Source of the DNA: Pohlia nutans
Taxonomy: Eukaryota; Streptophyta; Bryopsida; Bryales; Mniaceae
DNA length: 64,000 bases
Assembly: GCA_022496805.1 (NCBI GenBank)
Contig: CM040085.1
Location: 43,863,811 to 43,927,810, forward strand
Direction: 5' to 3'
Shown: positions 1 to 64,000 of the stretch, piece after piece
Position numbering within the stretch: the stretch's first letter is position 1
Layout: each line of letters starts with the position of its first letter
Program-made: the position numbers and the translations under genes
Notes under the pieces: generated by a model
Told to the model about the DNA's origin: nothing
The model's input: only the letters and a program-made list of their open reading frames with translations
Database searches by the model: none

Positions 1-241
1 TTGATGTTGAGTTCAATGAAGTGCCGCCGGTCGGGGACGATGGCTTCCCACCTCGTGACAACGAAGGTAGCGATGACGGAATGGAGGACAATAACGACCC
101 TATGGAATCAAGCGGGACAGCGATGAACATCAACGACCCTAGTGGCATAGTCTTGGATACCCTTTTACACGAAGCAAATACTCCGCTTTATGCAGGGAGC
201 TCTTCCAACCGTCTCACCTCCATACTCATGATACTTGTGTG
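1..241 (+). pseudogene. CACTA TNP2-like transposase, N-terminal fragment before insertion
   Basis: The frame starting at base 3 is open through the window edge. It reads through an acidic stretch into ANTPLYAGSSSNRLTSILMI, the conserved N-terminal block of TNP2-like CACTA transposases. In that family this block is followed by a C-x-x-(F/H)-G-V-S-N segment. Here the frame runs instead into GC-rich inverted-repeat sequence of the inserted MULE. The missing continuation is found at 14006, and the junction carries an 11-bp target duplication (231-241 and 13995-14005). Confidence 0.85.
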
Positions 242-294
242 GACGAGGATAGTATGCGCGCGGGGAGCGGGGAGCGGTGAGCAGTGAGCGGAGA
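242..294 (+). repeat. Left terminal inverted repeat of the MULE
   Basis: The core at 272-294 (beginning GAGCGGTGAGCA) matches the reverse complement of 13955-13977 at 22 of 23 positions. The outer 30 bases are only weakly similar to the other end. Such short, partly degenerate TIRs are known among plant MULEs. Confidence 0.8.
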
Positions 295-782
295 AATGTG
301 GGATTACGAGCAAGAATTTTAGGTCAACCGTGGTCTACGACACTATAATTAGTAAATATTCGAATATTCGTTTATTTTTAGTAATTTTTTGGACCTATGA
401 CTGTGGAATATTTGGTACCTATTACCGTGGGTTAGGGTCAGTGGTTCAGGAATAAAGGCACATGTAAGGCACACTCTGTCTCTATAACCGAGGTAATTAG
501 ACCCAAATCTGCGGTTTAGGGTAAAAAGAGATTGTTATTTCAGCGTCTTATTAGGGGCTAATCCACTGGTTTGGACGAAATTATTTCAAATTCATAGCAA
601 GTTTAGCGTTTAGACCAGTTTGAATACAAAATAGAAAAAATACCAGAGTTTAAGGTTTAGGGTTTCATAAATAATATAACATGATTTTCAAAACTGCAGT
701 AGTGGCCCTTTTAGTCTCACTACAATTTCATTGATTTGGAGAGTGAACATGTCAACAATTGAACTAACAACATTGAAGAATC
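295..782. other. Non-coding subterminal region of the MULE
   Basis: No open reading frame, RNA gene or clear repeat is seen. The stretch is AT-rich, contains a telomere-like TTTAGGGTTT word near 650, and probably holds the 3' region of the transposase gene. Confidence 0.5.
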
Positions 783-3700
783 CTAGGATGTTGAATGAGT
801 CAACAATCCACTCTCAAGAACTAGCTTAACTTCGTTGAAGCTAAGAGTGGGCGCATGTATGAAGGCATCTACATCAACATCAAACCCACAAACGACCGTG
901 AAGACAAAATAGAGATGTTTGCAGTGAGCCCATTGCTTGCGTCCTCCCTTTTCCTTGGTCACCATCTCCTTGAAATAAGGGCAGGAGCAGTCTGGAAACT
1001 GGGAAATTGTAAGAAAGTACTGCTGATTTGTCGGAGGCGTGCCTGAATCCAACGTGACGATGCAACCCAGGGCAGGGACCGGAACCATGTCCACCTTCCT
1101 TATGCAACCCTTGAATGCTGCAGCGCTAGCACAGTTGTTGGCTTGCTTGATGGATGGGCTCTTCTTGTTGCGGCGGACATTCTTGCCATGACGTTGCTTG
1201 GGAACTTCAGCAGGGAAAGCTGGAGTAATATATGTTGACAAGTCGACGGGGAGACGGTGATCTAGGAGGAGCCTTCGCGGCGATATGACCTCGCGTTGTG
1301 GATGTTGAAAGCCAGCATTTTCTAGGGCAAGTATCTCCTTGCGTGTTAGGTTAGTACCGTTCTTCACAGACCAGATGTCCGGGACCTCAGGGCGGGACAT
1401 AATCCACTTTCTGCGGGTTCCTTTGACACACCTCTCGATGTCGTCGTTGCAGAAGAAGAATTGCATGCGCTCCTTGTGATTCTTCTTGTAGTTGTCCATC
1501 ATGCCCGTGTACGTAGGAGCAGCGGTAGATTTCCCGTCTTGTATGATTCGAGCGATGCACTTTTGCTTAGTCACAGCCTGCTGCGCGAAACATGCCTTTG
1601 CACATGGGGCTTTTAGCCTAGCTATGTGCCACTGACTCTCGTCGCAAGCCGTTTCTTGCACGGAAGTAACGTGGTGTAGAGCTGCTGCTCGGGTTGCTTC
1701 TTGAACCTGCACTAGTACATCAGACTTCTCTAGTTCTAGGGCAGAGACTGACAGCTCCACAGAAGAAGAATTTAGGTTTAGGGTGTTCCTTGCACCCCTG
1801 GTCTGGACTCGAGGACAAGAGATGCTGATCTTGTCACGTCTGTGAGAGTCATACTCCGAACCGATGGGAACGTCTGCTTTCCGCTTCAACGACATGAAGA
1901 CTTCTTCTCCTTCGAGTTGAGGCATTCGAGTGCAAAACTCCTCCGCTCCAGGCATCTTCGCTAATGCTTCGTGTAGGGATTTCGAGTTCCCCGTGCGCTC
2001 TGTAGACTTCTGTGCAATCCGGAGTTTCAGTTCTTCTTTGGTAGGGCCAGTTCCAGCTCTATCTCCCTTGAGGTATTGGTAGTACGCGACGCTCTGCATG
2101 AAGGATCGGATGAAGTCATCCACAGTAGCGACAAACAGGTCTGATCCTCGATCATCAGATTGCGGTTTCCATTTGTTGTGGATACTTTCTGCTAAGTTGC
2201 AAGAGGGCATTTCGGCCAACTCGTCCTCAGTGAGGTCCTATTATATAAAAAGCAATGCACATTTAGAGTTAGTAGTTGTAGTGAGGAGAACAAGCAATGG
2301 CATGGACTTAGGGTTTAGAGTTTAGGGTTTTGGAGCTTACAAGTTGCATGAAGCCTCCCCACTCGCGGTATCGAAAATGCCAAAAGGCTAGCCATAGGTC
2401 GAGATGCCTCAATCCATCTTCAGCAGTAGCTCCGGAGGAGTGCCACCAAGCTCGGATACCAAGATAGCAAGAATCTGCCTCCGCTTGCGTCGAGGCGTTC
2501 TTGTATTGCTTGCAGAGCATGCGATGTTGGTCTTGGAGGTCAGCTTTGATGTCAGCCTTCGTGTGCTTCTCCAATGACTGCACCCAATGGAAGAGACATG
2601 TTCGCTCTTTATTAAGCATTGGGATTAAAACATCTCCACTCCCGTACACAATGCGTACAACATTCCAGTTTGCTTGGGCGCTGTCTGCCATGAAGCCCTT
2701 GAAGTTTGGATCTTGAAGTCCGTGGCGAGCGACGACGGCATTGAGATTCTTCCAAACGACCATTTGAGCTACGACGTCTTCCGACTGCATATCGCACAAC
2801 GCAATGGTCATAACACGGCAATAAGTGGGGTCGTAAACATGGCAGCCCATGGTTGTCCACTGTTTCACCCTCTTCATATGATCGAACATGAGCCATGCGT
2901 TTTGCAGGTCTCCACCAGGCTGCATTTGCTTCACAAGGTCAACTCCGCTACCGGGACCACTCTCTGGCATTTTGAAGACGAAGACCTTGTCCGACTCCGA
3001 TCCTTGACCAGGGAACTTATTCTCGTGGACAAATGGCCAGTTGCTGGAGCCGCGAAGCTTGGTGATGCTATCCATGATACCGAACCTTCGGAAGTACTTG
3101 AAGCCTGTCACCTTGTTGCGAATGTTGGGGGAGGCCAACTCCTTGCATCTGTCAAAGAGCGGCAGGAGGTCATCGAGTTCAAGAGTTTTTGATTCTGCAC
3201 CTTCGGCTGCCACAAGCATATCCCCAACCATCTCTTTTGTTGCCTCTAAGACGATCGCAGACTTGGTTGTAGAAGGAGTTCGGTGCACGTGCTCCTCCTC
3301 CAAACTCTCGCCTATGGCAATATCGTCTTGGTAAGCCCCGACTTTGACAGGGTGGTCGTGAGTTCCAAAATGAACACAAGCTCGAGTCATGTTGTTTTTA
3401 TCTAGGACGTAATATATTTTCGCATCGCAGGTTGCAAGACAAGAGGGAAGAACTTTACAGCATTTGCAAACAAGAGTGGAGCCCTTGGGAGGATTTGATC
3501 CCACGTCCAAAACAAAAGAAGATACTCCATCCCACTTAGTTTCGTTAACAACTGTTGTGCGGTGAACATGGGTTAGAAAATCGCAGTCGACATTTTCACA
3601 TTGTAAATGACCACAACAAGAGGAGGTACGGAATATCAACCCAAAATCATTGACAATGTTGGACGTGTGAGTACGAGTCCACACATGCCCATCATAGTGT

Positions 3701-4413
3701 TTGTCCATGCCACGGAGTTGCTTCGCTTTGTTGGATCCTGAAGAGGATCCCAACGGAGGGAACTCAAAGATGACATCGCCATTGTACTAGGGCGGCAAGA
3801 ACTCTACTCGCTTGACAGAGGTAGAGTTGTAGTCAAATTTTTTGAAGATATTCCTAGAACCCTTCCTAGCAAATAGCAATTTCAAGCACTCTACGACACT
3901 TTGTTTTGGTGACAGAGAAAGCGGTGTAGGTTGCTTACTAGTGGAAGGACAACTGCCTGCAGAAGATTGGGGATTAGGCTGAGAAGGAGGAAAGATAGGA
4001 TCGTGTTCTACATTCTCTGGGACTTCATCGTCACTAAGTTCATAGATCGTCTCTAAACCTGGCTCAATTTTCACTCGACCTAGCATAGTGGTTTGCATAG
4101 TGCAAGTCGATGACTCCCTTGGAGTCAAGAGTTCGGTAGATGCACCCATAAGGCAATCGGATAGACCGTAAGCTCTATACCTACCTGCCTTAAGCAACCA
4201 CACTCTTCTATCTTCAGTAGTGGTTGGGAGTTGCCTAACGGTGTGCGTAAGTAGACCAGACTCAGCATCGAATACCTCTTCATCAACGTGCACCGTTGCT
4301 GCAAGAATCTGAAACGTTAAACTAAGACTGAACGCAGAGACAACTGCTACTCCATTGTCCCCTAGCGGGAACGAAGTAGGGACGCCTGCTCCTTCGACAC
4401 GAATGAGTGCCAT
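783..4413 (-). pseudogene. MULE transposase, two exons, one in-frame TAG
   Basis: Coding runs 4413-2341, then an intron (2340-2238; donor GTAAGC, acceptor ATAG), then 2237-783. About 1165 codons are in one phase. The N-terminal 208 residues lack a recognised domain. Then comes a WRKY-GCM1/FLYWCH-like zinc finger (CCGHLQCENVDC ... CKCC ... HFGTHDHP) and a MULE DDE core. Its probable first two acids lie in HVYDPTYCRVMTIALCD and FMADSAQANW, and the third near EDELAEMPSCNLAESIHNKW, which crosses the intron and so confirms it. The protein ends with a SWIM zinc finger (CSCPYFK ... HCKH). A single TAG at 3787-3789 separates the first 208 codons from the rest in the same frame; a CAG-to-TAG change would explain it. 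Translation from 3753 alone would need a non-ATG start. This copy is therefore probably inactive unless the stop is read through or spliced out. Confidence 0.85.
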
Positions 4414-4497
4414 GGTCTACTCTTGGAGAAGTGTAAATTCAAGACATTCAATGCAATCCGGAATGAGAGTGAGCATTTGGGAAATGGGTGCTTAAAT

Positions 4498-4590
4498 CTA
4501 GATGTGTGTTTCTGGATCCCTAAACTCTAAATCTAGATGTGTGTTTCTAGAACACTAAACCCTTAAACCTAGATGTGCGTTTCTGTAGAC
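4498..4590. repeat. Three 35-36 bp direct repeats upstream of the MULE transposase
   Basis: CTAGATGTGTGTTTCT recurs at 4498, 4533 and 4569, with partly conserved CTAAAC spacers. The repeats lie 85-180 bp before the transposase ATG, so they could be promoter elements or transposase-binding sites. That role is inferred from position only. Confidence 0.6.
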
Positions 4591-4941
4591 AGATATAATT
4601 GTAGGGTGCAACTGTTGCCTTCGGAAAACCACTGGGATTGGAAGTAGCCGTCTTAACTCTGACAGATATCTAAAAATAATTGCATGGATGCTGCACAATG
4701 AGCATGATGGCAAGTTGATACTAATGTCTGCTCTCAGGATTAGACTCTCTTAAAGAATGAATGATTCTTACCTCAATATTAGGCGCTAATTGATTTGAAT
4801 TTCCTATGTCAGTCTACCTTTACGGTCGCCAAGTTGACTGCAAGCTGCATTCTATCAATAGTAATTATTCAAAACAGAAGTCATAAATTGCTAGTGCCGG
4901 TTCAAAGCTGTTAACTGCTTGAACGATGAGAGTTCTTCATT

Positions 4942-7935
4942 ATGCCTAGAGGAGCCCAGATGAGAAGACGAAAGAGTAGTCTCAGGTTTAGTAGTAGAAA
5001 GGAATTGGAGCGAAGCAGGATGTGGATAAGGCGTGGGAAATCTCAGAAATCTGCCCAGGAGGACACTGCAAGAGTCTTGGATTATGGCAAACTTGTCAGT
5101 GAGCGCGAGTTGGAGATGATTCTAGAGACAAACTTCGAGACGCCCAGACAAAAGCCTCCACTACAAAGCGATCAACTAGACATTTGTGGAGACGAGGAAA
5201 GTGATTCAGAGGAAGAGTCGCATGATGTGGAGGTAACATTGTCTTTTTTATGTAAGCAGTCTGAGCTATAATTTTCCGTCTTCATGTAAACTCCAATGAG
5301 ACTAAGATTTGTATGTTTTCTATGGAGCTCCCAGTCTACCGTGCAAAACACTGTTGCTGAATCTCAGCAACCGAATAATATCCCCCCACCAACGACATCA
5401 GCAGCACCAATTCAGAAGGTACCCTATCTCATTCAAACGCTATCTCATCGTAAACACTAGTTCATTCATTAGATCTTGGTACCGAGAGGGTTCTGAGAGT
5501 CTGATTGGGATTCCAGTGAACTAGGGTTTATACTGCAGGAGGGTTTATCTTGGTACCGAGGAGGTACTCTGGTGCACTCTACGAACAATCTGAATTTTAA
5601 AGCACGAGGTTATGGCTTGATCAAGTTATGGCTTGAACAAGGTTATGGCTTGGTTTTTTTTAATTGGTTAGATCTGGAACTAATCAATACGCTTTACATA
5701 TTTTGCAATTCTTTTATGGTTGGTGTTAAGGAATCGTCGACGCTTCAACTAGGACTGAAAATAAGATTCGGAAACAATTATTGGTTATTTAATACAGCAA
5801 GCATGCTACACAGACAGAGTGTGTACAGAAGCTTAGTCAGGTGAAAAGTTTTATCGAGGATGTTATGGCTTGGATTCAATTCGAAGGTTAGTGTGGCTGT
5901 TGCCATTATTGTATTTGTTGATGTGTCTAATATTAGTTACTTCTTTGTTGTTGAAGAGTCTTTTAGATTATATGAATGTAATAGCTAGTGTTGTTGTTCT
6001 TGCTTTTTTTGGGTTGTTAGGTCTTTTTTGTTCATGGGAGCCACCATGTTGCCATATGGCTTAGTTTACTCACCTAGTCACTTTAGAATTGAGGCTTAGC
6101 TTTAGACTATGTGTAGGTGTAAAACCACTAAGGGCCACTTCATACTATGGCCAAAGGTCGAGAGGCAGTCGATTTCTTTTCATAAAAAATAGAGTTATCC
6201 GTAAAGTCCATCAAATTTTGAAGAAGCTAGATACCATGAATTTTTCTTTATTATACTCTTATTTGTTCACTCCAAAGAGATGAAAGGTGTGAAAGATCTT
6301 GGTGGTTTATCATTATTAGATGTGTAAGAGGCGTGTAAGAGCTTGGTGGTTTTTTAAAGTTTTCAAGAGTTTTTTAGAGATAAATAATCTCCCACAAATC
6401 AAGAATGGTGCTAAAAAACTTTTGAAGACCACCGAGCTCTTATACACCTCTTAGACATCCAATAATGATAAACCACCAAGGTCTTTCATACCTTTTATCT
6501 ATTTGGAGTGAATGAATAAGAATATAATGAAGCAAAATTCATGGTATCTAGCTTCTTCAAAATTTGATGGACTTTACGGATAACTCCAAGGGTGAAATCC
6601 TAGGGAAATTAATCAAGAAGAGTAAATCGGCACATAAATATATTCTTGAGGTTTTCTTTAACTTGTGAAAGTTGATTCTTGTTACAAACGATTAGATCAA
6701 TTAACTAAGAACATAATTACTTCCATAAAAGGACACAACGTCTTTAGCTTCAACTTGTGCTGGTCTAATTTAGAAATTCTGCATGCCTCACATGAGTCTT
6801 GCTGGTCACTGAGACTTGCTATTCCTGCACAAGTGATTCAAAAACTTTCAACGTTAACATGCCAGCTTACCAGCATGCCAGCACCGTCATTTACCTTAAA
6901 CCTAAACACTATACGTCAAAGAAGTAGAATCGACGATCGAGTTTCACGATCGGTGATGAGCCTGAGCTTGCAGGCGCAGGCAAAAACCGTTTAGCTTAGT
7001 GAGTGCTCGAGGCTGAGAGCGCTGTAGACGTCATATGCATTGGTTTTGCCTGTTCGAAGTGCAAAGTGCGGCCGCGAACGATGAGCTCGGCCCAGCCAGC
7101 CAGCTTTGTTGCGAGGGACGACGTTGCTAGCCCAACGAGCAAGCAGCAGCAGCCCTACACCGCGGCCACTACTACCATTGCTTTCTAAGCCAAGTGGTGA
7201 GTTTCTGTTTGTTTGACTTTCATTGATGAGTTTCATTGAAAGGTGCGTCAGCAGATTCTCAACGTTTTGAACGAGTGGGGTCAAGGCATCCTCGTTGACG
7301 AGGGACGCTTCATAGGGTGGTTTTCTTTTGATAACGCTAGGCTCGAACTAGTGGTCACAGGGCACCCTCGTTGACGAGGGTTCCGGGTAAGGGAGCTTCT
7401 TTTGTATCTTTCCGTAATTTGTGTCATTAATCTATCAATCTCTTGTAATGAATATGTCTTTAGTGAAGCCAATGGGCTCCAGTTCAAGCTACTTCAGAAG
7501 CATACGTTAATGTTGATCTCACTGCTTCCTTTCGATTATTGTTTTAATATTCATTCTCACATTTGTGATAGCAGGCTGGCTATCATCTTTTGCATGCTTT
7601 TCTTATTGTTGAGGTTCTCACTTTTATCTGATGCTCCTGCTATCTCTGATGTGTATTTGCAGGCAGATGTGCAAGCTGTGAAGGAAGCTCTTAACTCAGC
7701 AGTAGATGCACTGAATGCGGTTGAAGGATCTGTGCAATTCTTTTCACCGAAGGTGAGACTATTGTTAAAAGAATTTACGTTTGAACATTCTTTTCTGGTG
7801 TGTAGAATCTTGTTTTGAATCTTGTATGCCTTCTTTGGTGGGAATCGGCAGTTCGTTAGCAAGTCGTCTAGAAATCGGGACAAGAACCAAATTGCTGAAA
7901 TTGCGATATGTCTGGGGGAGAAGAACCGCCTCTAA
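4942..7935 (+). CDS. Small four-exon gene of the MULE, unknown function
   Basis: I do not recognise this protein. A model with four phase-0 exons fits perfect GT-AG signals: 4942-5232, 5335-5418, 7663-7752 and 7852-7935 (182 residues, then TAA). The N-terminus is strongly basic (MRRRKSSLRFSSRKELERSR). An acidic patch follows (GDEESDSEEESHD), then a P/Q/T-rich linker, then a predicted helix (ADVQAVKEALNSAVDALNAV) and a basic tail. The basic start and helical end would suit a small nuclear or DNA-binding accessory protein, but no known motif supports that. It is read towards the methyltransferase gene and divergently from the transposase. Intron 2 (2.2 kb) holds MITE-like insertions. The exons could instead belong to two genes, since a separate short ATG frame starts at 7081. 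Confidence 0.45.
5419..6131. other. Intron 2 of the small MULE gene, AT-rich
   Basis: Short TATGGCTTG(A/G) direct repeats occur at about 5600-5655. Otherwise no coding or repeat feature is seen. Several open frames here have no recognisable content. Confidence 0.4.
6132..6190 (+). repeat. Truncated Harbinger-like MITE end
   Basis: GGGCCACTTCATACTATGG followed by a GTCGAGAGGC motif matches the ends and interior of the complete MITE at 22698-23060. No matching right end is found before the hairpin at 6193, so only one end survives. Confidence 0.5.
6193..6585. repeat. 393-bp fold-back element, long near-perfect hairpin
   Basis: The left arm (about 6193-6385) begins AGTTATCCGTAAAGTCCATC and the right arm is its reverse complement, ending at 6585. 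The arms match closely along roughly 190 bp with a very short loop. The element lies in the plus-strand intron of the small MULE gene, so transcription would make a long double-stranded hairpin, a plausible substrate for Dicer-like processing. No clear target duplication is seen. Confidence 0.75.
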
Positions 7936-8858
7936 CTAGCTCAAAATCCAAAACTGGAAGGCAAGTTATAGGTCGTCCTTTTCAAGGGTCTTAACACCGT
8001 GGGTCTTTTCAAAAGCTCTATTATATCATGTGGCTGCTTGTGCATCACAGCACTCGGTAGGGCAGTGTGACTGAGGTTCAAAGAATCTCTTACTTATTTT
8101 CGCACAAGCTTAGCATAGAGTCGTAGTACATCTTGTCTAGATTCGGGGAATTAATATAGATTTGGAATTATTTGATAGATGTGGTTGACTGTCTGAATGT
8201 CTATTTTGGTTTTTCAGAGGGGCCTCCATCTACCCTCGTTTCCGAGGGTCCTCTATATGAACAATTTATTTTGAATCAATTGCAAATAATAAATAATATT
8301 TAAATATTTTTACAATTCACTACCATGTCTATCGCATCTGTCTAGTTGTTGTCGAGGGGTCTTAATGCACCCTCGGTGTCGAGGATCATCTCCTAGGCTA
8401 TTTTTTATTCATTTATTGTATTCATATATTTTTAAATTTTATGTTTCAATGACTCTTTCAATTTTATTGATCTTTAAGAGGGGATTCTAGGTACCCTCGT
8501 TGTCGAGGGTCTTCTACAAGTGTACTTTTTAACTATTTTTTGAGATCTATTATATTATTCAACAATTATTATAGTAACCTTTGAAATTATTATATCGTCT
8601 ATTGCGTTTGCTTTAATATTGGGACGGGCTCCCAAGGCACCCTCGTTATCGAGGGTCATCTTCGAGGGTGTTCATTTTTCAAAACCGTATGTTCTGTTTT
8701 TGCAGGTTACTTTTAACTCAATTTATGAAGCAAGGTATATTTTGAGATCTATTGTATTATTCAACAATTATTATATTTACTTTTGAAATTATGATATCGT
8801 CTACTGCGTCTGCCTTAATATTGGGAGGGGCTCCCAAGGCACCCTCGTTATCGAGGGT
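7290..8858. repeat. Seven copies of an ACCCTCGTTNNCGAGGGT palindrome
   Basis: Copies lie at 7290-7303 (core only), 7364-7381, 8232-8249, 8369-8386 (diverged), 8493-8510, 8639-8656 and 8841-8858. Each can fold into a CCCTCG/CGAGGG hairpin with a 4-6 base loop. Half-sites (GTCGAGGGG, TTCGAGGGTG) lie beside several copies. The array fills the region immediately before the ParB/methyltransferase-like gene. Apart from the 200-bp duplication noted separately, the intervening sequence is not repeated, so the motif is conserved beyond its surroundings. Confidence 0.85.
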
Positions 8859-8942
8859 CCTCTCCGAGGGTGTTCATTTTTCAAAATGTATGTTCTCTTT
8901 TTGCAGGTTGCTTTTAACTTAATTTATGAGGCAAGGTATATA
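8540..8942 (+). repeat. Tandem duplication of about 200 bp containing an exon-like segment
   Basis: Sequence from about 8540 (GAGATCTATTATATTATTCA) is repeated from about 8739. Each copy includes one palindrome and a 29-base segment flanked by TTTTTGCAG and GTATAT (8706-8734 and 8907-8935) that could encode V-(A/T)-F-N-(L/S)-I-Y-E-A. The segment may be a duplicated 5' exon of the downstream gene, but I cannot join it in phase to the next coding block. Confidence 0.7.
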
Positions 8943-9024
8943 TTGAAATGTTGCAATATATATTGCAATATTGAATGAGCATGCTTGCTCTCCACAGAAG
9001 GATTGATACTCTAATGGTGGTAAA

Positions 9025-12000
9025 ATGACAACATTTAATGCTAGGTTGGGTTGTTCTAATTTCCATGCTTTTATGTCCTTGAAGGATTTGATGATGGGAG
9101 ATGTTTCCATGATGGAGAGGGAGGCTTCTGAGAGCTTGGAGGCATTGGAAAATGATACTGTTGATACTCCAGTGTCAATTGAAGTAGCGGAAGATGACAT
9201 TCGATCAAAGCAGAATTATAATTTTGCGGCGTTGATAAATTCATTGCTCATCTTGCCATTGGAGAAATCTCGCACGAAAATTCCTTTGTGTCGGATGACA
9301 AAGATGCTTTTTGTAAGGCCAAGTCTAAAAACGGATATTGAGAAGTTGGAGGCTGACTTCCTAAATGGATATCGCGAAGGGAATAGGGTGTTTTATGTAT
9401 CCATGTTCTATGCAAAAGGAATTGTGCTTGAAGTATCAGAAGTGGAGAAGGCTACTTGGGATCCTATATGGGTTGTCGGGAATGAGAGATTTGAACGACT
9501 CCTTTTATCCGACCCTAATTTAGCAATGTTTTCAAACAAAATGTTTTTCGTTTGGGATGGGAATCACAGACTGCGGGCTTGGATGAATGTCATTGGTGCG
9601 AAGCATTCTGATTAACCGTCATGGCATTACTCAGTAGATTCCATTTGCCTTGATCCAAAGGAGAGTGCAGGCCTCCTCTTGGATGCTATGCAAAGTATTA
9701 ATGAGTAAGTCTATTTGGTTTTGACTATCCATTCATTTGGCTAATATGAACTTCGAAAGATTTTAATTTTTTTTGGGTTTGTATTTGCAACTCTGTTGAA
9801 AATTCTCATGTCAAGACAAATCTTGTCCATACTCTTCACCGCATTAGCTACTATGGGCAGCGTCCACTAGAAAGCTATCGCACACTAATATCTCCAGAGA
9901 GCTATGCTCGATGTGAGAAGAGGACAAAATCATTTTGGTTTCCTCTGATTGCTGATGTTTTTATGACTTTTCTATTTAAGGTGAGATATCTCCATTCACT
10001 AATGAGTTCTCTTTATTCACATTTGTTATTATAATATTGTAGCATTTGATGATCTGATTTTCTATGTAGAGGGAAATTAGTGCCGCATCAGATGAGGCAG
10101 CTCGGATTTACAAAGAAAATACGCCATTGGAGAGAGGAGTTCTAAAGCACTATCTGAAGTGATGCACAGTGCGGCTATGAGTACCACTAAGGGACTTGTA
10201 AAGCGGTTCGAGAAATAGTCTGCTGTTGCAGATCCTGCGCTCCAGGATTTCTTGAACAGGTTTTATTTTCACTCATTTTTATGATTGATTATGAACTTAT
10301 TCTTATGATTGATAAGTAGAACTTTGAAAGAATTTTAAAATAAAATTGACTTAAACTTTGAAATTGCCTATGGCAGGTGCAAGCGCATTACAATGTTTAT
10401 TCAAAACCAGAAATGCATTTGGACAAGCTCCAAAGCATTGCAACAGCAGAGATTGAATCTGCATATAAAGTACGATGGCTACGTTGGTGGAATTCTAGTA
10501 CCATGAACAAGTTAGCTATAAAGTTTCCAAAGGCACGAGTTGCACCCGTTTCTCTTTTACCATGGTTGAATCGGGCTTCATTCTATGCTGGTGTAAGTGT
10601 TCACTTCATTTTCACTCACATGGTTTTTGGCTTTATAATATCTTTCGATTTATTCAATAAAATTATAATGTTATTTTTTTTGAATGTTCAGTTGGAGGAA
10701 ATGGCAATGAAAGAATTCAATTCAATTGTTGAGAGTAACAATATTACTATTGTCACGACTGGAGAGGAGCCAGATTCATTGGAAAATTATCTAGAGAAAT
10801 GGAGAATTCTTCTTTGGGGCAACGCTTATAAGCCATTTTTCATTGGACAAAAAGGTTTTCTCAAATCGACCTATGAGGGGAGTGAATTGGCTATGAAACG
10901 GCTCCTTTACAGGTATTCTAACTCATAAGGCCGAATTCAACATTTTGAGACGTTTCGCAATTTGGAGACGGAATGTTAGTTATTCAAATTTTTTTTTTAA
11001 AAACTAATCATTGAAACCGAAGAAATATATTGGTCAAATAGTGATTCTATAATGAAATGCTAAAAGTTGATGTTCTTACCTATTTATAAAAAATATACTA
11101 GTAAAGAGATAAAACGGTTTATTTTCGAGTCGAAAATAAAAATGGGACTGCAAAGAGTCTCAATATAATGAATATAACCTTTCATGTAGATTAATTCATT
11201 GAAGTAATTCCAATCGATTGTATGTTTTGTTCTGACACTTATTCAATGCATTAACTCAATTCAACAAAATATGTAGGTACTTCAAGAGGCATTTGCTCCC
11301 ACTAAAGGCAATTCAAAAAAGGGACATGCCAAAAAATTTCGATTCTTGGGTTGATAAGAATTCTGAGAGTTGTATCTACACCCCTGCACAATTGAAGAAA
11401 TTTAGTCTTCCTCATCTGCAAAATTGGGGCATGGTACTTGGAGTGTGGTGGTCAGTTTATTCCAGTTTATTCCAGTGAAGATTCTCTCTTTATTTCAATC
11501 AACAATGCATCTTCTCAAGAAGATGTTGCTCGAGTACTTGATGATTCCGATGAAGATGTTCAAGCTGTAGCTTCTAAAGATGTTCCATTGACAACCAAAG
11601 AGGCAAAGAAAGCGCAGCGTGTGGCACTAAAGGAGGCTCGTAGGGCTGAGAAGGTCATAGCAAAGGAATCGGCTAAAGCTGAAAGGGCAACAAAAAAAGC
11701 ATCGAAATCTGTACCTTCATATACTCAAGAGTTTCCTACTTTGACATGTACAAGTTCTTCTAAATCACCTCCCTATATTGAGAAGCTTCCAAGAGATCAA
11801 GATCATTCTACTCTTGTTTCACACATTATCAATGCTACTCAAAATCTATTCTTGTTGGCAAGGCTCAAATGAACGAATCTAAGGAGGATGATGACATTGA
11901 GGTATTGATTTTGAATGATTCAATTACAAAATTGAATGTTGAACTGCTTCATGATGGCTCTAAGCGTCCCGAACACAAGTTAGCCTTTGATTTCATATCT

Positions 12001-13616
12001 AAAGTGAGTATTCATTTATGTTTAGGCAACGTGTTGGCATTTTGTTGATGATTTTTTAATGAATGAATTATATCTAATATTAAGTTTGATGGTGTATAGG
12101 TTGGACAAGGTCGTACAAAGATGTTTGAGGGCTTGCGAGTGACTTCAGATACACGTGCTGCTATCGATCTTCTCATTGCCGATGTACCAGAGGACTTACC
12201 CGTGCCTGGGATTTCTAAACCAGCCAATTTTGTTCCATCATGGAATATGTGGCCTGAATCATATTTCTATGATATTTTTGAGGTTGCAGATGAAAATATT
12301 CACGATGATGGGGCGTTTCTTCTTTTCTATCCAGATAATGTTCAATTGAGAGTAGAGATTGCTGGGGTTTGCACTACTTTTCACTTCAAGTTATACACAG
12401 ATTGGTGGGGTTTCAATTCACTTCCGTTGGTATCTTCTTCAGATCCAACATGCACGGTACATATTTGAATTGTCATGTATTTTTTTAATCACTTTCATGC
12501 CATGTTGTCATCAAATTCCTCATGTTCACTGCATGCTCTGTATTGCTCAGACAAAGTGCTTTTGGACTGCTTTATTGGTCTGCCAATATCCTCGAAATTC
12601 TCTAGCAAAGCAATCTGCATTCTCATTTAGGTCAAATCCTGAATTACTTGATGTTGGGATTAATCTAAATGACAATGGAATCGTACACAACTACACGGAT
12701 CACGAGTCTTTGACAATGAATGGAAGTAATCCATGGAGAGGGCCTCGTCAAAAGCATCTCTGCCTACTTCAACAATTCATTGAAACTTGCACAACACCAG
12801 GCGATGTTGTTGTGGACTTCTCTGCATCGACTGGTTAGTCATTGCATGTATTTTATTTTTTGTCTTTATTAATTGTTTTCTTGATTATTCTAGTACATAT
12901 AAATTCATTTTTAACAACTGCAATCAATGTTTATTTTCCAGGTGCAGCTACTCAAGCTTGCCTCAACTCTGGTAGAAACTACTTTGGGTTTGAAGACGAT
13001 GAGGCTATCTTCAAGGTTGTTCTAGAACCTCTTATAACTGTGAAGACTCCACTTATGACATCCAAAGATGTGGATAAACCGGTGGCCAAAAAAGATCTTC
13101 AAGGAGGATTTGAAGATGTTGCGAGGATGATTCAGCCTCCAAAGCGTCGAAAGCACAACAAGTAAGTGCATGTAAGTGACCTACTCAATTAATTCTATAC
13201 TTTTTGGTCATTTTCCTCTTTCCAAATTTCAATTTGCACATAATTACATGGTAATGTTTTTTTGTTGTTGATTTATTCTTCATACTATGTCAATGTTATC
13301 ATCTCATGACTATTGTGCATGTTTATATTTTAGATGTACCGAGGAATTTTTATCGCCTAAACGTCCATTTTTTGGACGTGCTGATTTCTATCCAAGCCCA
13401 CCACAGTTGTATTGTCTTCTTCCTTATATTGAACCACTTGCTTCTGTCCTAGCTAGACAGCCACCATCTCCAAAAAATCAACGTAGTCCAGCAATAGAGA
13501 ATAATAGTACAATGCCATTTGTTGACGATTTTGCTACAGAAGCTAGTACAGATTCATCTGATAGTGAATGTGATGAACCACGTGGTATTGATCTTAGCAG
13601 TGATTCAGAATTATAG
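9025..13616 (+). pseudogene. ParB-like domain fused to beta-class N4/N6 DNA methyltransferase-like protein (MULE-borne)
   Basis: Exon blocks are 9025-9704, 9791-9980, 10070-10259, 10378-10592, 10692-10912, 11277-12003, 12100-12456, 12551-12833, 12942-13161 and 13334-13616. The first block holds a ParB/Srx-like signature (FFVWDGNHRLRAW). The middle is helical, with a Lys/Ala coiled-coil-like stretch (TTKEAKKAQRVALKEARRAE). The last third matches N4/N6 methyltransferases in beta-class order: a motif IV-like IDLLIADVPEDLP, then QKHLCLLQQFIE, then a SAM-binding motif I-like GDVVVDFSASTGAATQ and NYFGFEDDEAIF. A Ser/Asp-rich tail ends the protein. Catalytic DPPY/W is DVPE and FxGxG is SASTG, so activity is doubtful. 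Breaks: TAA at 9613, splice acceptor AG changed to AA at 9789-9790, a frameshift and TAG in the third block, a 10-bp tandem duplication at 11453-11472, and a frameshift near 11850. The methyltransferase end itself is open. The start could lie further upstream. Confidence 0.75.
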
Positions 13617-13954
13617 TTATTTTGATTTGTGGGAGATTATTTATCTTTTCCATCTTTTGATGGTTTTCTTGTTGATTTGTTTTCTTTCCATTCATATTTA
13701 TAATGAGGTGAGACTAAAAGAGCCACTACCTACATATTAGCTATTGCAAATTGATGAATTTATCAAATGCTTTGAATGTTTTCATTGTTTTGAAGCTTTT
13801 GAATGTTTTTACTACGCGGGAACAAGTCCTTCAAGGCACGGCAATAGGTCCTTTTATTACATGCATTAACTTAAATTTTTTTTATTACACTCTGAAACCA
13901 CAGTACGTAATAGGAGGTGCTTCATAAAAAAAATTGCAGAATTTTTTTCCAAAA

Positions 13955-13994
13955 TCTCCGCTCATTGCTCACCGCTCACATAATAGCATTTCCC
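13955..13994 (-). repeat. Right terminal inverted repeat of the MULE
   Basis: Reverse complement of the left core with one mismatch (13955-13977), followed by a weakly conserved outer segment to 13994 and then the second copy of the target duplication. Confidence 0.8.
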
Positions 13995-15131
13995 ATATTT
14001 GTGTGTTGCACCACTTTTGGCGTATCAAACAACTTTGTGGACGAGTTGTTGAAGTTATTGCAGGAGTCAATATTGCCCAAGGGCAACACGCTTCCGAAAA
14101 CATTTCACGAAGCGAAGTGTTTGTTGATGAAATTGGGGTTGTCCTACAACTCCATACATGCGTGTAGAGATGGGTGTTGTTTATTTCGGAAAGAATTGGA
14201 AGATGCAACGGAGGGCCCAATATGCCACAAATCTCGATACGTAGACAACTCCAAAACAATACCGGTCAAAGTATTGAGACATTTTCCGTTGATCCCTCGT
14301 TTGCGAAGAATGTACAGTTGCACACGGCTAGCGGAGCTCATGAAGTGGCACGTGGACGGAAAGAGCAAGGACAAGGTGATGAGATCCGTGGTTGACTCAA
14401 AGGCATGGAATCACGTGAATAGTACATGGCCGGAGTTTGCAAAAGAAGGACGTAACGTTCGGCTAGGCTTGGCACTAGATGGCGTGAACCCATTCCGGAA
14501 CCAAAGTCTTAGCCACTCGACGTGGCCCGTGGTCATGCTAAACTACAATCTCCCCCCTTGGCTAGTGACCAAAAACTTCTTTATGATGCTCACGCTACTA
14601 ATACCCGGAAAAGAAAGTGTGACGGACAAGAATGTGGATGTGTATCTGGCACCATTAATAGAGGAGCTGCAAGAGCTATGGGAAGGGACCGATTGCGTGG
14701 ATGGATCGCAAAAAAACTCCGGCGACAAAACATTCAAGCTACGAGGTATGCTATTGTGGACAGTGAACGATTTTCCGGCATACGGATTGATTTCTGGCCA
14801 AGTCACGAAAGAACACAAGGCGTGTCCCGTGTGTGGCCCCAACGTAGTAACTCGGCGCTCGAAAGCACTAAAGAAGAATGTGTACCTTGGGCATAGACGG
14901 CATTTGCCGATGGCGCACCAATGGAGGCGACAAAGGGCCAATTTTGATAGCCAACCCGACATGCGACCTCCACCACGAAGGATGAGCGGTCGAGAGCACT
15001 TGGCGTTTGCGAATGCTCGAGAAGAATGGACAAGCAAGATCCATGCGAATGAAAGACCACAAACGCCGGACCCTGTACATGAACACGGAGTGAAGAGAAG
15101 GACATGTCTTTTTGACCTTCCCTATTGGAAA

Positions 15132-15376
15132 GTACGTGTATCTAACGCAGTCTTGTACAATGACATGACTGTACACAGTGATGTTGTCATGTGTGGACTC
15201 TAAATTCTGACTGAATGCAGTGATTTGTCATGGAATATGACTGTGCACAGTGCTATTCTGATTCTTGGATTCCAGTTTAGGACTCAATGCAGTGATGTGA
15301 CGCGGAATGTGACTGCACACAGCGATGATGTGCGTTCATGTAATCTAATATGTGACTCTGTGGAGTCACTGTACAG
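15132..15376 (+). repeat. TNP2 intron built of CACTA subterminal-type motifs
   Basis: This 245-bp intron contains at least three degenerate copies of TGACTG-x-(G/C)-CACAGTGATG-like units, the same words that make up the subterminal region at 17940-18595. In En/Spm such motifs bind the second element-encoded protein (TNPA). Binding here is inferred. Confidence 0.6.
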
Positions 15377-16275
15377 GATCTTCTAATCCGACACACGTTG
15401 GATGTCATGCACTGTGAAAAAAACATTGTCGAGAATATTATGAAGACCATATTCGGAGAGAAGGACACCCTCGGAGCGCGTCTCGATATGAAGGAAGCGG
15501 GTATACGCAAACATCTATGGCCCGTACGTGGAAAGAAACAAGGCAGCGTCATGTTACCTCGGTCATCATACGTTCTTACGAAAGAAGAGCGTAAGGTCTT
15601 TGTAGACCAAGTGCGTTCCTTGCGAACCCCCTCTTAGTACGTCGAGCAGCTAAAGAAGCGTGTGAACACGGATGGGCAAATTAAAGGCCTTAAATCACAT
15701 GACTACCATGTCCTCCTCCAGCAGGTGTTGCCACTGTGTGTGCGCACTACATTGACGAAGGAAGTTCGGACGGCAATAATCATGTTGAGCCGAGTATTCC
15801 GGAGGATATGTGCAAAGACCATCGATCCGAAGGCTATAGAAGATATGAAATGCGAAGCGGTCATCGCATTATGCATGTTGGAGAAGGAGTTCCCACCGTC
15901 ATTCTTCGACATTATGAGCCACTTGGTGTTGCACCTCGTGGAGGAAGTGGAAATCTGTGGTCCCGTTCATACACGATGGATGTACCCTATTGAGAGGTAT
16001 TTGAAGACACTCAAAGGCTACGTTCGAAATCGAACTCGACCAGAGGGTTGCATGGCCGAAGGCTATGCTATAGTTGAGGCATTGGGATTTTGCACCGAGT
16101 ATATGCAAGAGTATACGACTACTACTCGAAGAGTATGGGACGATAAAGAAGACCCTTCAATGTACGACGACATCCTCGAAGGCAACGAGCGCCCTCGCTA
16201 TCTGTCACCGAACCTCCGAGGATGGATTCACGAGTTCGTGGTGACCAACGCGGCACCATTGGAAGATTGGAGGAG

Positions 16276-16581
16276 GTGAGTTCACATCACCAGGGAATAT
16301 GAATGTTGTTGTGGACAATGTGACTACATTCAGTGATGGCAATGATATCTGTGACTGCCCCCAATGTCTTCCGCAACGGCCGCTCGTGATATCAGTGACT
16401 ACCCCCAGAGATGTTAGTGACTGCCTCCAGTGAGACCACTAGATCTGCACCCAGTGATGCAGTGGTTGCCACGAGCAGCCATGTTATGGACTATATATAT
16501 ACGTTCTAAATCCTGAAGATTCTGTGAAGATGTACGTGACCATATTTAACTCTTCTGTCCTATAGGTGACACGAGGATGAC
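16276..16581 (+). repeat. Second TNP2 intron with GTGACTGCC/CAGTGATG motifs
   Basis: The donor GTGAGT follows GGAGGAG. The interior repeats GTGACTACATTCAGTGATG, GTGACTGCC and CCCAGTGATGCAGTGG. The acceptor is uncertain: CCTATAG at 16565 or a site just before ATGGCATG at 16582. Confidence 0.5.
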
Positions 16582-17892
16582 ATGGCATGTCGGGAAGCGG
16601 AGCGTCACGAGTATAGGCGCAAGAAGCGGAAGGCTAGGGTAGTGAACCCTTCGGAGATGTGCGACGAAGATTTCCACGTCTGGTTTCCAAAGGCTGTGAT
16701 ACGGGCTATAGAAGATGGGGACGAGGAGGTCCCCGAAGACGTGAGGGCCTTGATTCTACCTCCATCGGACGTAGCCAAGTCGTATCGATCCATGTATGCA
16801 TGGAAACCACCTCCGTGTCCGGAGTGCAGAGACGCAATTGACAACCGCGGACTCGGGGGTAGCCGCAACCTTTCGACAACTTTGTCGCGCGGGTACCAAG
16901 GATACAAATCTTCGGGCTGCGGAGTTGGAGTACATAGGATGGGTGGAGGAAATCCTTTCAGTGGACTATGGACAGTTTGAGGTGGTGGTCCTCTACTGCA
17001 ATTGGGTGGTTGCAAACATGAGAGGAGATGGCGCCACCATGAAACGCGATGATTACGGTTTCACTACCGTGAACTTTGAGAGATTAATCCCATACTCTGC
17101 ACAGTCATTTGCCTTCCCGCTCCACATCGAACAGGTTTTTTTTGCACCGGATGTGGCCAAGCGTAGATGGAAAGTTGTGTTGCGTAGTGAACCACGAGGA
17201 GTTCGTTTATTCTCGAACCACCAACTCATGGATGAAGTACAATGCATATCATTGGGGAGAACATGTGATTTTCCCGGACTCGAAGCCACAGACCTAGATT
17301 CGGATCTCATACCGAAAACACCTATTTTGAGCGATGCAGTGGAAGTAGCCCCGGAGGTGGTTGCTAAAGCATTAGAACGCCTCAGACAAGACGAAACATC
17401 GGTACATGATTTAGAGTATTGTGACTCAGACCAGGATTGATCGAGTCCCCGTTCAATCACATACAGTTGTGAAAATTTCCATTCGATGGATATATCTATA
17501 TATATATATATATATATACACATATATTCACACGTACATGTTTAATTAGCACCCTCATGTCTTGGCCACATAACACACATTCATTTCAACCTCTCAAACC
17601 GATAATTTGCACACTTCTCACGTCAGTTGCAAACTACTACATGGACGGTCAGAATTATAAAACCGGCAATAACTCTTTCCCATATTTCTTCCTAATGTGA
17701 CCCCCCCCCCCTTTCCCCACTTAATCAAGTAAATGAATATTTTATTTGCACAATTATTAAAATAATATACATGGCCAAATCCTAATTACCGTAAGCTAAA
17801 TGAAAAACTACTCAATTTTGGACACAAATTCTCACTATAAAATACATAACCTAAAACCCTCATACTATACAGTGATTGAGAGGGCCAAAATA

Positions 17893-18443
17893 CATGTAAA
17901 CTGTCTCGGGCAGTGTTTATAATCTTGGCTGCCCAAAAAAAATATATATGACTATAGGAAAAATGTAACTACAAAATATGACTAGGAGAAAAGTGTGACT
18001 GTCAAATATGACTGGGCGTTACCCAGGAACGTTCTCATTCGTTCCCTACGAAGATATACGACGCTCCCACCCACTTACATGTAAACTGTCTCGGGTAGTG
18101 TTTATAATCTTGGGCTGCCCCAAAAAATATATATATGACTGTAGGAAAAATGTGACTGCAAAATATGACTAGGAGAAAAATGTGACTGCCAAATATGACT
18201 GGGCGTTCCCCAGGAACGTTCCCATTCGTTCCCTACGAAGATATACGACGCTCCCACCCACTTACATGTAAACTGTCTCGGGCAGTGTTTTTAATCTTAG
18301 GCTGCCCCCAAAAAAAAAATGACTGTAGGGAAAATGTGACTGCAAAATATGACTAGGAGAAAAATGTGACTGCCAAATATGATTGGGCGTTCCCCAGGAA
18401 CGTTCCCATTCGTTCCCTACAAAAATATACGACCCTCCCACCC
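17893..18443 (+). repeat. Three tandem copies of a 185-187 bp CACTA subterminal unit
   Basis: Units beginning TACATGTAAACTGTCTCGGG start at 17891, 18076 and 18263. Each contains several (A/G)TGACTG words and a CCCAGGAACGTTCCCATTCG segment. The third unit degenerates near 18443. A TA microsatellite lies just upstream at about 17492-17520, and a run of ten C residues at 17701. Confidence 0.85.
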
Positions 18444-18612
18444 ACTTTATACGGTACAGCTGGCAAATATGACTGCAGAATATGACTGCCAGTCACACTG
18501 TCAAATTTGGCCGCCGCCGACAATTTTGCCCTCGCAGAACGTGACTGCCGGCAGTCGCCTGTCACCCCCAGTCACATTCTCCCAGTCATAAAAGTACCGG
18601 AATGGCGTAGTG
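18444..18612 (+). repeat. Terminal part of the CACTA element
   Basis: Closely spaced GACTGC(C)/CAGTCA words occur in both orientations, ending in GGCGTAGTG. The final TAGTG at 18608-18612 is the expected CACTA terminus. The sequence GGAATGGC ... GCCATTCC around it is an inverted repeat. Confidence 0.65.
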
Positions 18613-18780
18613 GGCCATTCCCCTAGTCTTTTGTAACTTTGTTTTGGTACACTTTGTCCAAAGGACATCAAACACTTTGTGATTCACTTCCTCTCCAAAG
18701 ATCATCAAATGCCTTTCAAAATTTTTTGCTTTGAGTAGTAATTTATTGGCAAATTTTGGCATTATCACTATAAAACAACG

Positions 18781-20870
18781 TACGGTACCCACCAACAAGT
18801 TTACATTCAAATTTTGGAACTCCAAGTGCCAGTGGAAAAAAGTGCAACTTTGAAAAATTATATCTCCCAGTTTACAACTCCAAACTTCACGAAACTGTCA
18901 CATGTTTGTTTAGAAACAAGTTGACTACATTCTAGGTGTCATTAGTATGCAAATTTGAGCCATGTATCTAAGAAAAATCAGATTGCATTTATTGCACCCC
19001 AAGTTGTGTTTTTAGCTCCTACAAAGTGAAGTGACAACATCCATTCTTCTTGAGCCAACACACTTGAGATTTTTGTGAGTTTGAGCTTCATATATGGATC
19101 TCCAACAACCTTTCAACAAAAACATACTTCGTTCAAGCAATGTGGTAGCTTGTGGATACATTGTGAGTGCTTTGGTGAGTAGTTCCAATTTTAGTGGTTT
19201 TGTTTCTTGAGCTTGCAACTTTGCACAAATAGTAGAATTGGAAGGATTCATTGCTTCTTTAGAATTTTGGTGGACATAACATCAACTGGAAAAAAAGAAT
19301 TCACTCAAATTTATAAGTGTTGATGCTCCAGTTTACAATTCAAATGGTCTTGGATAGCTTCATGTGATGATATGGTTTGGTGGTCATGCTGTGCTGATGA
19401 ATTGAGATGGTATGGTAATGTTGTCTTGATTAATTCAAATGGTATGGTCATGATATTGAGTTCAGATGTTCATGATTGAATTCACATGCTCTTGACTTGT
19501 TCACATTAATTAGATTGAACATCTTCCTAGTTCGGTAGTTCCTGGAGTAGTGCAAAAGTATATTTACTTCTAAAAGGTTTTTGAAATAAGAGGTGTTTTG
19601 ATTTTGACTTCACTGGTGCTGCTGTTGGTGGGTTTCAGAGCTATGAAGACTAGAATATTGAGTGAGGATGAGAGGGGGATGATTGTTGGTATGCGTACTG
19701 CTAGCATGTCAACACATCGTATTGCAGCAGAATTAGGAATGACACAATCCTAATTCTGTTTGGAAGAATTTTCAAGAGCGTGGAACTATACAACCATTGA
19801 AGTCAAGCGGTAGGCCTTCAAAGCTCAATGTGCGTGACAAGAAGGTGTTTGGCCATATTCTATTTAAGAATCGACGTATACCACTTGCTGCAATTAGAGA
19901 AAAGATGCATATGAAGGTTTCCCCCACCACATTAAAGAAGGCGATGAAGAGTATCGGATTTTCTAACCGGGTTGCTGTAAAGAATCCATTTTTTAGTCAA
20001 GAGCACAAGGCAAGGAGACTGGCGTTTGCCAAAAAACACCGGCATTGAACAACATTTGATTGGAAGAATGTGATATGGACAGATGAATCTTCATTTGAAA
20101 CCTGAAAAAGGTCGAGGCCCGTGAAGGTATGGCGAAAGTCACATGAACGTTTTTTTTTAGATTGTGAAGCACCATCTTTCAAATCTGGTCGTCCATCACT
20201 GATGGTTTGGGGTGCATTCACCGGTTTGACAAGTGCCCACTTGTTATAATCCCATTGGATAGACAAAAAGGTAGGGACTTTGTTGATGTGGTTTATGAAA
20301 GTCGCTTGAGTGGCTTCTACTTCCTCCACAATCACCCTAAGACACTTATACTCATAGAAGATGGTGCCCCGGTGCATCGTAGCAAGGAATCAAGTGATTG
20401 GAGGCAAGCGCATGGCATTAGAAAGCTTTTATGGCCCGCAAACTCTCCCGACTTATACCCTATTGAAAACCTATGGAAAATTGTGAAAGATACTATCCAA
20501 AAGGAAGAGCTACCGAAAAACAAAGAAGAATTAGTCAACACCATTCAAAGGGTATGGGAAGAGGTCTTTAGAGATGATTGAAGTTCTCCTTGCTAGCATG
20601 CCTCACCGTATGAAGGCTGTAAAAAGTTAATGGTGGTAGCACTAGATAGTAGATAGTTTGTCAAAAAATGCTATATTTACATATAAATCTATAAGTTTTC
20701 TGTAAATGCCTAATGTATTAGTAAAGTAGATTTCATTATCTCTCCAACACACTTTGCGGTTTGTGATTTGGATCATTTTTGAGCAAATGGTGGCAATTTG
20801 AAATTGGAGATATGTGCGTTGTTTCTGCAGAATGACTGCTGTGAATGTAAGCTTGTTGGTGGGTATTGTA
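18781..20870 (+). mobile_element. Tc1-like (DD34E) DNA transposon with TA duplications
   Basis: The left end CGGTACCCACCAACAAG (from 18783) and the right end, which reads CAATACCCACCAACAAG on the minus strand (from 20868), form 26-bp inverted repeats with three mismatches. Both sides are flanked by TA (18781-18782 and 20869-20870), the expected Tc1/mariner target. The element is 2.1 kb long and holds one broken Tc1-type transposase. The region before the gene (18.8-19.6 kb) is non-coding. Confidence 0.88.
19643..20581 (+). pseudogene. Tc1-like DD34E transposase, broken
   Basis: The protein starts MKTRILSEDERGMIVGMR. A paired helix-turn-helix follows (MSTHRIAAELGMTQS, then a second at RRIPLAAIREKMHMKVSP). 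The catalytic triad is WTDESSF, LIEDGAPVH and PIENLWKIVKD, with 34 residues between the second D and the E. Breaks: a frameshift near 19755, TGA for probable Trp at about 20046, another TGA near 20103, and a one-base loss near 20223 that shifts FTGFDK. At about 312 codons the length is near normal for the family, so decay is recent or moderate. Plant mariner-like elements are usually DD39D; DD34E is typical of animal, fungal and protist Tc1 elements. Confidence 0.85.
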
Positions 20871-21970
20871 CATCAAATGAGTAATATCATTCAAGAAATT
20901 ATGAAATCATCCACTTTAGCTTTAGTAATTTACATGTTTATTAATACCTATTACCCAAAATTGCTATTTTCTATTGTTAAATTGATCTTAAACATTTATT
21001 TAACATTGGCAAAAGATCACTTCCCAAGAGGCAACCCACTTAGAATCAATAGGGTGGTTTTTCAATCAATAAATGTATGAAGTATTAATATAATAATTAT
21101 CGACAAACATCCAATTTTTAAAATAAAAAGAATCAATGATCAACACAAAAAATATAAATCCAATAAAAATATACTACAATGTATTTTTTTAAAGTAAATA
21201 ATAAAAGTATAAGATCTACAACTATACACCATACAGAGAATGAAAATTGAACACTTCAATGTTGGAAGAGTTTCTGGTTTTAGCCTTTGTACAAATCAAC
21301 ACCAGAAATTACGTGTTTTAACCCTTAACCCCTAAATGACCAAACGACCATTTTATGGTCGCTACCCTTTTTTTACGGGCTACCCGGGATGAAAAATATA
21401 TATTTTTTATAAAAAACGAAAATTCAAATAGAAAATCAAGTTTACTTTCTAACCCAATTCAAATCATGTTAATCCAAGCTAAACTCCACCGAGGAGAATT
21501 TTCAAAGACAAAGACTTCAATATTGTACTAGTGTCATAAAATTTACTATTTCCGAAAACTAGTGATGTTCTCTCCTTTGATTTATTTTTTTGAATTTTAG
21601 CATAGAATGTCTAATTTTAACCAATCATATCAAATTTCAAATCCTAAAAATAAAATTTTTAAATTTGGTGAATATTAAATTGTAAATGCTTCTAAATTCA
21701 TTAAATGAGTATCTAAAACATTCTTAGAAAGTTTGACCGTACGGAGAATTACTAAACATCATGCTTCTCATTTTTTTTAACCCGTATTTGACCTTTTAAT
21801 TGTTCAATTGTGTTTTAGTTGTGATATATTGTTATATATATATAATTATCATGATTATTAATTTTACTTTATATTGAAAAGTGTTTGGTCATTGTTATTT
21901 TGATCAAATGCCACCAAATACATATTACACTATACCGCCACAAAGGGCTTTTGGGCCGTTGAACCCTTAA
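20871..21970. other. AT-rich DNA with one unpaired TTAA-CCCCTAA transposon end
   Basis: At 21325-21337, TTAACCCCTAAATGACC matches the ends of the TTAA-flanked MITE family, but I find no partner end. An ATGGTC ... GACCAT inverted repeat follows. No gene is recognised. Confidence 0.45.
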
Positions 21971-22550
21971 CCCCTAAACGTACTAGGGTGTCCCTGGAAT
22001 TGACAATTTGAGAAAAATCATCATAAAATATTATTTAGAAGAACATTTTGGAATTGATATATAAATGAAAATTCTAGATTTTGAATTTTAGATTCCATCC
22101 ATATGGTTCGATTCACTAATACTATCATCAATATTTAATTATAAAAATTGAAAGTTAAAATTAAAAATTCCTTCTAAATTCGATAACAAACAAAATTTTA
22201 ATATTTTTTGAGTAAAATTTGTTGGAATGAATTTGAAATGAGACACTCTTAAGCATGGTGATTCTTTGAAATTTTTGTGTTTCTTAACTCTATGACCTCA
22301 TTTTTGCAAGGCCACTTTTGAATTGCAGTCAATGCAATTTTGGCTTGGTCAACGACTTGACATACTTCTATATTTGTAATTTTAGAAAAATATGTACTCA
22401 AGTATTACTAAATCCAACCATTAGATAGGACAACAACTTGGTGAAGTATCTCCAAAAATTTGGATGATTTTCATCTAAGCATTGCTGAGAACATAGGGTG
22501 GGTTTGAATCTGTTAGTCGTCCAGAAATTGGACACTGTGATGTTTAGGGG
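21971..22550. mobile_element. TTAA-flanked MITE, copy 1
   Basis: The ends CCCCTAAACGTACTAGGGTG and, on the minus strand, CCCCTAAACATCACAGTGTC are imperfect inverted repeats. Both sides carry TTAA (21967-21970 and 22551-22554). TTAA targets with CCC-starting ends are diagnostic of piggyBac-type (or Kolobok-type) transposition. The element is 580 bp with no coding capacity. Confidence 0.75.
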
Positions 22551-22697
22551 TTAAAGGCCCAACCAACTCCTATGGGATTGATGGATGATTGTTTTCATTC
22601 ATATCACCTTCCTCATGAACCTCTTCACCATGAAACATTTTTTAGAGATACTTCATCAAGTTGCTGTCCTATCCAACAGTTGGATTTGGTGTTATTA

Positions 22698-23060
22698 GGA
22701 CCGCTTCACACTATGGCCGAAGGTCGAGAGGCCGTCGATTTCCACCAATCGGATTGCAAGAAACCAAGAGTTCGGCCTCTCGACCCTTCACACTAGAGGC
22801 CAAAGTCCAAAGGCCATCGCCCTCCAAAATGTTTACATGGCAACACTTTTTGACCAAGGCAATGGCCTCTCGAAAGGAAGTTTGGGTCGGACGGGAATGG
22901 AAACCCAAACTATAGTCGAGAGGCCGTCGATTTCTTTTCATAAAAAATGAAAACTAGATTTTATTGCCTATTTTCAACCCATTTCTTTGGACTCTCAACA
23001 AAGTTTAGCCACTCAATCTCACGGCCTCTCAACTTGGACGACCATAGTGTGAAGTGTCCC
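22698..23060. mobile_element. Harbinger-type MITE with TTA duplication
   Basis: The left end GGACCGCTTCACACTATGG and the right end, GGGACACTTCACACTATGG on the minus strand, are inverted repeats flanked by TTA on both sides (22695-22697 and 23061-23063). Internal copies of a GTCGAGAGGCC(G/A) motif alternate in orientation. The element is 363 bp and non-coding. Confidence 0.8.
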
Positions 23061-23063
23061 TTA

Positions 23064-23744
23064 GTGTACATATTTCTCTAAAATTACAAATGTATAAGTA
23101 TGTTAAACTTTGACCAAGCCAAAATTGCATTGACTTTTAACACTTGTTTCATTAAAAGTGCACATAGCCATGTGCACTTCTTTTTCCTGTAATTTGTACC
23201 ATTGGCTATATATGATGCCAAAAAAGGACCCATGTATTTAAAGTGGATGCCTTTATATTTTATGCATAAATTTAAATGAAAATTAGAATATGCATATGTA
23301 GAATGTGTATGTATATTGAAGCAATCGGCAATTTAAAATTTCACTGTTCTTATTGAGGAGTTTAATCCTATATCAAGCTAAAAATTCTCCTTTATATCTT
23401 ATTCTTTTCAATGTAAATGTAGATTCATATGATGGTCCCATGGAAAGAATCTATTGCAAAAACACATTTGAAAACATCAAAGAAACATGAATATTTTATT
23501 TTCTATAAGTTGCACATATACAACACAATCCCAACATAATTTCTCTTAAACCTTCTTCATGTCAAGAAGACAACAATGATATGTTCATGCCTCACTAATT
23601 AATATAAATACTAACTCACCTCCCCCTTTCCCTAATCTCAAAGAATCCAACCCTAAACTTTAAAGGTCATCTATAGATAAATGAACTACTACATTCTTTG
23701 CATAACTTGTACCAATAGCTACAAATGAGAAATTTGCCTCAAGA
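23064..23744. other. AT-rich intergenic DNA
   Basis: A GTGCACATAGCCATGTGCAC palindrome lies at about 23158-23178. Nothing else recognisable is seen. Confidence 0.4.
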
Positions 23745-24590
23745 GGGGTAAGCACTTGCCTATCCCCTATACTTGTAAAAAAAATTGAAGGAAGGGGTGG
23801 GCATGTACCCACCCCTTTTGTAGTAGTTCTCAAAATTTCTTAAAAATGAATAACGTGCTCCAAAATTATGATCACAACACATATATTTTTATCAGCTCAT
23901 ATACGTCCCTCACAATCTTACTCAAATTTGTCTATATCTCATGCATAAAAACTCTAAATTGTAAAATCAATTTTAGAGTTGGAAAATAATTTGATCTTCT
24001 AACTTTTTCCAGTTGAACACTTTTCAAAATAAGATCATTTGCTATATTCAATTGCACACTAAAATCTATTGGGATTATAATGTAGTAAGAATTCATAGAT
24101 TTGCAAGTTCTTCTCATCCCATATCATCTGGGAGTGACTTGGAAGATTTTTGACTACAAGATTAGCTAATTTCTCCTTTACAACTTCCTCTTGATTGCTT
24201 AAAATATTTAAGAAATGTGAAAAGGGTAGTTTTTCTACATTTTGTTGGTATTGAAAAGTATTTTATGCAAAATTTGGCAAAATTTACTTGTAATTTCATA
24301 AAATAGATTCCTCATGTAGATTAAGAGGGGGTAGGCACATGCTTATTGTACAGTCAGGTCCAATATGCTTACGAATTCCCCTTTACAGGAATTTTTTTTA
24401 GAAACTTTGAACGATGCATGTGTACTCAAAAATGATCCGATTTGGAAACCGTAAAGTGCGTTGCAATCACATTGAAGTGTACTATAATGTCATTAAAAAT
24501 TTACACGTGTATTAGTGAAAATCATACAACAAGTTAAAAATCTTATATACACTATCTACCATTGAGTGTTCTCACCCTTTGCTTTAATTA

Positions 24591-25055
24591 GGGTCCATTC
24601 TCCGAAACACGTAGCAAACCCGCTTGCTTTTGGTTGCTTTGGAGAGTCCTTTGGAGAGTCCTTTGGAGAGTAGCTAGAGACAAGAAAGTCATGATTTTCA
24701 TTCAAAGAACAATTTTGTAGTGTATTTTTTTCAATTTTCATTCACATGATTATCATTCTCATTCAATTATCCCAAAATTTATACCAAAAAAGTGTTGTTT
24801 TTCACTTTAAAAAGTCCTTGGTGAGTCATTAAAACCACTAATGACAGAGCTATTTTAGTGCTTTTGATAGCTAATTGTTTACAATATTGCTTTCATCTTG
24901 TACTATGTGTTTTATATACATGTTGGAAACATTGACATATCACTTTCCTCTCTAATTACAATTTAAATCAAACATCACATTGAAAATGCCTTGAAAAAAG
25001 CACTGAAAAAGCACTGATGACAACTTAGCTGGTACGTGTTTCGGAGAATGAACCC
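24591..25055. mobile_element. MITE nested in the left arm of the Tc1 fold-back
   Basis: Inverted ends GGGTCCATTCTCCGAAACAC and, on the minus strand, GGGTTCATTCTCCGAAACAC are flanked by ATTA on both sides (24587-24590 and 25056-25059). The opposite arm (around 25515-25530) has the same sequence with a single ATTA, so it shows the empty site and proves the boundaries. The target duplication is either 4 bp (ATTA) or a Harbinger-like TTA with one degenerate end base. TCCTTTGGAGAG is repeated near 24640-24670. Confidence 0.88.
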
Positions 25056-25390
25056 ATTACAGTGTTCATTTTAGCAAGCATATTTGAAATGAGCTTTTGA
25101 AATTGTTTTTGAGATACTTGAGCCCATACTTGTTGAATAATTTGTATCATTTCATCTGTCTCCTTCGTAATCTTTTTGATTCCATGGGCTTGTCTCCAAT
25201 CATCAAAATACCTACTACGATGTATTGGAGCACCATCCTCCATCAATGTGAGTTGAATAGGTCTATCATGCATAAAATAAAAGTCTATCAATGTATTTTC
25301 ATAAATAAGTTCCACAAAATCAACTACTCATTGTTTAGTTGGAGGAATGATAACAAATGGACTTTTGTCAAAACCCGTGAAAGCCCCTAC
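25056..25390 (-). pseudogene. Tc1-like transposase C-terminal fragment, left arm
   Basis: The minus-strand frame has GAFTGFDKSP-like sequence, then DFVELIYENTLIDFYFMHD, then LMEDGAPIHRS with the second catalytic D, then WRQAHGIKK. It then jumps to ITKETDEMIQIIQQVWAQVS. The block that would carry the catalytic E (WPANSPDL ... PIENLW in the related copy) is deleted. Confidence 0.8.
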
Positions 25391-25555
25391 ACCATTACAA
25401 AAGAAGAAATTACAAAGGAGACAAATGAAATGATACAAATCATTCAACAAGTATAGGCTCAAGTATCTCAAAAACAATTTCAAACGCTCATTTCAAATAT
25501 ACTTGCTAAAATGGACACTGTAATTGAAGCAAAGGGTGAGAGCACTCAATGATAG
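25391..25555 (+). pseudogene. Tc1-like transposase C-terminal fragment, right arm
   Basis: This is the plus-strand mirror of the left arm: EITKETNEMIQIIQQV, TAG, then QVSQKQFQTLISNILAK-like sequence and a stop, followed by the 3' region and terminal repeat to 25760. Confidence 0.75.
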
Positions 25556-27050
25556 ATAGTGTATATAATATTTTTAACTTGTTGTGTGATTTTCACTAAC
25601 ATATGTGTAAATTTGTAATGACATTGTAGTACACTCCAATGTGATTGCAACGCACTTTACGGTTTCCAAATCGGATCATTTTTGAGTACACACGCATTGT
25701 TCAAAGTTTCTAAAAAAAATTCCTGCAGAGGGGAATTCGTAAACATATTGGACCTGACTGTACCACCCATATTTCTAAAAAAATATGAAGGAGGAGTGGA
25801 CATGTGTCCGCTTCTTTTGTGGCAAATTCTCAATGAAGAGAAATTTGCCAAAGGGGGGTGGACACATGTCCACCCCTTATACTTTTAAGAAATTATTTTT
25901 GAGAGAGGGGTGGTCATGTGCCCAACTCCCTTGTGGCAAATCCTAAAGTAGATGAATCAGGTCACCCCCAATCATCAGGCAATCCTGGAATCTCTCCCGG
26001 AGAACTTTCGTACAGAATGTTATTTCTTTATGTTTCAGTTTGTTCAAACCTGCAGGTTTTCCCACCATGTGATCTGCCAGGAGTCGCAGGTATATATATA
26101 GAGCCTTTCATAAGAAACTTTCGAAAAAATGCCTTTGCATCAGCTTGGACACCGACATGGCTGCAGACTCTACATCTAAAATGCGGTGAGATGTAACCTG
26201 TTCCCTAGCCCCCAAAAAGAGACCCCGTGTAGAGGCCATATTCCACTACACTCGACGTAAATCTCAAAGAGACCAAGTATCGATACGCCATGTTGGACCA
26301 CATTGCACATTGGTCTAACATTCCATGATCAGTGATCTGCATACCATAACACATGCTCAAAACTATGACAAGATTGGTGTCTCTTTTCTAATGAAAACTA
26401 CATCAGGAATTTCCGACCCCACTGATTCTGCATTGATTCAGTGCGTTTATCGTTAAACACTGATTCCGCACGTCATACGTGCATTTAGAAGTGTCGTTAC
26501 GGTACGGAAGTGACATGCATTACTAGAGTGTCGATGCAGTGTCTTTTCAATGATTATCAAAAAAGTGTTGTTTCCGCGCGAAAGTCGTGCTTGACGGAAT
26601 CTGTGCGTTAATCGTGTATCTACATTACATGGCTAATAAGACACGGATAACATGCGGTTTAAGTTAATGCGGATTCAGTATTGTATACGTATCATATTAA
26701 TGCCATTTACTATATTCGTGCGATTTCAGTATCTATTATAATGCAAATTAATTTCGTACGACATCCGTGTACAATATTTTAATATATATATTTTGGAATC
26801 TTTTGGAATCTTTTGGAATATTTTGGAATATTTCAAAATATTTTATATTATTTTGGAATATGTTGAAATATTCCAAGAATCTTCTTTAAATTATACTTAC
26901 GGTTTAATTTCCCAAAACATTTTTAGATCTACATTTATAGAGTTTAGAAGTAATACACATTAAAATTTCAAAGAAATAAAATTTTATATTTTTAGAATTC
27001 AAATTTGGTATTATTGGTTATCATTGTACTTTTCATCATAGGAGCAAAAA

Positions 27051-27520
27051 AAAAATAGCTCACAACCACCACGATTTTGGCAAAAAATAAAAAAATTCAA
27101 AATATTATGAAAAAAATCCTAAATATAGAAAACGTCCTGCATAATCTAGTGCAAAAAAAAATTTGGAAAAAAAGTTCTTTTCACATAGTTAAAAACATTC
27201 AAAGTCCGCTTAAAAAAAAAACAGCTCACAGCCATGATCTGCCATCACGATTTTGGCAAAAAATTTAAAAATTCAAAATATTATGAAAAAAACCCTAGAT
27301 ATAGAAAAAGTCCTGCATAATCTAGTGCAAAAAAAAATTTGGAAAAAACGTTTTTTTCACATAGTTAAAAACATTTAAAGTCCGCTGAAAAAAAAAAAAA
27401 ACAGCTCACAGCCATGATCTGCCATCACAATTTTGGCAAAAAAAAAAACAAACTCAAAATATTCTAAAAAAATTTGTAGATGTAGGAAAAGCCCTGCATG
27501 TTGTAGTGCAAAAAAAAAAT
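27051..27520. repeat. Three A-rich tandem units of about 170-180 bp
   Basis: CAGCTCACAGCCATGATCTG-type starts lie at about 27056 (diverged), 27221 and 27401. Each unit continues with ATTTTGGCAAAAA, AAAATATTATGAAAA and GTCCTGCATAATCTAGTGC blocks. Confidence 0.8.
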
Positions 27521-27609
27521 TTTAAAAAAAAATTATATACACATAGCAAAAAATAGCCAATGGTTTCATTCTTTTATAATTACCAAAAGATTTCCTTTCT
27601 ATGCATGAA

Positions 27610-27720
27610 GAGTTTGAGGTGGTTTGGTGGTTTGGAGCTTCATCGGCAACCGGGAGGTCGTGAGTTCAAATCCCACCATTGGCGATAGGGCTTGGGAAGC
27701 TATGGTGGGCCCCACCGTGC
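27610..27720 (+). repeat. tRNA-derived segment, possible SINE head
   Basis: TGGTTTGGTGGTTTGGAGC resembles a pol III A box. CGTGAGTTCAAATCCCAC about 35 bases later resembles a tRNA B box/T-arm, with one stem mismatch. A SINE head inside the TIR element would explain this. It is not a functional tRNA as it stands. Confidence 0.5.
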
Positions 27721-28739
27721 GTTCGGGCAATTTCCGTGTAGTTGAAGTGGGTAGCGAGGAAAATAATTATTTTATATTTATATTTTATTTTATTTCATTA
27801 TATATTTTTTAATAATATTAATTTGATCAAATTTTGATATAGAAAGAAAATAAAATCTAGATATGGAAAAGATGATGTCGCACGAAAAACGCACTAAATC
27901 AATGTAGTTTTAAAGACGATTAAAACATGACATTTGACGAGTATAAAGAGTGCTGAATTCATACGTTTTCAATGGATGTATCAATCGTGTCGAATCAGTA
28001 CTATATCCGCTTGTACGAACATCGTGTCATATCAGTGTAGTTGCGATGAATGACGCAACGATGCGGAATCAGTGCGAAAATCGTACGAACCCTTGAAATA
28101 TCGGAAATCGCACTGAATCAGTGCAGAATCAGTGGAGTCCGAAATTCCTGATGTAGCACATCTGTACTCAATCTACCCACTGAAAAATACCCTAAACAAG
28201 AAGTGCATTTCAATCCACCATAAGTTCCAGTGCCTCCCTATTGCACTATGAGCAGTGGGATACACTCGTGACAGAAGGCAAACTCGATCGTCTCACTTTT
28301 TGGCAAGACTTCTTTAATAATGGATGCGTCCGGTTGTCATCAACCCATTTCCGTAAAACCTTAGAAGAAGTAGCTAAGAGGACATTCAATTCTGAGAACG
28401 ATTACTGATAGGTGCTAATATTCATGCACAACCAAAACCCTAGATTCTCAAGAACTACTTGCTTCACCTCAAATGGAAGTGTTGGAAGAAGCTTCCAACC
28501 AGAGCGGTGACCCCAAGGCCAATACAGATCAATAAGTACTTTCTGATCTCCGTCGACATTTGGTTTTAATAAATTTGAATCTAATAATAAGCTTGACAAC
28601 TGTGATCTATCCTAGGACAACCCGAGTAATCATACACAGGGATTAGGGTTAGGGTTTGCCTCATACTGCATACGCTCTGCCGCAGGCAACATTCAGCACT
28701 TGATTGCCGCTACATTCAGCATTTGATTGAAATCAAGAC

Positions 28740-29060
28740 CATTCAGCACTTGACTCCAGAATGAAAGTGGGAAGTTCGTTGGACTCCATGTAGTGTGTGG
28801 GGTCGATGTCTTCACCTTTGCACATGAGCACGCCGTGGAATGATTTGAAGCTGTCGAGAGAGGATACACCGGTGACGCGCGGGAGGATCACCAGCACCGT
28901 GCAGGAGCATCAGGATTACTTAGCTCATCTCATGATCGTCAGCTAATGTAAATGATCACGAACTTGTTCTTGCAATCTTGCCGCACTGTGCGTCGCAAGA
29001 CGATGAGCACGCGTGGCATCACTGTGCCCAGCTCCGCCACGCCGCCCTCCATCTCATCCA
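28740..29060 (-). pseudogene. Class I glutamine amidotransferase-like gene fragment
   Basis: Two minus-strand pieces in different frames match the start of plant class I glutamine amidotransferase-like proteins. The first (about 29055-28950) reads PRVLIVLRRTVR ... NKFV. The second (about 28885-28745) reads VILPRVTGVSSLDSFKSFHG and LMCKGEDIDPTHY, the conserved region before the catalytic domain. The middle has lost part of the sequence and acquired stops. The catalytic Cys region is not present in the window, so only the 5' part was copied or survives. Confidence 0.65.
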
Positions 29061-29479
29061 ACTTGCACTCTCACTGAATCTCTCAAGAATTCAGGCGAAT
29101 TCGGGAATCACAAGAATTCGGGCGAATTCCAAAAAAAATCTTTAAATGATTGGCGGAGATGGCAAATGGAAGTGTAGGGGGATGGCTTTGAAGGCGCTTT
29201 GAGGAAAACAAATAACGATGCAGCCCAAGCAACGCACTGATGCGAGTGGGATGCCAGTGTGTCATGCTCTGCTTTTTGCTCATGTCTCATTGCAGCATTC
29301 ATTCTTTGCTGCTTGTTAATGGGTGATACATGCATAGTAGTTTGACATTTTCCATTTGAACTCCAAAGTGGAGAGTTAAATTAGTACATCGAGTTTTGAC
29401 CAAATTGGGTGTGTTTGTCTACCTACTAGAGAATAGAGTATGTGATATTACAGAAATAGGTGTAGGGTTTAAAGTCCTT

Positions 29480-29780
29480 GTCTACCTCCCTTAGAAAAAA
29501 AATTAGGTGAAAATTTTTGATACCAAAGGAGGGTGGGCACATCCCACCGTCTCTAAAGTTTTTGGTGAAAATCTTATAGTACAGAGGGGGGTAGGCACAC
29601 ACCCACCCCCTAAAAAACTTTGATTACACATGGGGTGGTCATGTGCCTTCCCTTAGAAATTGTTTAGGTAAAAAACTTTGCTTGTATTGTACAAAGGGGT
29701 ACGTATGCGCCTACCCCCCTAAAAAAATTAAATAAATTTTTGGTTACAAAGGAGCCGGGGGTGAGCAGTGCCTAACTCTT
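29480..29780. repeat. Second array of GGGGTxGGCACxxACCCACCCC-type palindromes
   Basis: Four or five degenerate units about 55-65 bp apart (near 29530, 29585, 29635, 29700 and 29755) share AGGGGGGTAGGCACACACCC-like cores and AAAAATTTTTGG-type spacers. They are related to the palindromes at 23.7-25.9 kb. Confidence 0.65.
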
Positions 29781-29830
29781 TTACCAATTTTTGTCAATTT
29801 TTCAATGAAGTTGTATGTTTTTGGTTGTTT

Positions 29831-30161
29831 CACTAGTAGAAAACATGGTCGAAAAGAACCGCAGCCAAAATCGGCTGCGGTTCTTTTGACCACCCTGATC
29901 TGCAGTCGCTAAACGACTACAGATTTGTTTTTTTAGATTTGCGACTACAATTTTAATCATTTAGGGGCGTGTAATATACCGTTGAAAAGGTATTTTCAGG
30001 ACCTTTCCAACGGTATATTACACGCCTTGAAATTCCTAAATTTGCAGTCTTAAATCAAAAAAGAAAAATCTGCAGTCGCTAAGCGACTGCAGATCAGGGT
30101 GGTCAAAAGAACCGAAGCCGATTTTGGCTGCGGTTCTTTTCGACCATGTTTTCTACTAGTG
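29831..30161. mobile_element. CACTA-type fold-back MITE with TTT duplication
   Basis: The element starts CACTAGTAGAAAAC and ends with the reverse complement, and is flanked by TTT on both sides. Nearly the whole 331 bp is one palindrome, with GAACCGCAGCC, CTGCAGTCGCTAA and CGTGTAATATACCGTT in mirrored arms. It is non-coding. A second, diverged copy lies at 49715-50387. Confidence 0.88.
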
Positions 30162-30379
30162 TTTAGAATGCCAGAATTGGAGTGCATGCAAATGAATGAG
30201 AAATTCAATAGTTCTTTTCATTTTGGACAAGTATATATTAAAAGCATTGATTGAATGTTTGCAAAATTTATGTACTGTACATTCAATTTTTGTACAGAAA
30301 AGGTAAAATATGACTATACTTTCTTTGAACATACAAAAAATTTAGCATGTGCACTTTTTATATGGCACGTGCATTTTTA

Positions 30380-30690
30380 ATGAAACAAGTGTTTTTAGTT
30401 CAAAAGTGGCCATGCAAAAAAAGAGGTCATAGATTTAAGGAACACAAAAATTTCAAAAAATGTTAAGAGTATCTCATTTCAAATCAAATTCAACATTTTT
30501 TTACTCGAAAATTATTAAGATTTTGATTATAATCAAATTTAGAAGGAAATTCTAATATTTACTTTCAAATTTTATGATAAAATCTTGGTGATCGCATTGG
30601 TGAATCTAACCATATGGATGGAATCTAAATTTCAAAATCTACAACTTTCATTTGTATATCAATTCCAAAATATTCGTCCAAACAATCTAT
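30380..30690. repeat. Internal fragment of the TTAA-flanked MITE family
   Basis: Words such as GGATGGAATCTAAATTTC(A)AAATC and TCATTTCAAATCAAATTCAA match the interior of the copies at 21971-22550 and 32860-33426, in inverted orientation to copy 1. Neither TTAA end is present. Confidence 0.55.
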
Positions 30691-30699
30691 TATACAATG

Positions 30700-31730
30700 C
30701 AGGACGGTTTGTCTCACTCGACCGTTCCGCACTGGAATCCGGCGAGGAGACAAACCGTCCTGTCGTCATCCTCCTAGAACTCGCCCCGGCCGGATGACTC
30801 CAAGAACTGTGTACGCAAGCTGTTGAAGCGCGAGATTAGTCGTGCAGGCAACTGGCCTTTCAACCGCACGAACTCGCAGGAGAAGTTTCGCAACTTCCAT
30901 TTGCAAGTTGAGAGACGACTCTTCTGTTTTCTATTGTTGAGTGTTGTTCTTGGACGTAAATGTAGTAGTGAATTGTTTAGGTCGGAGTCTTTTTCTTGCC
31001 AGCCTTCGTATCTTTAGTTCTTTTAGCTAATGAACTTTGCTCAGTGTAGCCCTGATTTTTTGTTCGTGGCGTTTCTTGTAATGCTTCGAAAATTCGAGGG
31101 AAATAGGGTTCGATGAAATGTGCTTTTTTACAATTATAAAGCCTTTTAGTGAACTTTCATGCTGCGATTGATACGATTGATTTTGTTGAGTGTTCTTGCA
31201 TGTACATGTAGTTCTGGATAGTGGATTGATTGTTTGATGAGAGGGAGTCTTTCTTTTGGGTAGAAGCGGGGGTTTGGAGTCGAGATGTTGGCCTGCCAGC
31301 TTCGTATATTTGGTTTTATTAGCTAATAACTGAGAAAAAACCATGCTCACTGTGGTTTCTTGGCGCTTGTAATCCTTTCGGTAGGTCAAAAATTTCAGCG
31401 AAATAGGGTTCTATGAATGGATGTTCTCTGTTGTTTTAAGTTCTATGTGTGTTTTTTGGATTTCTCATTTTTTTAAAGCATTTTAGTGTGATTTCTTTGG
31501 TTTTTTTTTTGGGTAGTTGTGTTTTGTAGGATGTAGAATGCTTCAGTGAGTGCAAACTGTAGCCCCATTATTTAGTTATCATCTCTTTGCCGCTGTAAGT
31601 CGAAAATTGAGAGGATAGGGTTCGATGAATGGATTTTGGGTTGACGTGCTTTTAATTTTAAATTTTTTTTTGAATCCTTTTTTTAATGATAGTTCCAGTT
31701 AGTAGGAAATGGAATACTTCAGCGAGTGTA
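30700..31730. repeat. Degenerate long direct repeats, possible old intron
   Basis: Blocks containing GAGGGAAATAGGGTTCGATGA, CTTCGTATxTTTxGTT, AGCTAATxA and TTGTTGAGTGTT recur at about 30925-31125, 31180-31415 and 31540-31640. The first 200 bases (30705-30910) are GC-richer and could be an old exon, but the translated frames match nothing I know. Confidence 0.45.
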
Positions 31731-31956
31731 TCATGTGAACCTCGCTTTGACCTAAGTGAAGCTAAATCATGTGAACTTCGCTTTGACCTAAGTGATTCTC
31801 TTCGTGTGTTCGTCAGTTTCATTTAAACCATTAGTTACTAGATTATCTATCATTTTTGTGGAGGAGAATGTTGAGGCTTTATCATGTATCAGTATGTTAT
31901 TTAGTTGCATATGTTGATGACTCAGATGGTTTGATTTACCGTTGGTTTTGTTCGCA

Positions 31957-32040
31957 GGCCTCATTCCCGGAACAACACTTACGGTGTAGACAGTGGTGGT
32001 GACCCCACCGTCATTCCTGACTAAACCTTTGAACAATTCT
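31957..32040 (+). pseudogene. Presequence protease (PreP, M16C) exon fragment
   Basis: After a TTCGCAG acceptor-like signal the frame reads RNNTYGVDSGGDPTVIPD, stop, TFEQF, stop. This matches the NTYGVDSGGDPxxIPxLTFExF block of plant presequence protease, the organellar peptidase that degrades cleaved targeting peptides. Only this one exon-sized block is seen, with two stops, so it is a gene relic. Confidence 0.6.
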
Positions 32041-32141
32041 AGGTGCTTTGTTTTCCTTCATTGAGCTGGTCGAAGCCATTACACGCCCATACTTTATGAC
32101 AGGATCAAACTCCTAACAGTTTTAGTATGCTCTGCCTTAAT

Positions 32142-32556
32142 TCAACTTGCAGGACAGTGATGACTATCATTGAAGAGATTCCTGATCCATTGGTCAATGT
32201 CATGTTGCAGTGCATCGCAAAAGTCTCTGGAGAGTTTCTGTTTCACAATAGCTGTCGTTGCAGCCACCTTTGACTCACTCTTTTGAGGTCGCTTGCAAGG
32301 GACGATTATTTTGTGAGGCTTATGCATATATCTCCTGCAGTTCTATGATATCATATTTGTGGAGCATGAGTTCGATGTTGATCTTGTGGGATTTTGCAGA
32401 AACTGCCAATAGTTGGTATATTTCTTTAGTGTGATAGAAACCATTTGAAAAAGGCTGAGGTTGAGCAAGTCTTTGGGTTTTCCCTTCACTGACCAATGCA
32501 ATTGCAGTGTCGACCAACGTATCCCTATTGGCGATTGCCATCAGATATTTTGCCAA
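32142..32556 (-). pseudogene. Unrecognised coding-like region, minus strand
   Basis: Two overlapping frames (32556-32320 and 32327-32142) look like protein: KYLMAIANRDTLVDTAIALV and HTKEIYQLLAVSAKSHKINI in one, then HKIIVPCKRPQKSESK and IDQWIRNLFNDSHH in the other. A CTGCAG acceptor-like site or a frameshift near 32325 could join them. I cannot name a family. Composition suggests real former coding sequence. Confidence 0.35.
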
Positions 32557-32704
32557 ATTCGCATGACTGGAGAATGCTAGATGATGTATACGAGTTGAAG
32601 TGTGAAAATTGCATCTCTGTATTCAAAGGCAAACAATTTGTATTAGAGTTATTGTGCTTGGATTGATAATGATACATGTTGGACTTTACACATATTATTA
32701 TAGA

Positions 32705-32755
32705 AGACAACAGAGTATATGGACTCATATGTAGGTTCAAATCCTACAGTTGTCA
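32705..32755 (+). other. tRNA-like structure lacking a D arm
   Basis: GACAAC (32706-32711) pairs with GTTGTC (32749-32754) as an acceptor-like stem. GTAGG-TTCAAAT-CCTAC forms a canonical five-pair T arm with a seven-base loop. ATATG-GACT-CATAT makes a hairpin between them. At about 50 bases and without a D arm it is not a normal nuclear tRNA; a deleted organellar tRNA copy is likely. Confidence 0.35.
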
Positions 32756-32859
32756 TTTTCAAATGCTTTGCCTCATGAAGTCTGCATAATGATATGATCT
32801 ATTTAGAACCAACTTCTTCTTATATTTTAATTCAAGGCAACTCAAATCTTTCATTTTAA

Positions 32860-33426
32860 CCCCTAACCGCCCAACCATGCATATTTTGCATGATGTACGG
32901 ATTTGAAGTCCGTTTTCTCATCCATCATGCACTTTTTGCAGTGTGGATTTTTTATTGAAACTTTTATGGAAAGTTGGCTCCGTGCATGTGTGATCCGATT
33001 AGAAAGGGGATGATTTGTGAAAATTTTATGCCTCATTTCATGTTGTAGTGTTCCACCCAAAATTTCAAAGATTTTAGTCTAAAAGTGCTCTTGAAAAAGT
33101 CAACTACTAAAATTAAGCAACCAAAAAATCTCCAAAAATCACTACACTTAGAGTATTACATTTCAAACCATCCCAACAAATTTCAATATTAGATTGTCAA
33201 TATCTTATTCATAATCATATTACAAAAGAGTGTTAGATTTTAAGTTTGAAATTTAATACACAAATATTGGTGATGGCAACCGCAAATCTAACTGTATAGA
33301 TAGAATCTAAAATACATAATGTACAACTTTTATCCATTCATCAACTTGAAAATATCCCTCTTAGTTGCATTTTATAATGCATCTTTGAAAAACTGCCAAT
33401 CTGAAAATGGTGAGAACGTTTAGGGG
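32860..33426. mobile_element. TTAA-flanked MITE, copy 2
   Basis: TTAA (32856-32859) is followed by CCCCTAACCGCCC. The right end reads CCCCTAAACGTTCTCACC on the minus strand, followed by TTAA (33427-33430). At 567 bp its length and internal words match copy 1. A CATGCA-rich palindromic stretch lies near the left end. Confidence 0.7.
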
Positions 33427-33430
33427 TTAA

Positions 33431-34370
33431 AGTTCAGAATTTTAAATACTATGCACGAGAACACTTTGAAAAAGTGCATACAAAAATCTGGCATGGGTCA
33501 ACCTACTACTAACGGTATCACATAAACAACACATTAATATTTATTCATGTTGTCTTAGGGACAATATCAAATCAATTGCCATGCTATGAATAATCATATA
33601 ACGTTCTTCAGCCTCCCTATTGTTCACCTTCAAATCTCAAGCATTTGTCAGGGGATCAGAGGAATAGTAGAGCATTTTTCTAACTTTAGTTGGGCCAAGC
33701 AATGAGGGTTGGAAAGTTGAATTATTTTATTAGCAGATTCTCTACACTGTTGCTACAATGTAAAGGGAGTGGTCCAGCAAGGGCTGAAGAATGTTATGCA
33801 GTCATTGCCAACATTAATTGTTGTAAGTATGACTTTACAATATAATAGGTTTTTATGTTTTTACTTCCTTGGTCATACCAAGTATTACTCTCACCACGGC
33901 AAATAAATAATTTAATGATTTACATGACACTCTCCTTTCCTAAGAAGGTAAAGAACCATTAGTAGTACTAAATTGTTAGAACACGTGCACTGTACCACTG
34001 AAAGTATGAGATTGTCTAAAAAGTGGATGAAAAGTGTTTATATTTAATGCTGAAAATTTAGGGCCGATGAGAGAGCCATGGAATAGTGATGTTTGAAACT
34101 TTGAATACATCTTCCTCTATAACTAATTTAAGGATGGGCTTGATATCCTAAATTGATGGACAATAACGATCACCCCTATATAGTGATTGTGATTGGTTCA
34201 CTAATTATTTAAAGGGATACATTGCGGTTCAAGGGTGTGGAGATTATTAATTTGTGACACCAAATTTTGAATGTGACAATAGTGATCTAGGGGTAAATTG
34301 AAGGGAGAAGGGTGTGGATGCTCTTAAGCACCTCATACTATGATACATTCAAAACTCTTTCATATCACAC
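33431..34370. other. Intergenic DNA, no gene recognised
   Basis: AT-rich, with only short open frames and no convincing repeat or homology. Confidence 0.4.
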
Positions 34371-34383
34371 CTTTCAACCCAAA

Positions 34384-34480
34384 ATTTCCAAAAGATTTGG
34401 GAAGCATATGAAATCTTGAGTGATGAAACGAAGTGGCAAATAGAGTTCCAGAAACAAAATCTCCCACATGCATTTTCTAA
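34384..34480 (+). pseudogene. Possible J-domain (DnaJ-like) fragment
   Basis: The frame FQKIWEAYEILSDETKWQIE resembles the helix III-IV end of J-domains (xxxAYExLSDExKRxxYD). No HPD motif or further homology is seen around it. The match is short and may be chance. Confidence 0.3.
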
Positions 34481-35005
34481 TTTTTCTTGTAGTTGAAAAC
34501 AAACTTAGGGAACTTGCCCAAATTGTCGATACAATATGCGCTCTATAGTCCCCTCAATGTTGTTCTTTGGAAAAAAATGACAATTATAAAAACGTTGAGT
34601 TTTTTTGAAATTTTGATACTTCTTTTGAAGTATTTTATGTGCCGGTGGCCGGCTTGGATCAAGGATATGAAAATGCATGTTTTGTGGGCACTTGGGGCAA
34701 CTCCAAACAAAAAAATTTGAAGTACGGATGTGTCTAAGAATCTGAATATACAAATTAGCTACAAGATCTTGCGGTTACATGTTTCCTAAATGGTCTCATT
34801 TTTGAAAATTCTAGCTTGCTTTCAAAGGGGGTTGTTTTGAGGCGGTTTTGACCAAGACTACATCAAGAACCTTGGGGATAATGTTAATTATATCCATTAT
34901 ATCAACATCAACGTGCTCAATGGCACGGGTCCCACTAGTACTTTATACTTCAAAATGGTTTTTCTCAAGTTGTCAATTCCAGGTACACCTTGTGACCTTT
35001 AGGGG
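34481..35005. repeat. Region ending in an unpaired TTAA-MITE right end
   Basis: The last about 80 bases (TCTCAAGTTGTCAATTCCAGG to CTTTAGGGG at 35005, then TTAA at 35006-35009) match the left end of copy 1 in reverse complement. No partner end is seen upstream, so the element is truncated. Confidence 0.55.
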
Positions 35006-35009
35006 TTAA

Positions 35010-35772
35010 GGATTGAACTATAAAATTATTTGCCTAAGAATCGTTTAAATGCTAGTTTTTAAAACTCTTCTTTTAGCTTTGGGAGGTTAAGAATTTTTGA
35101 GGTCTTTCAGGAACTGTAGAATAACTTCATTAAATTTTAAACAAAGCCCAATTTTTTCTTGAAGTTGTCCTCTCCCTGAGCATAGTGATATCCATCAAAC
35201 TTTAGGCGTTCCAAGGAACATTACTCAATGATATTGTGAAGAAGATTTAACATTCCTTTTTGGAGTGGATGCCAAGCTGAAGAGGAAACTAGGGCTCACT
35301 GAGATGCATTGCCTACATTCTCATCTGGACTTTCTAAGACATAACCTAAGTATAATTAATACCAATCGATTCAAATCCACTTCTCGCGAGAGAACCCTGA
35401 ATGACTTAAATCATTTCTCCAATTCTGTTCGATATTCATCGCTCAAGCCAACTAAACTGTTCTAGAATACACAAATAGCACAAATCTATGCAGAGATCAG
35501 AGATCAGAATGAGCCATTCAAAAGGTACAGGACAGAGATGCTGTACTAGCTCATCCCCAAATAATCTCAAGAACATGCTCAACCAAAACCATTTCCAATG
35601 CACAGCCAGAAATGCACCGAGAGCATTGTAACGAATAAACATCTAAGACCATTTCAAATCCACTGCCTACACAGCACAGAGAAGATAACATCAGATGTAG
35701 AAAGAAATACCGTATGCGATTCCAGTATTCAAATCATTGCTCCTTTACAAGTAATGCCGACAAATTGAACAT
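35010..35772. other. Intergenic DNA downstream of psaK
   Basis: No gene is recognised. The part next to the psaK stop is presumably its 3' untranslated region and polyadenylation zone. Confidence 0.4.
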
Positions 35773-36597
<825 letters not shown>

Positions 36598-36830
36598 TGC
36601 TTGCTACGGCTGCTGATGACGATTGATGGTGAAGATTGGGAAGCGGGGTGCGGGATGGGGAGATGGCAAGGGCGAGGGCGAGGTCTTGTGCTGGCGGGTC
36701 GGGGGCGATAGAGATGTGGATATGGCGCCTCGGGGCCAATGGGTAGTGCCGTGGCCGTTGTGCACCATCCACACGCCCCGCCCTGGATAAGAGAAATTCC
36801 ACTTGGCGCCCCCTCATTGGATACCACGAT
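36598..36830 (-). promoter_or_regulatory. psaK upstream region with I-box-like element
   Basis: The GC-rich 230 bases before the psaK ATG include GGATAAG on the plus strand (36785-36791), i.e. CTTATCC towards the gene. This is a light-response I-box/GATA motif common in photosynthesis genes. A CCATTGG box (about 36737-36743) also occurs. No convincing TATA box is seen. Regulation by light is expected for this gene family but is only suggested here. Confidence 0.4.
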
Positions 36831-37989
36831 GCTTCCGCCTCTGCCCACTGTTCTTCCCGTTCAGTTCCTTTTGGAGGCACAGGACATCAAAAAAATTCTC
36901 GGGCCGTCAATTCACTTGCTTGAAATTACAGTTGGAAGCATGATGAGGTCAGGGTGAAGCAATTTTTCACATTGTGGTCACAAGGGACAGCGGAAATCAT
37001 AATATTCAATAGCATTCAGCCACTTTGCCTTTTTCATCCATCTAGTGATTTGTAATGCATTATGTGATTTCCATCCATGTAATGTATTAAGTGTAGCCCT
37101 TTATTTTTTAGTTTGCAGAGAGTGGGGAGGGTGGGAAAGGAAGCAAGAAGGTCATAAACCATTGTCAATGGAGGGACAAAAGAAGTAGTGCATTGTTCAT
37201 GGATTTTTTAAATTTTGGTTGCCCATTTTCTATTGGTTAGCCATGCACCATAACATTCTTGGGTTAAAGAATTATTACTTATAATGTTGCCTTCTTTAAT
37301 GGTGAAGGACATGTTGTTACCTTCCCTTCTAGTTTTCCAAAACCTCCATCTATAAAAAAAAACATGAGTAGCTATTGATTAATTTTGGATGATAATGCAG
37401 AATATGTTGCACATTCTCCTCAAGAGCAAGGCAGGTCCAATGAAGGCTACGAAATGTTATGATGAGGCTTGGCATAGCACGCTACTGTAGCTCCCAAGGT
37501 CCCACTCATGTGTCAAGAAATCAAAGCAATGGACTGCATTGTCTGATTTTAAACATGATCACAATTTCATCTTATTTTTATGTATTGCGTCTACTATAAA
37601 AATTGTTAGTGTTTGTCTAGTCCCGTGTCTAGTATGTGCTAAAATGTGGTGTATTACAGTGGGGTGAGAATTGTTGAGGAAAGTAGCTAGCCTTGGCAGG
37701 GTCTCGGTAGAGGGCTATTAAGGCTGCAAAAGATTGTGCATGCTCTTATGCTTCTAGAGTGGCAAAAAAATATACTCGCTCCAACCCACAAATAAACCAT
37801 GATATTGACTTAAATTTTGTCCCAAAATAAAACCATGATTTCCAATTGTACTCATTTACCACCAGCAATTAAACTTCGCGTGCACTTGACAAGTGCTTTA
37901 GGGCATTACAAACAATGTTGGTAGCATAATCCATAGATTTTGATCATGTTGATAATGGATTATTGTTATAGATTTTGATCATGCATACA
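36831..37989. other. Intergenic DNA
   Basis: No gene or structured repeat is recognised between the psaK upstream region and the decayed transposon gene that follows. Confidence 0.4.
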
Positions 37990-40034
37990 TTTTCTGGAAA
38001 CACATGCAAGTTGAGGGCTGGGGCTGAGGGACATTGCAAAGATGTTTGCAGCACGTGAGACTTTTGCAAAGTTTGTGAAAGAAATCGGGTGTACACAACC
38101 GTATCGACATATATGACAAAAGTTGGACAATACCATTGTGCCTCTGATTTTGCTGTCCATGAACACCACAAAGGTGGATGTGTTCCACTACATGAACGAG
38201 GTGGTAAAGAAATTGGTTGACGGTGAGCCGCCATCAATTTCTTCATTTCATAGACTGTGGAGTACTGAATTTCTACACGTTTAGATACCGCCATTCTCTA
38301 GATTCTCAAAGTGCTACTATTGTTGGGAGTATAAATGTGGAATGGAAGTGACTACTAATGCAGCTGCGAGAGTGGAGATCAAGAAGTTGTACATCGTGCA
38401 CATTCATCATCAAATAGAAGAGAGAAGTCATTATTGGTTGTTCAAGAAGTCGGCAATGATAACTCCTGACTTCTAAATGTATTTGATCGTGGACGGCATC
38501 GACTAAAACACGACTATGGTTCCGAAGATGAAGTAAACAATGAAGAACATAGAGTCAAGATTTGTGAAGCCTCACTTGTGTGGCGCACTTGTGCACGGGA
38601 TTGGTTTGCATGTGAATGTCTTGATAGAATGATGCACATAATAAGTACGACAACAACCTAGTGATTACGACAGTGATGCATGTGATTGCTGAAGTGAGGA
38701 AGAAGACAAGTAAATTAGCGCAGACGTTGCGAATTCAGGCGGATAACACAACCCGTGAGAACAAGAACATTTATATATTTGCCATGTGTGCATCACTCGT
38801 GGAGTTGGGGTTCTTTAAGGAGTTGCAATTTTATTTTTCTTGGAGTGAGCCATACCCACGAAAATATTGATCAGCGCTTCAGCATCGTATTGAACATATT
38901 GAAAAGGACGAACATTGACTTATTGAAAGAACTTCTCCAACTGGTAGAGAAACGATCATCGAATACGGAGGCCTTCGTGAGCGCACAACATTTGGAAAAT
39001 GTGAGGGACTGGAAATGGTTTGTTACACCTCATCTTTTCACGGGGGCAATGCACTCACGGGCATGACTTTCCTTCACTACATGAGATTTTATATATAGAA
39101 TTATATGCCTCGGGTAAAACACAAGCATTTCAGTAAAGATGCATGGGAACCAACAAAAGGGCATTTGTGTTTACGGTCATTGTCAAGTGCTTCGGAGAAG
39201 CTTGATTTGGCAGAGGTGTTTGGTGCAGATGAAATGGTGTTGAGAGCTCTGGATGAGTTCATTGGATACAAAAAAAGATGTATAGAGAGATTACGGAATG
39301 TAGAGAGGAATCATGAAGTCATTAACAAAGTGAAATGGTTGGCATTATATGTGAAAGAGTTTCCAAATATGAACACGGATGATGAGAAGGGGAAACCATT
39401 ATGGCTAGATGAGCAGAGAAAATATACAAATGGAATCACTCAACATGATGGAGTAGTTGAAGGAGACGATGACACAAATGCAATGAATACAGAGGTCAGT
39501 TTAATCATCGCAACAATGCCGAATCTAGAAGCTCAAAGGTACTTCGGTCCTCGTACGGGGAGACCTTCGGTAGTGATTGTGATAACAACACTAAGGAAAA
39601 GAACTTTTGTTGTCGTGGATCAAACAATAACCACAACATCTACTATAAGAACTGAAGATCCTTTTCCACTGTTCAATCCAAAGAATGACATTAGAGTTGG
39701 GCACTTTGTGAATCTTACCGTAGAACCATTAGAAGTACGAGTTGGTGTACCGTTCTATGTGGGGAAGGTGCTGGAGTTTGAACAAGGCAAATGGGCTGCG
39801 AAATTGAACGTTGTGTGGTATTGGCCAATGAGAGGACGGGGAATGGAAGATGAACAGGGATCTAGTAGAACAAGGTATACGAAATGCATGGAAGCGTTTT
39901 GGAAACCATCTGGTAAGGGACACGGATGGATTGTCAAAGACGCGGCTGCATTCTCATGGAAAAATGTGCCGGTAAGAACAAGGAGTAGGCTTGTACAAGA
40001 TAACAATGTACGAGTGTATGGCGAGCTGATGTAA
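37990..40034 (+). pseudogene. Decayed DUF7869-type transposase-like gene
   Basis: One main frame shows KMFAARETFAKFVKEIG, then VDVFHYMNEVVKKLVDG, then LIVDGID-stop-NTTMVPKMK, then HLCGALVHGIGLHVNV. Later come LRIQADNTTRENKNIYIF and, one frame over, HTHENIDQRFSIVLNILKRT and NVRDWKWFVTPHLF. This order (DGxDQNTT, QADNxxRENKN, HTHEDIDQRF) is that of DUF7869-type proteins, which look like RNase H-fold transposases. The three conserved acidic blocks could be the catalytic triad. Stops near 38093, 38285, 38475, 38505 and 38533 fall where Q or R codons are expected, consistent with C-to-T changes. The C-terminal 309 codons (39105-40034) are open, with a BAH-like part (VGHFVNLTVEPL, WPMRGRGMEDE). I see no terminal repeats. 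Confidence 0.6.
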
Positions 40035-40574
40035 GTGAAGATCAAAATTCCAACAGAGGCAAAACTGCATTTGGTGGAGTATATTGCACTACAACTGGAA
40101 GAAATGGACAACAAACGTTTGCAGAGTGACCTAGATGCATATTAATAGGTTTAGTACATTGTATGAGACACATGGTACTATGAGTTGCATTACGTAGCAG
40201 CAATAGCCATATAGTATAGTGCAGCGTGTAGTACTCGGTTGATTGTGCATGGGTGCTTTGAATGACTTGAAGTTTTGGTAGAAAATGCCGATAACTTTGT
40301 ATCCGTTTTTTACTACCCCCTTAATACATTGTTTTGGAGTAAATGAAGTATCAGTGTAACATTTAAGGCATGTGTGACCAAATTTGCATGATTAGAGTAA
40401 GTTGAAACTCCAAAATTCTCAGTTTAACACTTCTTCAATTCCCAACCCTAAAACCTATGAGTACCAAAATTATACCCCATGCAACTTCAAAAAGGTTTAT
40501 TTTCGTTTGACGGGCGACAATTGCATTATCATACCCCGCAAGTGCAAAAATTCATAATTTAGTGTTTGTTGCCA
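40035..40574. other. Non-coding junction between the DUF7869 relic and the LINE
   Basis: No recognised feature. The LINE reverse-transcriptase frame breaks off at its upper edge. Confidence 0.4.
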
Positions 40575-43500
40575 ATGAACTAATCGTTATTTTAGATGAG
40601 CCAAATGCATATCCGTTTTTCTCACTTTTTAGCCATTGTAGCAGTGGTTTTAAAATATTAAAAATAGGTATGAACTAAATGTGCCTCTTTGTATTGTGCC
40701 TCTTTGTATTGGTATTGGTTTTGTTTTTCTGAAGTGTTCTCTGGTGAATATGATGTTGGAGTGAGTAGATATTTCCTATTAGAGTCACTGCATCTTCTGG
40801 ATAGCCCAGGTCTTTCATTATAGCTAGTAGTTTGCGTGATCAAAATTCGAGAGAACCGAATGCATTTTTAGAATCAATGTATGGTAGCTATATATCTTGG
40901 TTTCAGAATCTTACCGCTTCTAGTGCTAATATAAGGAGTTGAAGTTGTCTAGGCGTGCTTCTTTTTGTCCTAAATCCTTCTTGGTTGTTGTGTAGGATCT
41001 AGTACTTTTCACCATACGCTGATAGTATAAATGTTAGAGTACCAGTGAAAATTTTGTATATTGTGTTCGCAAGTGCAATCGGTCTATGGTTTGGAAGTTG
41101 TGAGGGAATTCCTTTTAGAAGTATGGTTAGGCTTATTTTCCATAATGTTGGAATTTTTTTGTTTGTAGCAATGATTAAAGAGTTTGTGGAAGCTTAATGA
41201 TCAAAATAGAAAAAGAGTTTGTGGAAGCTTTCAAGCATATTTTTTAGAATTGTGTTAAAAGAATTATTGGAGCTACGTGTTTTGATGTTTGCTAAGTTTT
41301 TTAGGCAAATGTCATATGTTTCTCTATCAAGGTATTCATGTAGTGTGGTTTGTAGATTTCCTCCTTTATCAATAACAAACCCGTCTTAGTCATGCCATGG
41401 GTATTGTCTAATTCCACAAGTGCATTTTGGTGTGTGTTTTGGTTGAATAGTAGCATATCGGTACTATGGGTCTACTCATTGATTGTTCATTGTGAACTTC
41501 ATTGGCTATGTCTTCAGGGCTTGTAAGTATATTGTTGTATTTGTTTGTGATGCAATTTAATGGGGTGTTTCTTGGTTTTTAAAGGCTCTTTTATTTATTT
41601 TCTTTGGAATTTTTTCATACAATTGGATGTATTTGGATATGACTTTTTGGACACATTCTTGGGTGTATTTTGTAGTAATTTTACAGGCTTGTATATTTGC
41701 GGTTTTGGCTATTTTTGTTAAGGTTTTGATCCATTCTTGTTTATTAGATTCTTGATTTGAAGGGGGTGGAATGATAACATAGGTATGGTTTTTTAACTCT
41801 TCTATTATTGGGTGTGTTTGCTAGTTTTGAGTGTTTTTTGAGAGGTAAATTGCTTTTCTAATTAGATGGGAGGTGGAGTGGTGATTTTTCCATTTTTTTG
41901 GATGTTTTCTTAGAAAAAAGCCTCCTTGTTGTGATGTACGGTTTGTGAGTTTCGGGAGAGGTGGTGCACTGCAAGTTTCTTGAATTTTATCTGAAATCTT
42001 TTGTATCAGATGATTTAGTTTTGTACAAGATGGTTGCTTTTGATTGTCTGTTAGTTGTTCATTTATTAATGTATTGGTGAGCACGTTTATCTAAAGTGCA
42101 ATTGTTTCAAAGAATTTTGTTTTGAATTTTTCAATGTTTTCATGTAGGATAGGATTTAGAATTCTTAGCGGTTTATTTGTTGTTGATGGCATATGGCGAA
42201 CTAGTAGAGTGTTTGGTGGTATATGCAGTATTACTGATGAGTGGTCTAAATTTAGCTTATGTTCATTGTTTTTGGTTGATGTATATACAACATTGTTGGG
42301 TCATTGGGTGTTTTAATGTAATATCCATCTACTAAGCTTCGTTGGTTGTATCGTGGGGATGTATGTGAGTTGTAGGTTATTTGTAATTGTATGTCATTCT
42401 ATATTTTTTGATTGTTGTGGTGTTGTGTTATTTTTGTTGTCATCCAATTAGAGCTATGTCTCTGTTAAAATCTTCACATAAAATGTGTATGTGGTTTAGA
42501 TATGTTGTGATTTGTTGTATTATATTTTGCTGAATTATTGGTATAGATCTTATGTCTTTTTCATGTGATAGCATGTGTATGTGTATTATTAACCATGATT
42601 GTACGGGCTGGTTGTATATTTTTATTTTCTGTAGGTTTGGTTAGATTTCTGCTAGAGTAGGGATTTTAATGATGTTTCCTAGGTACGTGTAATTTTTATT
42701 TATTAGTGTAAGAAGTCTACCTTTTGCAGGTGTGTATGGTATTCTTTTTTGCATACATCTTGTTAATGCGTGTGTATTGTTAAATATTAGTTTATATCGT
42801 CGGAATAAATTTTGTATGTATTTTGTAGACTTTGTTGTGGTTAATTTAGTTTCTTGTATTTTGATAAATGCAGGGTTATTTGGTGTTTTTGATATTAGTT
42901 GATGAAGGTTTAGTAAAGTTGTGTTTAGTGATGATGTGTTCTATGTGATGATGTGTGTGTTATGATTTGTTGTTTGGGTTTTTTGAATATGTGGTGGAGG
43001 TATATTGGGTAGCGGTGGGGGATGGATATTCATGCAATGGTTTGTTGCATTTTAATGCTTCTATGAGTAATTTTTATACTAAGAATGAGAATTTTTTGTA
43101 AATTTATTTAAATTATTAAATATTATTTTGTAAATTTAACGGTTCATTGTTTTGTTTAATAAAGTTGTATATATCTTTATGAACAGTATTAAATAGGTTA
43201 ATATCGTTTTGGTTTGTTTGTGTAAATTGTGTGTATGGATGTGTGGTTATGATGTGTCTTTCTGGTGAATTTTGTAATGAGGCCATTCGTTCTGAAATCA
43301 TTGTTGTTCAGTTTGGTTTTGGTACTTGTAGTAGTAGATGGTCGCATGTCTCTAGGACTGGACTAATTGTGCTCTCAAATACGTATAGTATTCATTGTGG
43401 TGGATGGTGTTGATTTTGATAGATGTATCTTGAAAAATGTCGACAGTTTGTGATTGTGTCTTAGTGTTTTGGGTGTGTTAAATTTATGATAGGAGAGAAT

Positions 43501-43900
43501 TGCTAAGTGTTGGTATTCTGGTTGTAATTTGATTGTATATGGTATAAAGTACATTTTGCACCTATTTTTGTGTGTAGATGGGTTTGTTTGTAGAATATTG
43601 GTCAATGGTTTCAATGTCTCTGTGACATAGTATTAGTAGAAGGTGCAATGAGAACATTTTATTTTTGGGCAAATTTTTTTTTGGTTTGTAATTTGTGTTT
43701 TGTGGTTTTTTTGTAAAAACTTTGTTTGTTATGTGGTTTGACTATTTTTTTATTTCTTTTGTATGCTTATTGTTGTTTTTTGTTGGTGTTCTTTTATTGT
43801 ATGTGGTGTTGCTAAAATTTATTTGGTGTTTTTTATGGTTCTAATATTCTTCTTCTTTTTCTTTTTTTAAAACTGATTTAGGGTGAGGTCGTGAGGCCGA
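40575..43900 (-). pseudogene. LINE ORF2: endonuclease and reverse transcriptase
   Basis: The endonuclease motif EDFNRDIALIG (GDFN-type) lies at about 42442-42477 and is followed by TGA. A Lys/His-rich linker lies at 42084-41821. The reverse transcriptase covers about 41160-40590. Blocks include PNHRPIALANTIYKIFTGTL, NNQEGFRTKRSTPRQLQLLI, LPYIDSKNAFGS (RT block with the first catalytic D), LLAIMKDLGYPEDAVTLIGN and PIPIQRGTIQ. The second catalytic block (YADD) is absent. The APE-endonuclease plus RT order identifies a LINE with an L1-like layout; the exact clade is not clear. Confidence 0.75.
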
Positions 43901-44869
43901 GCCCGTTTGAGGTGATTTTGGGTTTTAAGAATTCTTTGGTGTATTTTATAATTTGGTGTGTTTTTATTTTGACGTGTGAGGGTTTTTGAAGGTGATGTAG
44001 TAGATTTAGGATTTTTGTATTCATTTATGTGTTTTGTTGCTTTTGATGTGATATAGAGGATTTTAGGTGGGTTGTTTGTTTGTTTGTTGTGTTTTTTGTT
44101 TTTGTAAGTGTTCTTAGTTTTTTGTGTGGTTTTGGACTAATGTATGAGTTTTTGGTATTGTGGATGTGTCTTGTGGATATGTTTGTTTTTTTGGGTTTTT
44201 TGGAATTTTGATTATTTGTATGTTTTTTATTTATAATTTTGTTTAGTTTTGGTGGAGTTTTGTTGTGTTTTGTTTTGTTTTTTTTTTTTTGTTTTATTTA
44301 AATGAAAGCATTTGGAAATAATTTTTATGGTTTTTATGCTTTTATGGTTTTATATGGTTTTTATGGTTTTTATTTTTTGTGATTTTAGGTGTTTTTGTTT
44401 GTTTAGGGCTTTTTGGAGTTTTTGGGTATTTTTGGAGTTTTCGGTTATTATATTATATTTTTGTTTTTCCTTTACTTCTACTTTTTTTGTATTTTTTCCT
44501 TTTCTTTTTCTTTTTTATAATTTTAGCATTTATCAATGCTATTGGGGTGGAAAGTTTAGGATGGAAAGCTCCAACATTGCTACAGGGTTGTCTTCACATG
44601 TTTGGCAGGTTAGTCAAGGAGGTCACTCTTTGTATCTTTCAAGTATCACGTGTGAACAAAGGGTATTTTAAATTAACCTAAAAATTAAAATTATTTTTTA
44701 CTATAATTAGTATTATTATGAAGATGTTCTCATTTTATTTTTGGAATCAATTTTGAGCATCTAATATTAATTTAAATTATTTATAAAATTTACTTTCAAA
44801 GATTTATTTGGACCTTATTTTTGTTTGCACGTTGTTACGTAATATTTGGAAGTGACTTGCCCGAGGCAA
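43901..44869 (-). other. Strand-biased A-rich LINE linker (T-rich on plus)
   Basis: The plus strand reads as runs of TTTTTGGTTTTTATGG and shows Phe-rich open frames that are only by-products of the bias. The minus strand would be Lys/Asn/Thr/Pro-rich. It probably belongs to the LINE sense strand between the two frames. Confidence 0.45.
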
Positions 44870-46640
44870 GTTACTTGGCGGAGGTGGAAGTGCTTAGAAA
44901 TCGGGATCTTCTTTGCTACATGCGGGGCTCCATGTGAGTGTTATCCGATCAAGAGTTTCTTGGAGAATTTTGCCATCTACTTTTTCACTACTTGCAGGTT
45001 GGAGTTGAATCTTTTTGGAGTAGGTATTTGCAATGATGATGATGGCTTCTTTTTGGGTTGCCAATTCTTCCTTGAATTCGGTTGTGAGCTCCGCCTTTTA
45101 CTCCTTCAACTTTGTTTTCGGTTCGGATTTCAATTCAGTGATGTCTTCTTTCTCTGCTCTTGGTTTCTTCCTTTGACTGCTTCGTGCGTTTTGAAGAGTT
45201 TCTTGGGTGTTCACTAGAATGGAGTTGATGTCACAAAATCCAAATTGCTTTTGTTGCTCTTCTCATGGTGGCAATGTTCCTTCTAAATTCTTCGGGTGTA
45301 GGGTGAAAGTGACATGGGAGTTGAGAATCTTGTGTGTCTTGTTGATGAATTGATGATAGACGATAGAATTGAGGCATTCGATGTTGATTGATCCACTATG
45401 AAGGTTATCATGGTCATTTGGAAAGAAGCATGAGGAGACATTCTTAGGCCCCATAATCTCCTTGATCTCATGTAATGTCTCTTCTATTGTCTTTGTAAAC
45501 TATAATCCTTGCAATACAAGCATTAGACAATTTTTTTGGCAAGTTGAGTAGTGGAAACTCTTTCATCCATTTTGTCCCCTCTTGAAGCTTTCTTCAAATA
45601 TTCTTTTGTAAAGCCCATGTCTCGTAACATTCCCTAGAAAGGGGCTACTAATCTTTACGGAGAGTAGCATCAACAATTTAGGACCTCAATAATTTTTAAC
45701 AATTTTCGTGCGATATCCGATATTTCATGGGTTTGTACATTTTACGTACAGATTTCACTCTAATTCTGCATTGAATCTGTACAGCTTGTACATTCATTCT
45801 TTTCGTTATCTTACATAGTGCAAAATCCATGTAAAATTAGTACAAAATCTGTGCAAAATCAGTGAAAAATGTACGAACCTATGAAATATCGGATGTTGCA
45901 CGGAAATCGTTTAAAATCCGTGGAGTCCTAAATTCCTGATGAGGTTGTTTCTAGCTATGGTATTGTAGCTTTTGCAAACTTACCCTACTATCATAACCTC
46001 ACCAAGAGTGAGGATAAAGGATCTAACGCTAATGAATAGGTTCATGTCATCAACCCCAAGAAGTTTCAAGTGTAACTTAATAGTACTGGACAAATGTCTT
46101 GCGGAACCATTTTTGCAAAGAATTGCAATGAATTCTACTATCTTAATTCCTAATGAGATTCTCATCTCCTTCAACCGTGTTTGTGTCAATGCCATAATAT
46201 CCTCATGAGTGCATTAGCGGGTTGGTTTTTGGAAATAGATGGCTACATGGTAGTCATAGAATAAGCCGGTATTAGAGTAAATTTCTACTTCAAATGAGAA
46301 TTTTTTTATATTGTAGTATTGCTCTCCTAGGCCATTCGGGCAGACTAGTGGAAAATAGTTTGACCAACATGACGGTAGGAGAATACGAATTTTAACTAGG
46401 AGCTCTTTCGTTTCCTTTTCTATAAAACCATTCTTCACGAAGGTGTGGATGGGGGAACATACAAAGCTCTTCAATGTTCCTTTATCAATTGCAATCTTCT
46501 CCATCGTCTCAAATCCAAGCTAAAAGCCTTGTATAGGTGGGATCTTTTCTTTGGATGTTGATTTGCTTTTCTATTCCACCGATGATGCTTTGCTGCTTCC
46601 GCTCTTCTTCTGCCCTTGTGGTGGAGAGTCCATCTACATC
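44870..46640 (-). pseudogene. LINE ORF1-like protein, interrupted by a MITE
   Basis: The minus-strand frame starts MDSPPQGQKKSGSSKASSVE near 46637, then TAG. It continues with MEKIAIDKGTLKSFVCSPIH and LKEMRISLGIKIVEFIAILC, the MITE at 45668-45941, GFTKEYLKKASRGDKM, NVSSCFFPNDHDNLHSGSIN, and a charged Lys/Glu-rich C-terminus (ELKSEPKTKLKE, ELTTEFKEELATQKEA). I assign it to ORF1 by position and charge; I do not recognise a specific ORF1 domain. Confidence 0.5.
45668..45941. mobile_element. 274-bp MITE related to the 26401-28153 element
   Basis: The ends CATCAACAATTTAGGACCTC and, on the minus strand, CATCAGGAATTTAGGACTCC continue as inverted repeats for about 90 bp, including GCGATATCCGATATTTCATG against GCAACATCCGATATTTCATA. 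The target duplication is unclear. It sits in the LINE ORF1-like frame, so it inserted after the LINE. Confidence 0.75.
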
Positions 46641-47674
46641 ATCACTTAATCTTAGTTGGTTGTAAGAACTTCAGCATTGCCCCAGCCTCCTAGAGGAATA
46701 TGTGGATTAGTTGTTGGTTTGTATGTGATGTTGCATGTAGTTGATGTTGGTGATGTACCGCCGATGCTATTAGTGTTGATGATTCTGCTACTCTATCAAT
46801 GTTCATCCTATGTTTTGGCAATGTTGCTCTACTCGGTGTTGTGGTGGGTTGGATGAGTTTTGGCCGCTACTACTTAAGGTGACGGAGCTAGTGCACTCGG
46901 GGCTGGTCTAGATAGGTGTGAGGTCCCTGCGTTTGTAGATCCATTTCACCTGCCAATCACTCAAGCACAAGTCGACTTAACTCACTCAAGATCGTCGACT
47001 ATTCAGATTCTTGTGAGTATGAGATTAACACTCCGCTCTCAACTAGTGTCGCATTGTAAAATGCTACACGAAATTAAAAAAACATAAAAAGAGTGTATTA
47101 GAGTGTGGATTTGTAGTACAAAGTGAGAAAAGGGAGAAAATCTTAAAAAGAGAGGGGCGAGAAGAGAGGTCGTGGTGATAACCATGTATCTTGGGAGTAA
47201 GATTGCATCTTGTCACAACTCAAGGGAACAAGGGGTCACTTGACTGTACAAATTTCCTGCCTGTTACTTTCACTAGCAGTCCTAGCCCATGTACTGTCCA
47301 TACTATATAACGAGTTCAAGGAAAATCGAACTCGGACCAGTTCAAGCGACTCAAACTTAATGAGCCAATCGAGTTCGTGACTTGGTAATTGATCTTGCAT
47401 AGTAGATGCTTATCATTTTTTTGTCCTAATTTTTGATGAACCCCATTATTTACTTTTATCTCTATTTTCTTCTTTTTAGAACTTCTTTTAACTTTATGAG
47501 TTCAAGTCTAATTAGTTTAGACTAAAAAAGTTTGCTTTAGAGAAAGAATAAATAAATGGTTATAGATTTAAACTGGTTATTTGCAAAGATTAATCAAAGA
47601 TAGCTTGGTATGGGTCTTAGATGGAGTGATATGATGTTGAGGTAGAGAGGCGTGGGCTGATGTTGACCTTTGGG
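46641..47674. other. Intergenic DNA upstream of the LINE
   Basis: May include the LINE 5' untranslated region. A CGA(A/G)CTCG-rich stretch at 47300-47385 repeats GAGTTC(A/G) words. No gene is seen. Confidence 0.4.
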
Positions 47675-47755
47675 TCTTTCTCTCTCTTTCTCTCTCAATT
47701 TCTCTCTTTCTTTCTCTCTCACTTTCTCTCTCTCTTTCTCCTCGGACTCTTCCTC
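47675..47755. repeat. CT-rich microsatellite
   Basis: About 80 bases of CTCTTTC/TCTCTC repeats with few interruptions. Confidence 0.9.
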
Positions 47756-47861
47756 CCTTTTAGTATTTGGTCGGTCACTCTCCGGAGATTTGAGGACAAA
47801 GTTTTTTTGTTTTTGAATTTGAGATTTTTAGGAGTGGATTCTCTCTTTGTAAGCTTTCCAT

Positions 47862-48475
47862 AGAGCCATCACTCGCTCTATGAAGAGTTGGTATGAAGCT
47901 ATGGCGCTTAATTGAATAAAGAAGGGTCTGCTGCCATGTTTTTCATGAGCAGTAACTTTGATTGATCATAACGTTTTGTACATAGAATTTGAGATAGTTA
48001 GATTTGGTGTATACTTGTATGGACTAAGAAGCTTTTCAATGAGTCATTACATGCTTATTTCCAAGAAAGTATGAAGTCATGATGCTTATTTGAGTGAAAA
48101 AGGGTATCATTTGTCATGAATTATCAAAAGATACTATGAGTAGTAACTTTGATTGCTCATAACGTTTTTTAGAGAGAGTTTGACATAGTCAAATTTGGTG
48201 TGTACTTGTATGGGTTAATTAGCTTTCCAAAGAGCCATAACATGCTTGATTCCAAGAAAGTGTGAATTTATGATGCCTAGTTGAGTGAAAAGATGGTCAA
48301 CTGCCATGAAATTTATGAGCCGTAACTTTGATTGCTCATAGAATTCAGTATAATATGCTTTAGAATTAAGACTTGTTTCGTATAGAATATATAGAAGTAG
48401 CTTTTTATAAAGCTATTGCATGTTCAATTTCAAGCCAATATGAGATGGAGGCACTTCTTTGAATGAAAGTGAGTT
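47862..48475. repeat. Degenerate tandem repeat, unit about 180-190 bp
   Basis: (A/C)GTAACTTTGATTG(A/C)TCATA occurs at 47951, 48142 and 48321. Each copy is followed by AAATTTGGTGT(A/G)TACTTGTATGG, AGCTTTxCAAxGAGxCAT and TGATGCxTAxTTGAGTGAAA blocks. Partial units lie at both ends. Confidence 0.8.
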
Positions 48476-48780
48476 TATTCAAGTGTAAATAAAAATTCGA
48501 ATTGAATATTACTTTCAGCTTCAATTACTTTTGAAGCTGAAATTCTATACAAGTATCTTAGTTACATGATATTATAAAACAAAATGGAATCTATTTATTA
48601 AACCTTTGTGGATGAATCTCTCAATGATTCTTGAGCAGATTTAATAGTAGCTAGAAACCTAGTGTTTTCCTAAGGCAGATTCTCTCTCCACGACACCGGT
48701 TTCAATGCACTTTGTTGCTTGGTTGGAGTGTGTGCAAGTTTGGTAGATCTAGCTTGCTAGGTGTCTATGCAGCTCCAATA

Positions 48781-49394
48781 GGGTGAAAGCATGGTAAACT
48801 GAACCACTTGTGATCCATGTGAAGAAGCAACAATGCAAGGTCCAAAAATCCATTAAATTCTTATTTTTTGTGAATTTGTTTTTATGGATAAAATAAAAGA
48901 TACAATTTTTAACAAAGTCTAACCAAAAAAACTGAAAAAAACATGTTCAATAAGTATTTATGTGTGTTATAGTAAGGTTAAAGCGGTTAAAATTGGAAAA
49001 GTAGTTTTGACCGAATTGAAAAGTAGATATAAAACATGTTAAAATTGCATTAAATATTTATTTTTTCAAGAATTTTTTTCTTTGAAGCCCTCCAATGCAC
49101 AATGCACTTATAGAACATATAATTTATATTCATACTACACATGATTCAATTCATTAGATTTGATCCCGAAATTTGTTTTAGACGTCTATTTTCAAGTTTT
49201 ACTTTTAGTAACCTTTTTTTAATATTTTAATTTGAAACTTTAGATTGAAGTACCTAATAGAACTATAGAAGGCTCTATCAAATTAGAACTTAAATATATG
49301 AATTTTTAGTTGTAATTTATGGCTTTTGACCAAGAAAATTGTAATTTCAGCACTAAGGATGACTTGAATGGTTCAATTTACCGTGCTTTCATCC
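48781..49394. mobile_element. 614-bp MITE, superfamily uncertain
   Basis: The left end GGGTGAAAGCATGGTAAACT and the right end, GGATGAAAGCACGGTAAATT on the minus strand, are inverted repeats of about 30 bp. No convincing target duplication is seen. The interior is AT-rich and non-coding. Confidence 0.65.
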
Positions 49395-49714
49395 AACATT
49401 CATATCTAATGTTGTGTTCCAACTCCACAGTGCAGGTCCCCCAATACGTTTAGTTTGGACTTTGGATCTGTAGCGCTTGGATCTGCACTTCCCTCCTGCA
49501 ACAGCATACTTGGTTTGGCTTGTACACCCTCACACGAAGTCAATCGACATGTATTAGAATCACTCTAAACGTCTAGATTTGGCCCGATTATCCACATCAA
49601 GTTTTCCAATCGAAATATGTTTGAGTGATGTAGGTGCAGACTTCTGCAACATTCAATGAGTCGGCGATGTAGATGAGGCAGAGTGATAACCAACGATGCA
49701 CTCATCGGTATTTA

Positions 49715-50387
49715 CACTAGTAGAAAATTATGCCGAAAAGAACCGCAACTAAAATCGGCTGCAGTCACTACTAGAGAGTGCGTCAAAACCAAGACAAAAC
49801 CAAGACACATTTGTTGAAACCAACAGAGAATGGGTTTAACGTAGCAAAGCCGAATTCATTGCACAGAACCAACAAGTTTTCTCTTGGAACCAACAAGTTT
49901 CCTCGTTGTTTAGCGTGCATGGCCATTTCAATATAGTGGCTTCGATTACATAATAACTATATGTTGCGTTATGTGCTACTACCAAAAATCAAACCGCATT
50001 TTCTGTTCATTGTGATCCGGAATCAATTGTTCCTAACCCGCACAGAACCAACAGAATTTCTGTTGATTTTCTCTTACACTGGAACCCCATTTCTCTAGTA
50101 GTGAGTTCTTTTGACCAGCCTGATCTGCAGTTGCTAAACGACTACAAAAAAATTATTTTTCATTTCGCGACTGCAATTTTGAGAATTTAGGTGCATGTAT
50201 TATACCGTTCAAAATGTGTTTTTAAGACTTTTCCAACGGTATATTATACGCTCCAAAATTCCTAAAATTGCAGTCGATAAACCAAAAATACAAATATATG
50301 ATCGTTTAGCGACTGCAAATCAAACTGTTCAAAAGAACCACAACCGATTTCGGCTGCATTTCTTTTTTGCATAGTTCTCTACTAGTG
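49715..50387. mobile_element. CACTA-type fold-back MITE, second copy, with nested MITE
   Basis: Starts CACTAGTAGAAAAT and ends with the matching inverted repeat. The arms share GAACCGCA, CTGCAGTTGCTAAACGACTA and TATACCGTT with the copy at 29831-30161. The flanking triplets are TTA and CTA. A separate 338-bp element (49766-50103) is inserted in the left arm. Confidence 0.8.
49766..50103. mobile_element. Nested CACTA-type MITE with AGT duplication
   Basis: Starts CACTACTAGAGA, ends TCTCTAGTAGTG, and is flanked by AGT on both sides (49763-49765 and 50104-50106). The interior repeats AACCAAGAC and AACCAACA(A/G) words. Deleting it restores the host MITE arm (GGCTGCAGT joined to TCTTTTGACC). Confidence 0.88.
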
Positions 50388-51149
50388 CTACAAGAGAGAT
50401 TGCTTAAAGTTGAGAACTACTAATCACTAACGATCGGCACAAGGCTTGTCGGCGATCTTCTCAAGGCCCGCTGACTGAAGCTATTGATGCAAAGCTTTGT
50501 CAACTGCAAGTCTTCTGATCTGTGCAAGGCCCAGTGGAGCTAATGCTAGTCTTCCGACCTGCAAGCTGCAACAACTTGCAGTACATACTACAATCCAAGC
50601 AAGTCGATCTGCAAACAATACGATTTTCAAGCGATCTACCAGGCTATCAAAACTGCAACTAGCGTCACTTGCAACCTGCACACAATTTGCAAGCGATCCT
50701 TTCTCACGACCTACAAACAACTCTGCAAGCAACCTCGCTTCCCACACTACATATCTGAAACGAACTGCACAACTGACGACTGTCCTCATAACTCATATCT
50801 AGAAACCTGGTCTTGTTTTAGTCTCTACGGAGACAAATTCACCATTGATACTCACAATCTTCCTTCAGAGGCACAGACGGCTATTGCTATGCCAAACCAC
50901 CTCAAAGCTTTTAGAATGCTCTCACCATTATGAAAAATAAAAAATAAAAAATGAAATTAATTAAAGAATCTCATTTCCAAAAATTCATTTCATCTCGGAT
51001 TGATCTGAAATTTTTACCACACAAATCAGACATCATGAGGGGGGTGTTTTGGAAATTTTCATTGAAATTGGATATATTGAAGATACAGCTCGTCAAAGTT
51101 TTATTTCCCCAATAAACATCCAAAATATGAACATCAGGATCGTTAGGGG
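50388..51149. other. Intergenic DNA with CTGCAA-rich stretch and an unpaired TTAA-type end
   Basis: 50490-50790 repeats (C/T)TGCAAG/CTGCAA words and is open in both directions for about 100 codons, but neither translation resembles a protein. At 51141-51153, CGTTAGGGGTTAA matches the right end of the TTAA MITE family without a clear partner. Confidence 0.45.
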
Positions 51150-51153
51150 TTAA

Positions 51154-51951
51154 GAGATTGTTTGTTTAACCATGATATTGTCTATAAGACAACGAAGTTG
51201 ATATAAAATTTCATACTTCTATTAAGTAAAGAATATATTGCTTAAAATTTCATATTAACATAACATTCAACAACATTTAACAAAATATAAAATAAAATGG
51301 TTTTACATTTATTATATTGTGGTATCATTATTAATTGCGTAAATCAAGGCATTAAGTAAATGAATCAGATTTATAAAGGTAGTTTTACATTGTATTAACA
51401 CAATTATATAATCATGAGGTTTCGCATGCACCATGAGTGAGGACTATTCGATGTTCAAGTTTCCATTTGTGGAATTAGTGCTATGAAGAAAGCAGCTGCA
51501 TTTATTGAAAATAGAACGATATCAGAATAATTTAGAATTTTTAGTGTTGACTTGTAATTTGGCTCTCACTTTTGATACATGCATCCAATAGAATTGAATT
51601 TATCTTCCAATTATTTGAGGTTTGGAAAAAGAAAAAGAAAAAACAAATAGCAGTAAAGAACAAGGGACCAAACACAATTTAGCAACTATTGAAATGCAAA
51701 AATCATTTTAATCAGATTCCTTGTTTTGGATTAAAGTTGCAATGATAAAATCAAAATCTTAATTTGAAAAAACAATTGACTGATGGTGAAATCACTCTTT
51801 TTTATTAGATTTTATAAAACAAATTGTAAAAGCGTTGTGGGTGACCAACAAAATGACCCCATCGATATTCTAAATTTGATAAGTGGATTTTATATGCATC
51901 AATGCCTAAATCAACTTTGACCTAATGGTCATTATAATAACTTTTGAATAT
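51154..51951. other. AT-rich intergenic DNA
   Basis: Nothing recognisable. Confidence 0.4.
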
Positions 51952-51955
51952 TTAA

Positions 51956-52498
51956 CCCTTAAACATCCACACTACACTTATTAGGTCAAACTTCATCAAT
52001 TTTTCACATTTTTAAATGTCTTATATTTTTTGGATTCTTTCTCAAATAATTTATTCTTAAACCGATTTACACTGATTTTTTCATAATTATTTAAATGAAA
52101 ACAAAATTTTATAAGATTTTTCAAAGTTTTTCTTTTGTAATAGCCATATTAATTACAAAAGTGTCTAAAATAGTTTTTTTTTTTTTAAATGCAAATAATA
52201 GTGATGAACAACAAGGTGTAGGTCGCAGGCTTCTTGAGTTTACATAAAAAGAAACATGATTGAAAAAACTTTTTTTGCAGTGTATATTGGAATTTTAGGG
52301 CTTTGAGCTTTAAAGTGTTGTAAAAAACATAACTTTAACAAATTTGAAGAACTGTAAATTGGACTAGAAAGTAGAAGACAACTTCCACACATTCTTAGTT
52401 GGGACCAATTTCATTTGAAATTAGGAACTAGATGAAAATCAGCGTTTGACTGAAAAGCGATCAAACATAGCCCCATGGGATCGTTGCACGCTTAAGCG
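51956..52498. mobile_element. Diverged TTAA-flanked MITE, copy 3
   Basis: TTAA (51952-51955) is followed by CCCTTAAACATCCACACTAC. The right end, CGCTTAAGCGTGCAACGATC on the minus strand, is followed by TTAA (52499-52502). The inverted repeats are more diverged than in the other copies, so the call is tentative. Confidence 0.5.
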
Positions 52499-52502
52499 TT
52501 AA

Positions 52503-53260
52503 AATTTTGGATGTTTGATTGTTCAAAATTTTCAATGTATTATTATTTGAATTCTCGGTCTTTTACTTTCTAGAAAAATTGAAGACTTGAACATTTGAAT
52601 TTTTTTTAAATCATGACTTTTTGGGTTGTGATTTTTTAATTTTTAATACAATTTTAGTTTTAATTTTTCTATTTTACTTAAAATGTTTCAATTCTTGTTT
52701 TTTTATGCTTTAGATGTTTGAAAGCTTTTACTTTAAGTTTTGAGCATATAAATCTTTTATTTCTGAAATGTTAAAATTTATGGGTTAACTATCTTTCAAA
52801 GTCTATGGTCTTTACTGCTTTTTCATTTGAAATTTAGAATGTTTGACTTTTTCATTTTTGCAATTTTTGAAATTTTGCAACTTTTTTATATTGATTTGTT
52901 TAATGTGTTTGAATGCTAAAATTTATGAATTTTGAATTCTTAAATATTTTCAATGTTTAGTTATGAATTTGAATGTTTTTATCAGTTTTAAATGTTTAGA
53001 TTTCAAATGTTATTATTAAATTTTCAAATAATTGAACTTCAAAAAGAAATTGATACTTTCCAAATTTAATGATAAAATTTTTGTGTGATTGAAAATATTT
53101 TCTAAGTTTGAAATAAATTTATTAAAATTTCTGAATGTTTAATATGTTTGAACTCTTGGTTTTAAGATATTTTAAATTATTGCATGTTTAAATTTTTCAT
53201 TAAACTTTCTTTTAAAAAATTAGGCTTTAAGTCTTTAACTTTACACTTAAATAAATGTAT
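52503..53260. repeat. Low-complexity TTTGAATGTTT-type region
   Basis: Degenerate repetition of (A)ATTTTTGAA(T)GTTTGAA words on the plus strand over about 750 bp, with no longer period apparent. It is probably an expanded simple repeat. Confidence 0.6.
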
Positions 53261-54940
53261 TGATCACGTCTTTAAAATGCATGCATTTCGTAAAAAAAAT
53301 AAAAAAAACCAATCTACCAATTTTATGTCTTTTTTAAAGAAAATGGATCAGTAAATGGAATATCAATGCAGAAATATTTTGAAAGATTTTTCTTATACGA
53401 TATTAAAAAAAAAAATTGAGGAAAGTGTTTTCCGAAAAATCTAGTATCTTTTTCCAAAAACGTTTTCTACTCATCATACCCTCCACCTACGGTAATGTAT
53501 TCGTTTTGAATATATATGTTGCACTTTCTAACCTAAAATTGGTTTGTCTTTTAGTCAAATAGGGAAAGAACCAAATTCAAATAAGCAAGTGACTATATAC
53601 TTTGTCTTTAGAACTTCAGAAATGGAGCCATAGCAATGTCAACCTAACCGAGGTGATATCAAGTTAACTATAATAGTATCAAGCTAACCATAGTGTCAAC
53701 TAACAACACTCCTCAACTCTTGTGAACCTCTTTATCGATAAAGTTTTTGGCATTGATGTTCTTTGCATTATTTGTGTTGTTTCAGTCTTATAGCTCGCCT
53801 ATTGATTTGATTGTTATGAATTAAGTACAATCTTTAATTAGAGTAGTGTCTTGCTCTTAACATTGCAATAATTTTGTTTTTTTTTGGATGCATTAAAAAA
53901 AATTCTTCCATGTTATTTCATTTGGTAGCTCTTGAACATGGGCATTTTATTTTGACTCGTCTCTCATCTCATCCATCTTTGAAAGTTTTTAGAGTTCAAT
54001 GCCATGTCATATTTGTATTTCTAAAAATTTGGCTATCTTGATGCATTTGTTGACTAGTGTCATCGACTTGTTGCTCCTTTACACGTATGACAGTACATGA
54101 CCTTATTGATTTTTTTAGGGTTTGATGTCTTTGTTTGGTTGCATTGTTTGAGAATTTTGGCATTGTCATGTATCATCTACTAGTTGCTATGAGGATAGTC
54201 CATTATCAATCAAATAAAATTGTTGCAGTACAAGAGTAATTCAAATAGTTGCAACATGTTTGAAAGCATTGTTTAGTATTCTACGTAGATCAAGGAGTTG
54301 CTTAATGTCCTTTACCTTGAATCTCAATCAAAGATTTTTTTTATCGGAAGAGAAAGTGCAATGCAAAATTTTGTGTTATATGTATCCTTTTAATGAAAGC
54401 ATGTTTCTAGGTCAAAAATAGGGTTTAAGTATGTAACTTCAAAAAAAATTGTATGGTTTCATGCTCGTGAAGAACGTTTCATTCACCATGCTTGGCGATT
54501 GCGTTCATTTTCAAAATGTAGGCGTCTTTGTAAACTCCACATCTTCATTCAAGCCTTCTAGCATCCCGACCTTTATTTTGGATACAGAATTACTTGAAGA
54601 AGCATGGTTTCGGTTGAGAGGAAGGTCAGTTATATCATATTGGAAACCTCTTTTGTCTTATCTTCTTCTATTGTCAAATTTTTCTCTTCATATTAACATA
54701 ACATTTAGACATATTGTCTTTACAATCATATAGATTGCAACCTTGAATTGTAAAACATTTGCAGTAATTGCGATCTTGAAAGTGATGCAATCAAAATAAT
54801 AATCAAATTTGAAAAGGTAAATGTGAGGGTTTTTATTTGTTTGTCCACAATTGTAGTCAATGTTAAGCAAAGTGGAATGCCAAAGGGTTTTTGTGCACGT
54901 TTTGGAACTAGCAGAAGATTCTTGAATAACATCCAAGAGA
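53261..54940. other. AT-rich DNA upstream of the RING-H2 gene
   Basis: A 94-codon open frame at 54449-54733 contains LLEEAWFRLRG followed by a donor-like AAG/GTCAGT. It could be an upstream exon of the RING-H2 gene, but I see no homology. The promoter should lie in the last few hundred bases. Confidence 0.35.
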
Positions 54941-57900
54941 ATGTGGCCATATGGAAGGGGACGGGCTGTGCCTCATGCAGCTCAAAATCTCACAGTCTAC
55001 AATTCGGGAGGATACTCACAAAACCCAATCTACTCGACCTATATGCCCTATACACCCAATCCACCTTACTTGCAGCAAGAGCCGATTGGATACATGACTT
55101 ATCCTCCCTATCCACAACACTCCCAACAAGAGATTGGATATACGACCTATGCGCCCTATCCAGTGTATTCACAACAAGAGATTGGAGCCCGTTTGTCACA
55201 AGATCCAATGGCTAATGATATGATTCTCCGGGACCGAAATTGGCCCTTCCAAAACCACTACAAGTGCGCTTTATTGATATTAATGTTTTAATTTCATAAT
55301 CAAGAATTATTTGCAAATCATTTTCCAAAGGATATTTTTGAATATCTGATTTAGCGTTGTGAATGAAGAGTACAGGAGGGAGACAATGCCAGAATATAGG
55401 AACGGGGAGGTGGTGATGGTGAGGTGCAACCAACACAAATGGCTTCCAGGTGTGATCCAAAGGATGTCGGCACAAGGGGTGTGCATTTGGATCACTGATG
55501 CCAACATCTTAGTGAATGTTCCGCTTATACTCTTGCCCACACATGTTGTTAAGATGTCAGTGTACTCGGAGTTTGGGACCTTGCCACAAGTCGAGCCAGT
55601 GTGGACAACTACAGACAATGGAGGTTATCGGAAAGTGTTGGTGCAATGTGTGCCTCCTGCACACTTTTCTCATCGCCAGCTCTTCCATGCGTTGGAAAAT
55701 AATATATGCGCCATCTGCAAGTAAGTTGTTGAATAGACAAATATTAACACAAACCACTCAAAGTTATGGATTTTGGAATGAATTTTCTTAAACAAGTTAA
55801 TTAACGTCGTTTAATAATTTTATTTGTTAAATCCTCGTGAAGAACATTGAAAAATCCTCCCATAACACGTAAACTGTGGTGATTTTGTACTAGTGAAAGT
55901 ATCAGAAGCCTACCTTCTTCAACGTTTTACAAAATATAGATTACGTGAAATTTCAATAGAAAAGTTGTTGGTGCAGAAATTCGTTGTCGAACATGATTGA
56001 CGTGGTGAGCCCATGGAATTGCCGTCACCAAGTCCACAATTATTGCTTGCAGTTTCAAATGCAACAAAGTTCTACGGCTACCTGTCTTTCTTGCAACGAC
56101 AATGCTTCTCGTGAGCGCATGCACTTGGCATCCTCTAGTAATGCATTTGCCAGTTCAAGCAATGGACAACAACGTTGGTTCGATCTCCAATGTGCTTGTG
56201 GATTTAGAACCGCAATCGTTGGCGTTGGCAATATGGAGGCGCCCATGTTTTGCCCTAATTGTCAACAACGTGTGAACGTAAATCCCATGCAAGGTAGTGC
56301 AAGCATTAATGTTAATCCAACAACAGTCTCAATGCAAAGTGGTGAGCCTCGAAGATGCCTAATTCTAAATCCAAAAACTATGAGAATGCAAAGTGCAAGC
56401 ACAAACATTCCACGCGCTTACTCGGAGCCTGAAAGAGAACTTCCTCAGAGTTTAGATTCTTCAGAGGCTTCTCAGAGCTTAAATTCCTCAGAGGATTCTC
56501 ATAGCTTTGAATCTCCCGAGATTTTTGAGAGAGAGGGGTTCTTCAATGCTCAAGATTTTGGATCGGGGTGGCCTACGCAATCATTCAATGGTCCCAATAG
56601 GTAATCACCATCACTCCAGTTATACTTTTTCTTAGAATTTTTAAAAACTTAGCGAATTTGTTCATTGAGTGTTATGTTTTGATATACGCAGACTAGAAGC
56701 AATTGAAGAAGGTCGAGAAGGTTCTGAACCAAATTTGTCGTTGGAACCACATGCATTAGACGAATCGCCCTCCTACTTACCTTCTTATCTAGAGGCTCTT
56801 CGTGAGACTTTTGAAAACAACAACATATCTGATAACAATGTTGTTGCGATGAGGCCTGTTGACCAAGATATACAACCACCTTCTAGTTCTCGAAGCTCGT
56901 GGCATGATGGACCATACTATGAACCGTTTCGTAATCAAAGTACCATAATTCAAAACAACGAATATTCCAGTTCTCATAGTTCGCTACAAGATGACATATT
57001 GTATGAACCTTCTCGAAAAACTACTTTGATTCAAAACAAACAATATTTGAATTCTGAAAGTCTATTGCAAGATGGCTCATTAGAAGCAGCTTCGCCTTCA
57101 TCAGCTACTCTAATGAAAATTGAGCAATCCATTTCTCAAAGTTCGTTGCAGCGCGGCTCAATAGGTGCACCTTCCATTGCTCCAACCTCTCTAATTCAAA
57201 ACGAGCAATCAAGAGAAAATGCGTCTAGTCCGCTTGTAGCACCTACACTTGCATCTCGTGTGAACCTTGAGCCAAAAAAATTATCCGCATCTACATTTGT
57301 TGTTTTCTTTCTTTCACAAGTACAATAATTGACAAAAATGTCTACCGGTACTTAGTTCATTACTACCTTGCATACTAATCTTTTGTTAATCTTATGTAGA
57401 TGAAGTAACGGAGAAAGTAGAGATGGAAAAGACGACCGTTACAGCTCCTGAAGGGTACAATTTATGGAAGAGGGCAAGTGAACCAGACACAAGCATTGTG
57501 GCTATTGAAGGGCCGAAAATATGGAAGAGGGCGAGCGAACCCAACACAACCATTGCGGTTCCTGAAGTGCAAACATTATTGAAGAGGGCGAGTGAACCAA
57601 AAACAGCCATTGGAGTTCCTGAAGTGCAAAAATTAGTGATGAAGGCGAGTGAACCAAATACAACACTTGCAATTGCTGAAAGGCCAGAAGTACTGAAGAA
57701 GGCAAATGAATCAAACACAACCATTGCAGCTACAGAAGCTCGGAATCTGAGGGCGAGCGAACCAAGCACAACTGCTGCGGTACCTGAAGTGCAAAAAGTA
57801 TTGAAGAAGGCGAATGAACCAAACCAAACCATTGTGGTTCCTGAAGTGCAGAAATTATTGAAAGGGGTGAGTGAACCAAACACAATCATTGCAGGTACAG

Positions 57901-58757
57901 AAGATCGGAAATTCTCGAAGAGGCCAAACGCAACCATTGCTGTTCCTGAAGTGCATAAATTATTGCACGTGGCGAGTGACACAAACACAACCATTGCAGC
58001 CACAAAAGATCAGAAAGCATGGAAGAGAGCGAGTGAACCAAACACAACCCTTGCGGTTATTGAAGGGCAAAAAGCATTGAAGAGGGCGAGTGAACCAGAC
58101 ACGACCCATGCATCAACCAACGATCAAAGATTATGGAAGAGGGCGAGTAAAGCAATTGCAGCTCCTGAAGGGCAGCGATTCTGGAGGAGAGCAAGTGAGG
58201 TAAACTGGACTGACGAGGCTGAGAGTGGAGACACAGAGCGAGCGAGCTCATCCAATGATTTCGCGGCATCCTCTTCCAGTGCAGCCCCAGTGTATATGAA
58301 CCACTTCGATGAAGGCCAAAAATCATGGAGGAGGCCAAGCGCAGTAGACTGGACTAAAGAACAAGGGAATGATGAGGAGAGCGAACAAACGATCACTCCA
58401 AGCACTGCCCCAACGTACATCAACCACTTCGCTGATTTTGTGAAACTAGCCATGGCAGGATCTTCAACTGCCAAAGATATCATTGCAAGTGCATCCCCAG
58501 CACCATCATCGCCATCAACCTCTAACCCTCCTCCATTGGAATCCGGAACTTCTGTATGGGTCACACCACCTCCTGCCTTCTTCACACGAGCCTCAGCCTT
58601 GTTCACAGAGGCCGCTCCTGCCTGGGTCACCCTCAGCAAGGACCGGGACCAAGCGGATTGGATCACCGTGATCAAAGACGGCATCGATTCTCGAAAGGAC
58701 GACAAACGAGGGGAGTTGGAAAGATTGGCCAGGGTTAAAGACTCCGAGTTTTTGTGA
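54941..58757 (+). CDS. RING-H2 zinc-finger protein with C-terminal 19-residue repeats
   Basis: Exons 54941-55263, 55355-55720, 55977-56600, 56692 to about 57250-57320, and 57400-58757. Introns 1-3 have GT-AG ends and keep one frame. The donor of exon 4 is uncertain: the best-looking GTACAA at 57320 is out of phase, and CGTGTGAAC near 57260 is in phase. Order: a Y/P-rich start (repeated PY-(P/x)-Q-(H/Y)-SQQEIG), an SH3/Tudor-like segment (GEVVMVRCNQHKWLPGVIQR), then a RING-H2 finger whose ligands span introns 2-3: CAIC, 15 residues, C-R-H-Q-V-H-N-Y-C, 12 residues, CLSC. A CxC ... CPNC zinc ribbon, a Ser-rich region and about 14 repeats (LWKRASEPNTTIAVPEVQK-like) follow. RING-H2 proteins are normally E3 ubiquitin ligases, so that role is inferred; the repeats are unfamiliar. 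The ATG at 54941 follows no clear upstream coding, but a 5' exon is possible. Confidence 0.65.
57465..58190 (+). repeat. Coding minisatellite, 57-bp unit
   Basis: About fourteen degenerate units encode (L/I)-(W/L)-K-(R/K)-A-(S/N)-E-P-N-T-T-I-A-(V/A)-(P/T)-E-(V/D)-Q-K. Alternate units end in PEVQK or in TE(D/A)RK/IEGQK, suggesting a higher-order pair. Some units have lost 1-5 codons but never the frame, which argues for selection on the protein. Confidence 0.85.
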
Positions 58758-59886
58758 CCGTAGTTTCCTTGGAATTTTTTATTGTGGAGTAAAAATATTT
58801 GAAAATAAGTAGAGTTAAATATTCCTATTGCCAACAGTAATAGATTGAGACGGGACCCATCCAGTAAGTTAGCACTGTAGCATTGATTCCTATTCAGGAA
58901 TGGGTTTGCAGGTGCAAAGCATGATCCCCACTTTTCAGAATCTGTGGATTAGTTTATAAAAAAAGATACCAGTCAACGTCCCCATTTTAGATAAAGTTTC
59001 CTCTTTCGCTTCCAGGTTTTCGGTGCTTCCGAGCAATGAATGTCCAGCTGCCAGGTTTGAAAGTCATCCATCAATGCTCATGACGTATGCAACAGTGACG
59101 TTTGCATGCATTTGTTACTAGCCAGTATCTACAGTAGAGTAATTCAATACACAACCTTACTCTCAACTCCTGCAAGACAACGTGCGTAGCTAGTTAGTAT
59201 GACTCTCAATAAGAACTTGTAATGCCCGTATGGAAATGAGTTAGATGAAGTTTGTTTCTATCAGTTAAGCCACATCTGCCGAATTCGCATAGACTCGTCT
59301 CTTGAAATGTGTGAGACCAAAAGTACATGGTCCTCTTCGTACACATTGGTGCTTTATTTCGGCATCTGCAAGAGATTTTAGTAACACTGCCGTATGAAAC
59401 GGGAGCTTGTTGTGCTTCACCGGTCTCTCAAACATTGACACTGCAAATCCATGCCTGCTGAACAACACCGCATTCATAAGTTGTTACAAGTTTTCCAGCA
59501 GCCAACGCCCTTAAATTCAAAAATGTTTAGATAGTGAGCACTACCCAAATGCATGAGCCATAGCTACATAGGTCAATGCAAACAAAAAATTCAGACTAAC
59601 ACCATCAGGCTTCGAATGGGAGTCAGTTTTGATTCCTATGTTTATGACAAGAAAAGAACGAGATTCAAGATAGGATCAGAATCCGCCCAGCTGAAGAATA
59701 ATACCCCAGCGGAAAAAATAATGGATAATTGATTTCCCTCAAAATGTAATATCATACAGATCAGAATGACAACGTTCGTCATCCTTGACTCATTAATTGT
59801 GCACTCTCCATTCGAAGTTTTGCACACAATCATCTAATCGATCAGGGTACAACAATATACACGCAAGGCCTGTTAAGAGCAGGAGA
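58758..59886. other. Intergenic region between convergent RING-H2 and BIC-like genes
   Basis: Both genes end towards this stretch, so it should hold both 3' untranslated regions and terminators. No repeat or gene is recognised. Confidence 0.45.
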
Positions 59887-61631
59887 CTATGAAGTCCGTG
59901 GGTTGCTGAGACTGGTGTGACAACGCGAAGGTCCGGCGGACGAGGACCGCCGCTGGCGCGTCGTCACGGAGTCCGAAACCAGGGCGGCGCGCGCCATCAT
60001 TAAGCCGAGCGGCCGCAGCGCGGCCTCGATGTTGCCGAACGTCACGAACTCCTGCAGCCGCTGCTCGCCTTCCCATTCATTGGGGATCACCACATGCCGC
60101 GACTGCTCACTGCTAAAGCGCCGCAGCCGCTCCCGCTGCGACATGTAGCTGTCCTGCGACCGCGACTGCGACTGCGACTGCGAGTCCGACGACACGGAGG
60201 CTGACTCCTCCTCCTCACTGTCGGCGGCCGCCAGCATCAGCCTCTCCCTCTGGGTCTTGAACCGGTTAGGCTTCTCCTCGGGCTCCACCGCTGGAAGTGC
60301 CGGGATGTCTTCTTCGTCCAGTTGATACCTCGACAGGTTGAACCTGTTCCGCTTCGTTTGAGGTGCTGGAAAACTGATCTCCACTTCGTTCCGCCGACCT
60401 GAATTTAGTCATTGTTAGTTAGAAAACTCAAAGAGCATTCCAATGCACCAAAGAATGGCTTATTTGGATACCATATGCAAAAGTTATAAGGATTCAAAGT
60501 TGACCTAAATCCAAACCCAACACGAGCACTGATGATGTACATTGCCAAAATCACATAATTTGGTGACACTCATCTTGAATCTCAAGTCTATGCCTGTCCT
60601 GAGGGTAGTATGCTTAGTAGTGTGGTCCTCACTAGTGCCACATTAGAAACATGGACACTTGTAAGCGGAGGAAAGACACATTTGTCACTAGAGTCAACCA
60701 GAAAGGTATTAGGCTCATAAGAGTTATATGACGATCACTTTGTGCTGCAAGCATGATAGAAAAAAAGGGGGTCGGAAGCGAGGAGCTTTGCTTTGACAGC
60801 AAAATATTTGCTGAACTAGATACCACTTAATTTCCATAACTAAACCATCTCAGTTGCTAGCTCTGTACAATGTTCATACCAGTTCTGGTTCTTTTAAAAG
60901 AAACGCGGTTACTGTATACACGATTTTGTGCTGTTGACTTGTACACACAAGGAGCTCATAATGGTTTCCCTGTGTGCGTTTCCCTTTTAGTCTCACTTTT
61001 CCCACCGAACCTCAAGAGTTGACATGTAAAACTTTCCTTTTACAAGCAGGTGAGTCAACATTAAATTGGTGAATAAGCAGCTTTAAGACTCAGTGGGAAA
61101 AGTGAGACTCGCAGGGAAATCACACAGGGAATCGCATATGAGACCCTGGTGACACTCAACTTTATTGAGTAAGACATTGAATAATACACTCAACTTTATT
61201 GTAGAGCTTTAAGGTTTCAGTAGGGAAATTACAAACACATCTGAGAGCTTGAGTGCTGTGATTCTCAGCACACTGAAAGTTATGAGTATGAGGTTACCTG
61301 TGTCGGCTCCCGGATGTGGGTGCGTAAGCGGGTAGTCGCGGAAGTGATTATATTGACCGGGGTACCCTTCCTCGATGATCTCTGTTTTCGACGTCGATGC
61401 TCGGCCTATGCTGGGTTGCGATCCATTGCTGGCCTCCGGGTCTCGGTGAGACTGATACAGTGAAGAAACGGGATAGGATGGTGCTACGGTACCGCCATAG
61501 CTCGACGATTCATTCCTGTGCACGTCCACGCTGCGTCGCTTGGCTTCCACATCTGAACGCGTTTCGCCCGTCGAGAAACTTCGCTTTGAAGTCCTTCTCG
61601 CATGTAACACCGCTTGCTCTACCATTGCCAT
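59887..61631 (-). CDS. BIC-like protein (blue-light inhibitor of cryptochromes family)
   Basis: Two exons (61631-61298 and 60398-59887) with a 900-bp GT-AG intron give 281 residues in one frame. The C-terminal part has the BIC core: RERLRRFSSEQSRHVVIPNE, then W-E-G-E-Q-R-L-Q-E-F-V, N-I-E-A-A-L, then LGLMMARAALVSD. This aligns with the family pattern RxRLKRHRxEVAGxVWIPxxWGQExLLKDWIDCxAFDxxLxPxGxxxARxALV. BIC proteins bind photoexcited cryptochromes in the nucleus and block their dimerisation. Some usual core residues differ (CxAFD reads GNIEA), so function could have shifted. The N-terminus is low-complexity and Ser-rich, with an SQSQSQSRSQ run. The protein is longer than typical angiosperm BICs. 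An MAMVEQAV start at 61631 gives the longest frame. Confidence 0.6.
60967..61130. mobile_element. Small fold-back MITE in the BIC-like intron
   Basis: TCCCTGTGTG, then AGTCTCACTTTTCCCAC on the left, is mirrored by GTGGGAAAAGTGAGACT ... CACACAGGGA on the right. The 164-bp unit is non-coding. No clear target duplication is seen (ATGGTT on the left, ATCGCA on the right). Confidence 0.65.
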
Positions 61632-61639
61632 CTCCCAAT

Positions 61640-63302
61640 ACTGTGATTCTCAAGTACCCAAGCTCTCCCTGGAACAACTTCGTGAGCAAACCTGGTCGGA
61701 GGAATCCGCACAAGCAAGATCAGTCACATGGTTGAATCAAGTAGATCAAAAAAATTATATGGTATTATATACTCCTGTGCATCGACACCCTGATGGAGAT
61801 ATGTAACCGTTTTACTACACTAAATATGTTAATTCGTTGCTAGATTTGTTAATTGTTAACTGTTGAAGTAGTGACAATCAAGTGCACCGAGCTTTCAAAG
61901 CTAAGAATGGTATAGATCTGAGGTTGCCTTGAAAAAGTGGCAATCTCTTCAACTTTCGCCACAATAGCTAATGTGACGATCAAAGAGTATTTAACCAGAT
62001 TATAACGATTATCGACAACTGGCAATTTCTACTAAATTTCTCAAATTCTGACCGACACTGATGCTTCCCCCACGGCCACCCTATGCTGGACGAGTGATTT
62101 CTTCTGCATTACTCATTTGGAAGGTAGACTGGTAATCTTTGAGGATCAGGCCGAGTTACGCAGTCTTCAAGGACGAACACAGTCAGGGACCTCAACTCGA
62201 AAAGGGGTTCAGAGTAGTTTATAATAATTGGGAAACTCTTAAACTAATATCTTCTACAGAACGTGAAATTATACAAAAGAACCGACAGTCTACACCAGTC
62301 AACGTAGGTTTGTTACGGCACTCTCTAATAAAGATCAGGTCTGAAACTCCGGACTTACGTTAGCAACTTGTCCAGCTCCGCGAGTGAAGAACCCACGCCG
62401 GTGAAAACAACATTTCGTTGGTTGCTCACGGTGCTCTGGCTCCCTGGTTGTCGACAGCAGCAACTCCCACACAGTCTAAGAAGCTAAAATCCCAGGAACT
62501 ACATAAATTCTCTAATGCTCAAAAACTACAACCAGTCCGGAGTCGCTCCGCAACGTGAACCGCAACAAGTCCAAAACGACAACAACAGAGGAACCACGGA
62601 GCCAGACTCTAAGTTAGCGGAATGATTCAGAGCTAGAATTTGCCACAAACTGAATGCATGACTGAGATAGACCACAGGTGGAGGGAAGCAATTGCAACAG
62701 GACCAGCCAGTCAGGGATTGCGCAGAATGATTGATGGCATGCGGGCGAGTGCTCAGAAACATTTGGGACCAGAAGGACGTGCTGGTGGACTGTGAGCCAA
62801 GGAGAGAGGAGAGACCGTGAGCCAAGGAGAAGGCCAACGGCGAAACGGAGGTGTGAACGGGGTTGAGGATGCGGGCCGTGTGAACGGGGTTCAGGTTCGG
62901 GGGAGACGTTCGACGTGTCCCGGTGTAGGCCAGAGGAAGGTGAGTGGAAGTCGTAAGAGCCACCTACGAAAAGGCAGGCGGAATCGCCTTTTAAAGCGAC
63001 TTTAAAGGCGACAGGCGCGGCAGCCAATGGGGCGCGGGCTTCTGATTGCCCGGCATCCGTTGATATTTTGTTCCGCCTGCGAAAAGGCTGGACGGGCATT
63101 CAATGGCCTGCCCCTTTTGTCACCGATGCCTCTTCTTATTCGTTACCTCCCTCTGGCCGTTCTGCTTTTGGCCGGAATATTTTTATCTTTCTCGCCATTC
63201 GGCTGCCCGCCCTGCTCCATGCACATCAAGCAAGCAAGCGTTTCACGGCCTTCTCAGGGCCAAGGCCTTCGCACAACCGGCTCACTCCTTCATTTCAACT
63301 TA
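61640..63302. other. Region upstream of the BIC-like gene
   Basis: It should contain the BIC-like promoter. The part from about 62400 to 63300 is GC-richer, with overlapping open frames on both strands but no recognisable protein. A GCGACTTTAAAGGCGA/CGCCTTTTAAAGCG inverted repeat lies near 62980-63010. Confidence 0.4.
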
Positions 63303-63952
63303 GAGCATCTCCAACGGGGCCACACTCCAAGCATGAATGACTCGCCAAATAAGGATGAAAAGGAAAGAGCGGCCCTTTCAAAAATCAAGACAGAGCGTCT
63401 CCAACGACGCGCGCTGAATACAACTCGCTAAAATTACTCATTTATATTTGAAGAGCCCTTCCACTTAAAGTTCCCTACCCTCAAACGCACTTTAACCCCT
63501 GAGCGCCTCCTCCATGCTGCCCGAAAATTCAGACCGTGCCCCAGATTTTCGACCATCGATTCCACACAAAAAAAAAAATTTGAATTTCACCGTTGAAATA
63601 ACATAACAACTTGGATGTGCAGCTGTGGAAACAATTTTGAAGAATTTCACCGTGTGGATTTGGCTTTTATAATGGTCAAAGTTGGATTGACCTTTGTTTT
63701 GGACTGGTTTAGGGCGGACACATTCTGTCCACTGGGGCGCTCAGGGGTTAAACATCAAAAGGTGTACATTAAATATCAATAGATCAATCACAAATAGAAT
63801 GTGGGATATAGTCAACTAAAGTTAAATTTGAAGGGTCATCTATCACACACGCTAGGATAGAGGGTCAATAGGCTTTTTCGAAAGGCCCTTAGCATTTTTC
63901 ATCCGCTTTTGGAGTGTGTCAAACCTTTGACAAGCCTCGTTGGAGATGCTCT
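63303..63952. mobile_element. Harbinger-like MITE with GAGCATCTCCAACG ends
   Basis: The left end GAGCATCTCCAACG(G) and the right end CGTTGGAGATGCTC are inverted repeats. This terminal word is common among plant MITEs. Flanks are TTA (left) and TCA (right), compatible with a diverged 3-bp duplication. A second GAGCGTCTCCAACG lies inside at 63393. The element hosts another MITE at 63496-63747. Confidence 0.7.
63496..63747. mobile_element. TTAA-flanked MITE, short copy, nested
   Basis: CCCCTGAGCGCC at the left and its exact reverse complement at the right are flanked by TTAA (63492-63495 and 63748-63751). The interior differs from the 570-bp copies, so it is a separate subfamily sharing target and terminal CCCCT. 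Confidence 0.82.
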
Positions 63953-64000
63953 CAGCACTCTTAAAATTTCCTATATAGCGAGTCCCCTCTAAATCATATT

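Follow-up and report, generated by a model that had tools for sequence, protein, structure and literature searches.

Transposons of algae are known to encode proteins in which a ParB-like domain is joined to a DNA methyltransferase (MTase) domain. In Ectocarpus, Sola1-1_Ec32 carries, opposite its transposase, a ParB-MTase accessory protein of 1104 aa; the accessible text of the source, in which Iyer et al. 2011 and Petroll et al. 2025 are cited, states similar proteins for green and red algal transposons (PMC12477816). In Arabidopsis VANDAL elements, the anti-silencing protein VANC was shown experimentally to bind fast-diverging tandem repeats in the noncoding parts of its own element (PMC10398659, accessible part). 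Dinoflagellate and charophyte retrotransposons acquired host-derived, active cytosine DNMTs, for which self-methylation is proposed (PMC5890265, accessible part). The latter share with the element described below the presence of a DNA methyltransferase on a mobile element. However, as far as that part of the source goes, they combine an active C5-cytosine enzyme with a retrotransposon, whereas a predicted domain of bacterial-type N6/N4 fold is found here on a DNA transposon. Bacterial ParB-parS systems and phage ParB/DNA methylase proteins also differ, the present gene being eukaryotic, with introns.

The window is the whole stretch of 64,000 nucleotides that was analysed. Its positions 242-13994 are a decayed Mutator/IS256-type DNA transposon sitting inside a CACTA tnp2 gene. 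The features are as follows.

231..241, no strand: left target-site duplication, ATACTTGTGTG
242..294, plus strand: left terminal inverted repeat (TIR), core 272-294
699..720, plus strand: left arm of an inner inverted repeat, GTAGTGGCCCTTTTAGTCTCAC (pair I7, 95%)
783..4416, minus strand: transposase gene, frames 4416-3787 and 3786-2308, then 2237-783 after one intron
4930..5271, plus strand: "third gene" of the first-pass annotation, an unsupported open frame
6192..6586, no strand: nested foldback (MITE-like) host repeat, with matches in L021 and L016
7289..7304, no strand: palindrome 1, core CTCG-N4-CGAG
7365..7380, no strand: palindrome 2
8233..8248, no strand: palindrome 3
8370..8385, no strand: palindrome 4
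8494..8509, no strand: palindrome 5
8640..8655, no strand: palindrome 6
8842..8857, no strand: palindrome 7, a copy of palindrome 6 via a 202-bp tandem duplication
9025..9705, plus strand: ParB-MTase gene, exon of ParB/sulfiredoxin fold with a DGNHRxxAW box
9810..11869, plus strand: middle exons of the ParB-MTase gene, interrupted by stops and frame changes; the second copy has a counterpart
11873..13162, plus strand: N6_N4 methyltransferase domain of the ParB-MTase gene, with ADVPEDLPVPG where DPPY would be expected, and an ASTG loop
13335..13616, plus strand: ParB-MTase gene, exon of an acidic C-terminal tail, from reading only
13708..13729, minus strand: right arm of the inner inverted repeat
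13955..13994, minus strand: right TIR, core 13955-13977, end GGGAAATGC
13995..14005, no strand: right target-site duplication, ATATTTGTGTG

The target-site duplication measures 11 bp with one mismatch, within the 8-11 bp given for MULEs in the accessible part of PMC6446971. The TIR cores, short for a MULE at 23 bp, are identical at 22 of 23 positions (0.00 expected), and the tnp2 reading frame is open across the reconstructed empty site. The duplication and matching cores noted in the first-pass annotation are thereby confirmed. The sequence of the inner inverted repeat occurs at only two sites in the window at up to 4 mismatches.

The minus-strand gene, in which one in-frame stop separates the first two frames, encodes a DDE transposase of Mutator/IS256 type. 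Its predicted fold is DDE/RNase-H, and the nearest solved fold is that of the IS256-family transposase ISCth4; the length of the target-site duplication likewise agrees with Mutator transposases. Unlike these, however, none of 30 family members scanned at E up to 1 matches a MULE or SWIM model of Pfam; a weak match to Transposase_mut, at 0.18, concerns one member. Of the MULE transposase with SWIM finger in the earlier reading, the transposase agrees with the predicted ISCth4-like fold, and the finger is a SWIM-like CxC...CxH near the C terminus, a motif read by eye. The position of the intron is common to L001, the sole transposase obtained from the scan of genome contigs, which lies on a 4.1-kb contig filed under a cyanobacterial assembly and has no ParB half. 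No relative came up in viral contigs, whether the transposase or the ParB exon served as query, singly or as alignments. The transposase sequence family is very diverged.

The joined reading of the plus-strand gene gives a protein of about 1130 aa containing both a ParB-like and an N6/N4 DNA methyltransferase domain. As in Sola1-1_Ec32, as far as the accessible text describes it, a ParB-like domain and an N4C/N6A-type methyltransferase are combined in one long protein encoded opposite the transposase. The ParB fold is seen in the predicted structure of P0121, a relative 93% identical to the ParB exon of the window, and this exon as a query yields 79 homologous clusters. The full-length protein gave no match, probably because the database entries are exon-sized pieces and the search was length-limited. 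For three ParB-family proteins, PHROGs gave no family and NCBIfam no ParB family, with one chance match (DUF896, 0.0065). The MTase part leads to methyltransferase families in PHROGs and to methyltransferase models in NCBIfam, the latter all far under their cutoffs. Pfam scans of the transposase and ParB families gave weak matches only, including CB_ParB_C at 0.2 in one member.

The host genome was sampled with 22 blind 10-kb stretches, one of which contained another transposase; around it lies a second element of 32 kb. The divergent transposase/ParB-MTase pair is found there on opposite strands, in the order and orientation of the window, with identities of 41% for ParB, 39-40% for the MTase, 59% for the DDE region and 48% for the C-terminal part. 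The TIRs of this element match at 17 of 24 positions in the style of the window, and a perfect 10-bp target-site duplication, AGTTTGTTAT, flanks them. These ends were found with the window's TIR style as query, in a search that was not blind; among 8,200 x 7,070 pairs of positions scanned in other parts of this region, none was as good as 17/24. Both copies are broken, and nesting complicates the second element because additional transposase fragments lie within it. In both, the ParB-MTase gene lies inside the transposon on the strand opposite the transposase. Since the divergent pair recurs at a second locus between same-style TIRs with a different target-site duplication, the gene is element-encoded, as the first-pass annotation had inferred for the methyltransferase-like protein. 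The check set beforehand, that transposase and methyltransferase should be found together between the same TIRs elsewhere, gave a positive answer at one further locus, with its 10-bp duplication; the opposite case, in which methyltransferase homologues would be confined to places outside TIRs of this kind, was not what was seen at this one further locus examined. In public data, two transposase/ParB cluster pairs sit on contigs of equal size (0.006 expected by chance); because the sizes are identical, these pairs very probably share contigs. The co-divergence of transposase and ParB gives r = 0.39, for only four co-located pairs and six comparisons.

In both copies the region between the divergent genes holds an array of palindromes of core CTCG-N4-CGAG. 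The window has 7, every one within 7291-8855 (0.17 expected), the second copy has 18 between the divergent genes, and 23 other host stretches have none. The second copy also has the core three times past the 3' end of ParB-MTase, once inside ParB-MTase and once inside the transposase. With one mismatch allowed, CTCGTNNACGAG occurs 34 times in L025 (0.25 expected). In a count of perfect 5+4+5 palindromes with no preset motif, CCTCG/CGAGG came first in the window element, with 7 occurrences, and GCTCG/CGAGC at the second locus, with 14, the runner-up having 2 in each; neither is present in the 22 blind host stretches. The outer base of the palindrome thus differs by copy, C versus G. Only two loci have both the pair and the palindromes, one of them being the locus from which the motif was originally derived. 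A cluster of palindromic sites near a ParB-like gene is the arrangement of ParB-parS systems, the palindrome sequence here differing from that known for parS.

With a probability of roughly 0.6, it can be proposed that the element, which encodes the divergent pair of DDE transposase and ParB-MTase, recognises its own DNA through the latter, the palindrome array being the target of ParB. The palindromes would be the protein's own putative binding sites, recognised by the ParB domain as parS is by bacterial ParB. The domain would load onto the element there, and loading would restrict the action of the protein to the DNA of the element that encodes it. Its MTase domain might then methylate adenine or cytosine, or be a DNA-binding pseudo-enzyme, an option raised because both copies have D(V/I)PE instead of DPPY. 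The likely gain would be self-recognition, which could shield from host silencing, or regulate, the element promoters, probably located at the array. In a fuller version, put forward tentatively, the element would hold a full self-recognition module that descends from bacteria. It would consist of a ParB-type protein, perhaps CTP-loaded, fused to a diverged methyltransferase, and of parS-like arrays between the element's two promoters, the array sequence co-evolving with the protein. The result would be VANC-like self-addressing built from ParB-parS parts, the MTase now being non-catalytic or an altered DNA-modifying reader.

It is conceivable, if short of probable, that the gene is element-encoded but its protein has its target elsewhere than in the palindromes. 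These might be binding sites of the transposase or of host factors, or form a promoter or minisatellite array between divergent genes. Their position between the divergent start regions in both copies is consistent with this, as is the second array, largely a tandem duplication in which spacings of 388/178/355/161 recur; tandem arrays grow without selection, and because of this duplication copy number alone is no proof of selection. However, core and 4-bp spacer are identical in two copies with 41-59% identical proteins and otherwise different flanks, and in the window conservation reaches 0.86 in the palindrome versus 0.35-0.54 in the flanks. The usual bacterial layout, in which parS-like palindromes adjoin the parB-like gene, also argues for a ParB target.

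That the protein is an active DNA N6-adenine or N4-cytosine methyltransferase, marking element DNA for protection or against silencing, as the first-pass annotation suggested and much as has been published for Ectocarpus Sola1-1, appears rather unlikely. Active N6/N4 DNA methyltransferases carry the catalytic tetrapeptide (D/N/S)PP(Y/F/W). At this motif IV position the window, whose ADVPEDL aligns to ADPPYNL of CcrM, has DVPE and the second copy DIPE (ADIPENLPVPG), neither of which fits. Because DPPY is replaced in both copies, methylation is uncertain, and of the earlier reading of the methyltransferase as the element's epigenetic factor it is the membership in the element that stands. Nevertheless, the domain exceeds the cutoff of PF01555 (8.9e-7, 29.5 bits against 26.7) and matches DpnA at 3e-6, 9 of the 9 PDB matches listed are named methylase or methyltransferase, and the ASTG loop is retained in both copies. 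According to the proposal in the accessible text of PMC12477816, moreover, proteins of this kind bind the transposon that encodes them and modify it epigenetically.

A Pack-MULE-like capture of a host gene by chance in one MULE copy is very improbable: MULEs tend to take up host gene fragments (PMC6446971, accessible part), the gene is no longer intact, and A+T is higher in its half of the element than in the transposase half, but the pair and its layout recur at a second locus with a ParB 41% identical, and the 79 homologous clusters and the equal-sized contigs also led us to reject it. Equally improbable, and rejected, is the nesting of two unrelated elements, with a MULE forming the left part and an independent ParB-MTase element the right part; the halves differ in base composition (G+C 0.476 in 1-4000 versus 0.365 in 8001-12000), but a single outer TIR pair and a single inner inverted repeat extend over the two halves, and the second element repeats gene order and orientation.

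Two things are new here: a MULE as host of a ParB-MTase, and the palindrome array, which the accessible text of PMC12477816 does not mention for Sola1-1_Ec32. The first-pass view that the gene set was without described plant precedent is not supported as regards the kind, since algal transposons are known to encode ParB-MTase proteins; none in a Mutator element came up in our literature search. Shared by two diverged copies, the array is a concrete candidate site for the proposed self-binding of ParB-MTase proteins; the same text names no binding site for the algal proteins, and the array makes the suggestion simply testable by binding. Sola1-1_Ec32 has a Sola transposase, whereas the one here is of Mutator/IS256 type, in a host with TTTAGGG-type telomere repeats. 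Because the ParB-MTase protein here accompanies a transposase of a different superfamily, and the telomere repeats of the host are of plant type, it seems to have been recruited repeatedly, much like the VANC-type helpers of Arabidopsis VANDAL elements. VANDALs are themselves MULEs, of the non-TIR kind. The likeness lies in an element-encoded second protein whose proposed target repeats are in the element's own noncoding part. However, binding is only inferred here, the protein has ParB and methyltransferase domains and the element has TIRs; the protein is likened to VANC in mode of action, not classed as VANC.

Of the two further multi-exon genes claimed inside the element, the ParB-MTase gene stands. 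The third gene is not supported, its frame having no Pfam match and no counterpart in the second copy, which on sequence grounds places it outside the conserved gene set. Searches of the window for Rfam families and tRNA genes gave no matches. At contig-end stretches of the host, CCCTAAA repeats number 101 in C1 and 7 in C2.

The transposon proposed in the first-pass annotation is borne out by its target duplications, by its terminal inverted repeats (TIRs) and by its insertion site. The features of Mutator-like elements (MULEs) used as criteria are those described in PMC6446971. The boundaries are as follows.

231-241: left target duplication, ATACTTGTGTG
242-13994: window element, flanked by the arms of the target duplication
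13995-14005: right target duplication, ATATTTGTGTG

The TIR core GAGCGGTGAGCAGTGAGCGGAGA shares 22 of 23 positions with its partner, and the 64 kb contain no other site within three mismatches of it (0.00 expected, 100 shuffles). The flanking sequences are the two halves of one CACTA transposase gene (Transposase_21, E 1.4e-72; DUF4218, 6.4e-39; DUF4216, 5.9e-8). When these halves are fused and the duplication is counted once, a single open frame runs through ...LTSILMILVCCTTFGVSNNF.... An inner inverted pair (699-720 / 13708-13729, 95%), located ~457 and 265 bp inward from the ends, spans both halves of the element; its best counterpart in the second locus described below, with six mismatches, is not a good match. 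A foldback repeat is nested in the window element (6129-6586; arms 6192-6363 / 6415-6586). The foldback proper is matched in two other host stretches (L021 and L016), and the 60 bp immediately to its left in window 22697-22948 and in a third (L009). Directly upstream of the transposase start, a 35-bp tandem repeat (4491-4585) is found, with several telomere-like CTAAAC stretches.

The host genome was sampled with 22 stretches of 10 kb, at positions chosen blind to content; two of these stretches cover chromosome ends, and each includes 2,500 N. One of the 22 (L012) contains a transposase with 61% identity to that of the window. In the adjoining stretches, a ParB exon (41%), middle exons (28-36%) and methyltransferase (MTase) exons (39-40%) are found in order, on the strand opposite to the transposase. 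After an end search without result, the ends were located by searching with the window's TIR style. The TIRs (left GGGGAAAGCTTAAGTGCGAGCGGAGAGC, right GAGGGTGGCTACCGTGCGAGCGGAGG; 17/24 matching) are bordered by a perfect 10-bp duplication, AGTTTGTTAT, and delimit an element of 32,003 bp (C1:44,973,939-45,005,941). No equally good pair was found among 8,200 x 7,070 position pairs scanned elsewhere in this region. The check proposed earlier, co-occurrence of both genes between such TIRs with a different duplication, succeeded at a second locus within this sample. This recurrence upholds the view that the methyltransferase-like protein is element-encoded, and the second element is taken to establish the linkage of transposase and ParB-MTase. 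As a separate line of evidence, contig sizes in ENA were compared between 59 transposase clusters, taken from the 120 top-ranking of 232, and 33 ParB clusters. On contig size alone, two pairs are identical (7,546 and 555,475 bp); under a rough jitter model, 0.006 coincidences would be expected for contigs longer than 5 kb.

The second transposase and ParB contain in-frame stops, and three additional transposase fragments, which are nested or rearranged relatives, lie within the 32 kb (L027 7469-8113, L024 3496-4176, L012 4344-4595). The second element is therefore a decayed copy that probably absorbed other elements. The contig CADCWO010000080.1 (1-4101), deposited with the assembly AVDCRST_MAG81 of an uncultured Synechococcales, carries an intron-containing MULE transposase gene of eukaryotic appearance and probably contaminates that assembly.

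The window element carries the palindrome CCCTCG-TTNT-CGAGGG, or a near variant of it, seven times between its divergent genes (7289-8857), with a conservation of 0.86 versus 0.35-0.54 in the flanks. An array occupies the corresponding position in the second element, where L025 has 34 copies of CTCGTNNACGAG at one mismatch or fewer (0.25 expected). L024 adds six, five downstream of the ParB-MTase gene and one within it; allowing one mismatch, the 22 blind stretches (215 kb) contain two. The comparison concerns two elements, and the motif was spotted first in the window. With no preset motif, the leading perfect 5+4+5 palindromes are CCTCG/CGAGG in the window element (7 times; runner-up 2) and GCTCG/CGAGC in the second locus (14 times; runner-up 2). 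Neither occurs in the blind stretches, where AT-only palindromes are common. The common core CTCG-N4-CGAG occurs seven times in the window, always within the array (0.17 expected), and 23 times across the second region once its stretches are joined. Of these 23, 18 lie between the two genes of the divergent pair, three downstream of the ParB-MTase gene, one within that gene and one within the transposase gene. It is absent from 23 of 26 host stretches. Part of the second array is recent tandem duplication; at L025 4052-6788, the array includes a satellite-like higher-order tandem repeat of ~1.08 kb with recurring spacings of 388, 178, 355 and 161.

Bacterial ParB proteins load onto clustered palindromes, then slide outward. 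Here, the ParB fold, its fusion to a DNA-methyltransferase fold and the private adjoining array suggest a protein directed at the element that encodes it. It would bind the array, load there and may affect silencing.

ParB-MTase transposon proteins are already known as a kind. Methyltransferases are reported in Mariner elements of viruses (PMC3627910), and charophyte and dinoflagellate retrotransposons are reported to carry cytosine methyltransferases (PMC5890265). The literature searched, including few subscription papers, yielded no report of a ParB-MTase in a Mutator element or of a palindrome array linked to such proteins; within that scope, the novelty lies in Mutator as the host superfamily and in the candidate binding array. 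Elsewhere in the window (57390-58757), a long open frame consists of degenerate ~38-residue repeats, KRASEPNTTIA-like.
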